From Lachnospiraceae bacterium (lineage in GTDB: Bacteria; Bacillota; Clostridia; Lachnospirales; Lachnospiraceae): a DNA stretch of 64,000 bases. Positions 1-64,000 of this stretch are shown in pieces. The stretch is taken from the NCBI GenBank assembly GCA_029225065.1, contig JAQXVT010000087.1, forward strand, positions 1 to 64,000. The letters are read 5' to 3'. Both the position numbers and the translations under genes were made by a program. A model generated the notes under the pieces. It did no database searches. It saw nothing but the letters and a program-made list of their open reading frames with translations, and was not told the DNA's origin. Positions within the stretch are counted from its first letter, which is position 1, and each line of letters opens with the position of its first letter.

Positions 1-29
1 ATCGTAAAAATTCTCTTATATTTTTTCAT
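1..29 (-). CDS. Start of a truncated gene, probably ABC transporter permease
   Basis: Only the first nine codons are inside the window (MKKYKRIFT and onward). An AAAGGATG ribosome site sits just before the ATG at 29. The gene follows the substrate-binding protein gene by about 75 bases on the same strand. In NitT/TauT-type ABC operons that place is usually taken by the membrane permease or ATPase, so a permease is a guess from position only. The short Lys-rich start would suit a membrane protein but proves nothing. Confidence 0.45.
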
Positions 30-102
30 GTAAATCATCCTTTCTGCTCTCTTAATTGTCCCTATCATACACCAGTTAGAAATTACTGACAACCGGTTTT
101 TC

Positions 103-1161
103 TCACTTTGCCGCCTGCTCTGCAAACTTTGTATTCACCAGCTTTTCATACGGCATGCGCTCCTCCAGTTCCCCTGCCTCCTGCAAGATATCCTGCAGCA
201 GCTCAAAGCTGTCCTGTTCAAAAATCAGATCCTTTTTCCATGTATCCTGCTCATAATACCGCGTCACGATTGCCGTGATCGTCTCAGGATCCGTTTCCTT
301 AAACTGCGGCCGGATCACCTCTGCAATCTCCTCCGGCGTGTGCGTGTTCACATAATCCATGCCCTTCTGCAGTGCGTTTGTAAACGCCTGGATTACCTCC
401 GGATGTGCCTCAAGATAACCCGTTTTTGCGCAGTATGCCGTGTACGGCACATACCCAGAATCCGTTCCAAGCGATGCCACGACGTATCCTGCGCCTTCCT
501 GCTCCAGAATCGTCGCACTCGGTTCAAATTCAACCGTATACGTTCCCTTTCCACTTGAAAAAGCTGCTGCCGTCGAACCAAAATCGATACTCTGATCAAT
601 TTTTACCTCAGAAGGATCGATGCCGTTCCGGCGAAGAATATATTCAAAAACCATTTCCGGCATGCCACCTTTTCGACCGCCAAGCACTTCCTCCCCCACC
701 AGATCCTTCCATGCAAACTCCGGCATCTCTTCTCTTGCCACAAGGAAATTCCCTGCTCGCTGCGTCAGCTGCGCAAAATTGACCGGTGCGTCGGCTGCAC
801 CGCCGCTGTACGTATAAATCGACGCTTCCGATCCCATAAATCCTATATCCGCCTCTCCGGAAAGCAGCGCCGTCATAACCTTATCTGCACCAAAGCCCGT
901 AACAAGTGTCAGGTCAATGCCCTCCTCCTCGAAATAGCCGTTCTCAATCGCTACATACTGCGGTGCATAAAAGATGGAATGTGCCACTTCGTTTAAAGTA
1001 ACCTCCGTGAGCACTTTTAGCTCTTCTGCATCTTTTGCAGCTTCCTTTGCGCTCTCTTTTGCTGCATGCTCCGTTGTTTCTTCTGCAAATGCAGCAGTCT
1101 GCAGCGCCATCACGCCAAGCAGGGTGATCGCTGCCAGAGCAATCCTTTTTTTGTTCTTCAT
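103..1161 (-). CDS. NitT/TauT (NMT1/THI5-like) ABC transporter substrate-binding protein
   Basis: This 352-residue protein belongs to the NMT1/SsuA/ThiY group of periplasmic-type binding proteins. It has an N-terminal signal peptide (about residues 1-28, ending near TAAFA) and then a two-lobe binding fold. The segment with FYAPQYVAIENGYFEEEGI and the LLSGEADIGFMGSEAS stretch are typical of the family. The ligand cannot be read from sequence; relatives bind sulfonates, nitrate, pyrimidine precursors of thiamine, or riboflavin-like compounds. The ATG at 1161 follows AAGGAGATCTGT and starts directly with the signal peptide; an upstream in-frame ATG at 1203 adds 14 unlikely residues. No lipobox cysteine is present, so surface anchoring is unclear. 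The next gene downstream is cut by the window edge. Confidence 0.88.
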   Translation of the reverse strand: MKNKKRIALAAITLLGVMALQTAAFAEETTEHAAKESAKEAAKDAEELKVLTEVTLNEVAHSIFYAPQYVAIENGYFEEEGIDLTLVTGFGADKVMTALLSGEADIGFMGSEASIYTYSGGAADAPVNFAQLTQRAGNFLVAREEMPEFAWKDLVGEEVLGGRKGGMPEMVFEYILRRNGIDPSEVKIDQSIDFGSTAAAFSSGKGTYTVEFEPSATILEQEGAGYVVASLGTDSGYVPYTAYCAKTGYLEAHPEVIQAFTNALQKGMDYVNTHTPEEIAEVIRPQFKETDPETITAIVTRYYEQDTWKKDLIFEQDSFELLQDILQEAGELEERMPYEKLVNTKFAEQAAK

Positions 1162-1256
1162 ACAGATCTCCTTTTTAAAGGCTTCTGGTTTCAGAATATG
1201 CATAAAATTTAAGATGGTTCTTTTCTGTTTTTTTTAAAGCTTCTCTGTGAAAAATA

Positions 1257-1265
1257 TGGTATGAT
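1257..1265 (+). promoter_or_regulatory. Extended -10 promoter of the TSUP permease gene
   Basis: TGG followed by TATGAT forms an extended -10 element 41 bases before the permease ATG. No good -35 box is seen at the usual distance. Confidence 0.4.
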
Positions 1266-1305
1266 AAGAAACAGAAAAATACAGACATGAAAAGGAGAGC
1301 TACAT

Positions 1306-2022
1306 ATGTACCTATGGTTTCTTGCTGCCGTACTTGCTTATTTTATAAAAGGATTGTGCGGTTTTGCAAATACATTAGTCTTTACTTCTGTGTTAAGCTT
1401 CCGTGTGGAAAATGCAAATATTTCCCCTATTGACTTGCTGATCGGATATCCATCCAATGTCATTCTCGCCTGGAAATATCACAAAAAATTAGATCCGAAT
1501 ATCTACCTTCCGCTTGTTGGACTTGTTCTTGCCGGGAGTATCCCAGGTGTTTTTTTGCTGAAGCATGTAAATGCCACCTCGATCAAGGTAGTATTCGGCA
1601 TTGTTGTAATTGTCCTTGGCATGCAGATGCTGCTGAAGGAATACAGCAGTAAAACGATGCAATTGCCAAAATTCATTCTGGCACTGATCGGGATTTTATC
1701 GGGTGTACTCTGCGGATTATTTGGAGTCGGCGCCTTACTGGCAACGTATGTCGGCTGCGTAACCAATGATACCGATACGTTCAAGGCAAACCTCAGTGCA
1801 GTATTTATTGTGGATAATACAGTTCGCCTTATTTTATACAGCTGCCTTCATATACTGACTATGAATACAGTAAAAATGAGTCTGCTGCTTTTTCCGTTTG
1901 CCTTACTTGGATTGTGGGCAGGAATGAAATGCAGCAATCTGCTGAACGAAAAACATATCCGCATCCTCACCAGCATACTGCTTGTAATTTCCGGCGTATC
2001 ATTGATTCTGAAAAACATATAA
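1306..2022 (+). CDS. TSUP family (TauE/SafE) membrane permease
   Basis: This 238-residue protein is almost entirely hydrophobic, with about seven or eight membrane segments arranged as two similar halves. Each half has the glycine-rich signature of the TSUP family (FIKGLCGFANT near residue 13 and GVLCGLFGVGALLATYVG near residue 130). Known relatives export or import sulfite, sulfoacetate or other small organic anions; the substrate here is unknown. The start has a good AAGGAGAG site. It is transcribed away from the binding-protein gene and toward the RpiR gene, with only 20 bases between the two stop codons. A role linked to the neighbouring sulfonate-type binding protein is possible but is inference. 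Confidence 0.85.
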   Translation: MYLWFLAAVLAYFIKGLCGFANTLVFTSVLSFRVENANISPIDLLIGYPSNVILAWKYHKKLDPNIYLPLVGLVLAGSIPGVFLLKHVNATSIKVVFGIVVIVLGMQMLLKEYSSKTMQLPKFILALIGILSGVLCGLFGVGALLATYVGCVTNDTDTFKANLSAVFIVDNTVRLILYSCLHILTMNTVKMSLLLFPFALLGLWAGMKCSNLLNEKHIRILTSILLVISGVSLILKNI

Positions 2023-2042
2023 GAGCGCGTTATGACAGTCCA

Positions 2043-2885
2043 TCACAGCCTCTGATCCTCGGTGATCTGGTCTCTCCGATCGATCCGTTCCTTAAACTCA
2101 CATTTTCTGCTGATCAGTGTCAGTAAATATTCAGTGATTACATTCAATGCGGTGGTCGAATTGCAGAAATTCATGCTGTCAGTCGGTACCATCAGGATGC
2201 AGTCTGCATAAGAGGAAAGGATACTGGTAACATCATTGATGACAAGAAAAATCTTTGCGCCGCTTTTCTTTGCAACCTTCATATAGTCCAGGTCAATTTT
2301 GTAAAATCTGGAAAAAACGAACATCAGTACCACATCACCTGATTTCAGATCCTGAATTCTGGAGATGGAGGTACACTCCGAATCGGCAATTGTATTCACC
2401 TCCGGAAGCATGAAAGAAAGGAGCCTGCCAAATCCGATGGCGGTTCCTTTGCAGCCGCGCAGTCCGATCACATAGCGCTTTTTGCCTTTTACAATCGCAT
2501 CTGCAATCTTCTCAAAATCCTCCATATTGTTGTGTGAAAAGATATTCGAAATATTATCCTGGATCTTGTGGATGAATTGTTCCGTGACATCTCCGCCCTC
2601 TATTTTTTCGTAATTGATCCGCATTCGTTCGGTCAGTGGAATCCTATTGGAGCTTTTTTCCACCAGCATATCATAGACTCTGTTTTTCAGATCTGCGTAT
2701 CCCTCGAATCCGATAGATTTTGAAAAACGGATGATGGACGCATCACTTACACCAATCTCATTCGCGATATCCATCGCCGATAAATTTCCGATCCGTTCCT
2801 GATTTTTAATAAAATAATCGCCAATGATTCTCTGCTTTTTGGTCAGTTCCGCATTTTTAATGCGCTCTGTCAGAAGATTTGCCAT
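2043..2885 (-). CDS. MurR/RpiR family transcriptional regulator
   Basis: This 280-residue regulator has an N-terminal RpiR-type helix-turn-helix (about residues 1-75, with the SAMDIANEIGVSDASIIRFS recognition segment) and a C-terminal SIS domain (about 110-240), which in this family binds a phosphorylated sugar or related ligand. The ATG at 2885 follows an AGGAGG site; longer in-frame starts lack one and run into a terminator hairpin. It lies downstream of the symporter-aldolase-dehydrogenase genes on the same strand, separated by the hairpin at 2971-3005. It is the obvious candidate to control them, perhaps through the repeated ATKTGTAGT-type motif at 6418-6541. That link is inference. Confidence 0.9.
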   Translation of the reverse strand: MANLLTERIKNAELTKKQRIIGDYFIKNQERIGNLSAMDIANEIGVSDASIIRFSKSIGFEGYADLKNRVYDMLVEKSSNRIPLTERMRINYEKIEGGDVTEQFIHKIQDNISNIFSHNNMEDFEKIADAIVKGKKRYVIGLRGCKGTAIGFGRLLSFMLPEVNTIADSECTSISRIQDLKSGDVVLMFVFSRFYKIDLDYMKVAKKSGAKIFLVINDVTSILSSYADCILMVPTDSMNFCNSTTALNVITEYLLTLISRKCEFKERIDRRDQITEDQRL

Positions 2886-2970
2886 ATTTTCCTCCTGCTC
2901 CCGTCTGTTTTCTCCGATTACAGATCCCATTTTGCCTATTATAACGCTTCTCTTTTGTCGTTTCAACAAG

Positions 2971-3005
2971 AGACAGGCGGAATCCGAAGAAGATTCCGCC
3001 TGTCT
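2971..3005 (-). terminator. Terminator hairpin after the GltS-type symporter gene
   Basis: A perfect 13-bp stem (agacaggcggaat at 2971-2983 and its complement at 2993-3005) with a 9-base loop is followed on the minus strand by TCTTGTT. It ends the symporter operon or reduces read-through into the RpiR gene. Confidence 0.75.
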
Positions 3006-3061
3006 TTGGCAGTAAATGAATAAACAAAGAACTCTTGTCAAAGCGTTTTCCCGTTACTCCC

Positions 3062-4423
3062 TTATGTGCTCTGTCTGCTGATAAAGAGGAAGCCAAACAG
3101 AATGCAGGCAAGTGACACTCCGCCTCCGATAAGAAGTCCCATCACAACAGAACCGGAAACGATGATTGGAAGCACTGCTGACAGGGTTGACGTAACCGGC
3201 GTGAATACTCCGAGCGCAACGCCAAAACCTTCCCATGCATAGGATTTCGAATCCGGATCAACGCATCTTGCAAGTGCAAGACCGGAGGGTGTCGATCCGT
3301 GTCCCTGTCCAAACGCCATAAGTGCAAGCTCAAACCACTCTTTTCCGTGAAGCCATTTCGGAAGAAGCCAGAAACAGATCACAGACATCAGAATGATGAT
3401 GCATACCAGGTGGATCAGGATCGGTCCGATGTAATTTGCAAACAGTTTCAGATCGAGGGTTGCTGTAGCTGAAGCGACACAGATTTCAAGCGCAACACCT
3501 CCAATATTTTTGATAGTAGGAACATCTGCATATTTTTCCATTTTGCACTTACGCATTACAGCCCATACAATGATCGCACCTACGATGCCGTAAAGCAGTG
3601 ACGGGATTTTTGCCATTACATTTGCAAACGGTGCAAACGGAACTTTTGCCAGGCTCTGGAAGATGAACTGACCAAGCCACATACAGAACAGTACGATTCC
3701 AAGCTGTACAGCCAGACCGTTCGCCACGTCAGAGGACATCGTTGCATGTCCGATGACCGGCCTCTCATCATCTGTAAGAAGAAGACTTCCGCCCTTCTCT
3801 TTCTCTTTGTCAGCATCTTTTTTGTAGGTGCTCCATCCTTTTCGCTCTCCGATGTTTACCCAGACCATACCGGCCAGCATCGCAACGATCAGTCCCAGGG
3901 TTGCCATAATAATACCCAGCGAGAGCATACCGTTATAACCCATTTCTTCCAGAACGGTACCTGCAGTAGTCGCTGCACCATGTCCGCCCCAGTAAGTAAA
4001 GACTGACATAAAGCCCCAGAAATTCGGAAGATCATTTTTCCATACTGTGTTGATAACCATAGAAACGAGAATTCCCACAAAAAGCTGTCCGAAATAAGTC
4101 AGTACAATAATATCAATTGCAGAGGAATATTTCTTTAATTTTGCTTTATTGATCACTGCACCAAACAGCGTTGTCGTGAGTACGACATTGATCATTGGAG
4201 TTGCCATGCCCGACCAGGAATCTGGAATCGAGATCACGCCAAGAACCTGAGGGCCAAGGATCAGTGCAATCACACCGCCGATCAGGCCGGCCGGAAGGAA
4301 TAACTTTTTCAGCGGCTTACAAACCCGCAGCAGTACCACACCGATCAGAAGAAAAATCAGAAGAAGCCCCAGATCCTGTACAGTTTGATTCATAATTTTC
4401 GATAAAGCGATCGTGTTGTCCAT
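3062..4423 (-). CDS. gltS: GltS-type sodium:glutamate (dicarboxylate) symporter
   Basis: This 453-residue membrane protein has about ten to twelve hydrophobic segments and the GltS family marks: the LLLIFLLIGVVLLRVCKPL start, a LPAGLIGG segment near residue 44 and the glycine-rich TYWGGHGAATTAG pore-loop motif near residue 145. A second related loop, FGQGHGSTPSGLALARC, is in the C-terminal half. GltS proteins import glutamate or similar dicarboxylates with sodium. It starts 14 bases after the aldolase stop, so it is the third gene of the dehydrogenase-aldolase-symporter operon. In this company its substrate may be a hydroxylated or oxo dicarboxylate instead of glutamate. It is somewhat longer than the enterobacterial protein because of a hydrophilic central loop. 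Confidence 0.88.
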   Translation of the reverse strand: MDNTIALSKIMNQTVQDLGLLLIFLLIGVVLLRVCKPLKKLFLPAGLIGGVIALILGPQVLGVISIPDSWSGMATPMINVVLTTTLFGAVINKAKLKKYSSAIDIIVLTYFGQLFVGILVSMVINTVWKNDLPNFWGFMSVFTYWGGHGAATTAGTVLEEMGYNGMLSLGIIMATLGLIVAMLAGMVWVNIGERKGWSTYKKDADKEKEKGGSLLLTDDERPVIGHATMSSDVANGLAVQLGIVLFCMWLGQFIFQSLAKVPFAPFANVMAKIPSLLYGIVGAIIVWAVMRKCKMEKYADVPTIKNIGGVALEICVASATATLDLKLFANYIGPILIHLVCIIILMSVICFWLLPKWLHGKEWFELALMAFGQGHGSTPSGLALARCVDPDSKSYAWEGFGVALGVFTPVTSTLSAVLPIIVSGSVVMGLLIGGGVSLACILFGFLFISRQST

Positions 4424-4437
4424 CTTCTTTCCCTCCC

Positions 4438-5427
4438 TTAAATACGTGCTGCCACTTCTTCCATCAGCTCGCGGCTCGGATTTTTCCGGTCAATGAGCGA
4501 CGTTTCAAGAATCAATTTATAAAGACTTACCTCTTTCTCGGCCGCCACTTCTTTGAATGTATTCGTAAAGCTGGAATGTGCCCCGGACAATCCAAGCACC
4601 AGATCCAGTGGCTTTACGGCAACATGATAATTGTATTTTTCCATAGCCGGAATCAGTGTTGTGTCCTCAAACTCCAGCAGTGCATTCAGATCTACATCCT
4701 GAAGAAGCCCTCTTCTCTGAAATGCTGCAGCGGCAAGCTCTGTTGCACAGTTTCCGGCAGATCTTGCCATTCCCAGCATACCGCAGTCAAATACCTGAGC
4801 TCCGCTCTCGTAAGCTGCCAGTGCATTCGCTACGGAAAGCCCCAGATTATTATGTCCGTGGAATGCAACCGGAATTTTTACTTTGGCTACCATTTTTTCT
4901 GTGTATTCTTTTACCTGATCCGGTGTCATGGTTCCGGCAGAATCCATAATCGTGATCTCATCCAGACCGGCTTCCGCAACCATTGCAGCCTCTTCCGCCG
5001 CTTCATCCGCGGTCAACACGTACGCTTTCATCATAGAATACCGACATACCAGTCCCGCTGCCTTTACACGTTTAATCGCATCAATGGCCAGAGCGCCGTC
5101 CCCTGCATTCGCACCAATCCGCAAAAAATTCAAACCATATTTTGCGGCAAGTGCAATATTTTCTTCGGTTCCGTTTTTCCATCCGCAAAACATTCCAATT
5201 TCGGCCTGATCTACATAAGGCTGAACTGCTTCCAGATACTCAATATCGGTAGCCGGTGCCGCATCGCCCTGTGACTTCCATGCTCCGATTCCGACGCAGT
5301 TTCCCATCTCAATTGTTTTGATATTTGCTCTGATCAGACCTTTGATCATCATAACAGTATATTCAATATTGTAGCCTTTGCCAACTACATTTCCTCCGTC
5401 ACGCAGTGTACAGTCCAATAATTTCAT
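4438..5427 (-). CDS. DRE-TIM aldolase, 4-hydroxy-2-oxovalerate aldolase-like (HMGL family)
   Basis: This 329-residue protein has the CTLRDGG metal-binding motif at its start and the HGHNNLG motif in the middle, both marks of the HMGL-like DRE-TIM barrel. Length and pattern resemble MhpE/DmpG, which split 4-hydroxy-2-oxo acids into pyruvate and an aldehyde. The acylating aldehyde dehydrogenase that normally partners MhpE/DmpG is not next to it. The ATG at 5427 follows GGGAGGAAGACAA, better than the in-frame ATG seven codons earlier. The gene sits between a D-2-hydroxyacid dehydrogenase and a GltS-type symporter. A role in breaking down an imported hydroxy-oxo acid is likely, but the exact substrate is unknown; a synthase role such as a homocitrate-type reaction cannot be ruled out. 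Confidence 0.85.
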   Translation of the reverse strand: MKLLDCTLRDGGNVVGKGYNIEYTVMMIKGLIRANIKTIEMGNCVGIGAWKSQGDAAPATDIEYLEAVQPYVDQAEIGMFCGWKNGTEENIALAAKYGLNFLRIGANAGDGALAIDAIKRVKAAGLVCRYSMMKAYVLTADEAAEEAAMVAEAGLDEITIMDSAGTMTPDQVKEYTEKMVAKVKIPVAFHGHNNLGLSVANALAAYESGAQVFDCGMLGMARSAGNCATELAAAAFQRRGLLQDVDLNALLEFEDTTLIPAMEKYNYHVAVKPLDLVLGLSGAHSSFTNTFKEVAAEKEVSLYKLILETSLIDRKNPSRELMEEVAARI

Positions 5428-5465
5428 TTGTCTTCCTCCCATATCCATATCACGTTCTCTGTCTT

Positions 5466-6398
5466 TTATACCAGTCTGCGAACCTTTTCCGGGTCCCCCT
5501 GCAGAAATTCGATCACCCCGTCTACGACCTGTGTTCCCATGCGAACGAGTGCTTCCTCTGCGCAGGCTCCAATATGCGGTGTACCTATAAAATTATCCAG
5601 CTCATATAAATTACAGTTTTTGCCGGTTGGCGGCTCTTGCACAAATGCATCGCAGGCTGCTGCGCGAAGTTTCTTTTCTTTCAGTGCCGTATAGAGATCA
5701 TCCTCATTTACAATTCCTCCGCGTGCCGCATTGATCAGAATTGCGCCAGGACGAAAGTGGTTAAAAGTCTCTTTTGCAATCAGATTCGTGGTCTCCGGCG
5801 TCAGCGGAACACTGACATTGATTACATCCGCATTCTCGATCAGTCCCTGAACCGTATCATATTTTTCATATCCCAGTTTCTCCATCGCTTCCCGCGAAAC
5901 GAAAGGATCATAGCCAATCACCTTCATACCAAATCCATTCTCACAGATTTTTCCTACAATCCTTGCAATATTTCCCGTTCCAATCAGTCCAAGCGTCTTG
6001 CCTGAAAGCTCCATACCAGTCATTTCCGCCGGTGCAACTTTTTTAATTTCTCCCGCTTTCGATTTTTCATGGGCAGTCAGAATATTGCGTGAAATATTTA
6101 ACATCAGACCAACGATAAGCTCTGCAACTGAATTTGCATTTGCAAGCGGTGTATTAAACACTGCAATTCCACGTTCCTTTGCCGCATTCAGATCGATCGT
6201 ATTCACGCCTACTCCATGCTTCCCGATTACTTTAAGGTTCGGGCACTGATCCATGACCTTTGCATTTACCTCAAACGTCCGCAAAATAATTGCATCGATC
6301 GCTTCCGGATTTTCAAAGGTATTTACCACTGTCGCATACTTTTTCAGCTTCTCTACTGCACTTGGGTGAATATATTCGCCTAGAAATACTGTAGCCAT
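5466..6398 (-). CDS. D-isomer specific 2-hydroxyacid dehydrogenase
   Basis: This 310-residue enzyme has the family layout: a split catalytic domain and a central NAD-binding domain with LGLIGTGNIARIVGK. The catalytic Arg lies in NAARGGIVNEDD and the catalytic His in GTPHIGACAEEA. It resembles 3-phosphoglycerate dehydrogenase-type proteins without the C-terminal regulatory domain. It should interconvert a 2-oxo acid and a D-2-hydroxy acid with NAD(H). The ATG at 6398 is preceded by AAGGAGG; an ATG seven codons upstream overlaps that site and is less likely. It is the first gene of the operon with the aldolase and symporter, so it may supply the 2-oxo acid that the aldolase cleaves. Confidence 0.88.
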   Translation of the reverse strand: MATVFLGEYIHPSAVEKLKKYATVVNTFENPEAIDAIILRTFEVNAKVMDQCPNLKVIGKHGVGVNTIDLNAAKERGIAVFNTPLANANSVAELIVGLMLNISRNILTAHEKSKAGEIKKVAPAEMTGMELSGKTLGLIGTGNIARIVGKICENGFGMKVIGYDPFVSREAMEKLGYEKYDTVQGLIENADVINVSVPLTPETTNLIAKETFNHFRPGAILINAARGGIVNEDDLYTALKEKKLRAAACDAFVQEPPTGKNCNLYELDNFIGTPHIGACAEEALVRMGTQVVDGVIEFLQGDPEKVRRLV

Positions 6399-6417
6399 TG
6401 CTAACTTCCTCCTTATC

Positions 6418-6541
6418 ATTTGTAGTTCTCGCTTCTTGTTGCATGTAGTATATACGATATTTTTTCTTTTTTAAATCTGTTTTTACTACAAATCTACCTT
6501 CGAAAAATTGTGCATATTTCATTTTGTTGTGTAAATGTAGT
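6418..6541. promoter_or_regulatory. Four-copy ATKTGTAGT-like motif, candidate operator
   Basis: Related nonamers occur at 6418-6426 (ATTTGTAGT), 6441-6449 (GCATGTAGT), 6485-6493 (ACTACAAAT, the exact inverse of the first) and 6533-6541 (AAATGTAGT). The copy at 6441-6449 overlaps the -10 box. This is the pattern of a multi-site operator, most simply for the RpiR protein at 2043-2885. Confidence 0.5.
6447..6475 (-). promoter_or_regulatory. Sigma-A promoter of the dehydrogenase-aldolase-symporter operon
   Basis: On the minus strand TTTAAA (6475-6470) and TATACT (6452-6447) are 17 bases apart, about 50 bases before the dehydrogenase ATG. A candidate operator copy overlaps the -10 box. Confidence 0.5.
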
Positions 6542-6660
6542 GTTCGTTATATTAATAACGGGTATTTTTATGAAAAATAGAAAAAAACAGGACAAAATTG
6601 AACTGCTTTTTTTGATTAAGCGATGCAAAAAATCATGACTGCGACATTTTGTTACACCAC

Positions 6661-6691
6661 AAAAAAACAGGAATGCCCGCAGGCATTCCTG
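6661..6691 (-). terminator. Rho-independent terminator of the diguanylate cyclase gene
   Basis: A perfect 10-bp stem (caggaatgcc at 6668-6677 with ggcattcctg at 6682-6691) and a 4-base loop are followed on the minus strand by seven T residues. Confidence 0.9.
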
Positions 6692-6710
6692 TACATCCCA
6701 TTTAAGAAAC

Positions 6711-8882
6711 TCAAAGCAGACTATGAGTTTCCGCCTTATCTTTCTTTTTTATTTTTGTCTTATCCTCATACATCTTCCGGTCTGCTTCATTTAACAGATC
6801 CGTCATGGTAACCTTCGAATAGTCTTCAGAAAACGCGTAGCCGCAGGCATAGCTGATCTGGAATTCGCCACGCAGCCCATTGAACTTCAGGATTATTTCT
6901 CTGATTTTCTCTACCAGGAGCTCAGCCTCTTCTTTTCCGGAAATCCCCTCTGCAATCACAATAAATTCATCTCCGCCAAACCGACCAACAAAATACCGAA
7001 GTGGAATCACCTTTCGAAGCAGCTTGGCAAAATTCAGAATCATGATATCTCCCATTTCATGCCCAAGCGTATCGTTTACTTTTTTCAGATCATTCAGATC
7101 CAGCATAAAGCAGGCGGTCGGCTTTGAAATCGATCTTGCGGAGGAAAGTATCTCCTCACATTTGTTTTTATTCGGGAGACCTGTAGCAAAATCAATGTAC
7201 GCTTTTTCATTCAATTCGTTGTTTGATCTGGACAGGCGCAGCGTTTTTCGGCTGGAAATTACATAATAAACAAACAGAGCCAGAATAAGTGCAAGCACAA
7301 TTGCAAGCACTGCCAGCACAAGTAACACATGCTTCTGAAGGAACTGCCGGATGCTCATCTCCGGATTTGCATATTTTCCGGCGATCAGCACCTCATGAAT
7401 TTCCATATCCTCAATACTTGCCAGTCCTTTTTGCAGAAAGCTGCACATCCCGGTATCTTCCCGCCTTGTTATAAAGCTGATTGGGACCTCATATCCGGCA
7501 TTTGAAATGTTCAGATGGGATAAAGCTCCAAATTCATTTCGGTACGCGTAATACGTATCCGAACACAGCAGTGTACACGTCGCTTCTCCTGAAGCAACCG
7601 CATTCAGCGCATCCTCCAGATTTTCATAAAGTGCAATCTCTGAGTCCGGAAAACGTTCCTGGGCGCAGAAGCGCTGAATAGGACTGCTTTCAACGACAGC
7701 AATCACAGAAGACGTATTCTCATCATAATTCCCCTTATATACCATCATCAGGTAGCCGGTTGTCAGGCTATCTGTCACCATCAAATTGTTTTTCTCTGCA
7801 ATCCAGTAGCTGCCATACACAGGGAATGCAGCATCTATTTCTCCGTCCTGCAATGCAGCAGCCATATCCTCGTAGCTGTCAAACCTCTCAGCTTCAAAGT
7901 CTGCGTCGTAACGCTGCTTCATATGACTGATAAACGTCGTCAGCAGCCCGACCATCTCCTGATCTTTTTCATTCCAGTCTGAGTATGGAAGAGTATTGTC
8001 GGTATAACCGATTTTCATCGTTCCTTTTTGATCCAGCCATTCTCTGTCCTGGCCATCCAGTCCTGCTGAGGACGCAGAAGTTTTCCCGTTATATTTTAAG
8101 TAAACCTTTTCGTTGTAATACCAGTCGAACTGCAGTATTTTTGTAATTGCACGGTTCAGCTCGTCATACAGCTCCGGCTTCTTTTTGCTTACCGCAAAAT
8201 AATACGGCGAATCCCCAACTTTCAGAATCGAATTCCAGCGATACTTTGCAACCTCCTTTTCAGAAAGCGTTGTCGAGACAATTGCATCCAGCTTTCCGCT
8301 GTTCATATCGGCATACCGCTGCGCACTGCTTTCATACAGCTCGATCTGGCAGGTAACATTGTTTTTCTCACACCATTTCTCAAACAGCTCAACCTGGATA
8401 CTGCCTTTATTGATTCCGACTTTTGCGCCCTGTAAAGTGGAAACATCCATTGCGCTGATATCCGTTCGGTCTTCCCGCACAAACAGGTAATAGTATTCTC
8501 TTCCCTGCTCCTCCTTCGAAAACAGAACATCCTTTGCCCGGTCTTCCGTATAGGAGAGATCACCCATGATGTCAATCTCTCCACTTTTCAGCATTTCGAG
8601 CAGCTCATTGAAGCTGCCGTTTACGTACTCATATTCCCAACCGGCATAATATGCAATCTGCTGCAGATATTCATAGCCATAGCCTGATTTTGGCTGATCA
8701 CCTTCTCCCTCCTGATATCCCGGGTAGATCAGATAACCGACCCGAACCTTTTTCAGTGACTGATTTTCCGTCTCTGCAGCCTGAAGCTTTACAGGCAACA
8801 AAATACAGAGCAAAAATACCAGCACTACTAACAGCCCTGCCCGATGCTTCCTTGTTCCCGTTTTGTTCTTCGTCTGTTTCAT
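6711..8882 (-). CDS. Membrane diguanylate cyclase with two solute-binding sensor domains
   Basis: This 723-residue protein starts with a signal peptide or anchor (about 15-35). Two bacterial extracellular solute-binding family 3 domains follow (about 45-275 and 290-505), then a membrane helix (about 520-545), a short linker and a GGDEF domain to the end. The active-site loop reads RFGGDEF, so it should make c-di-GMP from GTP. The usual RxxD inhibitory site five residues before GGDEF is replaced by PLRY, so product inhibition there is not expected. The binding domains are of the amino-acid type and probably sense small ligands outside the cell. The ATG at 8882 follows AGAGAGG. It has its own promoter and terminator, so it is a single-gene unit. 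Confidence 0.9.
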   Translation of the reverse strand: MKQTKNKTGTRKHRAGLLVVLVFLLCILLPVKLQAAETENQSLKKVRVGYLIYPGYQEGEGDQPKSGYGYEYLQQIAYYAGWEYEYVNGSFNELLEMLKSGEIDIMGDLSYTEDRAKDVLFSKEEQGREYYYLFVREDRTDISAMDVSTLQGAKVGINKGSIQVELFEKWCEKNNVTCQIELYESSAQRYADMNSGKLDAIVSTTLSEKEVAKYRWNSILKVGDSPYYFAVSKKKPELYDELNRAITKILQFDWYYNEKVYLKYNGKTSASSAGLDGQDREWLDQKGTMKIGYTDNTLPYSDWNEKDQEMVGLLTTFISHMKQRYDADFEAERFDSYEDMAAALQDGEIDAAFPVYGSYWIAEKNNLMVTDSLTTGYLMMVYKGNYDENTSSVIAVVESSPIQRFCAQERFPDSEIALYENLEDALNAVASGEATCTLLCSDTYYAYRNEFGALSHLNISNAGYEVPISFITRREDTGMCSFLQKGLASIEDMEIHEVLIAGKYANPEMSIRQFLQKHVLLVLAVLAIVLALILALFVYYVISSRKTLRLSRSNNELNEKAYIDFATGLPNKNKCEEILSSARSISKPTACFMLDLNDLKKVNDTLGHEMGDIMILNFAKLLRKVIPLRYFVGRFGGDEFIVIAEGISGKEEAELLVEKIREIILKFNGLRGEFQISYACGYAFSEDYSKVTMTDLLNEADRKMYEDKTKIKKKDKAETHSLL

Positions 8883-8929
8883 AAAGGCCTCTCTGTTTTC
8901 TCCCCGCCGAATCAAAAGATTCTTAACTG

Positions 8930-8965
8930 TTCAGAGCCAAGCAAAATTTTGTCAGCAATTACCAA
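8930..8965 (-). repeat. Short dispersed repeat, GAACAGTTA type, copy 1
   Basis: On the minus strand this reads ATTTTGCTTGGCTCTGAACAGTTAAG in pieces and matches the copies near 43045 and 57020. It lies in the leader of the diguanylate cyclase gene, between promoter and start codon. Confidence 0.45.
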
Positions 8966-8999
8966 GTTCTGGCTGGATTTGTGCTAATTTTTTGCTAAT

Positions 9000-9028
9000 A
9001 TTTTACAATGTAGTTCTCACTGCGTCAA
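9000..9028 (-). promoter_or_regulatory. Sigma-A promoter of the diguanylate cyclase gene
   Basis: TTGACG (9028-9023) and TAAAAT (9005-9000) on the minus strand are 17 bases apart. This predicts a leader of about 110 bases. I saw no c-di-GMP riboswitch in the leader. Confidence 0.65.
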
Positions 9029-9060
9029 CCGTTTTCCATTTTGTTTTTTTAATTTTTCCA

Positions 9061-9126
9061 TAAATACAGAACAGCATCCCCCGCTTTATGCTGTTCGCAT
9101 TTGAAGCGGAAGATGCTGATCTGCAG
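9061..9126. repeat. Dispersed palindromic element, copy A1
   Basis: This roughly 65-base element can fold on itself: CCGCTT pairs with AAGCGG and CAGCATC with GATGCTG. The core with GCTTCAAATGCG on the minus strand matches copy A2 (30905-30974) and part of copy A3 (62851-62936). It lies between two divergent promoters. Confidence 0.55.
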
Positions 9127-9144
9127 CAACGTGCTTATTCTTTC

Positions 9145-9173
9145 TTGTACTGTGGCAGCAGTCATGCTATAAT
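9145..9173 (+). promoter_or_regulatory. Sigma-A promoter of the PPOX-fold gene
   Basis: TTGTAC (9145-9150) and a perfect TATAAT (9168-9173) are 17 bases apart, 28 bases before the start codon. Confidence 0.8.
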
Positions 9174-9201
9174 CGCTAAAATCAAGGAAGGAGGAATTCT
9201 C

Positions 9202-9678
9202 ATGTTCAGACCAATACGAAGAAGTAAAAAAGCAATTTCAGATGAAGCAGCCAAGGCACTGCTGCTGCACGAAAAACGTGGAATCTTCGCCGTCAATGGT
9301 GACGACGGATACCCCTATGCGATTCCGGTCAATTATTTTTATGACATGGAAAACAACAAAATCTACTTTCACGGCGCCAAAGCCGGACATAAAATAGATT
9401 CGCTGAAAAAAAGTGACAAGGTCTGCTTTACCGTATATGGAAATGAGCGGTTTGCAGAGGGCGAGTGGGCACCTTATCTGCAAAGTACCGTTGTATTCGG
9501 GCGCTGCCGCCTGATTGATGATTCCGAAATGACAAATGCGAGAGTCAGAGAGCTTGCTGCCAGATTCTATCCAACCAGCCAGGAAATCGATGCGGAGATG
9601 GAACGATCCGGCAGAGCTGTTCAGCTTTATGAAATTACCATCGAGCACTTAAGCGGAAAAGAGATTCAGGAAAAATAG
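9202..9678 (+). CDS. PPOX-fold flavin-binding protein (pyridoxamine 5-phosphate oxidase family, NimA-like)
   Basis: This 158-residue protein has the split-barrel fold of the pyridoxamine phosphate oxidase-like FMN proteins. Visible family marks are the GYPYAIPVNYFYD strand pair near residue 35, the IYFHGAKAGHKIDSL segment (the His and Lys are typical) and the STVVFGRCRLIDD strand. NimA-type members reduce nitro groups or bind FMN or heme; the reaction here is unknown. The ATG at 9202 follows AAGGAGGAATTCTC; longer upstream frames are not supported because the promoter lies inside them. It is a single gene that runs toward the patatin gene, with 7 bases between the stop codons. Confidence 0.87.
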   Translation: MFRPIRRSKKAISDEAAKALLLHEKRGIFAVNGDDGYPYAIPVNYFYDMENNKIYFHGAKAGHKIDSLKKSDKVCFTVYGNERFAEGEWAPYLQSTVVFGRCRLIDDSEMTNARVRELAARFYPTSQEIDAEMERSGRAVQLYEITIEHLSGKEIQEK

Positions 9679-9685
9679 ACACAGC

Positions 9686-10540
9686 CTACTCCTTTTCCAA
9701 AAAGCTTTGAAGCTCCGGGAGTCTTTCCTGTGCCGCGGCACGTCCAATTTTATACGCATGTTCAAGCTTTTTCGGATCCTTTTCCACACGGCCGACCGGC
9801 AGAGATTCTTTTGGCCGGATCACAAAAAGCGTGCCGGCTGCCTCTTTTTTTGCAATATCATCCAGCTGTGCATTGTACACCTGATACCGCTGTGCCATCG
9901 CTTCTTTCAGCTTTGGATAACAACGGTATTTTAAGTTGATGATTTTCTCCATTGCACGGCTTCTTTCCTTGCGGTAATCCGACGGTCTTGTCAAAATGAC
10001 TACATTCCTGTCATATCCAATCTTCTCGAAGTACCCAACCGGAATTGAATCTGAAATTCCTCCGTCCAGAAGCTTCTGTCCGTCAATTTCTACGATCTCA
10101 GAGACGACAGGCATGGACGCCGAAGCCCGGATCCAGTCAAATCCGTGGTCATTCCAGCCCTCATATCTGTGATATACCGGCTTTCCTGTCTCAATATCTG
10201 TACACACGACATAAAATTCCATTGGATTTTTATCGTATGTATCAAAATCAAACGGATCCCGTTTCAGCGGTACCTCCCCGTAACAGAATTCCGTATTGTA
10301 AATATTTCCGGTCTTCAGCAACGATCCGATTCCGCCGTAGCGCTTGTCCGCGCAAAACCTCGTGTTGTAGCGCAGTGCACGGCCAATCTGCCCTGATTTG
10401 TAATTACATCCAAACGCTGCACCGGCAGAAACACCGATTGCTCCGTCAAATTTCACGCCATGCTCCATCAGCACATCCATCACACCTGCTGTAAACATTC
10501 CACGCATGGCTCCGCCTTCTAAAATAAGTCCTTTTTTCAT
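9686..10540 (-). CDS. Patatin-like phospholipase family protein
   Basis: This 284-residue protein has the patatin signature. The oxyanion loop is LEGGAMRGMFTAG near the start, the nucleophile elbow is GVSAGAAFG (Ser near residue 39), and the catalytic Asp is in LDGGISDSIPV (near 165). It should hydrolyse an acyl ester, probably of a lipid, in the cytoplasm or at the inner membrane face; no signal peptide is present. It resembles bacterial YjjU-type proteins in length and layout. The ATG at 10540 has GAGG at good distance; a GTG four codons earlier overlaps that site. It is probably the last gene of the MATE-guanine deaminase group, with about 50 bases before it. Confidence 0.88.
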   Translation of the reverse strand: MKKGLILEGGAMRGMFTAGVMDVLMEHGVKFDGAIGVSAGAAFGCNYKSGQIGRALRYNTRFCADKRYGGIGSLLKTGNIYNTEFCYGEVPLKRDPFDFDTYDKNPMEFYVVCTDIETGKPVYHRYEGWNDHGFDWIRASASMPVVSEIVEIDGQKLLDGGISDSIPVGYFEKIGYDRNVVILTRPSDYRKERSRAMEKIINLKYRCYPKLKEAMAQRYQVYNAQLDDIAKKEAAGTLFVIRPKESLPVGRVEKDPKKLEHAYKIGRAAAQERLPELQSFLEKE

Positions 10541-10591
10541 GTTTTTCCTCACTTTTCTGAACCGGATCTGCCGATCCTGGCCGCTTTCCTC

Positions 10592-11866
10592 TCAACCTTC
10601 CCAGATGCATGTCTCCAGAAGCTTCCCTGCGCAATATCTTGCTTTAATATTCCGGTCATCTCCATCATAGATAAACTGCTCAAGTATCTCAAACGGTGTC
10701 CTGGAAAACGCACCCGAAAGCTCCGGCTCTGCCATATCGATCACCAGTGCATCAAATTCATAGCCCTTTTCGAAGCTGCCCACTTTTCCGAAAAAGTGTC
10801 CCGGCTTCTTTGTCGCCAGATACAGCGCCTCTGCAAGCTGCAGCGGTCGTTCCTGCGGGTGAGTTAACGCATGAAGCTTTGATACCTCGATGCACATCGC
10901 AAGATGGCGGTTCATCGCAGGTGTATGACTGCCCGCCACGTCGCTTGCAATCACGCAGTCAAGTCCCAGCTCCAGATTTCTCCGCACCGGCATGACTCCG
11001 CTTGACAGGTCGGCATTCGACTGTGCACAGTAACACAGCGTCGTCTGCTTTTCTTTCAGCAGTGCTTTTTCTTCATCCGACAGGTGAATTGCATGCGCCA
11101 TGATCGTTTTTCCTTTGCGCAAAAGTCCGAATGTGTCGTACACCTCCGTGTAGGTCGGAATCTCCGGGTGCAGCTCTTTTACAAATGCAATTTCACTCTT
11201 ATTTTCAGACAGATGCGACTGCACCGGAAGATCGTATTTTTCCGCGAGCGCACCGAGTCCTGCCATCAGTTTTTCCGATGCAGCCGGGACAAAGCGCGGT
11301 GTGATGATGTACTTTACGTGCTTTAATTCTTCCCGGCTGCGGCAGATCAGTTCTTCCGTCTCCGCCAGGGAGCGCTCCGTCTCCTCGCACAGATACTCCG
11401 GCGAGTTACGGTCCATATTTACCTTGCCTATGTACGCACGCATTCCGATTTTTTCCACCTGTCGCATCAGCTCCCAGGTACCAGGCGCATGCAGCGTCGC
11501 AAACGCGGAAAAGCGCATTGTACCGCATGCCCAGAGCCGCCGCAGGAAGATCCGATACGCCCTCGCAGCAAACTCCGCATCCTTATATTTTGCCTCCACC
11601 GGAAACGTGTACGTCTCCAGCCACGGCATCAGTTCCCGGTCGAATCCGACACCGCGGTTAATGTACTGCGGCGCGTGGATATGCAGGTCATTGAATGCCG
11701 GAATGATTATTGCGTTCCCGTAGTCCCGGATTTCCTCGCCTTCCAGTTCCTGCGGGATTTTCTCATAAAATCCGTCTGTCTTTCCCTCTTTGATATGGAG
11801 ATATCCCTGCTCCACGGTAAGATTCGTAATGGATGGTGTATATAAAAATGTGCCTTTGATAAACAT
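10592..11866 (-). CDS. guaD: Guanine deaminase (amidohydrolase family)
   Basis: This 424-residue enzyme has the zinc amidohydrolase layout: FNDLHIHAPQY near residue 58 (HxH metal ligands), SHLSENKSEI near 225 (metal His), MAHAIHLSDEE near 263 (metal His) and IASDVAGSHTP near 320 (catalytic Asp). VNMDRNSPEYL near 150 and the PQY after the first histidines are typical of guanine deaminases, which turn guanine into xanthine and ammonia. The usual CPTSN segment reads CAQSNADLSSG here, a small variation, so another purine or a related heterocycle cannot be excluded. It starts 15 bases after the MATE gene stop, with AAGGAAAAAGAT before the ATG, so it is co-transcribed with that transporter. Confidence 0.85.
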   Translation of the reverse strand: MFIKGTFLYTPSITNLTVEQGYLHIKEGKTDGFYEKIPQELEGEEIRDYGNAIIIPAFNDLHIHAPQYINRGVGFDRELMPWLETYTFPVEAKYKDAEFAARAYRIFLRRLWACGTMRFSAFATLHAPGTWELMRQVEKIGMRAYIGKVNMDRNSPEYLCEETERSLAETEELICRSREELKHVKYIITPRFVPAASEKLMAGLGALAEKYDLPVQSHLSENKSEIAFVKELHPEIPTYTEVYDTFGLLRKGKTIMAHAIHLSDEEKALLKEKQTTLCYCAQSNADLSSGVMPVRRNLELGLDCVIASDVAGSHTPAMNRHLAMCIEVSKLHALTHPQERPLQLAEALYLATKKPGHFFGKVGSFEKGYEFDALVIDMAEPELSGAFSRTPFEILEQFIYDGDDRNIKARYCAGKLLETCIWEG

Positions 11867-11881
11867 ATCTTTTTCCTTTCT

Positions 11882-13240
11882 TTATGTTGATTCCTGCTCC
11901 AGCTTGCGCATATGCATCCTGTATACAACAAAGATCGCTCCTCCGGTAAAGATCCACGATGCCACGTAGACGTTCATCAGCATTGCAAATGTCGGAACAA
12001 GGCGGAATATCGTCACCAGCCAGATCATACGGAATACGACTGTGCCAAGCACCGTGATGATTGACGGCTCCAGTGATTTTCCCATTCCGCGCAATGCGGC
12101 GCTCTCCACCTCATACGTAGCAGTCAGGCCCTCCAGCGCACATACGTGCCACATCCGGATGATCGCGTAGCCTGCAACTGCCTCGCTTACCGTATAGATA
12201 CTCACAAAAAAGTCATCCCAGATCATGAAAACGATGCTCAGTATTTCCGTAAAACCAAATCCGAACATCAGGCAGAGCCAGAAAATTTTTTTACAGCGTT
12301 TCAGATTACCCGCACCATAATTCTGGCTGGTAAACGTAACTGCCGCCTGCGCAAAGGCCGACGCGATATCATACGTAAAATACTCAAAATTCAGTGCCAG
12401 CGATGAACCTGCAATCGCTGCCTCCCCGAATGAATTGATTCCACTCTGAATAAACACATTCGAGACAGAAAAAATTGCACCCTGGATTCCGGCCGGAACA
12501 CCGATCACCAGAATCTTTTTCAGATCCTGCCCGTTTATTTTCATATTCCGAAAACGGAACTGAAATTCATCATCCCGGCGATACAGATGGAGCATCACGA
12601 GACCTGCACTTAAAATATTTGAAATAACCGTTGCGATTGCCACGCCTGCTACGCCAAGTCCAAAGCAGATCACAAGAATCAGGTTCAGAATTACATTCAC
12701 AGTGCCGGAAAGGATCAGATAATACATGGGCCGTTTCGTATCTCCATAGCTTCGCAGGATCGCGGAGCCGAAGTTGTAAACCAGCATAAACGGTACACAC
12801 AGAAAATAGATCCGAATATACAAAAGTGCCTGACCAAGTACCGTATCAGGCGTACCGGAGGCCTGCAGAACTACTTTCGCTGATAAAAGTCCAAGACCCA
12901 TAAGGACGATTCCGGCCATCAGCGCAAACGTCAGAACTGTATGCAGCATCCGGTTGATACCATCTCTCCTCCTTTGCCCGATCAGATTGGCGAGCGCGGC
13001 ATTCGGCCCGACCGAAAGTCCTACAATCAGATTGACAAAAATTCCGACCAGTGCCACGCAGCTTCCAACAGCCGCCAGCGCCTGATCCCCGGCAAACCGC
13101 CCGACCACTGCGACGTCTGCCGAATTAAACAGCTGCTGCAAAATGCTGCTAAGTGCAAGTGGAATCGCAAACAAAATAAGCTTGCCTGCGAGGCCGCCAT
13201 TTAACATGTCCATCTCTTTTGATTTTGTTTTCTTTTTCAT
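11882..13240 (-). CDS. MATE family efflux transporter
   Basis: This 452-residue protein has about twelve membrane segments in two similar halves, as in the MATE/DinF group of drug or metabolite:cation antiporters. Family marks are the FAIPLALSSILQQLFNSADV start, AVVGRFAGDQALAAVGS, and the matching PAGIQGAIFSVSNVFIQSGI segment in the second half. The substrate is unknown. The ATG at 13240 has AAGGA before it. It is the first gene of an apparent operon with guanine deaminase and patatin genes, so export of a purine-like or membrane-active compound is possible but speculative. Confidence 0.9.
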   Translation of the reverse strand: MKKKTKSKEMDMLNGGLAGKLILFAIPLALSSILQQLFNSADVAVVGRFAGDQALAAVGSCVALVGIFVNLIVGLSVGPNAALANLIGQRRRDGINRMLHTVLTFALMAGIVLMGLGLLSAKVVLQASGTPDTVLGQALLYIRIYFLCVPFMLVYNFGSAILRSYGDTKRPMYYLILSGTVNVILNLILVICFGLGVAGVAIATVISNILSAGLVMLHLYRRDDEFQFRFRNMKINGQDLKKILVIGVPAGIQGAIFSVSNVFIQSGINSFGEAAIAGSSLALNFEYFTYDIASAFAQAAVTFTSQNYGAGNLKRCKKIFWLCLMFGFGFTEILSIVFMIWDDFFVSIYTVSEAVAGYAIIRMWHVCALEGLTATYEVESAALRGMGKSLEPSIITVLGTVVFRMIWLVTIFRLVPTFAMLMNVYVASWIFTGGAIFVVYRMHMRKLEQEST

Positions 13241-13299
13241 AACTTTTTCCTTTTTGATACGCTTCCATTAAAGGGGCTTTGAATGAACGAAACAGAAAA

Positions 13300-13308
13300 A
13301 TCATAGCA
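13300..13308 (-). promoter_or_regulatory. Extended -10 promoter of the MATE-guanine deaminase operon
   Basis: On the minus strand TGC followed by TATGAT (13305-13300) forms an extended -10 box about 60 bases before the MATE start codon. The -35 region is weak. Confidence 0.45.
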
Positions 13309-13386
13309 CAAATCACTGTCACAGTCCATCCAAAAAGCAAGAACTAAAACCGCAAACCAGTCAATCCGGCAAATACCAGCAGAAAC

Positions 13387-13446
13387 AAAAAGCTGCAGCA
13401 GTATCGCAATCCCGAAAACACAGGATTCTATCTGCGGCAGCTTTTT
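13387..13446 (-). terminator. Terminator after the methyltransferase gene
   Basis: An 11-bp stem with one mismatch (13391-13401 with 13432-13442) encloses a second small aatcc/ggatt stem. On the minus strand it is followed by TTTTT; the plus strand also has five T residues, so it may work both ways. Confidence 0.65.
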
Positions 13447-13555
13447 GCTATCTGATTTTCATCTGATTTTCATCTGTTCTTTTCGCAAAACCTTATTTTT
13501 CCATGCGTCGCTTCCGTCGAATTTTGTTTTTCTCCCTCAGCACCCGACACACGTG

Positions 13556-14323
13556 TTACCGTTCTCTTCTGCGCACCGCCCGGAACTGAATCCGCACATA
13601 ATCCACAATCCAGTGACCATCCACATACAGCGTATTCCGCAGTCCATCGACGGTCTCCTTTCTGATTGCATCGGCCATCACCGGATCCAGCATTGCAAAC
13701 GGCGCCTTCACGAACATCCGAATCCAGTTCTCCAGCCCGTTTTCCCCATCCTGTACCGTTGGCCGGTCAAACAGCCGCGCATACTCGACCCGAAAACCGG
13801 CACGTTCCAGCATCGGCGTATACATTCCGATAGTCGGGAAATAAAAGACGCGTGGGTAAACAAGCCCCCTCTTTTCAAAGCACTGCTCCAGTTTGCTGTG
13901 CACCTGCTCCGCGCATCCGAAGCCGCCGAATTCGCAGACCAGCTCTCCGCCCGGTGCCAGCTGGCGATACAGATTGTCCAGCATCGTCTGCTGCTTTTCT
14001 TTGTCGATCCAGTGCAGCACCGCATTGGAAAAAATCACATCTGCTTTCCGCTCAAGCGAAAAAGTAACCGCATTTCCCTTCTGAAACGAAAGCGACGGAT
14101 GTTCTTTCCCTGCAAGCTCCAGCATGTCCGCGGAATCATCCACGCCAAGCACTTCATATCCACGCCCGGCCAGCTTTTCACTCAAGGTCCCGTTTCCACA
14201 TCCAAGATCGACCACGTAAGCCCCCGGCTTTGCAGTAATAAGATCCATCACTGCTTCCCCGTACGACGGCACAAATCCAAAATGCGCCTGATAATCCTCT
14301 GCATTCCAGTTAATATTTGGCAC
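13556..14323 (-). CDS. SAM-dependent methyltransferase, class I
   Basis: The protein of about 255 residues has the class I Rossmann marks: motif I VVDLGCGNGTLSEKL near residue 38, the acidic VLGVDDSADML strand, ADVIFSNAVLHW near 95 and the LAPGGELVCEF strand near 122. INWNAEDYQ at the start and HWI after motif III recall trans-aconitate 2-methyltransferase and related small-molecule enzymes; the true substrate is unknown. I chose the GTG at 14323 because GAGGGAG lies 7-8 bases upstream; an ATG at 14353 would add 10 residues but has only a poor site. It overlaps the end of the oxidoreductase gene by 14 bases, so the two are translationally coupled. Confidence 0.85.
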   Translation of the reverse strand: MPNINWNAEDYQAHFGFVPSYGEAVMDLITAKPGAYVVDLGCGNGTLSEKLAGRGYEVLGVDDSADMLELAGKEHPSLSFQKGNAVTFSLERKADVIFSNAVLHWIDKEKQQTMLDNLYRQLAPGGELVCEFGGFGCAEQVHSKLEQCFEKRGLVYPRVFYFPTIGMYTPMLERAGFRVEYARLFDRPTVQDGENGLENWIRMFVKAPFAMLDPVMADAIRKETVDGLRNTLYVDGHWIVDYVRIQFRAVRRRER

Positions 14324-15446
14324 GTTCAGCTCCCTCTGAAAATAATGTCCCATCTGTTTTCATCGCTTCCGGCCGTCGGCACGTCGATGCGACGTTCACA
14401 AATCTGCCCTCTTTGCTGCTTTCCATAATCTGGCCTGCCACATCCAGTACATGATACGCCATCTGCGCGTCCGCTCTTGCCGTCCTGCCCTCCCGGATGG
14501 CCGCCGCCATTTCCGCCGGGCCGAGTCCCCGGCTGTTTTCTCCATATGGAAATCCATAATCCAGAACCTGTGGCTTTATTTCCTCATCAAATCCTTTTGC
14601 CGCAGGGATAAAAAGGACATCTCCGCCAAAGCAGTTCGGATCCGTCAGTTTCAGGATTCCCTTCTTTCCATAAACTGTAAAAAGCGCCTGGTCGTTGATC
14701 GCGCTGTCTCCATTTACCGAAAATGTACCGGTCACTCCGTTTTTCATCCGAAGAATCGTAAAGACCTGACTCTCATTCTGATAAGAAAACGGCTCACCGT
14801 ATCCCACGCTTCCATGTGCTGTATTTGTTCTGGTTTCAGCAAGATTTCGCACCGAGGCGACAAGCGAATCGACCGGACCAAACAGGCTGACGAGTGCTGT
14901 CAGATAATACACACCGAAATCGTAGCAGATTCCGCCGCCTTCCATCCGAAGAAACGAAAACATCCCGGCCAGCAAATCCAGATCCCGGTTTGCACACGCC
15001 TCAAATGAGGTAACTTCTCCGATCAGTCCCGCGTCAATCGCTTTCCGTGCGGTCTGCAGTGCTGCACCAAGAAACGTATCCGGTGCCGCGCCAAGATATC
15101 GTCCTTTCTCTTTTGCAAGTGCAATCAGCTCCCCCGCCGACTCTGTGGACAGCGTCATCGTTTTTTCCGTGTAAACATGCTTCCCCGCCTGTAACGCCTG
15201 GCGAATCAGGCCCTCATGCGTCGGTGCGGGTGTCAGTATCACGACCAGCTCAATCGAGGAATCTGACAGAATCTCCTCATAAGTTCTCGCCTCAATGCCA
15301 TACTGCTTTGCTTTTTTCTGAGCATGCTCAAAATGATTCGCACAGCACGCCACAACCTTTAAATTGTCGAAGCGCTGTATCATATTTGCTATATAAATAT
15401 CACTGATTGCTCCACAGCCAACGACTGCTGTTCTCATTTTTTCCAT
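14310..15446 (-). CDS. Gfo/Idh/MocA family oxidoreductase
   Basis: This 378-residue protein has the N-terminal NAD(P)-binding Rossmann domain (TAVVGCGAISDIYIANM, residues 5-22) and the C-terminal alpha/beta domain of the Gfo/Idh/MocA family. TEKTMTLS near residue 98 holds the family's conserved EKP-like motif, with Thr in place of Pro, and GGGICYDFGVYYLTA near 170 is the substrate-side segment. Members oxidise or reduce sugars, inositols or their derivatives; the substrate is unknown. The ATG at 15446 follows AAGGTGA. Its last codons overlap the methyltransferase gene. Position after a sugar acetyltransferase gene fits a carbohydrate-modifying role. Confidence 0.87.
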   Translation of the reverse strand: MEKMRTAVVGCGAISDIYIANMIQRFDNLKVVACCANHFEHAQKKAKQYGIEARTYEEILSDSSIELVVILTPAPTHEGLIRQALQAGKHVYTEKTMTLSTESAGELIALAKEKGRYLGAAPDTFLGAALQTARKAIDAGLIGEVTSFEACANRDLDLLAGMFSFLRMEGGGICYDFGVYYLTALVSLFGPVDSLVASVRNLAETRTNTAHGSVGYGEPFSYQNESQVFTILRMKNGVTGTFSVNGDSAINDQALFTVYGKKGILKLTDPNCFGGDVLFIPAAKGFDEEIKPQVLDYGFPYGENSRGLGPAEMAAAIREGRTARADAQMAYHVLDVAGQIMESSKEGRFVNVASTCRRPEAMKTDGTLFSEGAERAKY

Positions 15447-15474
15447 TGCAACTTTCACCTTTCCAGACCGGCTT

Positions 15475-15687
15475 TTATTTTTCGAATTTCGGCTGTAAAG
15501 CGGACCTTCGCAATCCACTGACTGTCAGGCATGCAGCACAGCATCGTGAGCACTTTCCTTCTTCTGATATGTCTGTCAAATACGGTACCATCTGCTGACA
15601 GCCAGCTTCCTTCATCTTGTGTAAAATTTTTTCCGTCTCTTCACTCCATCGGTTGTAGCCGCCTTTTATTTCTACTCCAAAAAGCAT
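15475..15687 (-). CDS. Small cysteine-containing protein of unknown function
   Basis: I do not recognise this 70-residue protein. It fills the gap between the acetyltransferase and oxidoreductase genes on the same strand, with an AGGTGA site before the ATG at 15687, 4 bases after the acetyltransferase stop. The first half (LFGVEIKGGYNRWSEETEKI) could form a beta strand and a helix. The second half has the cluster GKCSRCCAACL, which might bind a metal, followed by a basic tail. No signal peptide or membrane segment is seen. It could also be a remnant of a larger gene. Tight spacing with its neighbours is the main argument that it is translated. Confidence 0.5.
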   Translation of the reverse strand: MLFGVEIKGGYNRWSEETEKILHKMKEAGCQQMVPYLTDISEEGKCSRCCAACLTVSGLRRSALQPKFEK

Positions 15688-15691
15688 CCGT

Positions 15692-16336
15692 TCACCTCGC
15701 TTTTCCGACAAAGGTATATCCGTCAAACGCATCCCAGTCGATCTTCCGGTCTCTGTAATAGTATTCTCTGTCCCGCTCGTTCAGTTCACGCATCACACGG
15801 CAGGGGTTCCCAACTGCTACAACATTGGCCGGAATATCCTTCGTCACAATACTTCCGGCTCCAATCACTGAATTATCCCCGATCGTCACGCCCGGCACAA
15901 TCACTGCGCCACTTCCAATCCAGCAGTTTGTTCCAATGTGGATCGGAAGATTGTACTGATAGCATTTATAGCGCAGTTCCGGCAGCATCGGATGGTTCGC
16001 GGTTGCCAGCGTCACATTTGGTCCGAACATCGTGTGACTGCCTACATAAATATGTGTATCATCCACGCAGGTCAGCCCAAAATTCGCATAAACCCCATCC
16101 CCAAAGTGCATAAATTTTCCCGCCCAGTTCGCATAAAACGGAGGCTCGATGCAGCATCCCTCTCCGATCTCCGCAAACATTTCTTTGAGCAGCTGCACCC
16201 TTTTTTCTCCCTCCGACGGTCTTGTATGATTGTAGTCATACATCTTTTCCTGCCATTTCATCTGCTCCGCTGCAACTTCCGGATCACCCGGATCATAAAT
16301 CCTTCCGCTGTGCAGATCCTTTTCCCATTTTTCCAT
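15692..16336 (-). CDS. Sugar O-acetyltransferase (maltose/galactoside acetyltransferase family)
   Basis: This 214-residue enzyme starts with the Maa-type helical domain (MEKWEKDLHSGRIYD and onward) and continues into a left-handed beta helix made of hexapeptide repeats (about residues 75-185, such as IGTNCWIGSGAVIVPGVTIG). The catalytic His is in TLATANHPM near residue 115. It should move acetyl from acetyl-CoA to a sugar hydroxyl, which often serves to remove non-metabolisable sugars. GAAAGGATAA precedes the ATG. It leads a run of four close genes with the small protein, oxidoreductase and methyltransferase. Confidence 0.9.
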   Translation of the reverse strand: MEKWEKDLHSGRIYDPGDPEVAAEQMKWQEKMYDYNHTRPSEGEKRVQLLKEMFAEIGEGCCIEPPFYANWAGKFMHFGDGVYANFGLTCVDDTHIYVGSHTMFGPNVTLATANHPMLPELRYKCYQYNLPIHIGTNCWIGSGAVIVPGVTIGDNSVIGAGSIVTKDIPANVVAVGNPCRVMRELNERDREYYYRDRKIDWDAFDGYTFVGKAR

Positions 16337-16364
16337 TTATCCTTTCTCCAAAAGCCTGGATACA

Positions 16365-16397
16365 AAGACGGTCGACCTTTTTCAGTCGACCTGTCTT
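16365..16397 (-). terminator. Hairpin after the beta-mannosidase gene
   Basis: AGACGGTCGAC (16366-16376) pairs with GTCGACCTGTCT (16385-16396) around an 8-base loop with one bulged base. The following T run on the minus strand is weak, so this may be a transcript-end hairpin rather than a full terminator. Confidence 0.45.
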
Positions 16398-16491
16398 GTA
16401 CTATCATTTATAACCAAATCAGTTTTCCGGAAAATTGTCCTAAAACATCTTTTGACAAAACATCCGATTTGGCAGCTTCCTGTTTTTCTAT

Positions 16492-19002
16492 TTACTTAAT
16501 ATCGTATACACTCCGCAGCGTCAGTCTGCTGACATCTCCACTCTCGATCTTCACACGCTTTGTGCCTGCGTTCATATCAAAGTAGTTGTCTGACAGAATC
16601 AGATCTTCGTTCTCATTGAGAATCTCAACGCTCTTCGCATAAGCCTTCGCCGTCACTTCGATCTCATCTCCGATCACGCGGCACGTAAGCTGCGGATCTT
16701 CATAACGGAAGTACTTCGGATAGGAGAAGTTGACGCTTCCTGCTGAAACAATCTCGCCATCCTTTTCCAGCTCATAGCTGATGTACTCTGAATACGGGTC
16801 TGCCTCCGGGAACTCAACCTTATCGAGCCATACACTCGTCAGCGCCGGAACACTGATCGTCTCATGCCCCTCCCGGATCACTTCTGCACTTGCCTTACGC
16901 AGTGCCCAGTGAACGGTCACCTTCGCATCCTCTCTCGTCTCATTTGCCACATTTAAGCGGATCGATTTCTCAAATTCACCGGAATGCTGCCAGTTGAGCG
17001 GCTGTGCATTCGACATCATGCCCTGCTCCTCACAGGAGAGCATCAGCGGCGCAAAGAAACGCTTTGCATAATAATGCAGTGCCTTCAGTCTGCCGCAGTA
17101 ATCGATCGATGACCAAGAAGCAACCGGCCAGCAGTCGTTAAGCTGCCAGTAAACGGCTCCCATGCAGCGTCCGCGGTTGCGGCGGAAATGCTCCACACCA
17201 TAGCGGATACCGTCCGCCTGCAGAAGCTGCGACGCGTACAGTACTGTGCGGAAATCCGACGGATAACGGTATGTCTGCTGCATATAGTTCATAATCTTTC
17301 CATTTGCGCTTCCGTTTCTCTGATGACGCTCCATGACATAGGAGAAAATGTTCAGATCAGCCGGATCGTCTGTAAACGTCTCGATCGTCTTGATCGACGG
17401 GAAGGACTGGAAACCGAACTCAGACAGAAAACGGAAATAGAATTTCCGATACTCGGTAAACGGCTTATCTCCGTGCCATACATCCCAGTAGTGCACATCT
17501 CCGCGCTCCGGATCCTGCGGCTCATCCATACATCCACCTGAAGACGGGCTTGATGGCCAGTAGAACGTCTGCGGATCGTATTCTTTCACGATTTCCGGAA
17601 TGATGCGCTCGTACATCAGATAGTAATCGCGCACCTCCTGCGGTTTCGTCAGCCAGCTGTTCTTTCCGTAGACGAACTCTTCCATCTCGTTGTTGCCGCA
17701 CCACAGACCAAGGCTTGCGTGGTGGCGCAGACGCTTGATGTTATCAATAAACTCTGCGCGGATATTTGCCTCAAACTCCGGCGTCAGATCGTAAACGGCG
17801 CATGCAAACATGAAATCCTGCCATACGACGAATCCCAGCTCATCGCAAAGATCATAGAACCAGTCCTCCGGATAATAGCCGCCGCCCCAGACACGGATCG
17901 CATTAAAGTTTGCCCATTTCGATTTTTCAAGCAGACTGCGTGTCGTCTCAGGTGTCACACGTCCGAGCAGATGGTCCTCCGGAATATAATCCGCACCCAT
18001 CGCGAAGATATCTACGCCATTGACACAGATCGCAAAGTTTTCCCCCCACTCGTTTTTCGAGCGGTCCATCGTCATCGTGCGCAGACCAATGCGGCGCTTC
18101 CAGCAGTCAAGCTCTTTTCCTTCAAAATACAGTACCACTTCTACAGTATACAGATCCTGTCTGCCGTAGCCGTTCGGCCACCACAGCTGCGGATTCTCGA
18201 TCACGAGCTGCTCCGGGCTGCCGTTTGCGCTCACCTGTGTGCCGTCCGGTGCCGTTACTTTTACCGTATAATACAGTCCGCTCTCCTGCGGATCTGCTTC
18301 ATTCTCAGCTGCTTCCTCTGCCTCTGCATTCCACATCCCGGACGGATCTTCCATCTCCGGGCAGCAGTCTACGTCAACCGCAAAGTGCAGCGTCACCTTG
18401 CCGTCTGCATGCTCCTGTGTCACATAAACGCTGTCGATTCTCGCCTCATCAATGCCAAGCAGCGTCACCGGACGGAATAATCCCGCATCCGGAAGGTGTG
18501 CACCCCAGTCCCAGCCAAACATGCAGTGCGCCTTACGGATATTGACAAAGCCGTCCATCGCATCCTCGCTGCCGTGCGTCTTGCTTACCTTAAATGCCTC
18601 CGCGATGTATTTCGTCGGAGAATGAAATACGACGCGCAGCTCATTGTCCTTCTCTTTTACTTCCTCCGTCACATCGTACTCCCAGGTACGGTGCATATTG
18701 TCCGGACTTCCGATCATCTCGCCGTTCAGATAAACATCCGCGATCGTGTCGATTCCGTCAAATCGGAGTACCTTTCGGTCTGAATGGTAAACGGCCTCAT
18801 CACAGTCAAAGCCTGTAACGTACTCGTAATCCTCATCCATGAGCTTTAACGCCTTCAACTCGTTGTCCTTGAAGAACGGATCCTCCATCTGTCCGTTGCG
18901 AAGCAGATCGGTGTAGACCGAGCCCGGAACGACTGCCGCGCTGAACGCTTCGTCACCCACACGGCGCATCTGCCAGCTGCTGTCAATCTTCTGCTGAACC
19001 AT
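16492..19002 (-). CDS. Beta-mannosidase, glycoside hydrolase family 2
   Basis: This 836-residue enzyme has the GH2 layout: sugar-binding jelly roll (about 1-190), immunoglobulin-like domain, TIM barrel (about 330-640) and C-terminal beta domains. MFGWDWGAHLPDAG near 162 is typical of beta-mannosidases. The acid/base Glu is in LWCGNNEMEEF (E439) and the nucleophile Glu in FLSEFGFQS (E528). It should remove terminal beta-mannose from mannan oligosaccharides inside the cell; no signal peptide is present. The ATG at 19002 follows AGGAGGGAACAAAC, 11 codons inside a longer frame. It is transcribed divergently from the GH3 gene, and an oligosaccharide-type ABC system and a CE2 esterase lie nearby. 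Confidence 0.9.
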   Translation of the reverse strand: MVQQKIDSSWQMRRVGDEAFSAAVVPGSVYTDLLRNGQMEDPFFKDNELKALKLMDEDYEYVTGFDCDEAVYHSDRKVLRFDGIDTIADVYLNGEMIGSPDNMHRTWEYDVTEEVKEKDNELRVVFHSPTKYIAEAFKVSKTHGSEDAMDGFVNIRKAHCMFGWDWGAHLPDAGLFRPVTLLGIDEARIDSVYVTQEHADGKVTLHFAVDVDCCPEMEDPSGMWNAEAEEAAENEADPQESGLYYTVKVTAPDGTQVSANGSPEQLVIENPQLWWPNGYGRQDLYTVEVVLYFEGKELDCWKRRIGLRTMTMDRSKNEWGENFAICVNGVDIFAMGADYIPEDHLLGRVTPETTRSLLEKSKWANFNAIRVWGGGYYPEDWFYDLCDELGFVVWQDFMFACAVYDLTPEFEANIRAEFIDNIKRLRHHASLGLWCGNNEMEEFVYGKNSWLTKPQEVRDYYLMYERIIPEIVKEYDPQTFYWPSSPSSGGCMDEPQDPERGDVHYWDVWHGDKPFTEYRKFYFRFLSEFGFQSFPSIKTIETFTDDPADLNIFSYVMERHQRNGSANGKIMNYMQQTYRYPSDFRTVLYASQLLQADGIRYGVEHFRRNRGRCMGAVYWQLNDCWPVASWSSIDYCGRLKALHYYAKRFFAPLMLSCEEQGMMSNAQPLNWQHSGEFEKSIRLNVANETREDAKVTVHWALRKASAEVIREGHETISVPALTSVWLDKVEFPEADPYSEYISYELEKDGEIVSAGSVNFSYPKYFRYEDPQLTCRVIGDEIEVTAKAYAKSVEILNENEDLILSDNYFDMNAGTKRVKIESGDVSRLTLRSVYDIK

Positions 19003-19186
19003 GTTTGTTCCCTCCTGATTATATTTATTTTTCATTTGTTTTTCTTCTGTTTTTCAGTCCTTTCCATTATAAATCCGCCACGAAATCCCGTCAATTACTT
19101 TGCACAATTTCGCCTGTTTTTTTCTCTGCTTTTTCATTTTTTCTGTGTATTTTTCTTCATTTCGCATATTCTTTTTGCCTGTCGTA

Positions 19187-19195
19187 TGTTATAAT
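19187..19195 (+). promoter_or_regulatory. Extended -10 promoter of the GH3 gene
   Basis: TGT followed by a perfect TATAAT (19190-19195) lies 92 bases before the GH3 start codon. The -35 region is poor. Confidence 0.6.
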
Positions 19196-19287
19196 CTAAC
19201 AAATAACCGTCCTTAAAATACGGCAAATCCAAAAAGCCTTTTTTCCGTATTCCGGCGGTGCAATTTTTATTAAATGGGAGGTTTTTT

Positions 19288-21558
19288 ATGGAACACGATC
19301 TGAAAAAAATCATCAGTGAGATGACACTGGAAGAGAAGGCAGGCATGTGCTCCGGACTTGATTTCTGGCATCTTAAACACGTCGACCGGCTTGGCATTCC
19401 GGAAGTGATGGTCAGTGATGGTCCGCACGGTCTGCGCAAACAGGACGATAAAGGCGACCATCTCGGCATGAACGACAGCATCAAAGCCGTCTGCTTTCCA
19501 CCGGCCTGCCTTGCTGCCTGCTCCTTTGACCGGGAACTGATGCATGAAATGGGAAGTACCATCGGATGTGAAGCCCAGGCCAATGACGTTTCCGTCGTTC
19601 TCGGACCGGCGGTCAACATCAAACGTTCTCCTCTGTGCGGACGAAATTTCGAATACTATTCCGAGGATCCGTACCTTGCCGGTGAGATTGCCGCTGCATT
19701 CATAAATGGTGTTCAGTCCGAGCACGTTGGCACCTCAATCAAACATTTCGCCGCAAACAACCAGGAATATCACCGTATGAGCGGTTCCTCTGAGGTCGAT
19801 GAACGCACTCTGCGCGAGATCTATTTCCCGGCATTTGAAACTGCTGTTAAAAAAGCACAGCCCTATACCTTTATGTGCTCCTACAACCAGATTAACGGTA
19901 CCTTCGCCTCAGAAAATAAATGGCTTCTGACCGACGTACTGCGCGGAGACTGGGGCTTTGAAGGATATGTCATGTCCGACTGGGGTGCGGTCAACGACCG
20001 GGTTCCAGGTCTGATCGCCGGACTTGATCTGGAAATGCCAGGCTCCGGCGGATACAACGACGCTGAAATCGTAAAGGCCGTAAAGGACGGAAGCCTTGAT
20101 GAAGCCGTGCTTGATCAGGCTGTGGAACGCATCCTGCGCATCATCTATCTCTACGCAGACAATCACACGCCACAGGAATTTACGATGGAGGCCGACCATG
20201 AGAAGGCGCGCCATATCGCAGAGGAATCTATGGTTCTTCTGAAAAATGACGGCGTACTTCCACTGAGTCCTTCCGAAAACATTGCATTTATCGGCGGATT
20301 TGCAAAGAATCCACGTTTTCAGGGCGGCGGCAGCTCACATATCAACTGCTTTTGCACAACCAGTGCACTCGATTCCCTGCCTGAGCATGCTCATGTCACC
20401 TATGCCGAAGGGTTCCCGTCAGACCGTGATGTCTACGATGAAGCACTTGCCGCGGCAGCAATCGAGGCAGCAAAAGCCGCAGACAAAGCAGTCGTCTTTG
20501 CAGGACTTCCCGACAGCTTCGAATCCGAAGGCTATGACCGCAGCCATATGCAGCTGCCGTCCTGCCAGAATCGCCTGATTTTGGAGATCCTCAAAGTCCA
20601 GCCAAATACAATCGTCGTTCTGCATAATGGCTCTCCGGTCGAACTGCCATGGCGCCATGCGGTCAAGGGCATCCTTGAAGCATATCTTGGCGGACAGGCA
20701 GGCGGTGCTGCCGTCACCCGCATCCTGTTCGGCGAAGTCAATCCGTCCGGAAAGCTTGCAGAGACCTTCCCCGAAAAGCTTTCTGACAATCCTTCCTACC
20801 TCTTCTTCGGAGGCGGTGACAAGGTGGAATACCGCGAGGGGATTTATGTCGGCTACCGCTACTATGACACGAAGGAACTGCAGGTGGCTTACCCATTTGG
20901 CTACGGATTGTCCTATACTACATTTGCCTACAGCAATCTCCGCCTCGACAAAGAGACCGTGACCGATTCTGATGTGCTCCACGTATCGGTCGACGTCACC
21001 AACACAGGAACTGTTGCCGGAAAAGAAATCGTCCAGCTCTATGTACGCGATCTGACCGAAAGTACCGACCGACCGGTCAAAGAACTGAAGGGCTTTGAGA
21101 AAGTAACACTGGAGCCCGGTGAGACAAAGACCGTTACAATGCAGCTTGATTACCGCAGCTTCGCATGGTACAGCACCAGTCTTGGAGACTGGTACGCAGC
21201 AGGCGGCCGCTATGAAATTCTGGTTGGTGCCTCCTCGCGTGATATCCGGCTTTCTGCAAGCATCACCCTGCAGACCGCGCGCGTGCTTCCGCTCCATGTA
21301 CACAAAAACACGACGCTCGGTGAGCTCTGCCGCAACCCACGCACAAAGGAAATCGCAGCTCAGTTAGCAAATAAGATTCTCGCCGGTATGGGTGTCGGCG
21401 CATCCGAAGCCGCTTCCGAGGCAATTTCCGACGAAATGAACACCGCGATGATCGATTCCATGCCTTTGCGTGCACTGAGAAGCTTTACAGGCATGAGCGG
21501 AGAAGAAATAGAAGATATTATAAAGCAGTTTCAGGCAGCTGCGGATAAAAATGCATAA
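19288..21558 (+). CDS. Beta-glucosidase-type enzyme, glycoside hydrolase family 3
   Basis: This 756-residue cytoplasmic enzyme has the GH3 N-terminal barrel (about 1-300), the alpha/beta sandwich (about 310-520) and a fibronectin III-like domain (about 560-640). The nucleophile Asp is in VMSDWGAVNDR (D231), and TSIKHFAANNQEYHR near 150 is the family signature. About 80 extra residues follow the FnIII domain and form an Ala-rich helical tail. Substrate cannot be fixed by sequence; beta-glucosidase or beta-xylosidase activity is most likely. The ATG at 19288 has GGGAGG before it. It is a single gene with its own promoter and a strong terminator, divergent from the beta-mannosidase gene. Confidence 0.9.
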   Translation: MEHDLKKIISEMTLEEKAGMCSGLDFWHLKHVDRLGIPEVMVSDGPHGLRKQDDKGDHLGMNDSIKAVCFPPACLAACSFDRELMHEMGSTIGCEAQANDVSVVLGPAVNIKRSPLCGRNFEYYSEDPYLAGEIAAAFINGVQSEHVGTSIKHFAANNQEYHRMSGSSEVDERTLREIYFPAFETAVKKAQPYTFMCSYNQINGTFASENKWLLTDVLRGDWGFEGYVMSDWGAVNDRVPGLIAGLDLEMPGSGGYNDAEIVKAVKDGSLDEAVLDQAVERILRIIYLYADNHTPQEFTMEADHEKARHIAEESMVLLKNDGVLPLSPSENIAFIGGFAKNPRFQGGGSSHINCFCTTSALDSLPEHAHVTYAEGFPSDRDVYDEALAAAAIEAAKAADKAVVFAGLPDSFESEGYDRSHMQLPSCQNRLILEILKVQPNTIVVLHNGSPVELPWRHAVKGILEAYLGGQAGGAAVTRILFGEVNPSGKLAETFPEKLSDNPSYLFFGGGDKVEYREGIYVGYRYYDTKELQVAYPFGYGLSYTTFAYSNLRLDKETVTDSDVLHVSVDVTNTGTVAGKEIVQLYVRDLTESTDRPVKELKGFEKVTLEPGETKTVTMQLDYRSFAWYSTSLGDWYAAGGRYEILVGASSRDIRLSASITLQTARVLPLHVHKNTTLGELCRNPRTKEIAAQLANKILAGMGVGASEAASEAISDEMNTAMIDSMPLRALRSFTGMSGEEIEDIIKQFQAAADKNA

Positions 21559-21584
21559 TCTGCACATCTGAACCAATGTAAGTA

Positions 21585-21624
21585 AAAGAATCCCCTGTAT
21601 TCCGTCTGATACAGGGGATTCTTT
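21585..21624 (+). terminator. Bidirectional terminator between GH3 and the ABC ATPase gene
   Basis: A perfect 16-bp stem (21585-21600 with 21609-21624) with an 8-base loop is followed by a T-rich run on the plus strand and TTTTAC on the minus strand. It separates two converging genes. Confidence 0.92.
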
Positions 21625-21707
21625 TCTTTGTTTTTATTTTTCCGTAAATTGAAAATGCTTTGTGCAGGATATTGGCACAGGCTCTGTTCTATAACCGCCG
21701 CATCTCC

Positions 21708-22526
21708 TCACACCGTACTCAGATCCCATTCCTCATAGATCTTCGGTACATCACTGATCAGCCTTTTCGTATAATCTGCCGTCGGATGCAGGATGCACTC
21801 TTCTGCCGGACCGGATTCCACAAATTTGCCATGCTCCATAATGTAAACCTTATCAGAGATATAATAGGCAAGTCCAATATCATGTGTGATAAAAATAACC
21901 GTCATCTGAATCTCATCTCTTAGCTTCAGCAGCATATCCAGAATCGTAGAACGGGAGCACGCGTCAATCATAGACGTTGGCTCATCCGCAAGCAGAATCT
22001 TCGGGCGAAGCAGGAAAATACGGGCAATCATCAGTCGCTGCATCTGCCCGCCGGAAAGCTCGAACGGATATTTATTCGTCAACTCTTTAAACTCCAGATT
22101 GACAAAGCTGCAGGCCTCCTCCATCATCTTAAATTTCTGCTCATAGGATAATTTTCCCATCCCGCGCATCTTAATGCAATCAAGCAGCACGGAGTCAATC
22201 TTGTTGAACATATTGTAGGAGGAAAACGGATCCTGAAAAATTGGCTGAATTCCTTTCCAGTACTCCTTCTTTTTTCTGCCGCTGCTGATATCGCGCAGCT
22301 TTCCCTGATAATAAATCTCCCCTTCTGTGACGCTGATCAGTCCGAGCAGCATCTTGGAAAGTGTTGTCTTACCGCTTCCGGATTCTCCTACGATTGAAAT
22401 GATCTCGCCTTCCCGGAAATCAAAATCCACGTGATCTACCGCGACTGTTTTTTTGTTGCCGCTGCCGAAAATCTTGGTCAGTCCTTTTCCGCGCAGACAC
22501 TCCGCTCTTGTCTCACTCATTCTCAT
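21708..22526 (-). CDS. ABC transporter ATP-binding protein, oligopeptide/oligosaccharide type (second ATPase)
   Basis: This 272-residue ATPase has Walker [14 protein letters not shown], the signature [14 protein letters not shown] and Walker [14 protein letters not shown], followed by the switch His in IFITHDIGL. It resembles DppF/OppF but ends soon after the ATPase core. With the preceding ATPase it would form the heterodimer that drives the two permeases upstream. Its ATG overlaps the preceding gene by 14 bases, with GGGGGG directly before it. It is the last gene of the five-gene importer operon. Confidence 0.92.
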
Positions 22527-23520
22527 ACACCCCCCGGATCTTTCTTTCAGACATCAGGCAACGGTAAACACGGCCATCGGCTGTCTCGATATTCGGGATC
22601 TCCATTCCCATACACGTAGGTGTCGCATATTTGCAGCGCTCTGCAAACCGGCAGCCCTTTGGCGGATGCTTCAGGTTTGGTGGTGTACCCGGGATCGCCG
22701 CAAGCTTTTTGCCGCGCACACCTTCCTCCGGCACGATGATTGATCCCATCAGCCCCTTTGTATACGGATGAAGCGGATCAAATACCATCTCCTTCGCCGT
22801 ACCGAGTTCTACGATCTGACCGGCATACATAACCATGATGTCATCCGTCACATTGTAAAGAAGCGGCAGCTCATGCGTAATAAAAATCATGCTCTTGATA
22901 TAGCCCTTCTCCATCAGATCGCGCATCATCTTAATTACCATTTTCTGACTCGTAACATCGAGTGCGGAGGATGGCTCATCGGCAATCAGTACCTTCGGAG
23001 AGAGGATCGTCGATATCGCAATAACGGTACGCTGCTTCATACCGCCGGAAAGCTCTACTGCATGCTTTTCCAGTACCTCTGCCGGCAGACCAAGGATTCC
23101 AAAACGTTCCTTTGCCAGATCATAAATGTCCTTTTTTGACATCTTCGGCTCATGCGCATGAATGACATCCTCAATAAAACGAATAATCTTCTGCGTAGGG
23201 TTCAGTGCATTCATCGCCGCCTGAGGAATATATGCAATCTCGGTTCCAAGCACCTTTTTGCGCACATCATCCGGTTTCATTCCGGAAATGTTTTTTCCAT
23301 CTACGATAATGTCTCCGCTTATGTAGTGCAGCGGCGGGAAATAATAGCCCATCAAAGACAGTGCCAGCGTCGATTTTCCACATCCGCTCTCTCCTGCCAC
23401 GCCAAGCGATTTTCCTTCCTCGATTTTAAGAGAAACTCCGTCTACCGCATAGACATCTTCCCGAAGACGCGTCACATATTTTGTTTTCAGATCCTTTACT
23501 TCCAACATTACTTTTCCCAT
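22513..23520 (-). CDS. ABC transporter ATP-binding protein, oligopeptide/oligosaccharide type (first ATPase)
   Basis: This 335-residue ATPase has Walker [14 protein letters not shown], signature [14 protein letters not shown] and Walker [14 protein letters not shown], with the switch His in IFITHELPL. The C-terminal oligo-HPY domain (about 240-320) carries the [14 protein letters not shown] cysteine cluster that in this DppD/OppD class can hold an iron-sulfur cluster. AAGGAGGAACGGTC precedes the ATG, 12 bases after the permease stop. It supplies energy for import of the ligand bound by the family 5 binding protein. Confidence 0.93.
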
Positions 23521-23532
23521 GACCGTTCCTCC

Positions 23533-24780
23533 TTAATCTCGAAGCTGCGGATTGAATACTTGGTCAAGACCGGTATTCATCAGATTCAGCGAAAATGAAA
23601 TCAGTGCAATGACAAGAACGACCGGGAAATATGCCCACCAGGAACCGTTCAGATGTGCCGCATAAAGCGTTGACCAGTTCATCATCTGTCCCAGCGTCGC
23701 CACATTTGTTGTGGACGGCCCAAGTCCCAGCATGGAAAGCTGTGCCTCAGAAAGGATTCCGGAAGAAATCTGAAGGATAAACGCCATGACAACGTAAGAA
23801 GCCACGTACGGAAGAATATCCGTCAGCACGATCCTGATCATACTGTGTCCGGAAAGCTTGGAAAGATTTACATGGTCACGGTTCCGCAGAGAAATAACCT
23901 GGGAACGCACTGAACGGCAGGTCCACGTCCATGAGGTCAATCCGATAACCGCAGCGATCGTTCCAACCCCTCTTGCGCTCTGTCCGACCGAATAGGTGAT
24001 CAGAATCAGCAGTACGAACGACGGAATCACCGTAAACAGGTTTGTGATAAAAATAATGATATCATCAAACACGCCTCCGATATAGCCGGAAAGCAGGCCA
24101 AGAATCAGTCCGATTAACGTTGCAACAACTCCTGCGATCAGTCCGATCCTCAGTGATGTTTTTGTCGCCGCCACGAGCTCAGTCAGAACATCTCGTCCGA
24201 ACGTATCCGTACCAAGCACCAGACGGCGTTTATTTCCGACATCTCCTACGTTAACGTAGGTCTGAGAATCGAAGCTTCCGGTTGCCTCAAGCTCCCCGTC
24301 CTCGTTTTCCTGGGCCAGAATCACATCCGCATCACTTGCCAGCTTTTTCAGCTTCTCAGTCAGACGTACGTATGATTTTTTCTTGGAAGCGGTCAGCCCC
24401 TTCTGATCTGCCTTGGAATCGTATTTTTCGAACCACAGCTCCACAAGTGCGTTGTCATCTGCCGCATCCATTTCTTCCTGTGAAACTCCGCCATATTTCA
24501 CCAGCCATTCGCGCATGCTCTTCTTGTCCTTCTCCTCGATATGCGCGCCTACGTTGCTGGACTTTGCCTCAATATTTAACGTGTAGTTCTTAGATTCCAC
24601 CGCATCCTTTACGGAAATATAGGTGCCTGGTTTGAAAAAGTTTCCCTGACCGATCATTTCCATCGGATCTGCCGCAACAAACCACGGATACACAAAAGTA
24701 AACAGAAGCAGACCGAAGAAAATAATAAATCCGATCACAAATTTGGGAGAATGAAAGATATTTCTGATTGTATTTTTCAT
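23533..24780 (-). CDS. ABC transporter permease, DppC-like, with a long extracellular insert
   Basis: This 415-residue permease has one N-terminal membrane helix (about 13-38), a hydrophilic stretch of roughly 130 residues, and then the usual five-helix permease core. The core includes the coupling segment with VRSQVISLRNRDHVNLSKLS near residue 290. DppC proteins are normally near 300 residues, so the Lys/Glu-rich stretch (about 60-175) is an insert. Such inserts occur in family 5 systems that move oligosaccharides in some Firmicutes and Thermotogae, which fits the surrounding glycosidases, but the ligand is unproven. The gene has a GGAGGGAG site and follows the other permease by 15 bases. 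Confidence 0.9.
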   Translation of the reverse strand: MKNTIRNIFHSPKFVIGFIIFFGLLLFTFVYPWFVAADPMEMIGQGNFFKPGTYISVKDAVESKNYTLNIEAKSSNVGAHIEEKDKKSMREWLVKYGGVSQEEMDAADDNALVELWFEKYDSKADQKGLTASKKKSYVRLTEKLKKLASDADVILAQENEDGELEATGSFDSQTYVNVGDVGNKRRLVLGTDTFGRDVLTELVAATKTSLRIGLIAGVVATLIGLILGLLSGYIGGVFDDIIIFITNLFTVIPSFVLLILITYSVGQSARGVGTIAAVIGLTSWTWTCRSVRSQVISLRNRDHVNLSKLSGHSMIRIVLTDILPYVASYVVMAFILQISSGILSEAQLSMLGLGPSTTNVATLGQMMNWSTLYAAHLNGSWWAYFPVVLVIALISFSLNLMNTGLDQVFNPQLRD

Positions 24781-24795
24781 GCTGTGTCTCCCTCC

Positions 24796-25800
24796 TTAAT
24801 CCTGCTGCGCCGCTTTGATACGCGGGTCGATCACACCGTAAATAATTTCCACAAGCAGATTTGCCACAAGCACCATGATCGTAATAATCAGCGTACATGC
24901 AGAAAGCAGCGGATAATCATTTCCTTTAATTGCACTCATCATTGTCGTTCCAATCCCCGGATAACTGAAGATAATCTCAGATACCAGAGCGCCGCCCATC
25001 ATGGTACCGAGTGACATTGCAAGTCCGGTGATCTGCGGGAGCATCGCATTGCGGAACACGTATCCTACGATCTTGCGGTCTTTAATTCCAAGGAAACGGC
25101 TGTATTTTACGTAATCGGCATTCAGTTCATAAATCGACATGGATCTCATGCCGATCGCCTGACCTCCGATCGTCGTCAGAACGATGGACCAGAACGGAAG
25201 CTGATAATGAGAAAATACGGATTTTACGAATGTCCAGCTCATGTTCGGAATCAAATCATAACCGTACGCGCCGCTTGTCGGTGCCCAGCCAAGCGTTACG
25301 CCGAAGATTGTCAGCAGAATAACCGCCATACCAAAGGCCGGAACATTGCTGATAAACAGAAATGCCGGAAGGATCGCCTTGTCAAAAACGCCCTTTATGT
25401 AGGCGGCAACCGCTCCAAGCAGATTGCCGAGCAGCCACCCAAGTAAAATTGCCGGAAGCTGCAGCGCCAGTGTCCAGCCGACAGATGACTTGATAATATC
25501 CGCTACCGTTCTCGGATACTGGCTGAAGGAAACGCCGAAATCCCCCTGCACAGCTCCCTTTAACCATTTTGCAAACTGTACCGGCATCGGCTGATTTACA
25601 CCAAATTTTTCAATATACTCATCGTATACTTTTTTGATCGCCTGTGCATCGGTCATACCCTCTGCTGCCTGCCCCGCAATTGCAGATACCGGATCGCCCG
25701 GCATCAGACGCGGAAGCACGAAATTCAACGCCACCGCAAAGATCAATGTAATCAGATACCAAATAATTTTCTGTGTATAATACTTTTTATACCCTTTCAA
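24796..25800 (-). CDS. ABC transporter permease, DppB-like
   Basis: This 334-residue permease has six hydrophobic segments and the DppB/OppB marks: the [19 protein letters not shown] start near residue 25 and the coupling segment with [20 protein letters not shown] near 225. It pairs with the following permease to form the membrane channel. The start codon is TTG at 25800, with GAGGTGA six bases before it; no ATG is available near the family's normal start. The 213 bases before it hold an intercistronic hairpin (25926-25952) and a dispersed element (25851-25919), so its expression may be lower than that of the binding protein. Confidence 0.92.
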
Positions 25801-25850
25801 ACTGACTCACCTCATTCTCTCTTACCGTCCGGAGACCCGCTCTCTTATCT

Positions 25851-25919
25851 GTGTAAAACAGACATTCACGATCCGCTCCGCTGCCTGTTCGCAACAGACA
25901 GAAGCTGTTCTGTCAGATT
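25851..25919. repeat. Dispersed element, copy A4
   Basis: GTAAAACAGACATTCACGAT, then CCGCTCCGCTGCCTG, match copy A5 (44096-44142) and the left half of copy A3 (62851-62936); over 34 aligned bases A4 and A3 share 27. A gacagaa/ttctgtc hairpin follows inside the same stretch. It lies between the binding protein and permease genes. Confidence 0.55.
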
Positions 25920-25925
25920 ACAAAA

Positions 25926-25952
25926 GTGGCCGGAGAAGCTTTCTCCGGCCAC
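25926..25952 (-). terminator. Intercistronic terminator-like hairpin between binding protein and permease genes
   Basis: A perfect 12-bp GC-rich stem (25926-25937 with 25941-25952) and a 3-base loop are followed on the minus strand by TTTTG. It probably stops part of the transcripts, which gives more binding protein than permease. Confidence 0.75.
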
Positions 25953-26013
25953 CAGACTCATCGCATTGCCCCTGTGTAATCAAATATTGCTGATGTTAAA
26001 TTTTATCCTGTTC

Positions 26014-27810
26014 TCAGCCTTCTACAAGCTCCAGATTGTAAAGAGCTGCAATACCGTAACCGTCTGTGCAGTCTGCCGGCGGGATATTGGTCTCATCATC
26101 CTGCATCGGATATCCGGTCCATACACTCTCATTTACAGTGTAGAACATATCCGGTCTGTACATCAGACCAAAGGAAGGAACGTCAGTTAAATAAATCTCA
26201 TTCAGTCTTGTATAGTACTGCTTCAGAGTTGCTTCGTCTGTCTCTGTTGCGAGCTTATCAAGAATCTCATCTGCTTCATCATTGTGATAATGTCCGTAGT
26301 TACCCTGATAGTTGATCTCTGCATCTGCATACGAGCCATACAGGAACTGCTTGCAGCGGTAGAACGGGTTGGTGATGGATGCTCCGGTTACGGAGTTCAT
26401 CATGATATCAAAGTTACCGGTGGTGTAATCATCTGTCCATACGGATGCCTCCGGGAAATAGGTCTCAAGCTCGATGCCGATGTTCTTTGCACTGGCTGCT
26501 ACGATCTCGAGTGCTGCATTCCATTCGGTCCATCCTGCAGGGCATTCTACCTTATAGGAAAGCTTCGTGCCGTCTGCTTCACGAACACCGTCTCCATCCG
26601 TATCTACGATGCCAGCGTCATCGAGAAGCTTGTTCGCTCCATCGATATCATTTCCAGTCCACTGAAGATCCTTCAGTGCATCATGATCAAAGAGTGCCTG
26701 CTCAGGATCACTCGGATTCATCATCGTACGCGGTACTGCCTCAAAGCTCGGAGACTGATTTGTCATTGCGGAGGTCAGAATCTGGTCAAAGTCCGTTGCG
26801 ATTGCGATTGCCTTACGAACTTCTACACGGTCGAGACCCGGCTTGTCAAGATTGAACCAGCAGGTCGGAATTGTGCCGGCAAGGTTGTACGGCGGCTCGT
26901 CGATATACGTTGTAATCGGCAGATCCTGCTCTTCCCAGAGCTTCTCTACGCCGGTGATAAATGCCTGTGATACGTCTACCTCGCCGTTTTGCAGTGCAAG
27001 CAGTGCTGCTGCGTTGTCACCGAAAATCGTGTGGCCGATGTATTTCGGTACCGGAAGCTTGCCCCACATGGACTCTGCCTGGCCCCAGTAGTTATCGTCT
27101 CTTATAAACACAACCTTCTGATCATCGTCATAATATGGTTTGTACGGTCCGGATGCTACAAGATCATCCATTGGATCCAGCTTCATCGCTTCCGGTGATT
27201 CACATCTTGCTTCTACCGTCTCAAGATATGCCTTCTGCATGATGTACATTTTGCCGAGCATCTGCTGAATCATCAGCTGATTTACTGCCTTGCCGTCCTC
27301 GCCTACTACAGATTTGATCGTAACAGTCTGATCATCCACTGCTGTTATGGAATCGATGTATGCCGTCATCTCAACACCGTAGGAGGACTGGCATTTTACG
27401 TTGTAATCAAAGGAAGCCGCTACGTCTGCTGCGGTCACCGGCGTACCATCGCTCCACTTTGCATCCGGGTTTAATTTCACGGTCATAGAAGACATATTGT
27501 CATCATCCCAGGAATACTCTGTACCAAGAAGCGGATACATCTGATTGTCCAGAATGTTATACATGAACAATGTCTCATAAATCAGTGTACGCGTAGCATC
27601 CTTCTGCTGAATACCCATCGCGTTGTTGGAATTTGCTGACATCGGGTTCCAGTCATTAATCGCGCCCCACTGCTGTCCTGCAAAATACAGTGTCTCATTT
27701 CTTGGCGTAGATCCGTCTCCCTCTGCTGCAAATGCTGCTCCGGCAAAGCTGGATGCTACCATACATGCCGATGCAAGTGCTGCTACCACTTTGATCATTC
27801 TTTTTTTCAT
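26014..27810 (-). CDS. Family 5 ABC transporter substrate-binding protein
   Basis: This 598-residue protein starts with MKKRMIKVVAALASACMV and a signal peptide that ends near AGAAFA. The rest is the large three-domain SBP_bac_5 fold: the VKLNPDAKWSDGTPVTAADV signature lies near residue 125 and EVRKAIAIATDFDQIL near 330. The family binds peptides, nickel or oligosaccharides; the nearby glycosidases favour an oligosaccharide here, but this is inference. GGAGGTCAGGT precedes the ATG at 27810. The only cysteine near the signal region (ASAC) is a poor lipobox. It is the first and probably most expressed gene of the importer operon. Confidence 0.92.
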   Translation of the reverse strand: MKKRMIKVVAALASACMVASSFAGAAFAAEGDGSTPRNETLYFAGQQWGAINDWNPMSANSNNAMGIQQKDATRTLIYETLFMYNILDNQMYPLLGTEYSWDDDNMSSMTVKLNPDAKWSDGTPVTAADVAASFDYNVKCQSSYGVEMTAYIDSITAVDDQTVTIKSVVGEDGKAVNQLMIQQMLGKMYIMQKAYLETVEARCESPEAMKLDPMDDLVASGPYKPYYDDDQKVVFIRDDNYWGQAESMWGKLPVPKYIGHTIFGDNAAALLALQNGEVDVSQAFITGVEKLWEEQDLPITTYIDEPPYNLAGTIPTCWFNLDKPGLDRVEVRKAIAIATDFDQILTSAMTNQSPSFEAVPRTMMNPSDPEQALFDHDALKDLQWTGNDIDGANKLLDDAGIVDTDGDGVREADGTKLSYKVECPAGWTEWNAALEIVAASAKNIGIELETYFPEASVWTDDYTTGNFDIMMNSVTGASITNPFYRCKQFLYGSYADAEINYQGNYGHYHNDEADEILDKLATETDEATLKQYYTRLNEIYLTDVPSFGLMYRPDMFYTVNESVWTGYPMQDDETNIPPADCTDGYGIAALYNLELVEG

Positions 27811-28121
27811 ACCTGACCTCCATATTCTTTTTTTCAGAAAGAAAACCCCCCAATGGCTTCTTTTCTGCGTTGGTTGTATTATAGTCTTTTTGTACAAAGA
27901 AATCAAGTATAAATTCGGATTTATTATATATTTTTTCTTTTCTTCTTTTGTATTTTCTTGCTATTTTTTGTATTTTCTTTTCATTTTGCTGTTTTTTATT
28001 GTTTTAAATTCGTTTTTTTGCATATTTTTTGTGTCCATTTTGTGTTCATTTAAAGAATCGTCAGTTGTACGTTTCTTTTTCGATTCCTCAACGCAAATGC
28101 AAAACTGCTTCTTCTGCCATG
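27811..28121. other. 311-base intergenic region, AT-rich with A-tracts
   Basis: It holds the family 5 binding protein promoter at 27878-27906. Between 27907 and about 28080 the minus strand is very A-rich, with A-tracts roughly every ten bases and a repeated GAAAATACAAAA. This is expected to bend and may act as an upstream promoter element. No gene was seen. Confidence 0.6.
27878..27906 (-). promoter_or_regulatory. Strong sigma-A promoter of the family 5 importer operon
   Basis: TTGATT (27906-27901) and a perfect TATAAT (27883-27878) on the minus strand are 17 bases apart, about 65 bases before the start codon. Confidence 0.85.
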
Positions 28122-29210
28122 CTACGGCTCCCATACATCCGCTGCAAGCCCCTCGATAAAGCCGCTAAGCTCCAGTGCCATCTGCATTGCCTCCGATGCG
28201 CGCACGTGTCCCGGTGTACCGCGTCCGTTTTCCTGATACAAAAAATGGACGATCTTCGGATCGTGCAGCTTTGCGCAGACTTTTCCGATGCTGCGGTCCC
28301 AGCCCGGATGATGATTCAGAATTGTCGTAGAAAGCACAATCCACGCATGTGGATAATCCTTACGTAAACGGCGTATCAACGCTTCATAATGCGTTCGCCA
28401 CTGCTCCGCCTTTTCTCCATAATAATCATTTTTCATAATATCTTCCGGCCACGCATCATTCTGTCCGATCGCCACGACCACCACATGCGGCGTATACCTT
28501 GCAAAATTCCACCGCGGCTCTTCGCTTTTTTCTGTCGAAAAATAGATCCTGTCAAAACAGCTCTCCATGCCTCGCTTTCCGTTTTCATAATATCCCGTTT
28601 CATCGCACAGTGCGATTCCGCCTTGTGCCACGAGATGCACTGCCGCATGCAGCCGGCGCGCCGTTGCCCAGGCGTAGGAAAAATAAGCGTTGTTATACTC
28701 CCCCTCGCTTGGCGGATCCGGCATGCCTGCGTATTTCTGCGCCTCTGACACCTCTCCTGCAGTCACAGAGTCACCGTAAAATTCTATTTTTTTACGCGGC
28801 AACGGACGTGCTTTTTCCACACGGGTTCCATGTTCCACTAAAAAACCCAGAAATACATACGTATGGCACTGATCCATCCTCTTGAAAAAGGTCACCTCAT
28901 GGGACGTTTCTTTTTCAAGATTTTCCGCCAGCGTCAGCACCACCGGCTCGTCATCTTTTTCAATCTTCACCCGATACTGATTCCGGTCTGCAAGCACACC
29001 GACCCAGGAATCATAATAGCTTCTGCGGTTGATCACGACCGCACGGATCCACGAAGAACCTGTAAAAGAAACCCGCACAAAGCTTCCCGGCTGTACAAAC
29101 ACCGGTGCATCCGGATTCGACACATCAATGCGCCCGCAGTACGTCAGTTCATCGTGCACCGGCGGAATCAACCGCATTGTTTTTTCATCATAGTCTGTGT
29201 AATTCTGCAT
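28122..29210 (-). CDS. Carbohydrate esterase family 2-type acetyl esterase (SGNH hydrolase)
   Basis: This 362-residue protein has an N-terminal beta-rich jelly-roll domain (about 20-130) and a C-terminal SGNH hydrolase domain. The nucleophile is in FYGDSVTAGEV (S148), the GQND block is at 249-252 and the catalytic His is in GTPGHVRASEA (H335). Jelly roll followed by SGNH is the layout of CE2 enzymes, which remove acetyl groups from xylan, mannan or glucomannan fragments. There is no signal peptide, so it would act on oligosaccharides already inside the cell. It follows the GPH symporter and alpha-xylosidase genes on the same strand. The start has only a weak AGTGAG site. The family call rests on layout and motifs and is not certain. 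Confidence 0.82.
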   Translation of the reverse strand: MQNYTDYDEKTMRLIPPVHDELTYCGRIDVSNPDAPVFVQPGSFVRVSFTGSSWIRAVVINRRSYYDSWVGVLADRNQYRVKIEKDDEPVVLTLAENLEKETSHEVTFFKRMDQCHTYVFLGFLVEHGTRVEKARPLPRKKIEFYGDSVTAGEVSEAQKYAGMPDPPSEGEYNNAYFSYAWATARRLHAAVHLVAQGGIALCDETGYYENGKRGMESCFDRIYFSTEKSEEPRWNFARYTPHVVVVAIGQNDAWPEDIMKNDYYGEKAEQWRTHYEALIRRLRKDYPHAWIVLSTTILNHHPGWDRSIGKVCAKLHDPKIVHFLYQENGRGTPGHVRASEAMQMALELSGFIEGLAADVWEP

Positions 29211-29346
29211 GTTTTTCTCACTTTCTGTTTTTTACAAATCAGATTCCTTTTTCTTAAGAGAGTACCGCGTTCTGGCGCAAAGCGCAACTTTTTTTCTTAT
29301 CCGCTTTCACCAAACAATAATCTGCACTTTTTTCTCCATACGCAAA

Positions 29347-29375
29347 GAGGAGTGTGATGCTCAGTCACCCTCCTC
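29347..29375 (-). terminator. Hairpin after the GPH symporter gene
   Basis: An 11-bp stem with one mismatch (29347-29357 with 29365-29375) and a 7-base loop is followed on the minus strand by TTTGCG, a weak T run. Confidence 0.45.
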
Positions 29376-29406
29376 CAAGAATTTCTTTTTTTAAAATTTT
29401 TTCATG

Positions 29407-30834
29407 CTACTTTTTATCTGTCATACTGCTTTTTCTTTTTTCCAGCTCACGCGCAATCTCCTGTGTTTTTTCTTCGTTCAAAATGTAATGATGTTTAAAT
29501 ACAGCCAGTCCAATCAGAAGTGCCGCAATCGGGATCAGTGTCATGCACATGCGAAGCCCCATCCGATCCGATGATGCTATGGCATGCAATACTTCATCCG
29601 TCTCATCTTTTCGAATATGAAATGCCGCTATTACAACAGAGGCCAGCAGCGCCGCTATTCCAGAAGCCAGCTTCACAACAAATGTCTGCATGGAAAAAAT
29701 TACAGATTCATCTCTGCGGTAATTTTTCCATTCTCCATAGTCTACCGTATTGGCCAGAAATACCGTTATGATGACGTTCAGCATACCAATCGCTGACATG
29801 ATTAAAAATGCCGGAATCAGAAGCAGATATACATTGCTGCTCCCGGAAAAAGTAATCGCAAGCAGCACCAGATAACCTGCAAATGCCATAGAAAAGCTTA
29901 CATAAAACAGTTTCAGGGTATTCATGAATTTTCGCAGCAGCGGAAACAGCACCATCATCGCCAGAATCTGGAACGCACCGCCAAAGGTATTGAACAGGGT
30001 ATAGTTGCTCTGCCATACTTCTGGGCTGAAATCATATTTAAAGAAATAAATAACCAGATTTGAGGTGATATACAGTGCTGTGTTAATCATAACAATCGCA
30101 ACAACCATCGTCATCGCCTGATCGTTTCGAAACAGAGCCCCAAACATCTCCCGTACCGTAGCGGTCTGCATATCAACCGAGGACTTCTCTTTGATGTTCA
30201 GGCATGTAATCGTAATAAAAACCATAAACAGTACCGCAATGAGCAGCGCAAAGTAACGGTATCCCAGCCGTTCTGCCTCCGAAGCAGTTTTTCCGCCTGC
30301 CAGATTTCCAAGAGCGGATACGCTGAGCACGGTAATAATCGTAATCAGTGCTGAGCCAACGCCTGCACAGGAGCGTGCCAGTGCAGACAGGTTCTCCCTT
30401 TCCTTTCCGCTTTTTGTAAATGCCGGAATCACGGACCAGTATGGGATATCCATCATGGTATACGTTACTCCCCACAAAATATACGTAACCGCCGCATATG
30501 CCACAAGTCCGCTCCCTGTCAGCGCCGGCGGCGCCGCAAACATCAGGTACAGCACGATCGCATTTGTCACAGTTCCGACGAACAGCCATGGTCTGAACTT
30601 CCCCCATTTTGTCCGTGTCTTTGCCACAACAATTCCCATAATCGGATCATTGAACGCGTCAAAAATCCGTGCAATAAACAAAATCATTCCCATAGCTACA
30701 GCACTTACTCCCATAATATCCTGGTAATAATACAGCACATAGGAAGCAGAAAGCATATACACCATATCCTTTCCCACTGCGCCAATGCCATAGGCAAATT
30801 TTTCTCTTCCTCCCAGCTTTTGCTTTTCCTCCAT
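29407..30834 (-). CDS. GPH family glycoside:cation symporter (MFS superfamily), YicJ-like
   Basis: This 475-residue protein has twelve hydrophobic segments and the GPH signatures: GREKFAYGIGAVGKDMVYML at the start and ARIFDAFNDPIMG near residue 55. GPH carriers import glycosides, pentosides or hexuronides with a cation. It lies directly downstream of a YicI-like alpha-xylosidase gene; in Escherichia coli the yicJ-yicI pair has the same two functions, so an alpha-xyloside such as isoprimeverose is a good candidate substrate. The ATG at 30834 was chosen because AAGGGAG lies 9 bases upstream and the protein then begins at the family's usual place. Confidence 0.9.
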   Translation of the reverse strand: MEEKQKLGGREKFAYGIGAVGKDMVYMLSASYVLYYYQDIMGVSAVAMGMILFIARIFDAFNDPIMGIVVAKTRTKWGKFRPWLFVGTVTNAIVLYLMFAAPPALTGSGLVAYAAVTYILWGVTYTMMDIPYWSVIPAFTKSGKERENLSALARSCAGVGSALITIITVLSVSALGNLAGGKTASEAERLGYRYFALLIAVLFMVFITITCLNIKEKSSVDMQTATVREMFGALFRNDQAMTMVVAIVMINTALYITSNLVIYFFKYDFSPEVWQSNYTLFNTFGGAFQILAMMVLFPLLRKFMNTLKLFYVSFSMAFAGYLVLLAITFSGSSNVYLLLIPAFLIMSAIGMLNVIITVFLANTVDYGEWKNYRRDESVIFSMQTFVVKLASGIAALLASVVIAAFHIRKDETDEVLHAIASSDRMGLRMCMTLIPIAALLIGLAVFKHHYILNEEKTQEIARELEKRKSSMTDKK

Positions 30835-30904
30835 ACCTCGTTTCTCCCTTTTTATTTTTATGGTTCTGTCAAACAAACGTTCTTCCGTGTATTACAGCTT
30901 TTAA

Positions 30905-30974
30905 ACAAAGCAGATAAAGCATCCCGCCCCGCTCAGTGCTCTGCGCACTTGAAGCGAGGGGAATGCTTATCTGT
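30905..30974. repeat. Dispersed palindromic element, copy A2
   Basis: AGCAGATAAAGCATCCC at one end pairs imperfectly with GGGAATGCTTATCTG at the other, and AGTGC pairs with GCACT inside. The minus-strand segment AGATAAGCATTC and the following CGCTTCAAGTGCGC are shared with copy A3 in the UvrA-like gene. It sits between the alpha-xylosidase and symporter genes and could act as a terminator or processing hairpin. Confidence 0.6.
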
Positions 30975-30981
30975 CTTTCCT

Positions 30982-33303
30982 TTATACTTCTGCCGTAAAC
31001 TCTGTCACGCCTGCCGGAATCGTTACCTTCTTTACTTCTGTTCCGATGTAAACGGTAAGCTCCGTTTCCTCAAGCTCTTTTTCCGGTGTCACCGTTATCT
31101 TCACGCCGTCTTTTACTGCAGTAATGCGGTTTACGATACTTCCGTCCACGGATGGAATCATGCACAGTGCTGTTTCGCCGTCTTTCGGCTGATACAGGCG
31201 CAGAGAAACACCCTTTGCATAATCGTAATCCGGGCGCGTTTCTTCTGCACCGATTGCAAGCAGTGTGTTTTCACGCACATACATCGGCATGGAGAAATAA
31301 TCATATGTATCCTTCTGCCAGCAGCCGCCGTCTCGCACTTCACCGCTTAAAAGATGTGTCCACTTTCCTGCCGGGAGGTAATATTCACTCACACCGTCCT
31401 CGCGGAAGATCGGGGATACCAGAAGTGATTCACCGAGCATATACTGCGTATCAAGATAAGCAGCAGCCGGGTCCGTCGTATACTCAAATACCATCGGACG
31501 CATCACCGGTGTACCCTCCTCATGCGCCTCGATCGCTTTCGCATACAGATACGGCATCAGACGGCATTTCAGTTTCGTGAACGCTGCCACAACATCGCAT
31601 GCCTCCTCGTCAAACAGCCACGGCACACGGTAGCTTCCTGAGCCGTGCAGACGGCTGTGTGTGGACATAAGTCCGAATGCTGCCCATCTCTTATAAAGAT
31701 CCGGTGTTGCCGTGCTCTCGAATCCGGAGATATCATGACTCCAGAAAGAGAATCCGCTCATTGCAAAGGACAGACCGCCGCGCAGTGTCTCTGCCATAGA
31801 TGGATAATTTGCAAAGCAGTCGCCGCCCCAGTGTACCGGGAACTGCTGTCCGCCTGCCGTTGCACTTCTCGCAAACAGCACTGCCTCCTGCTCACCCTTC
31901 ACCTCTTTGAGCAGGTTGAATACTGCTTTATTATACAGGTAAGTGTAATAATTGTGCATAGCCTGCGGATCACTGCCGTCATAGTACGTCACATTGATCG
32001 GAATACGCTCACCGAAATCCGTCTTGAAGCAGTCCACACCGCACTCCAGAATCGTGCGCAGCTTTCCGGTGTACCACTTCACCGCATCCGGATTCGTGAA
32101 ATCTACCAGCCCCATACCGGCCTGCCAGTTGTCAGTCTGCCATACACCCTTTCCGTCTGCGCGCTTTAAAAGATAGCCATTCTCCATGCCCTCGCGGAAG
32201 AACGCCGTGCCCTGCGCGATGTATGGATTGATCCATGCGCAGATCTTCAGGCCCTTTTCGTGGTAGCGCTGCAGCGTGCCGCGGATATCCGGGAAGCACT
32301 CCTTATCCCACTCAAAATCACACCAGTGGAACGCTTTCATCCAGAAGCAGTCGAAATGGAAGACGCTAAGCGGAATGCCACGCTCAATCATACCATCGAT
32401 AAAGGAGCTCGTCGTCTCTTCATTGTAATTTGTCGTAAAGGAAGTGGACAGCCACAGTCCAAACGACCATGCCGGCGGAAGTGCCGGACGTCCCGTCAGT
32501 GCCGTATAGCCGTTTAAGATCTGCTTCGGTGTCGGACCATAGAAGAAATAATAGGAAATGGATTCTCCCGGAACGGAAAAGCCCACATACTCTACCTTCT
32601 CGCTCGCCACCTCAAACGATACGTTGTCAGAGCTGTCCACAAATACGCCGTAGCCACGGTTTGTCATATAAAACGGAATACTCTTGTAGGCAATCTGGGA
32701 AGCGGTACCGCCATCCTCGTTCCACGTATCTATCATCTGGCCATTCTTTACAAATGCCGTGAAGCGTTCACCGAAGCCATATACACACTCACCAACTCCG
32801 ACGGAAAGCTCTGTCACCATGTACGGTTTGTGATTCTCGGTCAGGTAATTATCCTCCGGAAGCATTGTGGACGGCTGTCTGTCCCATCTCATATAACCAA
32901 GGTTGCGGAAGCCGCAGGTCGTCAGCACCCTGCCGTCCGCCTCAAACGAATAGCTGAAATTTTTGCGGTTTACACGTACCTTCAGCACTCCGGTATCCAG
33001 AACGGCCTCTTCATCCGTGATCGTGATTTCCGGTTCTATCGTCGTCTCGTTTTTCTCATACTGTGGCAGATGATTGTCATATCCCTCGTAATGCCATGCT
33101 TTTACGGAGATCGTGCCCGATGCGCACGCCTTAAACTCTACCGTGATTGTCGGCATATTTAAGGTGTCTCCTCTGCCGCCGATCTTCCCAACCGGTGCAA
33201 CCACACGCATACCACCCGGAATCCGGTCAACGGTGTAGCCTTCCGCTGCGAACAGTCCGTTTGCGCGCTCGCTGCGCAGCCAGTAGCCTTCTGTAAATTT
33301 CAT
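30982..33303 (-). CDS. yicI: Alpha-xylosidase, glycoside hydrolase family 31 (YicI type)
   Basis: At 773 residues this enzyme matches the length of E. coli YicI (772). It keeps the alpha-xylosidase signature FHFDCFWMKAFHWCDFEWD near residue 315, the nucleophile Asp in CFKTDFGERIP (D429) and the acid/base Asp in HWGGDCFANY (D495). It should remove alpha-1,6-xylose from isoprimeverose or xyloglucan oligosaccharides in the cytoplasm; no signal peptide is seen. The ATG at 33303 follows AAGGAGGATACAGAGC, and a frame 23 codons longer has no support. It is followed by a GPH symporter gene and preceded by an AraC regulator gene on the same strand. Confidence 0.93.
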   Translation of the reverse strand: MKFTEGYWLRSERANGLFAAEGYTVDRIPGGMRVVAPVGKIGGRGDTLNMPTITVEFKACASGTISVKAWHYEGYDNHLPQYEKNETTIEPEITITDEEAVLDTGVLKVRVNRKNFSYSFEADGRVLTTCGFRNLGYMRWDRQPSTMLPEDNYLTENHKPYMVTELSVGVGECVYGFGERFTAFVKNGQMIDTWNEDGGTASQIAYKSIPFYMTNRGYGVFVDSSDNVSFEVASEKVEYVGFSVPGESISYYFFYGPTPKQILNGYTALTGRPALPPAWSFGLWLSTSFTTNYNEETTSSFIDGMIERGIPLSVFHFDCFWMKAFHWCDFEWDKECFPDIRGTLQRYHEKGLKICAWINPYIAQGTAFFREGMENGYLLKRADGKGVWQTDNWQAGMGLVDFTNPDAVKWYTGKLRTILECGVDCFKTDFGERIPINVTYYDGSDPQAMHNYYTYLYNKAVFNLLKEVKGEQEAVLFARSATAGGQQFPVHWGGDCFANYPSMAETLRGGLSFAMSGFSFWSHDISGFESTATPDLYKRWAAFGLMSTHSRLHGSGSYRVPWLFDEEACDVVAAFTKLKCRLMPYLYAKAIEAHEEGTPVMRPMVFEYTTDPAAAYLDTQYMLGESLLVSPIFREDGVSEYYLPAGKWTHLLSGEVRDGGCWQKDTYDYFSMPMYVRENTLLAIGAEETRPDYDYAKGVSLRLYQPKDGETALCMIPSVDGSIVNRITAVKDGVKITVTPEKELEETELTVYIGTEVKKVTIPAGVTEFTAEV

Positions 33304-33491
33304 GCTCTGTATCCTCCTTTTTATTTTCCTGCCGGATGCTTCTTCTGACCCGGCTTTTCTTTTACTTCTCACTTCTTTTGCAGATCCTTCTTATCCGCAA
33401 AATTACCTTTTTCTTCTGTGCCTTCCCATTTTTCATTTCTATGTCCTTTTTATCACATATATTCCGCTATGTCTATCCGTTTTTCGTGTAT

Positions 33492-34355
33492 TTATAGTCG
33501 TTTTTTATCCTTTTCTGTTTTATTCCACTTCTTCCGGTACTGTGCCGGGGTCGTCCCGTACTCCTTTTTAAATGCATTGATGAAAGACTTCACATTCGGG
33601 AATCCGCAGGCAAAAGAAATATCCGTCACGGAGCTGTCACCACTCTCCAGTTCCTCTCTGGCACGGCATGCGCGAATGCGTTCCAGATACTCATGGAAGT
33701 TCTGCCCGGCTGAATTTTTGAAAAATCTGGAAAAATAAGCCGGTGTCATTCCCAGATAATCCCCCATTGACTGAATTGACAGATTTTTTTCATAGTTTTC
33801 TTCCATATAAGAGATCGCTTTTTTGATCCGTTTCAGCCGCTGATGCTCCTGTCCCTTCGTCCGGGCATCCTGTTCACGGACAGCTGCGCACTCGCGCAGT
33901 AAAATACAGCAGATCTGCCGCAGCCGAATTGCAAGTTCCAGCTCATAATAAGCTTCCTTTTTCTGCCAGATCCTTGCGCATTCCTGAATCAGCATCGCAA
34001 TCCGTTTTTCCTGCGTGCTTCCCTTTTCGATCACAAACCGGATGTGGTCAAGCTCGTCACAGTACTCCTCAAGCAGCCTCTCATCAAGCAGCAGCGTCAC
34101 ACAACGCAGAATCTGTTCGCTGCTTCCATCCGTCTCATGCAGTTCACCGCTGTTCACAAAAAAAATCTCATCCGCTCCCGCACTCTGTTCTTTTCCGTTT
34201 ACGCGGCCGCGAATCCGGCCTTCCAGCACCAGGTCAAATTCCAGATTTCGGTGCCAGTGCAGTGGATAATACAGTTTGTCCTTTCCGGTACCGCCATAGT
34301 AAATCCGCGCCGGAATCCCATCCTCTGTCTCGACCAGCTCCTGATAGTATTCCAT
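33492..34355 (-). CDS. AraC family transcriptional regulator with cupin sensor domain
   Basis: This 287-residue regulator has an N-terminal cupin-like ligand domain (about 15-120, with LYYPLHWHRNLEFDLVLEG) and a C-terminal pair of helix-turn-helix motifs (about 185-280). NLSIQSMGDYLGMTPAYFSR is the first recognition part and VTDISFACGFPNVKSFINAF the second. It most likely activates the downstream alpha-xylosidase-symporter genes in response to a sugar. The ATG at 34355 has GGAGG 8 bases before it. A 21-base-period direct repeat at 34463-34500, about 110 bases upstream, looks like an AraC-type binding site. Confidence 0.9.
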   Translation of the reverse strand: MEYYQELVETEDGIPARIYYGGTGKDKLYYPLHWHRNLEFDLVLEGRIRGRVNGKEQSAGADEIFFVNSGELHETDGSSEQILRCVTLLLDERLLEEYCDELDHIRFVIEKGSTQEKRIAMLIQECARIWQKKEAYYELELAIRLRQICCILLRECAAVREQDARTKGQEHQRLKRIKKAISYMEENYEKNLSIQSMGDYLGMTPAYFSRFFKNSAGQNFHEYLERIRACRAREELESGDSSVTDISFACGFPNVKSFINAFKKEYGTTPAQYRKKWNKTEKDKKRL

Positions 34356-34462
34356 ATCACACACCTCCCTTTTTCGCTTCCATCAAATCTTTCTTTTTAT
34401 TTCACACTTCTGCCTCCACAGCGTACTCGTCTTCCCACTCACCTGCAGATACCCGGGCATCA

Positions 34463-34500
34463 CTCTTACATATGTGAATATTGCTCTTGCATATGTAATT
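34463..34500. promoter_or_regulatory. Direct repeat with 21-base period, candidate AraC-family operator
   Basis: CTCTTACATATGTGAAT (34463-34479) and CTCTTGCATATGTAATT (34484-34500) agree at 14 of 17 positions and start exactly 21 bases apart, two helical turns. AraC-family proteins usually bind such direct repeats. Each half also has a CATATG palindrome. Confidence 0.5.
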
Positions 34501-34540
34501 CACAAGGCATCCACCCAAATTTCTTTTACACTCTGATTCA

Positions 34541-34576
34541 AAACAAAGGAGCAGGACATCCACTCTGCCCTGCTCC
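34541..34576 (-). terminator. Terminator of the CUT1 sugar transporter operon
   Basis: GGAGCAGG (34548-34555) pairs with CCTGCTCC (34569-34576), followed on the minus strand by TTTGTTT, about 90 bases after the last permease gene. Confidence 0.7.
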
Positions 34577-34666
34577 CATCTCTTTACCTTATTTTTTACA
34601 CCGACAATATTTCCTCTCAACTCAGGAAAACTGCTGCTTCTTCGATTTATAATCAGCTCACCACAA

Positions 34667-35530
34667 TCAGCCCTTGACTGCTCCTGCTACCATACCGTTG
34701 ATAATCTGCTTGCTGAATGCAAAGTACAGAATAACGATCGGTGCCATCGTGATCAGCATGGCTGCCATCTGCTTCGGATAGTCAGACGCGAACTGTCCCT
34801 TGAACTGAGTCAGTGCAAGCGGAACAGTCTGAAGTCCAACGTCCTTAATCAGAACCAATGCAAATGAGAACTCATTCCAGCAGCTGAATACCTGAATAAT
34901 TGCTACCGTTACCAGGATTGGACGGCAGATCGGGAAAATGATATTCCACAGTGTGTGGCTGAAGCTGCTGCCGTCGATGGCTGCCGCCTCTTCCAGATCA
35001 ACCGGAACAGTCTTTACAAAGCCTTCTACCAGGAAGATTCCCATCGGAAGTCCGAAGGATACGTATGGCAGAAGCAGGGTAAACCAATGGTTTGAAATTC
35101 CGCAGCGCTTAAATACAACGTAGATCGGAACCAGGAGGGAATGAATCGGGATCAGCATGCCCATCAGGAACATCACATACAGCACACGGTTCAGTTTAAA
35201 ACGAACACGCGCCAGAATGTAGCCAACGATGAAGCTGAACGCGATGATCAGGATGATGGAAAGCACCGTCGTACGAAGGCTGTTCCACATTGACTGAGCC
35301 AGATGGTAATCCGGGTTGGAAAGGATTCTGGTGTAGTTAATCAGCGTTGGTGTCTTCGGAAGTCCGATGATATCTGCATTAAATGCTCTCTTCTCTTTCA
35401 GGGATGAATAAATCATCCATACGATCGGGAAAATGCAGGACAGTGAAAAAATCCAGAGAATCAGATTCATAAACACTGCAAGAAAGCCTTTTTTTACTTT
35501 ACGTGTTCCAGGAGTACTTGTCTTAGCCAT
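34667..35530 (-). CDS. Carbohydrate ABC transporter permease, CUT1 family (MalG-like)
   Basis: This 287-residue permease has six hydrophobic segments and the CUT1 coupling signature in VDLEEAAAIDGSSFSHTLWN near residue 190. It forms the channel with the MalF-like protein encoded 4 bases upstream. AGGAGGCGTAGGAAG precedes its ATG. No ATPase gene is present in this operon; CUT1 systems of Firmicutes often share one MsmK-type ATPase encoded elsewhere. The imported sugar is probably an oligosaccharide, judged from the neighbours. Confidence 0.94.
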   Translation of the reverse strand: MAKTSTPGTRKVKKGFLAVFMNLILWIFSLSCIFPIVWMIYSSLKEKRAFNADIIGLPKTPTLINYTRILSNPDYHLAQSMWNSLRTTVLSIILIIAFSFIVGYILARVRFKLNRVLYVMFLMGMLIPIHSLLVPIYVVFKRCGISNHWFTLLLPYVSFGLPMGIFLVEGFVKTVPVDLEEAAAIDGSSFSHTLWNIIFPICRPILVTVAIIQVFSCWNEFSFALVLIKDVGLQTVPLALTQFKGQFASDYPKQMAAMLITMAPIVILYFAFSKQIINGMVAGAVKG

Positions 35531-35534
35531 CTTC

Positions 35535-36428
35535 CTACGCCTCCTTCTCTCTTGTCACATATTTGATCAGGGCCTGAGAACCGCCGATAACAAGCAGTGA
35601 CAGAACAAAGATTCCAACGGAGATACAGCTTCCGTAACCCATGTTGCTCTGGCTGAAGGAAATCTGGTATCCGTACATCGCCATAACCATAGAAGCCGTT
35701 CCAGGTCCACCCTTGGTCATAACGAAGATATTATCAAATGCTTTCATGTTGCCGGCGATACAAAGAGTGATACATACCAGCATTGTATTTTTAATAAGAG
35801 GAAGCGTGATGTAAACGGCTTTCTGGAATCCGTTTGCGCCGTCAATCTCCGCGCTCTCAAAAATGTCCGTACTAATAGATGCGATTGCTGACAGAATGAT
35901 TACCATATAATAACCAATGTACTGCCAGATCAGAGGAATTGTAACAAGCAGCATAACAAGATCGGTATTATTCAGCCATACCTGACACAGATCCTTTCGT
36001 CCAATGGCGGTTAAAAACCAGTTCAGAATACCATACTTGTTGTGATAGATCATATTCCAGATCAAACCGATACAAACTGCTGCGATTGTGCTCGGGAAAA
36101 ATCCAAATGTACGGTGGATTGTTTTGCATTTTACCAGCTTGGAATTTACCATCATAACCAAAACAAATGCGATACCGATCTGGCCGATGATACAAGCGAT
36201 TACAAGATAAATATTATGCCCAAATGCTTCCCAGAACGTTGCGTCATGGAACAGCTTTATGTAATTATCAAGACCGGTAAAGGTCTTCTGCGGGCCACCC
36301 TTCCATTCAAAGAAACTGTATACCAGCGCCGTCACAAGCGGTACGAAAACCGTGAAAATAAACATGACAACCGGAACCAGCAGGTACAAAACTACGGTTT
36401 TTGTCTTGGGCTTAATTGCATTTAACAT
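35535..36428 (-). CDS. Carbohydrate ABC transporter permease, CUT1 family (MalF-like)
   Basis: This 297-residue permease has six membrane segments and the coupling motif SIDIFESAEIDGANGFQKAV-like stretch near residue 195 (here STDIFESAEIDGANGF). It starts with a short cytoplasmic tail and a strong first helix (YLLVPVVMFIFTVFVPLV). It works with the MalG-like partner and the binding protein encoded upstream. AGAGGAATGTTCT lies before the ATG. A hairpin at 36476-36514 separates it from the binding protein gene and may lower its level. Confidence 0.94.
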   Translation of the reverse strand: MLNAIKPKTKTVVLYLLVPVVMFIFTVFVPLVTALVYSFFEWKGGPQKTFTGLDNYIKLFHDATFWEAFGHNIYLVIACIIGQIGIAFVLVMMVNSKLVKCKTIHRTFGFFPSTIAAVCIGLIWNMIYHNKYGILNWFLTAIGRKDLCQVWLNNTDLVMLLVTIPLIWQYIGYYMVIILSAIASISTDIFESAEIDGANGFQKAVYITLPLIKNTMLVCITLCIAGNMKAFDNIFVMTKGGPGTASMVMAMYGYQISFSQSNMGYGSCISVGIFVLSLLVIGGSQALIKYVTREKEA

Positions 36429-36475
36429 AGAACATTCCTCTCTTTCCTGCTGTGTGCAGAGGGAAACCCTTTAAG

Positions 36476-36514
36476 AAAGACCGCTCCACCCGCTCCCGCG
36501 GGCAGAACGGTCTT
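36476..36514 (-). terminator. Intercistronic hairpin between sugar-binding protein and permease genes
   Basis: AAGACCG (36477-36483) pairs with CGGTCTT (36508-36514), with an inner cccgc/gcggg stem. The T run on the minus strand is short (TCTT), so this is probably a partial terminator or stabilising hairpin that raises binding protein over permease. Confidence 0.65.
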
Positions 36515-36551
36515 CTCATTCCCTGTAAGGCTTCTGCCTTAATTTTTGATT

Positions 36552-37904
36552 TTAGTAGTTCTCCTCGTATGCCTTCTGAGCATTAGCTGCTACATCTTCC
36601 GGAGAGATCTCACCGTTCATCATGGTCTGAAGGTCTGTATTCAGAACATCCCATACAGCGTTTGTGATGTAGGAGTCATAGATCTCGCACGGCTCTGTAT
36701 CAACATAAGAGTAGTTGTAGAAATCCTGTGTGATCTGATCGAAGCTGGAGAGGTCAACATCGCCAACCTTGGTCAGTCCGCCAAGTGCATAGTTCTCTGC
36801 TACGTAGCTTGCGAATGCCGGTCCGGTAACTTCCTGAGCCAGGTCGATTGCTGCTGCAAGCTTGTCCGGATCCTCAGCAACCTTGGAGCTGATTGCTACT
36901 GCATATCCAAGACCGATATTCTGAGATGTCGGAGCTTCTGTAGCGTCTGCCGGCTGTGGAAGAACTGCGAATCCCATGTTGTTCCATTTCTCTTCGTCAG
37001 AATCTTTCAGTGTAGCCCAGATGTAGGACTCATCCCAGTTGCCGCCGATGAATGCTGCTGCATCGCCGGAAATATAGTACTCACGAGCATCCTCGTTTGT
37101 GACTGCATTGAAGTCCTCGTTGAAGATGGAGGTCTCTGTGAACAGGTGCTGCATCTCGGTAAGAGCCTTTACGAATGCTTCGTCTGTGAAAGCAGCGCCG
37201 CCCTTGTTGATCAGGCTTAAGAACCAGTCCGGACCTGTGTAACGGTTGCCCAGAGTTGACAGGAAGTCTGAGTTAGCCTGCCACTTGCCGCCGTTTCCGA
37301 ATGCTACCGTGGTAATGCCCTGCTCATTAAAGTACTCAGAAGCCTTCTCTACATCTTCCCATGTGCTCGGGAATGTATCGTATCCAGCGTCTTTCCACAT
37401 TGCCTTATCGTAAATAACTACAGTACAGGTACCACCTGTCAGTACCGGATATCCATAAATGGAATCGCCGTCTGTGAACGGTGTGAAGTAGTTCTGTACA
37501 TAATCGCTATAGTACGGAGAAGCTTTGATTGCATCTGTCAGATCATATACCAGACCCTGCTTAGCCCAGTCTTTTGTATTCATACCCTGAAGCAGGAATA
37601 CGTCCGGAAGGTCACCAGCTGCTGCCAGTGTAGCGATCTGCGTCTTGTACTCTGCATTAGCCAGAACGTTCTGATTCAGAGTGATATCCGGATGAGCCTC
37701 ATCCCAAGCTGCCAGAACGGTACGGAATCCATCGGAACCGCCGTTTCCTTCTGACTCCTCTGATGTGGAGTAGTGCATGATCTCAAGTTCGCCCTTATAA
37801 GCAAGATCATTTGCTGCCACGTCCGTTGCTGCGGCTGCTGTCATTCCGAGTGAAGCAACCATAGCTGTTGCAAGTACTGCACTTAAAGCCTGTCTCTTTT
37901 TCAT
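36552..37904 (-). CDS. Carbohydrate ABC transporter substrate-binding protein, CUT1 family
   Basis: This 450-residue protein has a signal peptide ([20 protein letters not shown], cleaved near TAAAA) and the SBP_bac_1 two-lobe fold, with the family segment [20 protein letters not shown] near residue 105 and [15 protein letters not shown] near 285. Aromatic residues in the cleft (WYF-rich) fit a sugar ligand. It lacks a lipobox cysteine, which is unusual for a Gram-positive binding protein. AAAGGAGGAAACAAA precedes the ATG at 37904. It follows the LacI gene by 76 bases without an obvious promoter between, so it is probably read from the lacI promoter. Confidence 0.93.
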
Positions 37905-37980
37905 TTTGTTTCCTCCTTTAAAATTATAAAAATTATTTTTCTTATCTATCTGCTTCGCGTCGCCCGCGAGAACATTCATT

Positions 37981-38988
37981 TTATTTAATCCGCCTTACGG
38001 TCTGTCCCTGCAGCAAATAGCCGTCTACCGTGTGGATCGCCGGGATCGTCGTCATCGGACGCTCGATTTCCTCGATCAGCCTGACTGCCGCCTGCCTGCC
38101 CATCTCTCCGACATTCTGATAAAAGGTGGTAAGCTTTGGGGACTCATACTGCGCTGCCTTGACTCCATCGTAACCGGCAACTGAAATATCATCCGGTATT
38201 GACAGTCCTCTTGCTTTGATCGCGTTGATTCCTCCGAAGCATGCGATATCATCCGGATACAGAATGCAGGTTGGTGGATCTTTCAGATCCAGCAGCCGCT
38301 CCGTCTGTTCAAACGCCTTGTCGAGATTCCGGTAGAGCCCCGGAAGTACGTATCCCTCCGGTACGGTAAGCCCGTGCTCTTCCATACAGGTGTAATAAGA
38401 GGCAAGTCGCTGCCTCGTGACCCGGTTGCTGTCGCCGTGAATGTAGGCGATTCTCGTATGTCCCAGATCAAATATGTACTGCATCAGCTTTGCAATGCCA
38501 TCTGCATTGTTGGAAAGCACTGCCGTCCGGTTGTCCGCGATATAATCGATCGAAACGACCTTCAGATTGCTCTGCAGAAGCTCCACAATTTTCGGATTTG
38601 TGTAATCCAGGCAGCACACAATTGCGACTCCGTCAAACCCCCGGTATCTGGCCCGCTCCACATACGACATATCTGAGCTTGTATTATTCAGAAATGTCAC
38701 ATCGTATCCCTTTGCCTCTGCTGCTTTCTTAAAGCCCTGCAGGACTCCGGAAAAGAAGTCGTGTGTCAGTCCGCTTCCCGCTGCCTCCTCAAACAGTACG
38801 CCGAGGTTGTAGCTCCGGTTCGTCTTCAGATATCTGGCTGACTGATTCGGGTGATATCCCATCTGCTCAGCCATTGCCTTGATCTGTTGCCTTGTGTTCT
38901 CACCGATGTCCCGGTGATTACTTAATGCCTTGCTGACAGTTGCTACAGATACTCCGCAGGCTGCCGCAACATCCTTCATGGAAACCAT
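37981..38988 (-). CDS. LacI family transcriptional regulator
   Basis: This 335-residue regulator has the LacI DNA-binding domain at its start ([20 protein letters not shown] with the hinge [13 protein letters not shown]) and a periplasmic-binding-like sensor domain (about 60-330). It is the first gene before the sugar-binding protein and permease genes and should regulate them and itself, releasing DNA when the sugar appears. AAGGAG precedes the ATG. A strong promoter lies upstream with a CG-centred operator-like site right after the -10 box (39022-39035), which fits self-repression. Confidence 0.93.
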
Positions 38989-39021
38989 GCTTTTCTCCTT
39001 CGCTTGTTGAACTTGCCCTTA

Positions 39022-39035
39022 CTTAATCGTTTTCT
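39022..39035 (-). promoter_or_regulatory. Candidate LacI-type operator at the lacI promoter
   Basis: On the minus strand AGAAAACGATTAAG is CG-centred like LacI/GalR-family sites and starts about 8 bases after the -10 box, over the expected transcription start. Confidence 0.5.
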
Positions 39036-39042
39036 GATTCAT

Positions 39043-39071
39043 ATTAAACAGCATTCTATCTGATTTGTCAA
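39043..39071 (-). promoter_or_regulatory. Sigma-A promoter of lacI and the CUT1 sugar operon
   Basis: A perfect TTGACA (39071-39066) and TTTAAT (39048-39043) on the minus strand are 17 bases apart, 55 bases before the lacI start codon. Confidence 0.85.
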
Positions 39072-39360
39072 TTGTTTTTTTGCAGTTTTTTATGTTTTGG
39101 TTATTATATTCAATTTTATAGACGTTCATTTGTGCATTTTTACTTTATCGCATTTCGTTTTACGAAAATGCAGTCCTGAATTGCGTGACAATTTGGTTTT
39201 TTATAGTTCTTTTTTTCATTATGAACTAAAACGTTTTCTTTTTCACTGCGGCAGACAGCAATTTTTCTCTGCTTTGCATTTTTTATCGGTAATCAGCTCT
39301 TTTTCTTCCGTATCCTGTTCTATTTTGTCAGATCATGCGATGTTCAGAGTCAGACAGCAA

Positions 39361-39404
39361 AAAACCGGCAGGATGATCCGCATTTAATGCTTCCTGCCGG
39401 TTTT
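39361..39404 (-). terminator. Terminator of the kinase-nucleotidyltransferase operon
   Basis: A perfect 13-bp stem (aaaaccggcagga at 39361-39373 with 39392-39404) and an 18-base loop with T runs on both sides. It lies about 130 bases after the kinase gene. Confidence 0.8.
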
Positions 39405-39535
39405 CTTACGTTCTGTAATTTTCTTTCTGTTTCTGGTCATTTCCGATCACGATCAATCATTTTTACAAGACCCCGATTTTGACTGTAACTTTCTTTTTGC
39501 CAGCAGCATATGCCATTTTTGCCGCCGCTGCTGCG

Positions 39536-40639
39536 CTACCGATACTTCGCCACAATCTCCTGCATTTCCTTCTCTTTTTCCTCCATGTCTGCCACCAGCC
39601 GGAACTGCGTCCGGCAGCGGTCGAGGTTGTGATTTTCCCGGTGGATCTTAAAGTAGTGGTCGCCCTCCAGATAATCCGTCAGGAAACGCATGCCGCACTC
39701 AAACGTCATCATCCGTGCTCCAACTGGAAGCATGGCAAGCTCTGTCTCTGTCAGTGCACCGGCGCAGCCCTCAATAAAGCCCTTTGTGTAAACCTCAAAG
39801 AGATGCAGGTCGCATGACACTTTCGAAAGATCCTGCTCATCCTCCGCCGCCGTGCTGGCACCAAAGCGAATGGAATCTCCGAAATCATTCACGGAAAGCC
39901 CCGGCATGACCGTATCAAGGTCAATTACACAAATGCCTTTTCCGCTTACATCGTCGATCATGATGTTGTTCAGCTTCGTATCGTTGTGTGTTACGCGAAG
40001 CGGAAGCTTTCCGGCTGCCTGCAAATCCACCAGCGTATGTGCAAATGCCTCGCGCTCCAGTACAAAGCGGATCTCCGGCTGTACCAAGGCCGCGCGCCCG
40101 CAGACATCTGCATCGAGCGCTGCCCGGAACTTTGCGAAGCGATCCACCGTATCATGGAACTTCTCGATCGTCTCATGAAGCGTCTTTGCCGGATAATCGG
40201 AAAGCAGACCCTGAAAACGGCCAAACGCCACAGCACTCTCATAAAAATCACGGTCATTTTTTACCTGATCGTAGCTGGTCGCACCTTCCACATACAGAAA
40301 GGCTCTCCAGTAATTGCCCGGTGCGTCTACATGGCTGTTCTTTCCGTCTTTGGTCAGCACGAGGTTCAGTGTCTCACGCTCCACGTCCCCGCCAGTTGCC
40401 GCGATCTTCTTTTTCAGCCAGTTCGTCACACCCTCGATGTTTTCCATCAGCTCTTTCGGCTTTGTGAAAATCGAGGTATTCATCCGCTGTAAAATGTAAC
40501 GCCGTATCCCGCGTTCCGTCTCAAAAGTCAGGCGGTACGTATCGTTGATGTGCCCGTTTCCAAACGGAATGCACTCCTGCAGTTTCCCCTCAAACTGAAA
40601 CTCCGGTATCACTGCGAGCGCCTCCGCCTTTGTACTCAT
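39536..40639 (-). CDS. Sugar 1-kinase of the aminoglycoside phosphotransferase fold, NahK-like
   Basis: This 367-residue protein has the APH-type kinase fold. The nucleotide loop is IPFGNGHINDTYRL near residue 25, the catalytic loop is VTHNDTKLNNIM near 217 (Asp in HND), and the metal-binding segment is VIDLDTVMPG near 240. The same motifs occur in N-acetylhexosamine 1-kinase (NahK), which phosphorylates GlcNAc/GalNAc at C1. Its start overlaps the end of a sugar nucleotidyltransferase gene by 4 bases (ATGA), so the two products likely act in sequence: sugar to sugar 1-phosphate to NDP-sugar. The exact sugar is unknown. Confidence 0.85.
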   Translation of the reverse strand: MSTKAEALAVIPEFQFEGKLQECIPFGNGHINDTYRLTFETERGIRRYILQRMNTSIFTKPKELMENIEGVTNWLKKKIAATGGDVERETLNLVLTKDGKNSHVDAPGNYWRAFLYVEGATSYDQVKNDRDFYESAVAFGRFQGLLSDYPAKTLHETIEKFHDTVDRFAKFRAALDADVCGRAALVQPEIRFVLEREAFAHTLVDLQAAGKLPLRVTHNDTKLNNIMIDDVSGKGICVIDLDTVMPGLSVNDFGDSIRFGASTAAEDEQDLSKVSCDLHLFEVYTKGFIEGCAGALTETELAMLPVGARMMTFECGMRFLTDYLEGDHYFKIHRENHNLDRCRTQFRLVADMEEKEKEMQEIVAKYR

Positions 40640-41562
40640 GCTTCCTCCCAGAGCCGCTCCGGGTAGAGCCCCTGCGCCTTGAGATTGCGGATCGCAGCTA
40701 CCACATTCGGCTTATCTTCTTTGTAAGTCACACCGTACCATTTATCCATCGATTTGCGCACCTGAACCGTCGCTTTTCCCTCGCGCAGCAGCTCATCCAC
40801 CACAAACGGAAGGAAATACTCGCATTTCAGTGGATTCGTCTCCAGATTTTTGGAAAGGAATGCGGAAAACCGCTCGTTCAGCTCCTTTAAAATGCTCGCG
40901 GAAAAGCCCCACATATTCATCGAAACGGTGCTTCCGGCCGGAATCGTCACCCAGGTCTTTCCGTCGTCCTCGGTGTAGGCCGTCTCATTTCCGCGCTTTT
41001 CGATGTGCGTCCGCTCTTTGATATCCACCAGATATCCTTCCGCGTCCGTCTCACAGATGCCGCGCGCCACATGGCCGTTGTCGGTCAGCGTGTTTTCCAG
41101 CTGATAGCCCACCATCATATAGCGGTATTTGCCGTCATCCTCATGCTCCGTCAGATACTCGTACGCCATCTGGAATGCACGGCTGCCATAATAATCATCG
41201 GCGTTGACGACAACAAATGGTCCGTCGATCACGCCTGCGCAGCTTGCAATCGCATGACCGGTGCCCCACGGCTTCACACGGCCTTCCGGTACGGAAAAGC
41301 CCTCCGGCAGATTTGTCAGTTCCTGGAACACGTACGCTACCTCAACCTGCCTTGCAAGACGGTCGCCGATCGCTGCACGGAAATCCGCCTCATTTTCTCT
41401 CTTAATTACGAACACTACTTTTTCAAATCCTGCACGGACTGCATCATACACCGAAAAGTCCATGATGATATGGCCGTATTCATCGACCGGATCGATCTGC
41501 TTCAGTCCGCCATACCGGCTGCCCATGCCGGCTGCCATTACTACCAGTACCGGTTTCTTCAT
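40636..41562 (-). CDS. Sugar-1-phosphate nucleotidyltransferase
   Basis: This 308-residue enzyme has the nucleotidyltransferase signature VVMAAGMGSRYGGLKQIDPV at the start, GTGHAIASCAGVIDGPFVVV near residue 100 and the metal-binding NADDYYG near 121. It should join a sugar 1-phosphate and an NTP to make an NDP-sugar. The early G-x-G-x-R and the K in LKQ are conserved; base and sugar preference cannot be told. AAAGGAG precedes the ATG. It is the first gene of a two-gene unit with the NahK-like kinase, which suggests sugar salvage into nucleotide sugars. Confidence 0.87.
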   Translation of the reverse strand: MKKPVLVVMAAGMGSRYGGLKQIDPVDEYGHIIMDFSVYDAVRAGFEKVVFVIKRENEADFRAAIGDRLARQVEVAYVFQELTNLPEGFSVPEGRVKPWGTGHAIASCAGVIDGPFVVVNADDYYGSRAFQMAYEYLTEHEDDGKYRYMMVGYQLENTLTDNGHVARGICETDAEGYLVDIKERTHIEKRGNETAYTEDDGKTWVTIPAGSTVSMNMWGFSASILKELNERFSAFLSKNLETNPLKCEYFLPFVVDELLREGKATVQVRKSMDKWYGVTYKEDKPNVVAAIRNLKAQGLYPERLWEEA

Positions 41563-41688
41563 TTTGTTTCTCCTTTCGAATTATCCTGTCGGATGCTCTG
41601 CAAAAATGCCCCGTCTCTCATTTTCCTGATAAGTCCTTAGCACCTTTGTAAAAAGCATTTCGCAGGTATATTTTCCATGACATAGTAA

Positions 41689-41726
41689 AGGCATTCTGCG
41701 CGCCTGTCCGCTCCCGCAGAATGCCT
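41689..41726 (-). terminator. Terminator-like hairpin after the HPr-like gene
   Basis: A perfect 12-bp stem (aggcattctgcg at 41689-41700 with 41715-41726) and a 14-base loop. The minus-strand T run is short (TTTACT). Confidence 0.65.
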
Positions 41727-41742
41727 CTGTACCGCTCTGCCT

Positions 41743-42000
41743 TTATTTTGCGCAGCTCAGATATTTTTCTATTTCACTGACTGCCTTCTCCTCATCGGCG
41801 CCCTCTGCCGTCACGATGATCTTTTCTCCGGCTGCCAGACCAAGTGTCATCATTCCCATAATGCTTTTCGCATTGACTGTTCTCTGACCGCTGATTACGT
41901 GAATCTCGCTGTCAAACTGACTCGCTACCTGTACCAGCATTGCAACAGGCCGTGCCTCCAGACCATTTGAAAGCTGAATCACAATCTCCTTTTTACTCAT
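41743..42000 (-). CDS. HPr-family protein with Glu at position 15 and Ser46 kept (Crh-like)
   Basis: This 85-residue protein has the HPr fold, but the phosphocarrier histidine is replaced: the active-site segment reads NGLEARPVAML, with Glu15 where HPr has His15. Ser46, the HPr kinase site, is kept in VNAKSIMGMM. It therefore cannot carry phosphate in the PTS but could act with CcpA in catabolite control, as Bacillus Crh does, which has Gln15. Its gene overlaps whiA by 8 bases, and in Bacillus crh also follows whiA (yvcL) in a rapZ(yvcJ)-containing operon. The name Crh-like is by motif and position; descent from Bacillus crh is not shown. Confidence 0.9.
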   Translation of the reverse strand: MSKKEIVIQLSNGLEARPVAMLVQVASQFDSEIHVISGQRTVNAKSIMGMMTLGLAAGEKIIVTAEGADEEKAVSEIEKYLSCAK

Positions 42001-42964
42001 AATTGTATTCCTCCTTGTTCTCCCTTAGCTTCTCTGCCAGCTCACTGATTTTTCGAAGCCTGTGGTTTACACCAGATTTTCCCACAGGCGGTGTCAGCAT
42101 CTCACCCAGCTCTTTTAATGATGCATCCGGATGTGCCAGCCGCAGAGCAGCAATCTCTGCAAGCCCCTCAGGCAGACTGTCCAGACTTCCGACCATCTCC
42201 AGATAACGGATGTCTTCCATCTGCCGTACCGCCGCGTTTACCGTTTTGTTGATATTTGCGGCTTCACAGTTTACTTTTCTGTTGACATCATTTCGCATCT
42301 CCCGCACGATCCGGATGTTCTCCAGATTCATCAGGGAAATATGTGCCTCCATGATGTTCAGCATGTCAACGATCTGAGCGCCTTCTTTGATGTATACAAT
42401 ATAGTGGTTCTTTCGCTCCACAATCTTTGCGTCCGGTCCGAAACTGCGGATCAGCTGCTGAAGCTGCATGGCCCGTTCCATCGAGACGCAGACGATCTCA
42501 AAATGATAGGATTTCTCCGGATTACTGATCGAACCGGCGGCCAGAAACGCCCCCCGAATAAAGGCCCTGCGGCAACAGGACTTTTGCACCAGCAGCTGAT
42601 TGGCCGGGGATACCTGCTCTGCGATCTCTCCGTTTGCATCCAGAAGCTTAAGCGCCTGCAGGATGCGGACCACGCTGCTGTGGTCTCTGACCAGAATTGT
42701 ATAAATCCGACAACTCTTTCCGTACTTCTTGTTCAGATGCACAGACACGTCACTTCTTATACTAAATGTTTTTCGTAATAATGTAAAGCATTTTCTTGAA
42801 ACCGCTGCATTTTCTGTGTGAATTCGCAGTCGGAACCGCTCCGCTGCCGAGATACAGACGTCACCGCACATCCCGATGATCGCCGCAAGCTCCGCAAGCT
42901 GGCAGTGCCTCGCCGGTGTATCAAGAAAAGAAAGCTCTTCTTTTACCTCTGATGAAAATGACAT
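41993..42964 (-). CDS. whiA: DNA-binding protein WhiA
   Basis: This 323-residue protein has a degenerate LAGLIDADG endonuclease-like N-terminal domain (about 1-220, with RRAFIRGAFLAAGSISNPEKSYHF-type segments near 130) and a C-terminal helix-turn-helix (about 260-310, LAHPDASLKELGEML and VGKSGVNHRLRKI). WhiA is a conserved Gram-positive protein linked to cell division and chromosome organisation. The ATG at 42964 follows AAGGAGGGGACGCAG and gives the MSFSSEVKEEL start usual for the family. It lies between rapZ and the HPr-like gene. Confidence 0.94.
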   Translation of the reverse strand: MSFSSEVKEELSFLDTPARHCQLAELAAIIGMCGDVCISAAERFRLRIHTENAAVSRKCFTLLRKTFSIRSDVSVHLNKKYGKSCRIYTILVRDHSSVVRILQALKLLDANGEIAEQVSPANQLLVQKSCCRRAFIRGAFLAAGSISNPEKSYHFEIVCVSMERAMQLQQLIRSFGPDAKIVERKNHYIVYIKEGAQIVDMLNIMEAHISLMNLENIRIVREMRNDVNRKVNCEAANINKTVNAAVRQMEDIRYLEMVGSLDSLPEGLAEIAALRLAHPDASLKELGEMLTPPVGKSGVNHRLRKISELAEKLRENKEEYNYE

Positions 42965-43043
42965 CTGCGTCCCCTCCTTCTTCTGTATCGCCGCATCCAT
43001 TCCGCCTCTGACGTTTTGCATGCTTCTGCTGTTTCTTTTATCA

Positions 43044-43085
43044 CATTTCGTAACTGTTCAGATCCAATCACCAAAATACTCCGCA
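43044..43085 (-). repeat. Short dispersed repeat, GAACAGTTA type, copy 2
   Basis: On the minus strand this contains TATTTTGGTGATTGGATC followed by TGAACAGTTACG. It matches the copies near 8930 and 57020 and lies in the 191-base spacer between rapZ and whiA. Confidence 0.45.
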
Positions 43086-43155
43086 TTTCGTCGGTGTGGC
43101 GTATCTGCTTTTTATCTTCGCTGTTTCCATATCTGCCAGGCATTCCCTGCTGCGG

Positions 43156-44013
43156 TCAATTTCGGATATCCCGGTGCTCGATCTTCAGCCCGTACTCCTC
43201 GTGGCGGCTTAAGTAGCGATAGAGCTGCTCTGCAAGTGTCACAGAGCGATGCTGGCCTCCGGTGCAGCCGATTCCGATCACGAGCTGATTTTTGCCCTCC
43301 ACCACGTAATGCGGCAGCAGAAACTCGATCATGTCCTCCAGCTTTTCAAGGAATACGCGCGAGGCCTCAAAGCCCATCACGTAGTCCTGCACCTCCTGTG
43401 TCAGCCCCGTCTTATGCTTCAGATCATCCACATAAAACGGATTCGGCAGGAATCGCACGTCAAAGACGAGATCGCAGTCTGCCGGAATACCGTACTTGAA
43501 CCCAAACGACAGAACCGTGACAAAAATATTCCGGAACTCCTTACTGTTCACAAAAATTTTTTCCATCTCGCTGCGCAGCTCCCGCGTCAGCAGATTTGAG
43601 GTATCGATGATATAATCTGCCCGCTCCTTTAAAAATCCGATTGCTGTGCGCTCCAGGCGGATGCCCTCATCCACGCGTCCGTTTCTCGCCAGCGGATGGC
43701 TGCGCCTCGTCTCCTTGTAGCGGCGCAGAAGTGCAGGCTCACTCGCATCCAGATACAGAATCTCGTAGGAGATTCCGCGGATCATCAGCTGCTCCAGCAC
43801 CTCCTGCATGCCCCGGATCGCCTCACCGTTTCGGATGTCCACACCGAGTGCTACTTTATCATACTTGCTGTCCGACGCACACGCCAGCTCCGCAAATTTT
43901 TCCACCAGCGGAATCGGGAGATTGTCGGCACAGAAATATCCGACATCCTCCAGTATCTTCAGCGCTGTACTTTTTCCTGCTCCTGACATTCCTGTCACGA
44001 TCACAAATCTCAT
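43156..44013 (-). CDS. rapZ: RNase adapter / nucleotide-binding protein RapZ (YvcJ)
   Basis: This 285-residue protein has the P-loop VTGMSGAGKSTALKILED at its start, CADNLPIPL near residue 29, GVDIRN near 60 and the C-terminal GIGCTGGQHRSVTLAEQ, all RapZ/YvcJ marks. It binds nucleotides and, in other species, glucosamine 6-phosphate or small RNA. It is followed by whiA and preceded by murB, the usual clostridial order. A gene for YvcK, found between yvcJ and whiA in Bacillus, is missing here. Confidence 0.95.
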   Translation of the reverse strand: MRFVIVTGMSGAGKSTALKILEDVGYFCADNLPIPLVEKFAELACASDSKYDKVALGVDIRNGEAIRGMQEVLEQLMIRGISYEILYLDASEPALLRRYKETRRSHPLARNGRVDEGIRLERTAIGFLKERADYIIDTSNLLTRELRSEMEKIFVNSKEFRNIFVTVLSFGFKYGIPADCDLVFDVRFLPNPFYVDDLKHKTGLTQEVQDYVMGFEASRVFLEKLEDMIEFLLPHYVVEGKNQLVIGIGCTGGQHRSVTLAEQLYRYLSRHEEYGLKIEHRDIRN

Positions 44014-44095
44014 GGTATTTTCCGTCCTTCTTTGTTGTCCTGCCTGTTTTTCCTGACAGAGCTCTGTATTTCCACCGACTTTCTCATTTGTACTC

Positions 44096-44142
44096 CGGCA
44101 AAATAAATCTTCATGATCCGCTTCGCTACTTGCCTGACTCAG
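44096..44142. repeat. Dispersed element, copy A5 (partial)
   Basis: TTCATGATCCGCTTCGCTAC followed by TTGCCTG is nearly the same as TTCACGATCCGCTCCGCTGC followed by CTG in copy A4. It lies between murB and rapZ and its end touches the murB stop region. Confidence 0.45.
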
Positions 44143-45050
44143 TGAAACTTTCCGAGAAACTTTACTTCCGGCTCGAGCAGTACGCCCGTGTCTTCCTGTA
44201 CCTTCTTCTGCACGGCGCGGATCAGATTCCGAACATCCTCCGCCGTCGCTCCTCCTTTGTTGACCACAAAGCCGCAGTGCTTTTCGGATACCTGCGCACC
44301 GCCGACCGAAAATCCGCGCAGCCCCGCATCCATAATCAGCTTTCCTGCAAAATAACCCTCCGGGCGCTTAAACGTACTGCCCGCGCTCGGCAGATCCAGC
44401 GGCTGCTTTGTGACACGCTGTACCTTCAGCTCCTCCATGCGTCCGCGGATCGCCTCCGCATCGCCCTTCTGAAACTTCATCACTGCCTCCAGAATGATCC
44501 AGCCGTTTTTTGCCGCCAGACTCGTGCGGTATCCCAGCTCCAGCTTTTCTGCCGGAATCGTCCGGATCTCGCCCTCCTGAGTCAATACGGTCACCTCAGT
44601 CAGCACATCCTTCATCTCTCCGCCGTATGCACCTGCGTTCATCACCACAGCGCCGCCTAAGGTACCCGGAATCCCGGATGCAAACTCAAACCCGGTCAGG
44701 CTCTTAGCAAGTGCCGTTTTCGCAATCACAGACAGCATCGCGCCTGCCTGCGCCCGGATTTCTTCGCCATTTACCGAAATCTGATTCAGATTCCGACCGA
44801 TCTGAATGATCACGCCGCGGTATCCCGCATCACAGACCAGCAGATTGCTGCCGTTTCCGATGACTGTATACGGTGTCTGCGTTTCTTTGCAGATCCGGAT
44901 GCTCTCCGACACCGCCTGCCCGCTTTCCGGCGTCACAAACAGATCCGCCGGACCACCGATCCGAAACGTCGTGTGCAAAGCCATCGGTTCCTGCTGCCGG
45001 ACATTTTCCCTGCCCGCACAGCCGCACAATAATTCATAAATATTCTGCAT
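44139..45050 (-). CDS. murB: UDP-N-acetylenolpyruvoylglucosamine reductase MurB
   Basis: This 303-residue flavoenzyme makes UDP-N-acetylmuramic acid from the enolpyruvyl intermediate, using NADPH. Marks are HTTFRIGGPADLFVTPES near residue 25, the FAD-binding TVIGNGSNLLVCDAGYRGVI near 60, FASGIPGTLGGAVVMNAGAY near 118 and the catalytic Ser in LPSAGSTFKRPEG near 230. The length and lack of a loop fit the type II (Gram-positive) class. The ATG at 45050 follows GGGGGAAAAC. A promoter with an extended -10 box lies just upstream. Confidence 0.96.
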   Translation of the reverse strand: MQNIYELLCGCAGRENVRQQEPMALHTTFRIGGPADLFVTPESGQAVSESIRICKETQTPYTVIGNGSNLLVCDAGYRGVIIQIGRNLNQISVNGEEIRAQAGAMLSVIAKTALAKSLTGFEFASGIPGTLGGAVVMNAGAYGGEMKDVLTEVTVLTQEGEIRTIPAEKLELGYRTSLAAKNGWIILEAVMKFQKGDAEAIRGRMEELKVQRVTKQPLDLPSAGSTFKRPEGYFAGKLIMDAGLRGFSVGGAQVSEKHCGFVVNKGGATAEDVRNLIRAVQKKVQEDTGVLLEPEVKFLGKFH

Positions 45051-45078
45051 GTTTTCCCCCTTTTTCTGTCTTCCGCTC

Positions 45079-45087
45079 ATTATACCA
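45079..45087 (-). promoter_or_regulatory. Extended -10 promoter of the murB-rapZ-whiA cluster
   Basis: On the minus strand TGG followed by TATAAT (45084-45079) lies 29 bases before the murB start. A weak TTGCGA is 16 bases upstream of it, overlapping the end of the aminotransferase gene. Confidence 0.65.
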
Positions 45088-45095
45088 TTTTTTCT

Positions 45096-46268
45096 TTATT
45101 TCGCAAGAATTCCACTCACCCGGATGCTCTCCACCGCTTTTTTCAGCTCCTCCGGCGGAAGAACAAGCGCCATACGCACGTAGCCCTCGCCGAGGCTTCC
45201 AAAGCTGCTTCCCGGCACGCAGATTACACCGGAGCGCTCCATCAGTTCCACGCAGAACTCCTCGGAATTTGTGTACCCATCCGGCAGCGGCGCCCAGACG
45301 AACATCGTGCCCTCGCTGTCCGGAACATTCCAGCCGATCTCACGCAGACCGCCGCAGAGCACGTGGTTTCGCTCCTCATAAAGCTGACACTGCTTCTCCA
45401 CGCCATCAAACGGACCATTTAATGCAGCCACAGCGCCATACTGTACCGGAAGAAAAGTACCGTAATCAAACTGTGTGCGCAGCGCACGGAATTTCTGAAC
45501 AATCTCCCTGTTTCCAACTGCAAAGGACATACGTGCACCTGTATAGTTGAATGACTTGGAAAGTGAATAAAATTCAATGCCGATTTCCTTTGCCCCCTCA
45601 TACTGCAGGAAGGAACCGCCCTTCCGTCCGCCGTACACGATATCCGAATATGCATTGTCATGCAGAATGATGATGTTGTATTTCTTTGCAAATGCAATCA
45701 GTTCCCGGTAAAAGGACTCCGGCGCGGTGCGGCAGATCGGATTGGCCGGATAGCTGACTACCATGTATTTTGCCTGCTTCGCCACGTCCTCCGGTATCTC
45801 AGAAAGCACCGGCAGGAAGTTGTTTTCTTCCAGAAGCGGATACTGCCATACCTTTGCATCACAAAGCTGCGGTCCAATGCGGAAGATCTGATAGCCCGGA
45901 TTCGGCACAAGCACCAGATCACCCGGGTTGCACAGCGCCCATGCCAGATGCGCCATGCCCTCCTGAGAGCCGTAAAGTGACATGATCTCATCCGCCGCCA
46001 GCTCCACGTCAAATCTTCTCCTGTAGAAATTCTGCATCGCCTCGATCAGCTCCGGCAGCTCGGTCAGCGCGTACTTATAATTTTTTGGTTCCTTTGCAGC
46101 CTCGCTGACCGCCTCCATGATGTGCGGCGCCGGCTCAAAATCGGGGGTGCCGACCGAGAGGTTGTACGTTTTCTTTCCCTGCGCCTCCATCTCGTTCTTC
46201 TTCGTATTCAGAACCGCAAAGATGCCCTCTTTGATCTGGTTCGCTTTCTCTGAAAATTCGAATGTCAT
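45096..46268 (-). CDS. Class I/II aminotransferase (aspartate / LL-diaminopimelate aminotransferase-like)
   Basis: This 390-residue PLP enzyme has fold type I marks: LSVGTPDFEPAPHI near residue 37, YGSQEGMAHLAWAL near 98, the Asp and Tyr in LHDNAYSDIVYGG near 200 and the PLP Lys in FYSLSKSFNYTGARMSF near 230. The usual NPTG segment reads ANPICRTAP here. LPNPGYQIF near 120 recalls LL-diaminopimelate and alanine-type enzymes. The substrate cannot be settled. GGAGGATATGAAAA precedes the ATG. It is upstream of murB on the same strand, but murB has its own promoter. Confidence 0.88.
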   Translation of the reverse strand: MTFEFSEKANQIKEGIFAVLNTKKNEMEAQGKKTYNLSVGTPDFEPAPHIMEAVSEAAKEPKNYKYALTELPELIEAMQNFYRRRFDVELAADEIMSLYGSQEGMAHLAWALCNPGDLVLVPNPGYQIFRIGPQLCDAKVWQYPLLEENNFLPVLSEIPEDVAKQAKYMVVSYPANPICRTAPESFYRELIAFAKKYNIIILHDNAYSDIVYGGRKGGSFLQYEGAKEIGIEFYSLSKSFNYTGARMSFAVGNREIVQKFRALRTQFDYGTFLPVQYGAVAALNGPFDGVEKQCQLYEERNHVLCGGLREIGWNVPDSEGTMFVWAPLPDGYTNSEEFCVELMERSGVICVPGSSFGSLGEGYVRMALVLPPEELKKAVESIRVSGILAK

Positions 46269-46441
46269 TTTTCATATCCTCCTGCAGTGCATTTTCTGCA
46301 AATTATCCTTCTCAGACTCCGTATTCACTGAAGTCTGAAATTGTTTTTTATATCTGATCCGGCATCCATCCAATAACTATACCACTTACCTGTCTGTACA
46401 TCCTGATATCATTATTTTCAACATAATATGCCGGTTTTAAC

Positions 46442-49213
46442 TTACTTTTTCTTCTCTCTCACTGGCTTATCAGATCGTTTCTCTTTTTGCACACTATTTT
46501 GTATGGTATTGGCTCCTTTTTTCGTAACTTCCCCTGAAGCCACATTCTCTGACTCCACGAATTCCTCGTCAGTCTCCGTTTCAGCGTCCTCTTCCGGAAA
46601 CCCGTCCTCCAGCTCGTCATCATCTTCAAAACTGTATGACTCAGGAGTCTCTGTCTTTTCCTTTTCGCTTTCCTCCAGAGTCCGTCCCAAATGCGGTCCC
46701 TGTGCGAACCACTTCGGATGACGGTTCTCCAGCAGAATTGTCACAACATACAAAAGAACACATACAAGTGACAGTACAAGTCCGAGTACAAATCCAGGCG
46801 GCGTAAACTTCATCGCGATCGTATGGCTTCCGGCGCTCACGTGCACTCCGGTCAGCGCTTTGCCGACGCTGTAAAATTCCGTCTCCTGTCCGTCGACCGT
46901 GATCGTCCAGCCGGTATCGTACGGAACAGTCAGAAGCAGCGTGCCGTCTTCCTTTGCATCGATGCTTCCGCTTACTTTATTGCCATCGACCTGCACATCG
47001 GTCAGCTGGCTCTCCGCCAGCTTATCCACCACCTTCTGATAAGCGTCGTTCGCGCAGGTGTAAACCTCCGCGCACACCGTGCTGCCTTTCTGTGACTCTT
47101 TCAGATCCACCGTAAAATCAGCCATATTGTCGGTCGATGAGCCATTGATCACATACAGATGATCCGTGAAATCCTTAAAATCCTTGTCATATTCCGGTGT
47201 CGACAGACTGATCTTTGCCACTCTCGTATCGAGGCAGAGGTAGACCTGCTTGTTCTCCGGAATCTTGATGCCGTAATTCTGGCCATCCTCCATATCGATG
47301 TAACGATCCAACACATAGATCGGATCCAGTCCTGTTGCCAGCTCTACAAAGCTGTTCTGGACCTGCAGCGGCTCGCCCGCCTCGATGTCCCAGTCTTTTA
47401 TGTCGTCCTTTACCATAAAGCCAAGCGAAAGTGCATTTTCATTATAATAAAGTGCAAGCTCTCCGTCCTCCGTCAGCTTCGTGAACTGATACATCGTATC
47501 GGACTTCTTCGACGGGGATGCCAGATATTTGATGCCGAGAATGTCGTTCATCAGTTTCGTGACACCGAGGTATCCGTTTTTGTTTGTGCGCGCCTCAATG
47601 CCAAGGCTGTCACAGAACTTAATGATCGATTCCTGCATCGTCGAGTTGAACATGACAAGCGCATTTCCGCCGCAGTACATCGTGACGTTGCGCATCCGCT
47701 GTCTGTCTACCTCGCTGCGGAAAAAGGTGTTGTCGTTCTGCTCCGCCATCATGTTCTGGTAAGACACCTGATCTGCAATGTAAATGCTTCTCGTCACGTT
47801 TCCGTCGCTCGAAATGCCATAGATCGCATTCGCCGCCACTTCAACGAGCAGCACGCCGGAGAGCACCGCCGTCCAGGCCCTGCGGCCTTTTTTCAGATAC
47901 CGCCCAAGCAGCATGATTCCAAAATACAGCACGAGAAGTCCGAGCGATACGTAATACACCCACGGCTCGATGCTGCTTCCCTCTCCCTGGAAGAAAATGC
48001 AGTAAACGACGAACCCGGCCGGCACAAGAAACGCAAACAGAATCTGCGGGAGCCAGTAGCTGCGGATATGCCCCACCGCATCGTACGCCATCATCAGAAG
48101 CACCGCGATGTACAGAAACGCAAAGCGGTTCGGCAGTCCGTTCTGGATGTGGAAGCCGTGCCAGATATAGTTCAGAATATTAAATGAAAAGCTGAACAGT
48201 AAAAGTGCAGTCAGGCCATAATGCGCCAGCCGCTCCCGCAGCCGCAGCTTTCCGTCAAACAGGTACAGAAGCGCCAGCAGAATCGTCGCCACTCCGCAGT
48301 ACGCGTTCAGTCCAACCTGTGTATCAGAAATGTTCACCGGCTCAAGAAATGCCATGTGATTTTTCAGCATCTCAAAGAGGCTTGTGTAAAATTTAATGAC
48401 CGTCGGAAATTTGTTTCCCTGCATCGATTCCGACGAGGAAAGCCCCATAAAGGCCGGAAGCAGTACAAGTGACGCCATTCCGCCTGCCAGCAGCGCGTAC
48501 CATGCAAAGGTAAGTGCGCTTCTCCAGATACCGTGCCATGTAATCTTTTCCGCCGAAATCCAGCGCACCAGATAATACAGACATGAAAAAATGCACAGCA
48601 TAAATCCAATATAGTAGTTGCACCACAGTCCGTAAAACAGCGCAATTCCGAAAATTCTTCCGCTCTTTCCATCCACAATGCGCTCGATTCCGTAAAGAAT
48701 CAGCGGCAGCATCGCCACGCTGTCGAGCCACATCAGGTTGAAATAGTAGCCGATCACAAAATTGCTCAGGGCAAACATGATGCCGAATACGACCGGCAGA
48801 TACTTCCGGTTCTCATCACGCTTGTGCAGATACCAGGAAAAACATCCGCCGCACAGCGCGATCTTTAACAGAATCATCAGATCCATGAAATCGCAGACAT
48901 TTTCCGTCGGGATCAGTACCATCAGAAAATTCAGCGGACTTGCCAGATAGTACGCATAGGTTGACCAGAAGTTGTATCCAAGTCCGCCCGAGAATGAATA
49001 CAACAATGACTCACCATTCACCAGCTTGTTGTGCATGTCCGTGTAAAACGGCAGATACTGGTGCAGGGAATCAATGATCAGCACCGTCTTGTCGCCGGTC
49101 GGCCAGACGCTGATCGACGCAAATCCGATCGCGGTAGTCAGAAGCGTCAGGAAAAATCCTGCCAGAAAAAACGCGCCTCCACCTGCCTTTTTTGTTTGAA
49201 TCCATTTTTTCAT
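46442..49213 (-). CDS. YfhO family membrane protein
   Basis: This 923-residue protein has a large N-terminal membrane region with about twelve to thirteen helices (to about residue 440), an extracytoplasmic part (about 450-830) and one more helix near 840, then an acidic Glu/Asp-rich tail. The early DSLHQYLPFYTDMHNKL segment with conserved acidic residues, and the SFSGGLGYNFWSTYAYYLA stretch, are typical of YfhO. Relatives are GT-C-like and are linked to decoration of lipoteichoic acid with sugars (Bacillus and Listeria). AGGAG lies 10 bases before the ATG at 49213. It follows addA by about 50 bases. Confidence 0.9.
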   Translation of the reverse strand: MKKWIQTKKAGGGAFFLAGFFLTLLTTAIGFASISVWPTGDKTVLIIDSLHQYLPFYTDMHNKLVNGESLLYSFSGGLGYNFWSTYAYYLASPLNFLMVLIPTENVCDFMDLMILLKIALCGGCFSWYLHKRDENRKYLPVVFGIMFALSNFVIGYYFNLMWLDSVAMLPLILYGIERIVDGKSGRIFGIALFYGLWCNYYIGFMLCIFSCLYYLVRWISAEKITWHGIWRSALTFAWYALLAGGMASLVLLPAFMGLSSSESMQGNKFPTVIKFYTSLFEMLKNHMAFLEPVNISDTQVGLNAYCGVATILLALLYLFDGKLRLRERLAHYGLTALLLFSFSFNILNYIWHGFHIQNGLPNRFAFLYIAVLLMMAYDAVGHIRSYWLPQILFAFLVPAGFVVYCIFFQGEGSSIEPWVYYVSLGLLVLYFGIMLLGRYLKKGRRAWTAVLSGVLLVEVAANAIYGISSDGNVTRSIYIADQVSYQNMMAEQNDNTFFRSEVDRQRMRNVTMYCGGNALVMFNSTMQESIIKFCDSLGIEARTNKNGYLGVTKLMNDILGIKYLASPSKKSDTMYQFTKLTEDGELALYYNENALSLGFMVKDDIKDWDIEAGEPLQVQNSFVELATGLDPIYVLDRYIDMEDGQNYGIKIPENKQVYLCLDTRVAKISLSTPEYDKDFKDFTDHLYVINGSSTDNMADFTVDLKESQKGSTVCAEVYTCANDAYQKVVDKLAESQLTDVQVDGNKVSGSIDAKEDGTLLLTVPYDTGWTITVDGQETEFYSVGKALTGVHVSAGSHTIAMKFTPPGFVLGLVLSLVCVLLYVVTILLENRHPKWFAQGPHLGRTLEESEKEKTETPESYSFEDDDELEDGFPEEDAETETDEEFVESENVASGEVTKKGANTIQNSVQKEKRSDKPVREKKK

Positions 49214-49266
49214 ATGCCTGTTACTCCTCATGTGTCAGTGGCTGTCCGCACAATTGCCGGATTCAG

Positions 49267-52200
49267 TTAAAACTTCTCCGTGCCGGACAGTACAATTTCC
49301 TTCCCAAGAAAGAACGAGTAGATCACCTGCGTTTTTACCCTGCGCCCTGTCAGCTGTCCGAGCGCCTGCGCATAATACGAGAGCTGCCCGCGGTAGCGTT
49401 CCGCCAGTTTTTCACGGTCTGCGATATGGTCGGTCTTATAATCGACTAAAACGATTTCTCCGTCCTCATCTTCAAACCATGCGTCGATGATTCCCTGCAC
49501 CAGCACGGTTTCATCGCTGCTCCAGTCCTCCCGGATCGTCTCCGCCGGAACTCCGAGCACAAACGGCTGCTCCCGGTGCAGTTTTCCTGTGCGCGCGGCC
49601 TGCTCCATTCCTTTCCCGGTTTTCGTTTTCAGGAAGCGCCGGATATCCGAGAGCCGGACTGCGGTCGCTTCATCCCGGGACATTTTACCACAACTCACGA
49701 GTTCTTCCAACTGTATTTGCAGTTCCTCTTTCTTAGAAAAATCTAAATTTTCCATAAACGTGTGGTAGAGCGTACCTCTGGCCGCCCCTTTTACCGGTGT
49801 ATCCGTCTGATAAAAGCCCGGAATGATCTCCTCCTCTTCCGGCGCATAGAGCTGCTCCGCCTCCGTTTCCTCCGGCTCCTGCGAGCGCTTTTTCAGTTCG
49901 GAGACGGACAGCTTTCCGGCAATCTTCTGTCCTGCCTCATAGCGATATGCGAAATCCTCCGTAAAGACATGTGCAAGGTATTTCTCTGCTTTCTCATCCG
50001 CGCAGACGGACAGATCCGGATTCAACAAAGCGGCAAGCTCCGCCTGCTCTTCCCCTGCCTGCCGGAATTCTTCTGCATCAAAAGTCTCCTTTGCCATCAC
50101 ATAAAACTCGTAGTGCGTCAAAAAAGCATCTGCTTTATCCACCGGCTCGTCTTCCTGGCCATGTTTTTTCCACACATTCTGGTCGAATTCCTCACACGGA
50201 ATGTGCAAAGCCAGCGAAAGCATCCGCGCATCCGGATGGCGCATAAGCGCCGGCATCACCCAGTCTAGATAAGAGGACGCACCGGTCAGGGAAGAATACG
50301 GAAGCGTTCCGCCCGGCGTCGATGCTGCCTGCGCCCATTTTGCGGCCTGCTCTTCCATATTTCCCACACAGCCGGTCAGGATCAGCTTTTCCTTCGCGCG
50401 CGTCATCGCCACGTACAGTACACGCATCTCTTCGCCGAGATTTTCCATCGACGTCGTTTTCTGAATGATCTTTTTCAAAAGACTTGCCTGGCGTGTGCGC
50501 AGCCTCGTATCCACACAGTCACAGCCAATGCCAAGCGACGGATGCATGACGGCCTTCGCACGGCTGTCCGTCTCGTTGAACTGCTTTGCCATACCGCTAA
50601 CGAACACGACCGGAAATTCCAGTCCCTTGCTCTTGTGGATACTCATAATCCGCACGGTGTTGTCCGACTCAGACCCGATGTTTGCCTCGCCGTAATCCAC
50701 CTCATACTTTTTCAGATTTTCGATGTAACGGACAAAGTGATACAGCCCGCGGTAGCTCGTCGCCTCATACGCGATCGCCTTCTCCACGAGCATATCGAGG
50801 TTCGCCTTTCTCTGGCTGCCAGCCGGGAGTGCCTGCGCGTACGCGCCATAGCCCGTCTCATCCAGAATCTCCCACAAAAGCAGATGCACCGGCGTGTATT
50901 CTGCCCGCGCACGGAAGTGCTCCAGCATCTCAAAGAAATTCGCCAGCTTTTCTTTTATCGCCTTATCTGCTCCGTTTTCCTGATATGATCTGCAGCACTC
51001 ATAAAAGGATTCTGCCTCCGATTCGCTGCGGATCCACGCAAGCTCCTCCTCATCCAGGCCGCCGATCGCACTGTGCAGCACCGCCGCAAGCGGAATATCC
51101 TGCCGTGGATTATCGAGCACCTGCAGATAAGAAAGTATCGTGCGCACCTCCGCCGCCGAAAAGTAACCGCTCTGCGAACCGGTAAAATTCGGGATTCCCA
51201 TTTCCGTGAGCACCGATCCGAAGGTGTCCGACCAGCCGCTGACCGTGCGCAGCAAAATCACGATATCCCTGTACTGCACCGGGCGGTAACCGCCGCGTTC
51301 CATTCCTTCCGTCCAGCCCTCCGGCATCAGGTCCTTATCCCAGATCTGCTCCTTTCCGACCATCGCCTCGATCCGTGCACCGACCATGCGGGCCTCCGTT
51401 TCACGGCGGCGGGAAGTTTCGGATTCGGTGAGCCAGAGTTCGGTGGTGTATGCGCTGTCTTCAGATGATTCCGGGAATTTCGCCCCCGCATACAGCGCCG
51501 CATCCTCATCATACACGATTCCGCCCGGATTTTCTGTCATAATCTGGCGAAAGATATAATTTACACTGTTTAATACCTCGTGTCTGCTTCGGAAATTTTT
51601 GTGAAGGTCAATCCGCTGCGCCGTTTCCAGCTGCGGATACGCGTGATACTTCTCCAGAAAAAGTTCCGGCCTTGCCAGTCGAAAACGGTAAATGCTCTGC
51701 TTCACATCGCCCACCATAAACAGATTGTGTGCTCTGCATCCGCCTCCCGATACGCTTCCAAGGATCAGCTCCTGCACAAGGTTGCTGTCCTGATACTCGT
51801 CGATCATGATCTCTTCAAACTGCTCCGCGTATTCTTTTGCCGCAGCGGACGGATGATTTTCCCCATCCTTTCGCTCCACAAGGATCTGCAGCGCCAGATG
51901 CTCAAGATCTGAGAAGTCGAGCAGGTTCTTCTCTGATTTGCGCTCCGCAAGGCGCTTCGAAAATGCTTCCGTAAGATACGTCAGCCAGCGCACACTCAGT
52001 CCGCTTCGCTCAAATTCATCCCTGATCACTTCCGGCGTATCATAGAAATAGCGGGTTCTCACACCGGCCAGCGCCGTCTTTGCTGTTTCTCTTAAATCCT
52101 TGACAAGCTGCTTTTTCTCCTCCAGCACATCCGGGTCCTTTTTGGTCGAGAGACGCTTGTAGGGATGCATCTCCCGAAACGCAGCCGCGAGTCCGCGGTA

Positions 52201-53169
52201 ATCCTGTGCATGTGCTATCCGTTCGATCTGCTCGAGGTCGTCAAGAAGCGCAGGCGCATAAGCCGCCGGACCAAACGGCTCCATCGCGGTGTCATACGCG
52301 CGCTGCAGCAGATGCTTTACCTCCTCAAGGACATGTTTTGTATCGTCGACTGCGACGCGCAGCCATGACTGCTCTGTTTTATTCTCTGGCAGCTCCCTGC
52401 TTCTGCCTTTTTGTCGCTCTGCAATGGCTTCCGTTTCATTTGCAGTACTGTCGCCTTCTTCCCCGCAGATACTTTCATTCTGAGTATTGTGATCTGCATA
52501 CTCTTTCGCGTCATCTGTCTTCTCAGAATCGATTTCATTTTCAGCAAGTACAGTTTCTCCGTCCGCATACATCTCCCGGCACTCCTGCAGCCACTCAAGC
52601 GGCCACGGCTGTCCCATTGAAAAATGATACAGCGCCAGCACGGCTTCCATGACCGGCCGGTCATCCTTTCCCGGGGAGAACTGCTCCAGAAACTCATGAA
52701 ATTCCTCATTTTCTGCTTCCGTCTCATACGCTTCATCGAGAATCTCTTTTAAAACGTCCTGACGCAGCAGCTGCATTTCCGCCTCGTCTGCCACCCGAAA
52801 GCCCGGATCCAGACCGATGAGATGAAAATGGCTGCGCAGCACCTGCAGGCAGAAACTGTGGATCGTCGTGATCTTTGCGTTGTGGATGAGCACCAGCTGA
52901 CGCTGCAGATGTTCATTGTCTGCCTCCTGTTCTGCCCGCACCTCAAGCGCGTCCCGGATTCTCTGGCGCATTTCTGCCGCCGCCGCATTTGTAAACGTCA
53001 CAACGAGGAGCCGTTCAATATCCACCGGATGTACTGGAGAAGTCACCATTGCGAGAATACGCGCCACCAGCACAGCCGTCTTTCCGGAGCCGGCCGCCGC
53101 CGACACCAGCACGTCGACGCCGTGCGTATCGATTACCTTCTGCTGTTCTTCCGTCCATTTTACACTCAT
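49267..53169 (-). CDS. addA: ATP-dependent helicase/nuclease subunit AddA
   Basis: This 1300-residue protein is the UvrD-type helicase and nuclease subunit of AddAB, the Firmicutes counterpart of RecBCD. Walker A is VLVSAAAGSGKTAVLVARI near residue 19, motif II is MIDEYQDSNLVQELIL near 455, the motif IV-VI region includes VRIMSIHKSKGLEFPVVFVS near 855 and YVAMTRAKEKLIL near 935. The C-terminal nuclease has GIIDAWFEDEDGEIVLVDYKTDH. The acidic low-complexity stretch near 200-270 is an insertion seen in variable length in the family. It starts one base after the addB stop codon. Confidence 0.96.
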   Translation of the reverse strand: MSVKWTEEQQKVIDTHGVDVLVSAAAGSGKTAVLVARILAMVTSPVHPVDIERLLVVTFTNAAAAEMRQRIRDALEVRAEQEADNEHLQRQLVLIHNAKITTIHSFCLQVLRSHFHLIGLDPGFRVADEAEMQLLRQDVLKEILDEAYETEAENEEFHEFLEQFSPGKDDRPVMEAVLALYHFSMGQPWPLEWLQECREMYADGETVLAENEIDSEKTDDAKEYADHNTQNESICGEEGDSTANETEAIAERQKGRSRELPENKTEQSWLRVAVDDTKHVLEEVKHLLQRAYDTAMEPFGPAAYAPALLDDLEQIERIAHAQDYRGLAAAFREMHPYKRLSTKKDPDVLEEKKQLVKDLRETAKTALAGVRTRYFYDTPEVIRDEFERSGLSVRWLTYLTEAFSKRLAERKSEKNLLDFSDLEHLALQILVERKDGENHPSAAAKEYAEQFEEIMIDEYQDSNLVQELILGSVSGGGCRAHNLFMVGDVKQSIYRFRLARPELFLEKYHAYPQLETAQRIDLHKNFRSRHEVLNSVNYIFRQIMTENPGGIVYDEDAALYAGAKFPESSEDSAYTTELWLTESETSRRRETEARMVGARIEAMVGKEQIWDKDLMPEGWTEGMERGGYRPVQYRDIVILLRTVSGWSDTFGSVLTEMGIPNFTGSQSGYFSAAEVRTILSYLQVLDNPRQDIPLAAVLHSAIGGLDEEELAWIRSESEAESFYECCRSYQENGADKAIKEKLANFFEMLEHFRARAEYTPVHLLLWEILDETGYGAYAQALPAGSQRKANLDMLVEKAIAYEATSYRGLYHFVRYIENLKKYEVDYGEANIGSESDNTVRIMSIHKSKGLEFPVVFVSGMAKQFNETDSRAKAVMHPSLGIGCDCVDTRLRTRQASLLKKIIQKTTSMENLGEEMRVLYVAMTRAKEKLILTGCVGNMEEQAAKWAQAASTPGGTLPYSSLTGASSYLDWVMPALMRHPDARMLSLALHIPCEEFDQNVWKKHGQEDEPVDKADAFLTHYEFYVMAKETFDAEEFRQAGEEQAELAALLNPDLSVCADEKAEKYLAHVFTEDFAYRYEAGQKIAGKLSVSELKKRSQEPEETEAEQLYAPEEEEIIPGFYQTDTPVKGAARGTLYHTFMENLDFSKKEELQIQLEELVSCGKMSRDEATAVRLSDIRRFLKTKTGKGMEQAARTGKLHREQPFVLGVPAETIREDWSSDETVLVQGIIDAWFEDEDGEIVLVDYKTDHIADREKLAERYRGQLSYYAQALGQLTGRRVKTQVIYSFFLGKEIVLSGTEKF

Positions 53170-53170
53170 C

Positions 53171-56100
53171 TTATTCTCCTTCTCCTGCTTTGTCCGTTTC
53201 TTCCACGTGCATGTCTCTCAGTGCCTCTTCCAGCTCTCTCCATGACTCCTCTGACAGTTCCGGGATCTCCGCTGCTTCAAATGTTTCAAGCTCCTTCTCT
53301 CTTCCTGCATCGTCCCATGCCTGCTCTGTTTCTTCACTCTTCGCCGCTTTTCCTACTCTCCAGCTCTCATCATTCCCGTGACCCTGCGCCAGACTGCTTT
53401 CCGACTTCCACTGTACTTTTTCCAATTGATCAGATGCTTCCTGCTTCAACTCAGTCTCCATCCGCATCCACACTTCGTCTTTCCCAAGCGTTTCCAACCG
53501 ATGCGGGCAATTCCCCGGAATCTTCCGGTCAAAGCCGCACACATCCGCGTAATCACAGTAATCGCACGGTGTCCGGCCATCTGATTCGTATGGGTCCGGC
53601 GCCACCTCGCCGCCAAGCATCCGCTCGCCAAGCTGCGTCATCTTCCGTCTTGCAAACCTGGACAGAATCCCAAACTGCTCCGGTGTAATCGTTTTTGAGG
53701 CCGCCTTCAGGCTTCCGTCCTTTTTTCTTCCGGCCGGTATTACGAGCGAATCCCCGGAAAATCCATGATCCAGAAGCTCCAGCACCTCGTCCTCCTCATT
53801 GATAATGCCGTCCGGACGCAGTTTTTTGAGCAGCTTTTCCCGCATGGCTTTTTCATCCGCTCCGGCCTCTTTTTCCAGCACCGGGTCCTGCATCCGGTAA
53901 TAAAAGATTCCCGCCGGTACAGTGACGCGCTCCGGGTGCAGCCGCTGCTCCATCTCAAGCGCCGCATTCAGGTAAACGACGAGCTGCAGCTGCAGCCCAT
54001 AATATAAGGAAACCGGATCAAATGCCGCCATACCCGATTTATAGTCCACGATCTTGACGTACACCGCATCCTCTGTCTGCGCCGTATCGATGCGGTCAAT
54101 CCGGCCCTGAAGACGCATCCGGCTGTGTCCGCCAAGCGATACGTTTACCGTCTCCAGATTTCCCGCATCCGCAAACGACACCTCAAATCCGGACGGGCGG
54201 AAGCTTCCTGCCGCAAGCTGCTCATGAAGCACCCACGCTGACCGGCAGAGAATCCGCTTCAGACGATTGATCGTGTACGCACTTCTCGCATCACTGTGCA
54301 GCGCATCCGCACCGTATTTCGCGCTGACTTCATCCACACACTGTTCCATCAGAACCGTCTCTTCCTGCTCGGTCAGCTCCGTCCAGTCGCGATCACTCAC
54401 CGCTATCCGTCTTGAAAACAGCTCCAGTGAGCGGTGAAACAAAATGCCGAGATCCGCCGGTTTTACGCCGTAAAGCTCGCGCTCCCGCAGCCGCAGGCCG
54501 TACAGGGCAAAATGTGCAAACGCACATGCCGCAAACTGTTCCAGACGTGTCACGCTGTTCGTCATCACCTCACCGTACAGCTTTTTCGACGCGGAAAATG
54601 ACAGCTGACGCGCAGCTCCCCTTGAAAATGCGGCATGTACCAGTGTTCTGACACGCTCCCGATATTCGTTATCCTGCGCGTAGGTGCGGTACAGCTCCCT
54701 CCACTCAGGTTCCAAATTTCCCATGCGTGCCTCCCGCAGCCCATGCAGAAAGTACTGGAGTCCATTTTTCCGGGTCGTCGTGTGCCACAGCTCGCTGCCC
54801 GGCTCCTTTTCCTCGCTGACCGTAATCTTCGGAAACAGCCTGCGGATATTTGATACAAGATACGATGGGCGCATCACCACACCGTCGCTGCTGCCAAGGC
54901 ACCACGACAGATACAGATGCTTTGACGGCTTTGTCAGGTTTTGGTAGAGATAAAAACGCTGGATATAGCTGTTTTCCCGCGCTGTCGGCGCCAGCTCCAT
55001 GCCGTTCTCCTTCAAAAGCTCCCGCTCCATATCCGATACGATTCCGCCGTCATTTCCCCTTGCCGGTACCCAGCCGTCATTCAGTCCGAGGAAAAAGAGA
55101 ACTTTTACATGCGCCAGTCTCGTTCGGCGGATATCCCCCACCTGCACCTGATCGATGCCCGGCGGAATCACGCCGACCTTTGCCTCCGAAAGGCCGGCCT
55201 CCAGAATCTCCGTAAACTCCTGCAGTTCCATTGGCTCTTCCCCGAGCAGCTCCGCCATCTCATCGAGCAGGCGAATCAGAATCGCATATACCTGGCTGTA
55301 TTCCCGTTCCTGTCCCATCTCACCTTCCGCTTCCAGCTGTGCCGCCCGCTCCTGCAGCCGTTTTCCGATCTCGCACTCCCGCAACAGCTCATACAGCGCC
55401 GTCGCATAAAAGAGCAGCGTACTTCCTTTTTTCCGCATTTTTTCTGCGAACGGTTCAAACCGCTCCACCAATCGTTCCCGATAAGTGTTTACTTTTTCGA
55501 GTGCTTCCTCCGTCAGCTGCGCCGGACGGTATTCCCAAATCTTTTTCCATTTCCGGTGTCCCCGGATACCGGCTGCGAGCACATAATTTTCCAGCTCGTC
55601 GGTCTCATCTGCTGTAAAACCGGCCATTCCGGTGCGAAGAAAGCGGAAAACCGCCTCCGCCGCATAGTCGCGCTGCACAATTTCAAGCGCACCGCGTACA
55701 AACTCCAGACAGGGATTCAAAAGAATCTGACGCGTCTCATCGACAAATGCCGGAATCTCATACTGTGGAAAAATATGCTTCACGTAATTATTATAAGAAG
55801 AAAGGTCTCCCGTAATCACCACGATATCCCGGTAGCGCAGATTTTGCTCCCGTACCAGCCGCGAGATCGTCCGCGCTGCAAAATGCACCTCCGCCGCCGG
55901 ATTTTTGGAAATGTGCATCGAAATCTCCTCCGGAATCCCGCCGTAGCTCAGCCTGCGACTGCGGAAGAGGTTCTGCTCCAGATGGAACAGTGCGCCGCCT
56001 TTTTTGAAACGCGGAAGGGAGGTTTTTCCGAGGATGACGGGGGGCAGAAAAATGTTTTCGTTCCGGTCGTTCGCGTCATCTTTCCCGCTCACAGCATATT

Positions 56101-56989
56101 TCGAAACATTCATTCTTTCGGTATGATCAAATACATTTTCCGAATCAGCGCTTCGCTCCTCACCTTTTCCTTCACCACTCTTCCACATCCGCCGTGCCGC
56201 ACTCCGCGCCGCTTCACTGACCGCCTCCACCAGCCTGCGGCTCGGCGCAAACAAATCATGCTCCTGCAGCTTCCCAAATGCACTTTCCCTCGCATCAAGC
56301 GTCACCGTCAGATACACCTTCGGACAATAGACAAACAATTCCTCCAGCACCCGGATCTGTGACGGCGTAAAACCGGCGAACCCGTCAAATGCCAGCACAC
56401 TGTTTTTCAGAAGAGCCGACTCCCCCGCCACCTGGCAGAGCACATCGTAAATCTCCTCCGGCTTTAAAAAGCGATCCCTGCGGTAGGAAAGAAAAGCCCG
56501 GTAAAGCACCTGCAGATCCTCAAGCTTTGCATTTAACAGCGGGCGGTTTTCCGTTTTCCGCTCCATCTCCTGCAGTTCAAAGTCGGACACCTCATACTGC
56601 ATCAGCTCCGAAAGTACTGATTTCACCTCCGAGACGTAGCCCGGGCGGTTCATCCTGCTTCCGAGCACCTTCAGCTTCTCCTGCTCCTCGATTGCCACCT
56701 TGCGCAGCATCAGATTCTTTCCGGTCTCGGTCAGCACACTTCGCTGATCCGCACCGACCTCCTCAAAGATTCGGTGTGCCAGCCGCTGAAAGCTCAGCAC
56801 GTCGATGTTCATGATTCCTCCCCGCGGATGCGCCATGACCAGATCCTTCTGCGTCTGCATCGTAAACTGCTCCGGCACAATCACGATAAAATTGCTATCC
56901 GTCCGCTGCATCGACTCCTCTATGATTTTCTGATACAAGTACGTGGATTTTCCGCTTCCGGAATTTCCGAAAATAAACTGCAGAGACAT
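53171..56989 (-). CDS. addB: ATP-dependent helicase/deoxyribonuclease subunit AddB
   Basis: This 1272-residue subunit has an inactive helicase part with a Walker A loop IFGNSGSGKSTYLYQKII at the start and a RecB-type nuclease near the C-terminus (KIVDYKSGMAAFDP near residue 985). It also has the four cysteines that hold an iron-sulfur cluster: one in EQFAACAFAHF near 820 and three in CDYCDYADVCGFD near 1145 (a further C follows in NCPHRLE). With AddA it processes double-strand breaks for recombination. AAAAGGAGAAGAAC precedes the ATG. Its promoter region overlaps a dispersed repeat at 57017-57055. Confidence 0.96.
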   Translation of the reverse strand: MSLQFIFGNSGSGKSTYLYQKIIEESMQRTDSNFIVIVPEQFTMQTQKDLVMAHPRGGIMNIDVLSFQRLAHRIFEEVGADQRSVLTETGKNLMLRKVAIEEQEKLKVLGSRMNRPGYVSEVKSVLSELMQYEVSDFELQEMERKTENRPLLNAKLEDLQVLYRAFLSYRRDRFLKPEEIYDVLCQVAGESALLKNSVLAFDGFAGFTPSQIRVLEELFVYCPKVYLTVTLDARESAFGKLQEHDLFAPSRRLVEAVSEAARSAARRMWKSGEGKGEERSADSENVFDHTERMNVSKYAVSGKDDANDRNENIFLPPVILGKTSLPRFKKGGALFHLEQNLFRSRRLSYGGIPEEISMHISKNPAAEVHFAARTISRLVREQNLRYRDIVVITGDLSSYNNYVKHIFPQYEIPAFVDETRQILLNPCLEFVRGALEIVQRDYAAEAVFRFLRTGMAGFTADETDELENYVLAAGIRGHRKWKKIWEYRPAQLTEEALEKVNTYRERLVERFEPFAEKMRKKGSTLLFYATALYELLRECEIGKRLQERAAQLEAEGEMGQEREYSQVYAILIRLLDEMAELLGEEPMELQEFTEILEAGLSEAKVGVIPPGIDQVQVGDIRRTRLAHVKVLFFLGLNDGWVPARGNDGGIVSDMERELLKENGMELAPTARENSYIQRFYLYQNLTKPSKHLYLSWCLGSSDGVVMRPSYLVSNIRRLFPKITVSEEKEPGSELWHTTTRKNGLQYFLHGLREARMGNLEPEWRELYRTYAQDNEYRERVRTLVHAAFSRGAARQLSFSASKKLYGEVMTNSVTRLEQFAACAFAHFALYGLRLRERELYGVKPADLGILFHRSLELFSRRIAVSDRDWTELTEQEETVLMEQCVDEVSAKYGADALHSDARSAYTINRLKRILCRSAWVLHEQLAAGSFRPSGFEVSFADAGNLETVNVSLGGHSRMRLQGRIDRIDTAQTEDAVYVKIVDYKSGMAAFDPVSLYYGLQLQLVVYLNAALEMEQRLHPERVTVPAGIFYYRMQDPVLEKEAGADEKAMREKLLKKLRPDGIINEEDEVLELLDHGFSGDSLVIPAGRKKDGSLKAASKTITPEQFGILSRFARRKMTQLGERMLGGEVAPDPYESDGRTPCDYCDYADVCGFDRKIPGNCPHRLETLGKDEVWMRMETELKQEASDQLEKVQWKSESSLAQGHGNDESWRVGKAAKSEETEQAWDDAGREKELETFEAAEIPELSEESWRELEEALRDMHVEETDKAGEGE

Positions 56990-57016
56990 GTTCTTCTCCT
57001 TTTACACAATTTTATT

Positions 57017-57055
57017 ATAACTGTTCACAGCCAACCTTCAAAATGCTGCGTATCC
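57017..57055 (-). repeat. Short dispersed repeat, GAACAGTTA type, copy 3, overlapping the addB promoter
   Basis: The minus strand has GCATTTTGAAGGTTGGCTG followed by TGAACAGTTATAAT. TTGAAG and TATAAT, 16 bases apart, would make a promoter for addB inside the repeat. Copies near 8930 and 43045 share TTTTG, TGG and GAACAGTTA but lack the TATAAT. Confidence 0.5.
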
Positions 57056-57056
57056 G

Positions 57057-57632
57057 TTACTTTTTTTCCCACTGCATTTTCGTCAGAAGGTTAAAGTGCT
57101 CGGTACGTGTTTCGCCCATCAACGGGCAGTACACCTCTTTTTCTGTATGATGAAATACAAATCCGCACTTTTCCTGCGTCCGCTTCGACTTCTCATTTCC
57201 ATCATAATACCCGCACCACAGCGCACTGCAGCCCAGAATTTCAAACGCATATTCCTGCAGACAGCGCACCGCCTCCGGTACATATCCTCTTCCCCAGAAT
57301 GGCCTGCCAAGCCAGAAGCCAATTTCCAGTTCTTTCTCTTTTGCTGCATCCGTCTTTGCGCCCGCCTCACACCGCGGCTCCATCAGCCCGATACTTCCAA
57401 TCGCCTTTCCGTCCTCTTTTAAGCAGATCGCATACGTCTCCGGCTCCGAGAGCACATTCTTTATGATCTCCCGGCTGTTTTCCACGCTGGTATGCACCGG
57501 CCAGCCAGCTGCCGGCCCTACCTGCGGGTCTTTCGCATAGCGGTACAGATCCTCTGCATCCGCTTCCGTCCATGAGCGAAGCAGAAGTCGATCCGTTGTA
57601 AATGTGCGCCGTTTTCTCTCATTTTTTTCCAT
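57057..57632 (-). CDS. GNAT family N-acetyltransferase (RimJ/RimL type)
   Basis: This 191-residue protein has the Acetyltransf_3 pattern: TDRLLLRSWTEADAEDLYRY near residue 15, AIGSIGLMEPR near 85, the acetyl-CoA loop in GFWLGRPFWGRGYVPEAVRC near 115 and NEKSKRTQEKCGF near 155. It should acetylate an amine, possibly a ribosomal protein end, a small molecule or an antibiotic. The ATG at 57632 has GGGAGG before it; longer frames run into the promoter. It has its own promoter and lies upstream of addB on the same strand. Confidence 0.88.
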   Translation of the reverse strand: MEKNERKRRTFTTDRLLLRSWTEADAEDLYRYAKDPQVGPAAGWPVHTSVENSREIIKNVLSEPETYAICLKEDGKAIGSIGLMEPRCEAGAKTDAAKEKELEIGFWLGRPFWGRGYVPEAVRCLQEYAFEILGCSALWCGYYDGNEKSKRTQEKCGFVFHHTEKEVYCPLMGETRTEHFNLLTKMQWEKK

Positions 57633-57699
57633 AAAAAATCCTCCCTGATCCATGTTTTTTCGAGACACTGACTTTCGCTTTTCGGTAAAAGATTCTCTT

Positions 57700-57728
57700 A
57701 CCATACCACGAAATCTGTGCCACTTCAA
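57700..57728 (-). promoter_or_regulatory. Sigma-A promoter of the GNAT gene
   Basis: TTGAAG (57728-57723) and TATGGT (57705-57700) on the minus strand are 17 bases apart, with TGG before the -10 box. Confidence 0.65.
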
Positions 57729-57828
57729 CACATGAACCAGGGAGTTTTCCCTAATTGGCATAATCAGTTAAAATGTGTCCGTCTAATTTCTCCTCGTCGG
57801 CCTGTTTCGCCCGCTGCGCGATATTATG

Positions 57829-60333
57829 TCAACTTCCGCTCTCCTGCGCCGCGCCGATCGGCACCCTGACCTGCGCCGCATCCAGCATCTGCTGCACTAA
57901 GTACAGATACTTCACATCTGCGATGATGATCTCCGAACGCTCTGCCCGGGCAGCGGAATCGTAATAAACTCTGCCATAGCAGGATACAAAAATATTCTCT
58001 CCGTCCTTCCGGTGAATCCTGTGCTCCAGAAACAGAAACGGCTGTTTCGCCAGCCCGGTATTAATCTGACATAAATATTCCGTCCGGTCTTCCTCCGGAA
58101 TCAGATCCTGCTGCATCATACCGAGCGTTTTTACCTCTTCCCGGCTGTAGCCTGTCATCCTTTCAAAGGCGTCGTCAACCGAAATGATATGCATCGTCCC
58201 ATCCAGTTTGTATCTGCTGAAAAAGACAGAATGAACTTTGTTTTCCTGCTCCACCTCTGCGGTCTCTTCCGCCGACACTTCCTTCTGTTCTTTTGGAGTG
58301 CACTCTTCCGCAGGGACGTCTTCTGCCTTCTCCTGTTCCTTTAACAGTTTCAAAAATTCCGCCACAATGAATGGATCAAACTGGCTCCCCGCGCACCGTT
58401 TCAGCTCCGCTTTTGCCGCACTGACTGGCATTGCTGCGCGGTAGGAACGTGTATTTGTCATCGCATCGTAGGCATCCACCACCGCAATTACCCTTGAGAG
58501 AATCGGAATCTCTTCACCCTTCAGACCATCCGGGTATCCTCTGCCGTCCCATCTTTCGTGGTGATGCAGCACCTCATCTGCAATTCCTTTCAACTCACTG
58601 TTGCTGTTCGCGATCTCATAGCCTTTTCTTGTATGCGTCTGCAGAATCGCCCATTCTTCATCAGAAAGCTTGCCCGGCTTGTTTAAAATTTCAAGCGGAA
58701 TGCCGATCTTTCCGATATCATGCAGCAGGCAGAGCAGAGAAAGCTTGCTCTGCTGCACATCGGTAAGCCCGATCCTTTTTCCAAGCTCTGCTCCCGAGAG
58801 CTGTGTACGGCGCACATGGTGCTCAGTGTCACTGTCGCACTCCTCCAGCGCCCGGATCAGTGATTTGAGCATCTCTGAATGTGTGGAACCCTGATCCAGC
58901 AGTTTTTTCGCCCGCATTGCCTCCAAAGTCTCCTGAATCACCAGAAGAACATCCGTCTGCTCATCCTGAATCGCACTGACACCATACTGGAGGTCTCCCG
59001 GAAAACTTTCTTTTATCTTTTCCACGCATGAGAGCATCCCTGCCTCACTACAGTGGCTGCACAGCGCAATCAGCGTCGCCTCGACACCCCTGACAAAATA
59101 CGTCTGTTTCGGAAAACAGCCGCGCATTGTCTCCGCCAGCAGCCGGATCTTCTGGTCACCCGTCTGTGTACCGAGGGAACGGTTTACCACAGACAGACCG
59201 TTGATATCACAGACCGCTACTCCGGTCGAAACCGGAAATGCATCCTTACATTCCTTTACGAAACGCCGAAAACTCTCCCAGTCCTGAAAACCGGTCAGCA
59301 GATCCGTCTCAAGCGCCGCGTCCGAAAACACAAACAACTGTCCCAAATGCTGTCCTCTGTCATTTTTCAGGCTTCGAATATCACAGCGAAGCGGCCGCTC
59401 CTCACCGTCTTTTTTCACATAACACTGAACGGAACTGCTCTCATTTTCATCCTCTTCTCTTCCCAGCCCATAGCATTTGAGAAAAGACTTCCGATCCAGA
59501 CAGTCCTTCTCCTCGATATTTCCCAGCAGATCATCCGCTCTTTTATTATGGAGAATCAGCTGATCATCGTAATCAAACAGCACAATTCCCTGTCCGATAT
59601 TTTCAAACACACTCGTTTTCAGGTGGTTGAGCATCCCATGTGTTGAATAATTAAAACAGCTCCAGTACAGCACAAATGAAGTCAGGCTGTATCCACAGAT
59701 GGAATAATCGAGCAGATTGTAGACTGATTCACCTGGCAAAAACAGAAAGATTGCATTCACCAGCACGATCGCCGCAATTCCCGTAATCACATGACGGTAC
59801 TGCGCCCGATACTCACACGGCAGCCGAAACATCTTGCGGATCAGCATGAGCAGCACCACCGCCACCAGCGTATAGGAAAAAATGAGATGTATCCAGTAAA
59901 GCGGCATCATCTGATACTCATATCTGACAATGATCGTCTCTCTTCTCACATAGTGGACTGCAATCTCGTGAAATGGATTGACCGCGAAAACGACTACCTC
60001 AAAGGCCGCATACAGCTTCGCGAGACGCAGCAGAATACTGCCGGTCTTTGTCAGCGTTTCTCTTGTAAAATAAACAGTGAAAATTATGAGATTCAGCAGC
60101 ATAAAATCTATATTTATGAAGTAACAACTGGACATCACGGACATACACAGGTAATTGTCGCTCAGGATACTGACCAGATAGCTCAGATCCACCACGGCCG
60201 CCCCGGCACACGCAAAACCGAGATACCGCCCCGTCGTCCGGTTCTTCCGCATGGACAATCCTGCCAGAATAAAATCCAGAACTGCGATCAGTATGGATAT
60301 GTAAATGTATAATTCCTGGAATACTGGTTTCAT
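57829..60333 (-). CDS. Membrane HD-GYP phosphodiesterase with PAS domains and a degenerate GGDEF domain
   Basis: This 834-residue signalling protein has six or seven N-terminal membrane helices (about 5-230) like the 7TM histidine-kinase sensor type, a PAS-like part (about 240-340), a GGDEF-like domain (about 345-480), an HD-GYP domain (about 495-680) and a second PAS domain at the C-terminus (about 705-815). The HD-GYP motifs are intact: LLHDIGKIGIP, HHHERWDGRGYPDG and VVDAYDAMT, so it should break down c-di-GMP. The GGDEF loop reads VRGVEATL, so cyclase activity is unlikely. The ribosome site is weak (AAAGGG about 13 bases upstream). It can oppose the cyclase at 6711-8882. Confidence 0.9.
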   Translation of the reverse strand: MKPVFQELYIYISILIAVLDFILAGLSMRKNRTTGRYLGFACAGAAVVDLSYLVSILSDNYLCMSVMSSCYFINIDFMLLNLIIFTVYFTRETLTKTGSILLRLAKLYAAFEVVVFAVNPFHEIAVHYVRRETIIVRYEYQMMPLYWIHLIFSYTLVAVVLLMLIRKMFRLPCEYRAQYRHVITGIAAIVLVNAIFLFLPGESVYNLLDYSICGYSLTSFVLYWSCFNYSTHGMLNHLKTSVFENIGQGIVLFDYDDQLILHNKRADDLLGNIEEKDCLDRKSFLKCYGLGREEDENESSSVQCYVKKDGEERPLRCDIRSLKNDRGQHLGQLFVFSDAALETDLLTGFQDWESFRRFVKECKDAFPVSTGVAVCDINGLSVVNRSLGTQTGDQKIRLLAETMRGCFPKQTYFVRGVEATLIALCSHCSEAGMLSCVEKIKESFPGDLQYGVSAIQDEQTDVLLVIQETLEAMRAKKLLDQGSTHSEMLKSLIRALEECDSDTEHHVRRTQLSGAELGKRIGLTDVQQSKLSLLCLLHDIGKIGIPLEILNKPGKLSDEEWAILQTHTRKGYEIANSNSELKGIADEVLHHHERWDGRGYPDGLKGEEIPILSRVIAVVDAYDAMTNTRSYRAAMPVSAAKAELKRCAGSQFDPFIVAEFLKLLKEQEKAEDVPAEECTPKEQKEVSAEETAEVEQENKVHSVFFSRYKLDGTMHIISVDDAFERMTGYSREEVKTLGMMQQDLIPEEDRTEYLCQINTGLAKQPFLFLEHRIHRKDGENIFVSCYGRVYYDSAARAERSEIIIADVKYLYLVQQMLDAAQVRVPIGAAQESGS

Positions 60334-60437
60334 TTGTCTATTCTGCCCTTTCCATCTGGGTGCCGGCTTCTTTTTTATGTAATATCGCTATATAAGCAGA
60401 AGTCAAAGCTGTGTCGCATTGTCATCTTTCACTAATT

Positions 60438-60973
60438 TTATACGGTTTTTTGTAAAAAAGCAATACTCTTCCCGTTAAAAAACGGGTTTTTCGGTGAATT
60501 CCACTTTTTTCTTTTTCTGGCACAAAAAACTCCCCGCTTCGGATCAAGCGCATCTCTGATCGCATCTCCGAGAAGGTTGAAACTCAGCACTGTCAGCATG
60601 ATAAATACGCCAGGAATAATACACATATGCGGGTAATCCCGGATAAAACTGCGCGCGGAGGAGAGCATGGACCCCCACTCCGGAGTCGGCGCCTGCACAC
60701 CAAACCCAAGGAAACTAAGCGCTGACGCCAGAAGTCCGGCGGAAGCGATTCCCATGGCCATCTGCACAATCAGCGGTGAGATCGCATTTGGAATAATGTG
60801 GCGCGCATAGCCTGCCATTCCGCTGATTCCAATCGCAATGATAACCTTTGTAAAGCCAGGCCCCAGCACCGCGGAAATCGCAATCGCCAGCAAGATGCCA
60901 ACCTTTGCTCCGGTCATATACGATTCACCAAAATCCATATGGCACAACCCGAGTGCAAAATCCTTCAGACGCC
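60438..60973 (-). pseudogene. Fusion remnant of two ABC permease genes (DppB-like start, DppC-like end)
   Basis: An open frame of 169 codons (ATG at 60947) is readable, but the product is not a normal permease. The first part (LGLCHMDFGESYMTGAKV) looks like the early extracellular loop of a DppB-type protein. It runs in frame into a DppC-type core (GILLAIAISAVLGPGF). That core lacks about 25 residues between AGYAR and HIIPNAISPLIVQ, where the coupling EAARALG segment should be. The C-terminal tail after DALDPK is unrelated and basic. No ATPase or binding protein genes are adjacent. This looks like what is left of a peptide-type ABC operon after several deletions. Confidence 0.8.
60471..60491 (+). 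terminator. Terminator-like hairpin in the permease remnant, plus-strand direction
   Basis: CCCGTT (60471-60476) pairs with AACGGG (60481-60486), followed by five T residues on the plus strand. No intact plus-strand gene lies before it, so it may be a relic. Confidence 0.35.
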
Positions 60974-61043
60974 GCAGTCAGTATTCCGGCATTCAGTTCT
61001 ATTTTCACAGCGGTGATGCCACCGATATAACAGAACGGCTCGA

Positions 61044-61305
<262 letters not shown>

Positions 61306-61701
61306 TTATTGCTGTTTTTCCTGATAAAATTCAATCTCCTCGCCAACCGGTCCAATGCAGAATGCCACACGGATCGGGGACGGCGGAGTCGTCGCAAGCG
61401 TGACATCTTTTGGCTCAACTGTGATTGCATAGCCTGCCTCGCGCACTGCTTTCACGCACTGATCCACATCTGATGTGGCAAACGCAAAGTGACGGATGCT
61501 GCCCTGCGGCAGATCCTCCTGTGCATTCGTAAACACCTCAATCAGCCCGGCTCCGCTGTCAAACACAAAGCCTGCCAGTTCCGGCTCGCCCCAGCTGCGC
61601 AGAACCGGCAGCCCGAGCACCTCCGTGTAAAACTCTCTTACTTTTTCGACCTGATCCATTCTGCATTTGATGCAGACGTGATGAATTCCGTTTATTAACA
61701 T
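61306..61701 (-). CDS. VOC family protein (glyoxalase/bleomycin-resistance fold)
   Basis: This 131-residue protein has the two beta-alpha-beta-beta-beta units of the vicinal oxygen chelate family. GIHHVCIKCRMDQVEKVREF at the start and SIRHFAFATSDVDQCVKAVR near residue 67 each carry a possible metal His, and GEEIEFYQEKQQ at the end carries the usual Glu. It may be a glyoxalase, an isomerase or a dioxygenase-like enzyme; the substrate is unknown. GAGGAGGAGAAAATT precedes the ATG at 61701; a longer frame has no better start. It lies between the aldo/keto reductase remnant and the UvrA-like gene. Confidence 0.88.
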   Translation of the reverse strand: MLINGIHHVCIKCRMDQVEKVREFYTEVLGLPVLRSWGEPELAGFVFDSGAGLIEVFTNAQEDLPQGSIRHFAFATSDVDQCVKAVREAGYAITVEPKDVTLATTPPSPIRVAFCIGPVGEEIEFYQEKQQ

Positions 61702-61809
61702 AATTTTCTCCTCCTCACATACTTCAAACATTCCAACACTCTTATGCTGTGAAAACTTATTTGACGTTTTGGATGCCTGAACTTTGCATATTCCTCAAAA
61801 ACATCTCTT

Positions 61810-64000
61810 TTACAGATACCGCCCTGTCACACTCTCCTCGCATGCCTGGATCTCCTCCGGCGTTCCGGCCGCGACGATTCTTCCACCGTCGCTTCCGCCG
61901 CCCGGTCCCATGTCGATGATGTAATCGGCGTTTCGCATGACGTCCAGATCATGCTCTATCACAATCACGGTCGCACCGTTTTTGATCAGCGTCTCGAACA
62001 CGCCAAGCAGTGTCCGCACATCAAGCGGATGCAGCCCGATCGTCGGCTCGTCGAAAACAAATACCGTATCCGACTGTGCTTTTCCCATCTCGCTCGCAAG
62101 TTTTAAGCGCTGTGCCTCCCCGCCGGAAAGGCTCGGTGTCTCCTCGCCAAGCGTCAGATAACCAAGTCCGAGATCCTGCAGCACCTGAAGCCTCTGATGT
62201 ACCGTCTTTAAATCGCGGCACATCTCAAGCGCCGTGCGTACATCCATCTCCATCAGTTCTGGAAGCGTGCACGACGCTCCGGCCTTGTTTTCGTAGCGGA
62301 TGCGCTGCGCCGTCACATCGTATCGCGAGCCGCGGCACTTCGGGCACGGGATATCCACATCCGGCAGAAACTGCACATCCAGACTGATTTCGCCCGTGCC
62401 GTCGCAGACCGGACAGCGAAGCTTTCCCGTGTTATAGGAAAAATCACCCGCCTTAAACCCAAGTGCCTTCGCATCCTGCGTTCTCGCATAAATCTTGCGC
62501 AGTTCATCGTGCACATTTGCATATGTGGCAACCGTGGAACGGACATTGATGCCGATCGGTGTTGCATCGATCAGTTTGACCTGACGGATGCCTGATAACT
62601 CGATCGATTTTACGTGATGCGGCAGTTCTCTGTCATGTGCCGCTGCATCCAGCCCCGGAATCAGGCTTTCCAGTACAAGGGTCGTCTTCCCCGAACCGGA
62701 AACGCCAGTCACGACGGTCAGCCGCCCTTTCGGAATCTCCACGTGCAGCGGCAAAACCGTATGAATCGCGTCAGATTCCATCCGAATCATACCCTTGGTG
62801 AAAAGTTCTTCCTTTGCCGCCCGATCTCGCAGCGTTCCATTATTATATGCTGTAAAGCAGACATTCTCACTCCGTTTCACTGCCTGCCCGGAAGCGCAGC
62901 CGCTTCGCGCACCTGAATCGTTAGAATGCTTATCTTCTTTTAAAAACGGACCGATCTGTGAGTTCTCATTTTCACAAAGTTCCTGCACGGTCCCCTGCGC
63001 GATGATATGACCGCCGTTTGCCCCGGCCTCCGGCCCCATCTCCACGATCCAGTCCGATTCAGATAAAATCTGTGTATCGTGATCGACAAGAATCACGGAA
63101 TTTCCGTCCGCAATCAGATCCCGCATCACGCCGGTAAGCCCTGTGATATTGGCCGGATGCAGTCCGATCGATGGCTCATCGAGCACGTACAGCACGCCGG
63201 TCGTGCGGTTCCGCACCGCGCGCGCCAGCTGCATTCTCTGACGCTCTCCGGTCGAAAGCGTGGACGCGGCGCGATCCATCGTCAGATAGCCAAGCCCCAG
63301 CTCCAGAAGGCGCCTCGCCGCTGTCTGAAATGACTCACAGATGCTCACTGCCATCGGCCGCATCTCCACCGGCAGCGAATCCGGCACGCGTTCCACCCAC
63401 AGCGTAAGCTCGGAAAGCGTCATAGCGCACGCCTCATCCAGTGAAATTCCCATAAGTTTTGGAAGCCGTGCGGCTTTTGAGAGCCTGGAGCCTCCGCAGT
63501 CCGGACACGTCTCCTGCTTCAGAAACTTCTCCACGCGCTTCATTCCCTTTTCATCCTTCACTTTGGAAAGCGCATTTTCCACGGTATAGACCGCATTAAA
63601 ATAAGTAAAATCCATTTCTCCGGCCGCACCGCTCGTCTTATTCTGATAGATCATGTGCTTTTTGACCGCCGGGCCGTGAAATACAATCTCCCTCTCTTTT
63701 TCGGTCAAATCCCGAAACGGCACATCGGTCCGCACACCAAGATCCCTTGCGATATCCTTCATCAGCGACCACATCAGCGTCTGCCACGGCCGCACTGCAC
63801 CTTCGTCAATAGAAAGAGACTCATCCGGCACAAGCGAATCCAGATCCACCGTCCGCACAGTTCCCGTTCCGTCGCACGTGCGGCAGGCGCCCTGGCTGTT
63901 GAACGCCAGCTCTTCTGCGGACGGTGCGAAAAAATGCGCGCCGCACATCGGGCAGACCAGTTCTTTTCCTGCTGCCACCGCAAACGACGGGGCCACATAA
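61810..64000 (-). CDS. UvrA-like excinuclease ATPase, N-terminus outside the window
   Basis: The frame is open to the right edge, so the first Walker A is not visible. Present are a CPMCG/CRTCDGTG zinc module, a first signature STLSTGERQRMQLARA and Walker B VLYVLDEPSIGLHPA. The second ABC unit follows, with Walker [21 protein letters not shown], zinc module CPVCDGTG/CPKCRGSR, signature SLSGGEAQRLKLAS and VFVFDEPTIGLHP. The LSTGE signature and the compact size suggest a UvrA paralog of the kind linked to drug tolerance, not the main UvrA. About 28 residues of the linker between the two ABC units (counted as 353-381 from 63996) are encoded by dispersed element A3. Confidence 0.9.
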   Translation of the reverse strand, partial: YVAPSFAVAAGKELVCPMCGAHFFAPSAEELAFNSQGACRTCDGTGTVRTVDLDSLVPDESLSIDEGAVRPWQTLMWSLMKDIARDLGVRTDVPFRDLTEKEREIVFHGPAVKKHMIYQNKTSGAAGEMDFTYFNAVYTVENALSKVKDEKGMKRVEKFLKQETCPDCGGSRLSKAARLPKLMGISLDEACAMTLSELTLWVERVPDSLPVEMRPMAVSICESFQTAARRLLELGLGYLTMDRAASTLSTGERQRMQLARAVRNRTTGVLYVLDEPSIGLHPANITGLTGVMRDLIADGNSVILVDHDTQILSESDWIVEMGPEAGANGGHIIAQGTVQELCENENSQIGPFLKEDKHSNDSGARSGCASGQAVKRSENVCFTAYNNGTLRDRAAKEELFTKGMIRMESDAIHTVLPLHVEIPKGRLTVVTGVSGSGKTTLVLESLIPGLDAAAHDRELPHHVKSIELSGIRQVKLIDATPIGINVRSTVATYANVHDELRKIYARTQDAKALGFKAGDFSYNTGKLRCPVCDGTGEISLDVQFLPDVDIPCPKCRGSRYDVTAQRIRYENKAGASCTLPELMEMDVRTALEMCRDLKTVHQRLQVLQDLGLGYLTLGEETPSLSGGEAQRLKLASEMGKAQSDTVFVFDEPTIGLHPLDVRTLLGVFETLIKNGATVIVIEHDLDVMRNADYIIDMGPGGGSDGGRIVAAGTPEEIQACEESVTGRYL
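62851..62936. repeat. Dispersed element, copy A3, inside the UvrA-like coding region
   Basis: The left part (TGTAAAGCAGACATTCTCAC and onward to CACTGCCTG) matches copies A4 and A5. The right part, read on the minus strand as AGATAAGCATTC then CGATTCAGGTGCGC, matches copies A2 and A1. It is read in frame without a stop and codes for a Ser/Ala/Gly-rich linker with GARSGCASGQAVKRSENVCF. Confidence 0.6.

Follow-up and report, generated by a model that had tools for sequence, protein, structure and literature searches.

A UvrA-like gene of a Lachnospiraceae bacterium carries an in-frame insert of 87 bases, which keeps both ends of a dispersed palindromic element. With high confidence, the best explanation is that a mobile element multiplied between genes and that a shortened copy was fixed in the linker of the UvrA-like protein, the gene being kept whole. 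The window is the whole stretch of 64,000 nucleotides analysed here, from contig 87 of the home genome (G000; 3,177,703 bases in 88 contigs). Table 1 gives the coordinates of the features.

Table 1. Position, strand and basis of each feature (window coordinates, except for the last row).
Feature	Position	Strand	Basis
Host gene, UvrA-like ATPase	61810..64000, runs beyond the window end	minus	Pfam and NCBIfam UvrA matches, motifs, structure matches
In-frame insert, a dispersed-element copy with an internal deletion, translation EDKHSNDSGARSGCASGQAVKRSENVCFT	62851..62937	minus	87 nt / 29 aa extra against 99/103 homologues; both ends by leave-one-out models
Head of the element in the insert (GTAAAGC...)	62852..62881	+	Leave-one-out model E 3.2e-4 at 62852-62880; model R1 (copy included) 29.5 bits
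Tail of the element in the insert (...GAATGCTTATCT...)	62906..62943	+	Leave-one-out model E 4.1e-7
Intergenic copy, head part	25851..25919	+	Head model E 2.5e-7 at 25853-25882; copy was in the model
Intergenic copy, tail hairpin	30905..30979	+	Tail model E 6.4e-11 at 30941-30979; copy was in the model; fold z -6.4
Head-only remnant at an ORF edge	15495..15519	+	Head model E 2e-5; sequence
Second in-frame copy, large membrane-protein gene L266	L266:1398-1534 = G000:C29:3606-3742		Read on the same element strand and with the same end frames as the UvrA copy

The host gene and the linker of its protein

The host gene encodes 854 amino acids from the chosen ATG, a whole UvrA-like protein. The part inside the window does not reach the NCBIfam UvrA cut-offs (595.8 against 1147 bits, and 581.3 against 729.8 bits), the gene being cut by the window end. 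The whole open reading frame keeps two Walker A motifs, two ABC signatures and the CxxC pairs. More precisely, the protein has the two ABC units, each with Walker A and signature, and the DNA-binding domain that define the UvrA superfamily. Solved UvrA chains match the whole protein, including 2vf7 (best stretch, residues 5-487) and 7sh1, both of which we take to be class II UvrA proteins. Proteins of class II are without the UvrB-binding domain. The length of the host protein and its match to these two chains might suggest that it belongs to the same class. Contig 4 of the genome (G000:C4) carries a separate uvrA, an open frame of 961 amino acids with 43% identity over the second half. The host gene is a paralogue alongside it.

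The insert consists of residues 480-508. An earlier note on this DNA had described an element of 86 bases, read in frame in the linker between the two ABC units. Its start at 62851 and the preserved frame stand; the homologues place the end at 62937 instead of 62936, which makes 87 bases. Since the insert is a multiple of three (3 x 29) and open in frame, the gene stays whole and the linker is 29 residues longer. With the host motifs kept, the gene looks intact as far as its sequence tells. The two signatures are 376 residues apart in the host protein, against 344-353 in 16 of the 20 homologues read; the others show 363, 363, 400 and 410. The value of 400 (L096, in G034) is due to additional sequence at another place in the second ABC half.

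We measured the linker between fixed anchors in two sets of homologues: 23 from a search of 60 genomes (22 from the genus, one from the order), and the 80 best among 579 relatives found. Locus L104, which holds part of the gene only, was left out. The linker has 27-33 residues in 99 of these 103 homologues (27-30 in 21/23, 28-33 in 78/80), against 59 in the window protein. The 29 extra residues (87 bases) coincide with the element. Genome G019, a congener, presents 79 head matches at E<=0.001, and its homologue has the highest identity (78%) among the 19 aligned; yet its linker is short (L083). The short linker in nearly all homologues, including that of the element-rich G019, argues that the element entered the gene. 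The comparison, which the earlier note had proposed as a check, thus supports at the level of sequence what it had put forward: the element was inserted into the UvrA-like gene, and not the reverse. We read the insert as an old, tolerated insertion.

The four remaining homologues have long linkers (L081, 46 residues; L102, 93; L150, 56; L153, 52). On these, no match of the head or tail model falls below E 0.17; for comparison, L083, whose linker is short, has a head match of E 0.031 in its flank. The linker of L102 (in G012), rich in lysine and glutamate, occupies the corresponding position and shows no convincing match to the element. It means that this site tolerates growth.

Both ends of the element in the insert

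The four long linkers without convincing element traces could suggest that the linker is merely variable and of low complexity, and that its match to intergenic repeats is fortuitous. Likewise, short models give chance-like matches, as in the flank of L083 and at 9096-9125. We consider this reading extremely improbable, given the following evidence.

The earlier models R1 and R2 included the UvrA copy, so both were rebuilt without it. These leave-one-out nhmmer models, with the head from 18 other copies and the tail from 12, match the UvrA gene in the correct order and on a single strand. The best match in the reversed-window control had E 1.4. The tail model also matches 9096-9125 (E 5.8e-4); this lies early in the ORF 9088-9678, before its Pfam domain, which begins at about residue 52. 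This match may be chance or a remnant, and it shows that E values of about 1e-4 to 1e-3 are no proof alone. The head match is therefore insufficient by itself; the tail match, together with the order of both ends, makes the case for the UvrA copy.

Direct comparisons give the same picture. At E<=3.1e-4, a BLAST search with 114 bases around the insert returned eight further genomic places, and neither of the window copies cited in the earlier note is among them. The 34 bases from 62852 agree with the copy at 25853 at 27 positions, as the note had claimed, and none of 300 random 34-mers of the window reached 27 matches elsewhere in it (maximum, 26). Its second comparison was with the copy at 30905. 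The word GAATGCTTATCT is common to both copies and occurs on the plus strand of the window at positions 30961 and 62924 only; the further 12 of 14 matches need a one-base gap, and the best ungapped count is 14 of 28. In the genome-wide count that the note had called for, the head pattern GTAAAGCAGACATTC was found 90 times when up to two mismatches were allowed, and its reversed control 13 times. For the tail pattern GAATGCTTATCTGC, allowing one mismatch, the counts are 19 and none.

The window-wide repeat search gave chiefly weak coding matches. One of its links, from 62838 to a weak match at 9404-9438 (start 9404), falls inside a pyridoxamine-oxidase-like gene, and we took it as chance.

The UvrA copy keeps the head and the tail, and its middle is gone. 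A copy in G019 (L395) has a partly comparable junction. The head departs from the consensus at 5 of 30 positions. The insert is thus diverged and yet still open, which could speak for domestication, a longer linker or an mRNA hairpin that alters function or expression being kept by selection. In the same sense, excerpts from PMC3733652 note that repair genes recur among the genes bearing REPs, and the authors speculate on altered activity. However, the fold of the UvrA copy is modest (z -1.7, with 10 of 200 shuffles equally good), and the genome has a separate uvrA besides this paralogue. We find domestication unlikely and retain a tolerated insertion as the preferred reading.

The element family and the position of its copies

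The intact element has 162 bp. Three collinear, palindromic copies of this length are present in G019, and each has stops in all six frames. One of them, folded as RNA on the tail-to-head strand, forms an outer stem with three hairpins and a separate head hairpin (-83 kcal/mol). The in-gene copies are shorter, with 87 and about 137 nt. Among 42 delimited copies of 60 bp or more, 28 have at least one open frame. When the first 90 bases of 162 copies are considered, the less often open strand is the one that both genes read. Eight copies folded singly had z values from -1.4 to -6.4 (UvrA, -1.7; L266, -1.4; the 30905 copy, -6.4), and some intergenic copies fold no more strongly than the in-gene ones.

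A second subfamily is present in G000 (e.g. C30:28136, C4:2833 and C61:2218), with the head RTCAAAGCGGATATTCGCAATCCGCTTCGCT and often the end CTCGGTTAAA. Many of its heads are identical over 28 bases, so from sequence this subfamily is probably younger.

Could the dispersed copies represent a structured RNA akin to Clostridiales-1 of Rfam (RF01699; a table row of PMC2864571), and not a mobile element? Weak matches of 22.8-27.5 bits occur at element copies in L392, L404, L405 and L406, and some loci are common to both. Nevertheless, these scores are far below the gathering score of 48 bits, and the window has no RF01699 match at E<=1. The strong matches are separate places, which adjoin the element matches that brought the loci in (L399 1089-1258, 110.8 bits; L394 1637-1798, 56.3 bits). 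A structured RNA in place of a mobile element is very unlikely, while a distant relation between the two is possible. As an observation in its own right, L399 and L394 suggest that the Clostridiales-1 RNA family may belong to such repeats or travel with them.

Most copies of the mobile element lie between genes. The R1 head model gave 152 matches in G000 at E<=1, about 150 of which were listed. We examined 141 places, namely 142 rows of that listing, minus two without sequence, plus C29:3606 added by hand; at least seven rows were left out. A place counted as coding if each side had 50 open residues and scored above 5 for codon usage, a rule that misses copies near gene ends (at C88:1208 the flank was too short for one strand). 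Only the UvrA copy and C29:3606 (L266) are situated well within coding frames, two of the 141 places. It was the tail model that pointed to C29:3606, hence its addition by hand; this second in-gene copy is absent from the head list. None of 21 places in G019 is inside a coding frame. At 25 of 39 tail matches we also checked the spanning frames, here by frame alone and with no codon score. Given that about 92% of the window is coding (hand-picked ORF list), the in-gene copies are depleted. This fits with selection against disruption, and the in-gene copies are rare survivors.

The second copy lies within an open frame of 834 residues. No Pfam match at E<=0.1 was found for the 813 residues submitted; we retained L266 because homologues exist. 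They have 26-30% identity and occur in 5 of 39 other genomes searched, besides a paralogue in G000. Their loops are shorter but variable, which makes this second case weaker. Read on one and the same strand, the two in-gene copies begin with FLKEDK and FLNADK and end with ENVCFT and ANVRFT. Ten spanning frames other than the UvrA-like gene were compared with Pfam. L248 and L236 have domains over the cut-off, both after the element, L201 has two sub-threshold ones, and seven (including L266) have none.

Spread, movement and known systems

Within the genus, the head model at E<=0.001 matches 7 of 47 genomes, G000 included, and four of the seven have a single match. Across the order, 13 of 392 genomes (10 of 173 genera) match at E<=1e-5, G000 included, two of them only over 27-36 bases; as no more than two places were scored in each genome, copy numbers do not follow from this survey, and the genus survey used stricter filters. 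Near-full copies with 93-97% identity exist in three other genera (G378, G219 and G156). The patchy spread and the high identity point to movement of the element between genomes. The plasmid search gave no element match. Ten unannotated faecal phage records (MT836195.1, MT839489.1, MT840025.1 and seven others) match the element; they are possibly a vehicle, or they may contain bacterial DNA. Synteny of the 30905 copy with G019 was compared and was uninformative.

The preferred mechanism would be as follows. A non-autonomous, hairpin-rich mobile element (intact, about 162 bp) would have multiplied in G000, with nearly all copies in intergenic positions. In the linker joining the two ABC halves, a shorter version that is free of stops in the frame concerned would have been fixed. 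The shortening would have come before or with the insertion, into a presumably flexible linker, and the insertion would have been neutral or nearly so. A transposase could have moved the element in trans.

Family PF01797 comprises the Y1 transposases of IS200/IS605 and RAYT type, and the ends of the element may resemble the cleavage sites of IS608. G000 has one Y1 gene, and the head model has no match at E<=10 within its 3.4-kb locus. PF01797 is present in 25 of the 47 genus genomes, many of which lack the element, and it is absent from G002, which has 17 head matches. A Y1 transposase as the mover is unsupported, since the family does not track the element across these genomes. No mobilising enzyme was found, the Y1 family being the one searched. 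In 11 near-full copies compared by eye, three of them with extrapolated right ends, the flanks look unrelated, the right flank starts with A in 10, and neither terminal inverted repeats nor a target-site duplication was evident. One could go further and propose an undescribed hairpin element that spread between genera by an unrecognised mover, its arrival in the UvrA-like gene, as for the REPs reported from uvrA of unrelated bacteria, reflecting either a real preference of such elements for UvrA genes or an unusual tolerance of these genes for longer linkers, which would affect the protein. We regard this proposal as improbable.

Palindromic elements inserted in frame are an established phenomenon, with examples among Rickettsia RPEs and among the elements of enterobacteria and Neisseria, according to excerpts from PMC2229807 and PMC10969869. 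The same excerpts describe RPEs as palindromic, about 105-150 bp long, and tolerated in frame within some protein genes. The earlier note had drawn this parallel, and the UvrA copy bears it out, as a dispersed palindromic copy read in frame in a protein gene. The likeness ends at the sequence, the host and the position of the copies. Nearly half of the R. conorii RPEs are in genes (PMC10969869), against 2 of 141 places here and 0 of 21 in G019. As to open frames, the three intact copies are closed in all six, and 28 of the 42 delimited copies of at least 60 bp have one or more.

Like Correia/NEMIS, ERIC and RUP, the MITEs treated in an excerpt from PMC2229807, the element is small, non-autonomous, hairpin-forming and chiefly intergenic. 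It is short, repeated, non-coding and spread between genomes, as MITEs are; no target-site duplication was seen by eye in the 11 near-full copies.

The closest precedent for the host gene comes from PMC3733652, where REPs, also palindromic repeats, are reported inside uvrA genes from O. terrae and Thioalkalivibrio; flexible linkers or loops were proposed there as tolerated sites. In an excerpt from that paper, REPs have 20-40 bp and GTAG or CGTC tags, and the GTAG ones are often near RAYT genes. Our element is larger and compound, with the head GTAAAGC and several hairpins in its intact form, and falls outside REPs in both size and tag. Beside the Y1 gene of G000 the head model found none of the flanking copies known for GTAG REPs. 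The terms Clostridi-, Firmicutes, Roseburia and Eubacterium do not occur in the main text of PMC3733652, and the openly licensed literature gave no account of such elements in Lachnospiraceae or clostridia. The novelty that the earlier note had supposed is thus divided. The phenomenon of in-gene palindromic elements is already known, including REPs in uvrA genes, while the element family seems to be new and undescribed.

Rickettsia is the best-known case of small palindromic elements inserted in frame into genes. The finding extends this to a different clade and a new family of elements, and the comparison with 103 homologues shows clearly the gene with and without the insert. One more UvrA-type gene joins those with palindromic repeats, a point relevant to the question of whether these genes are preferred as targets. 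Finally, the identity of 93-97% between genera makes the mode of movement a testable question.
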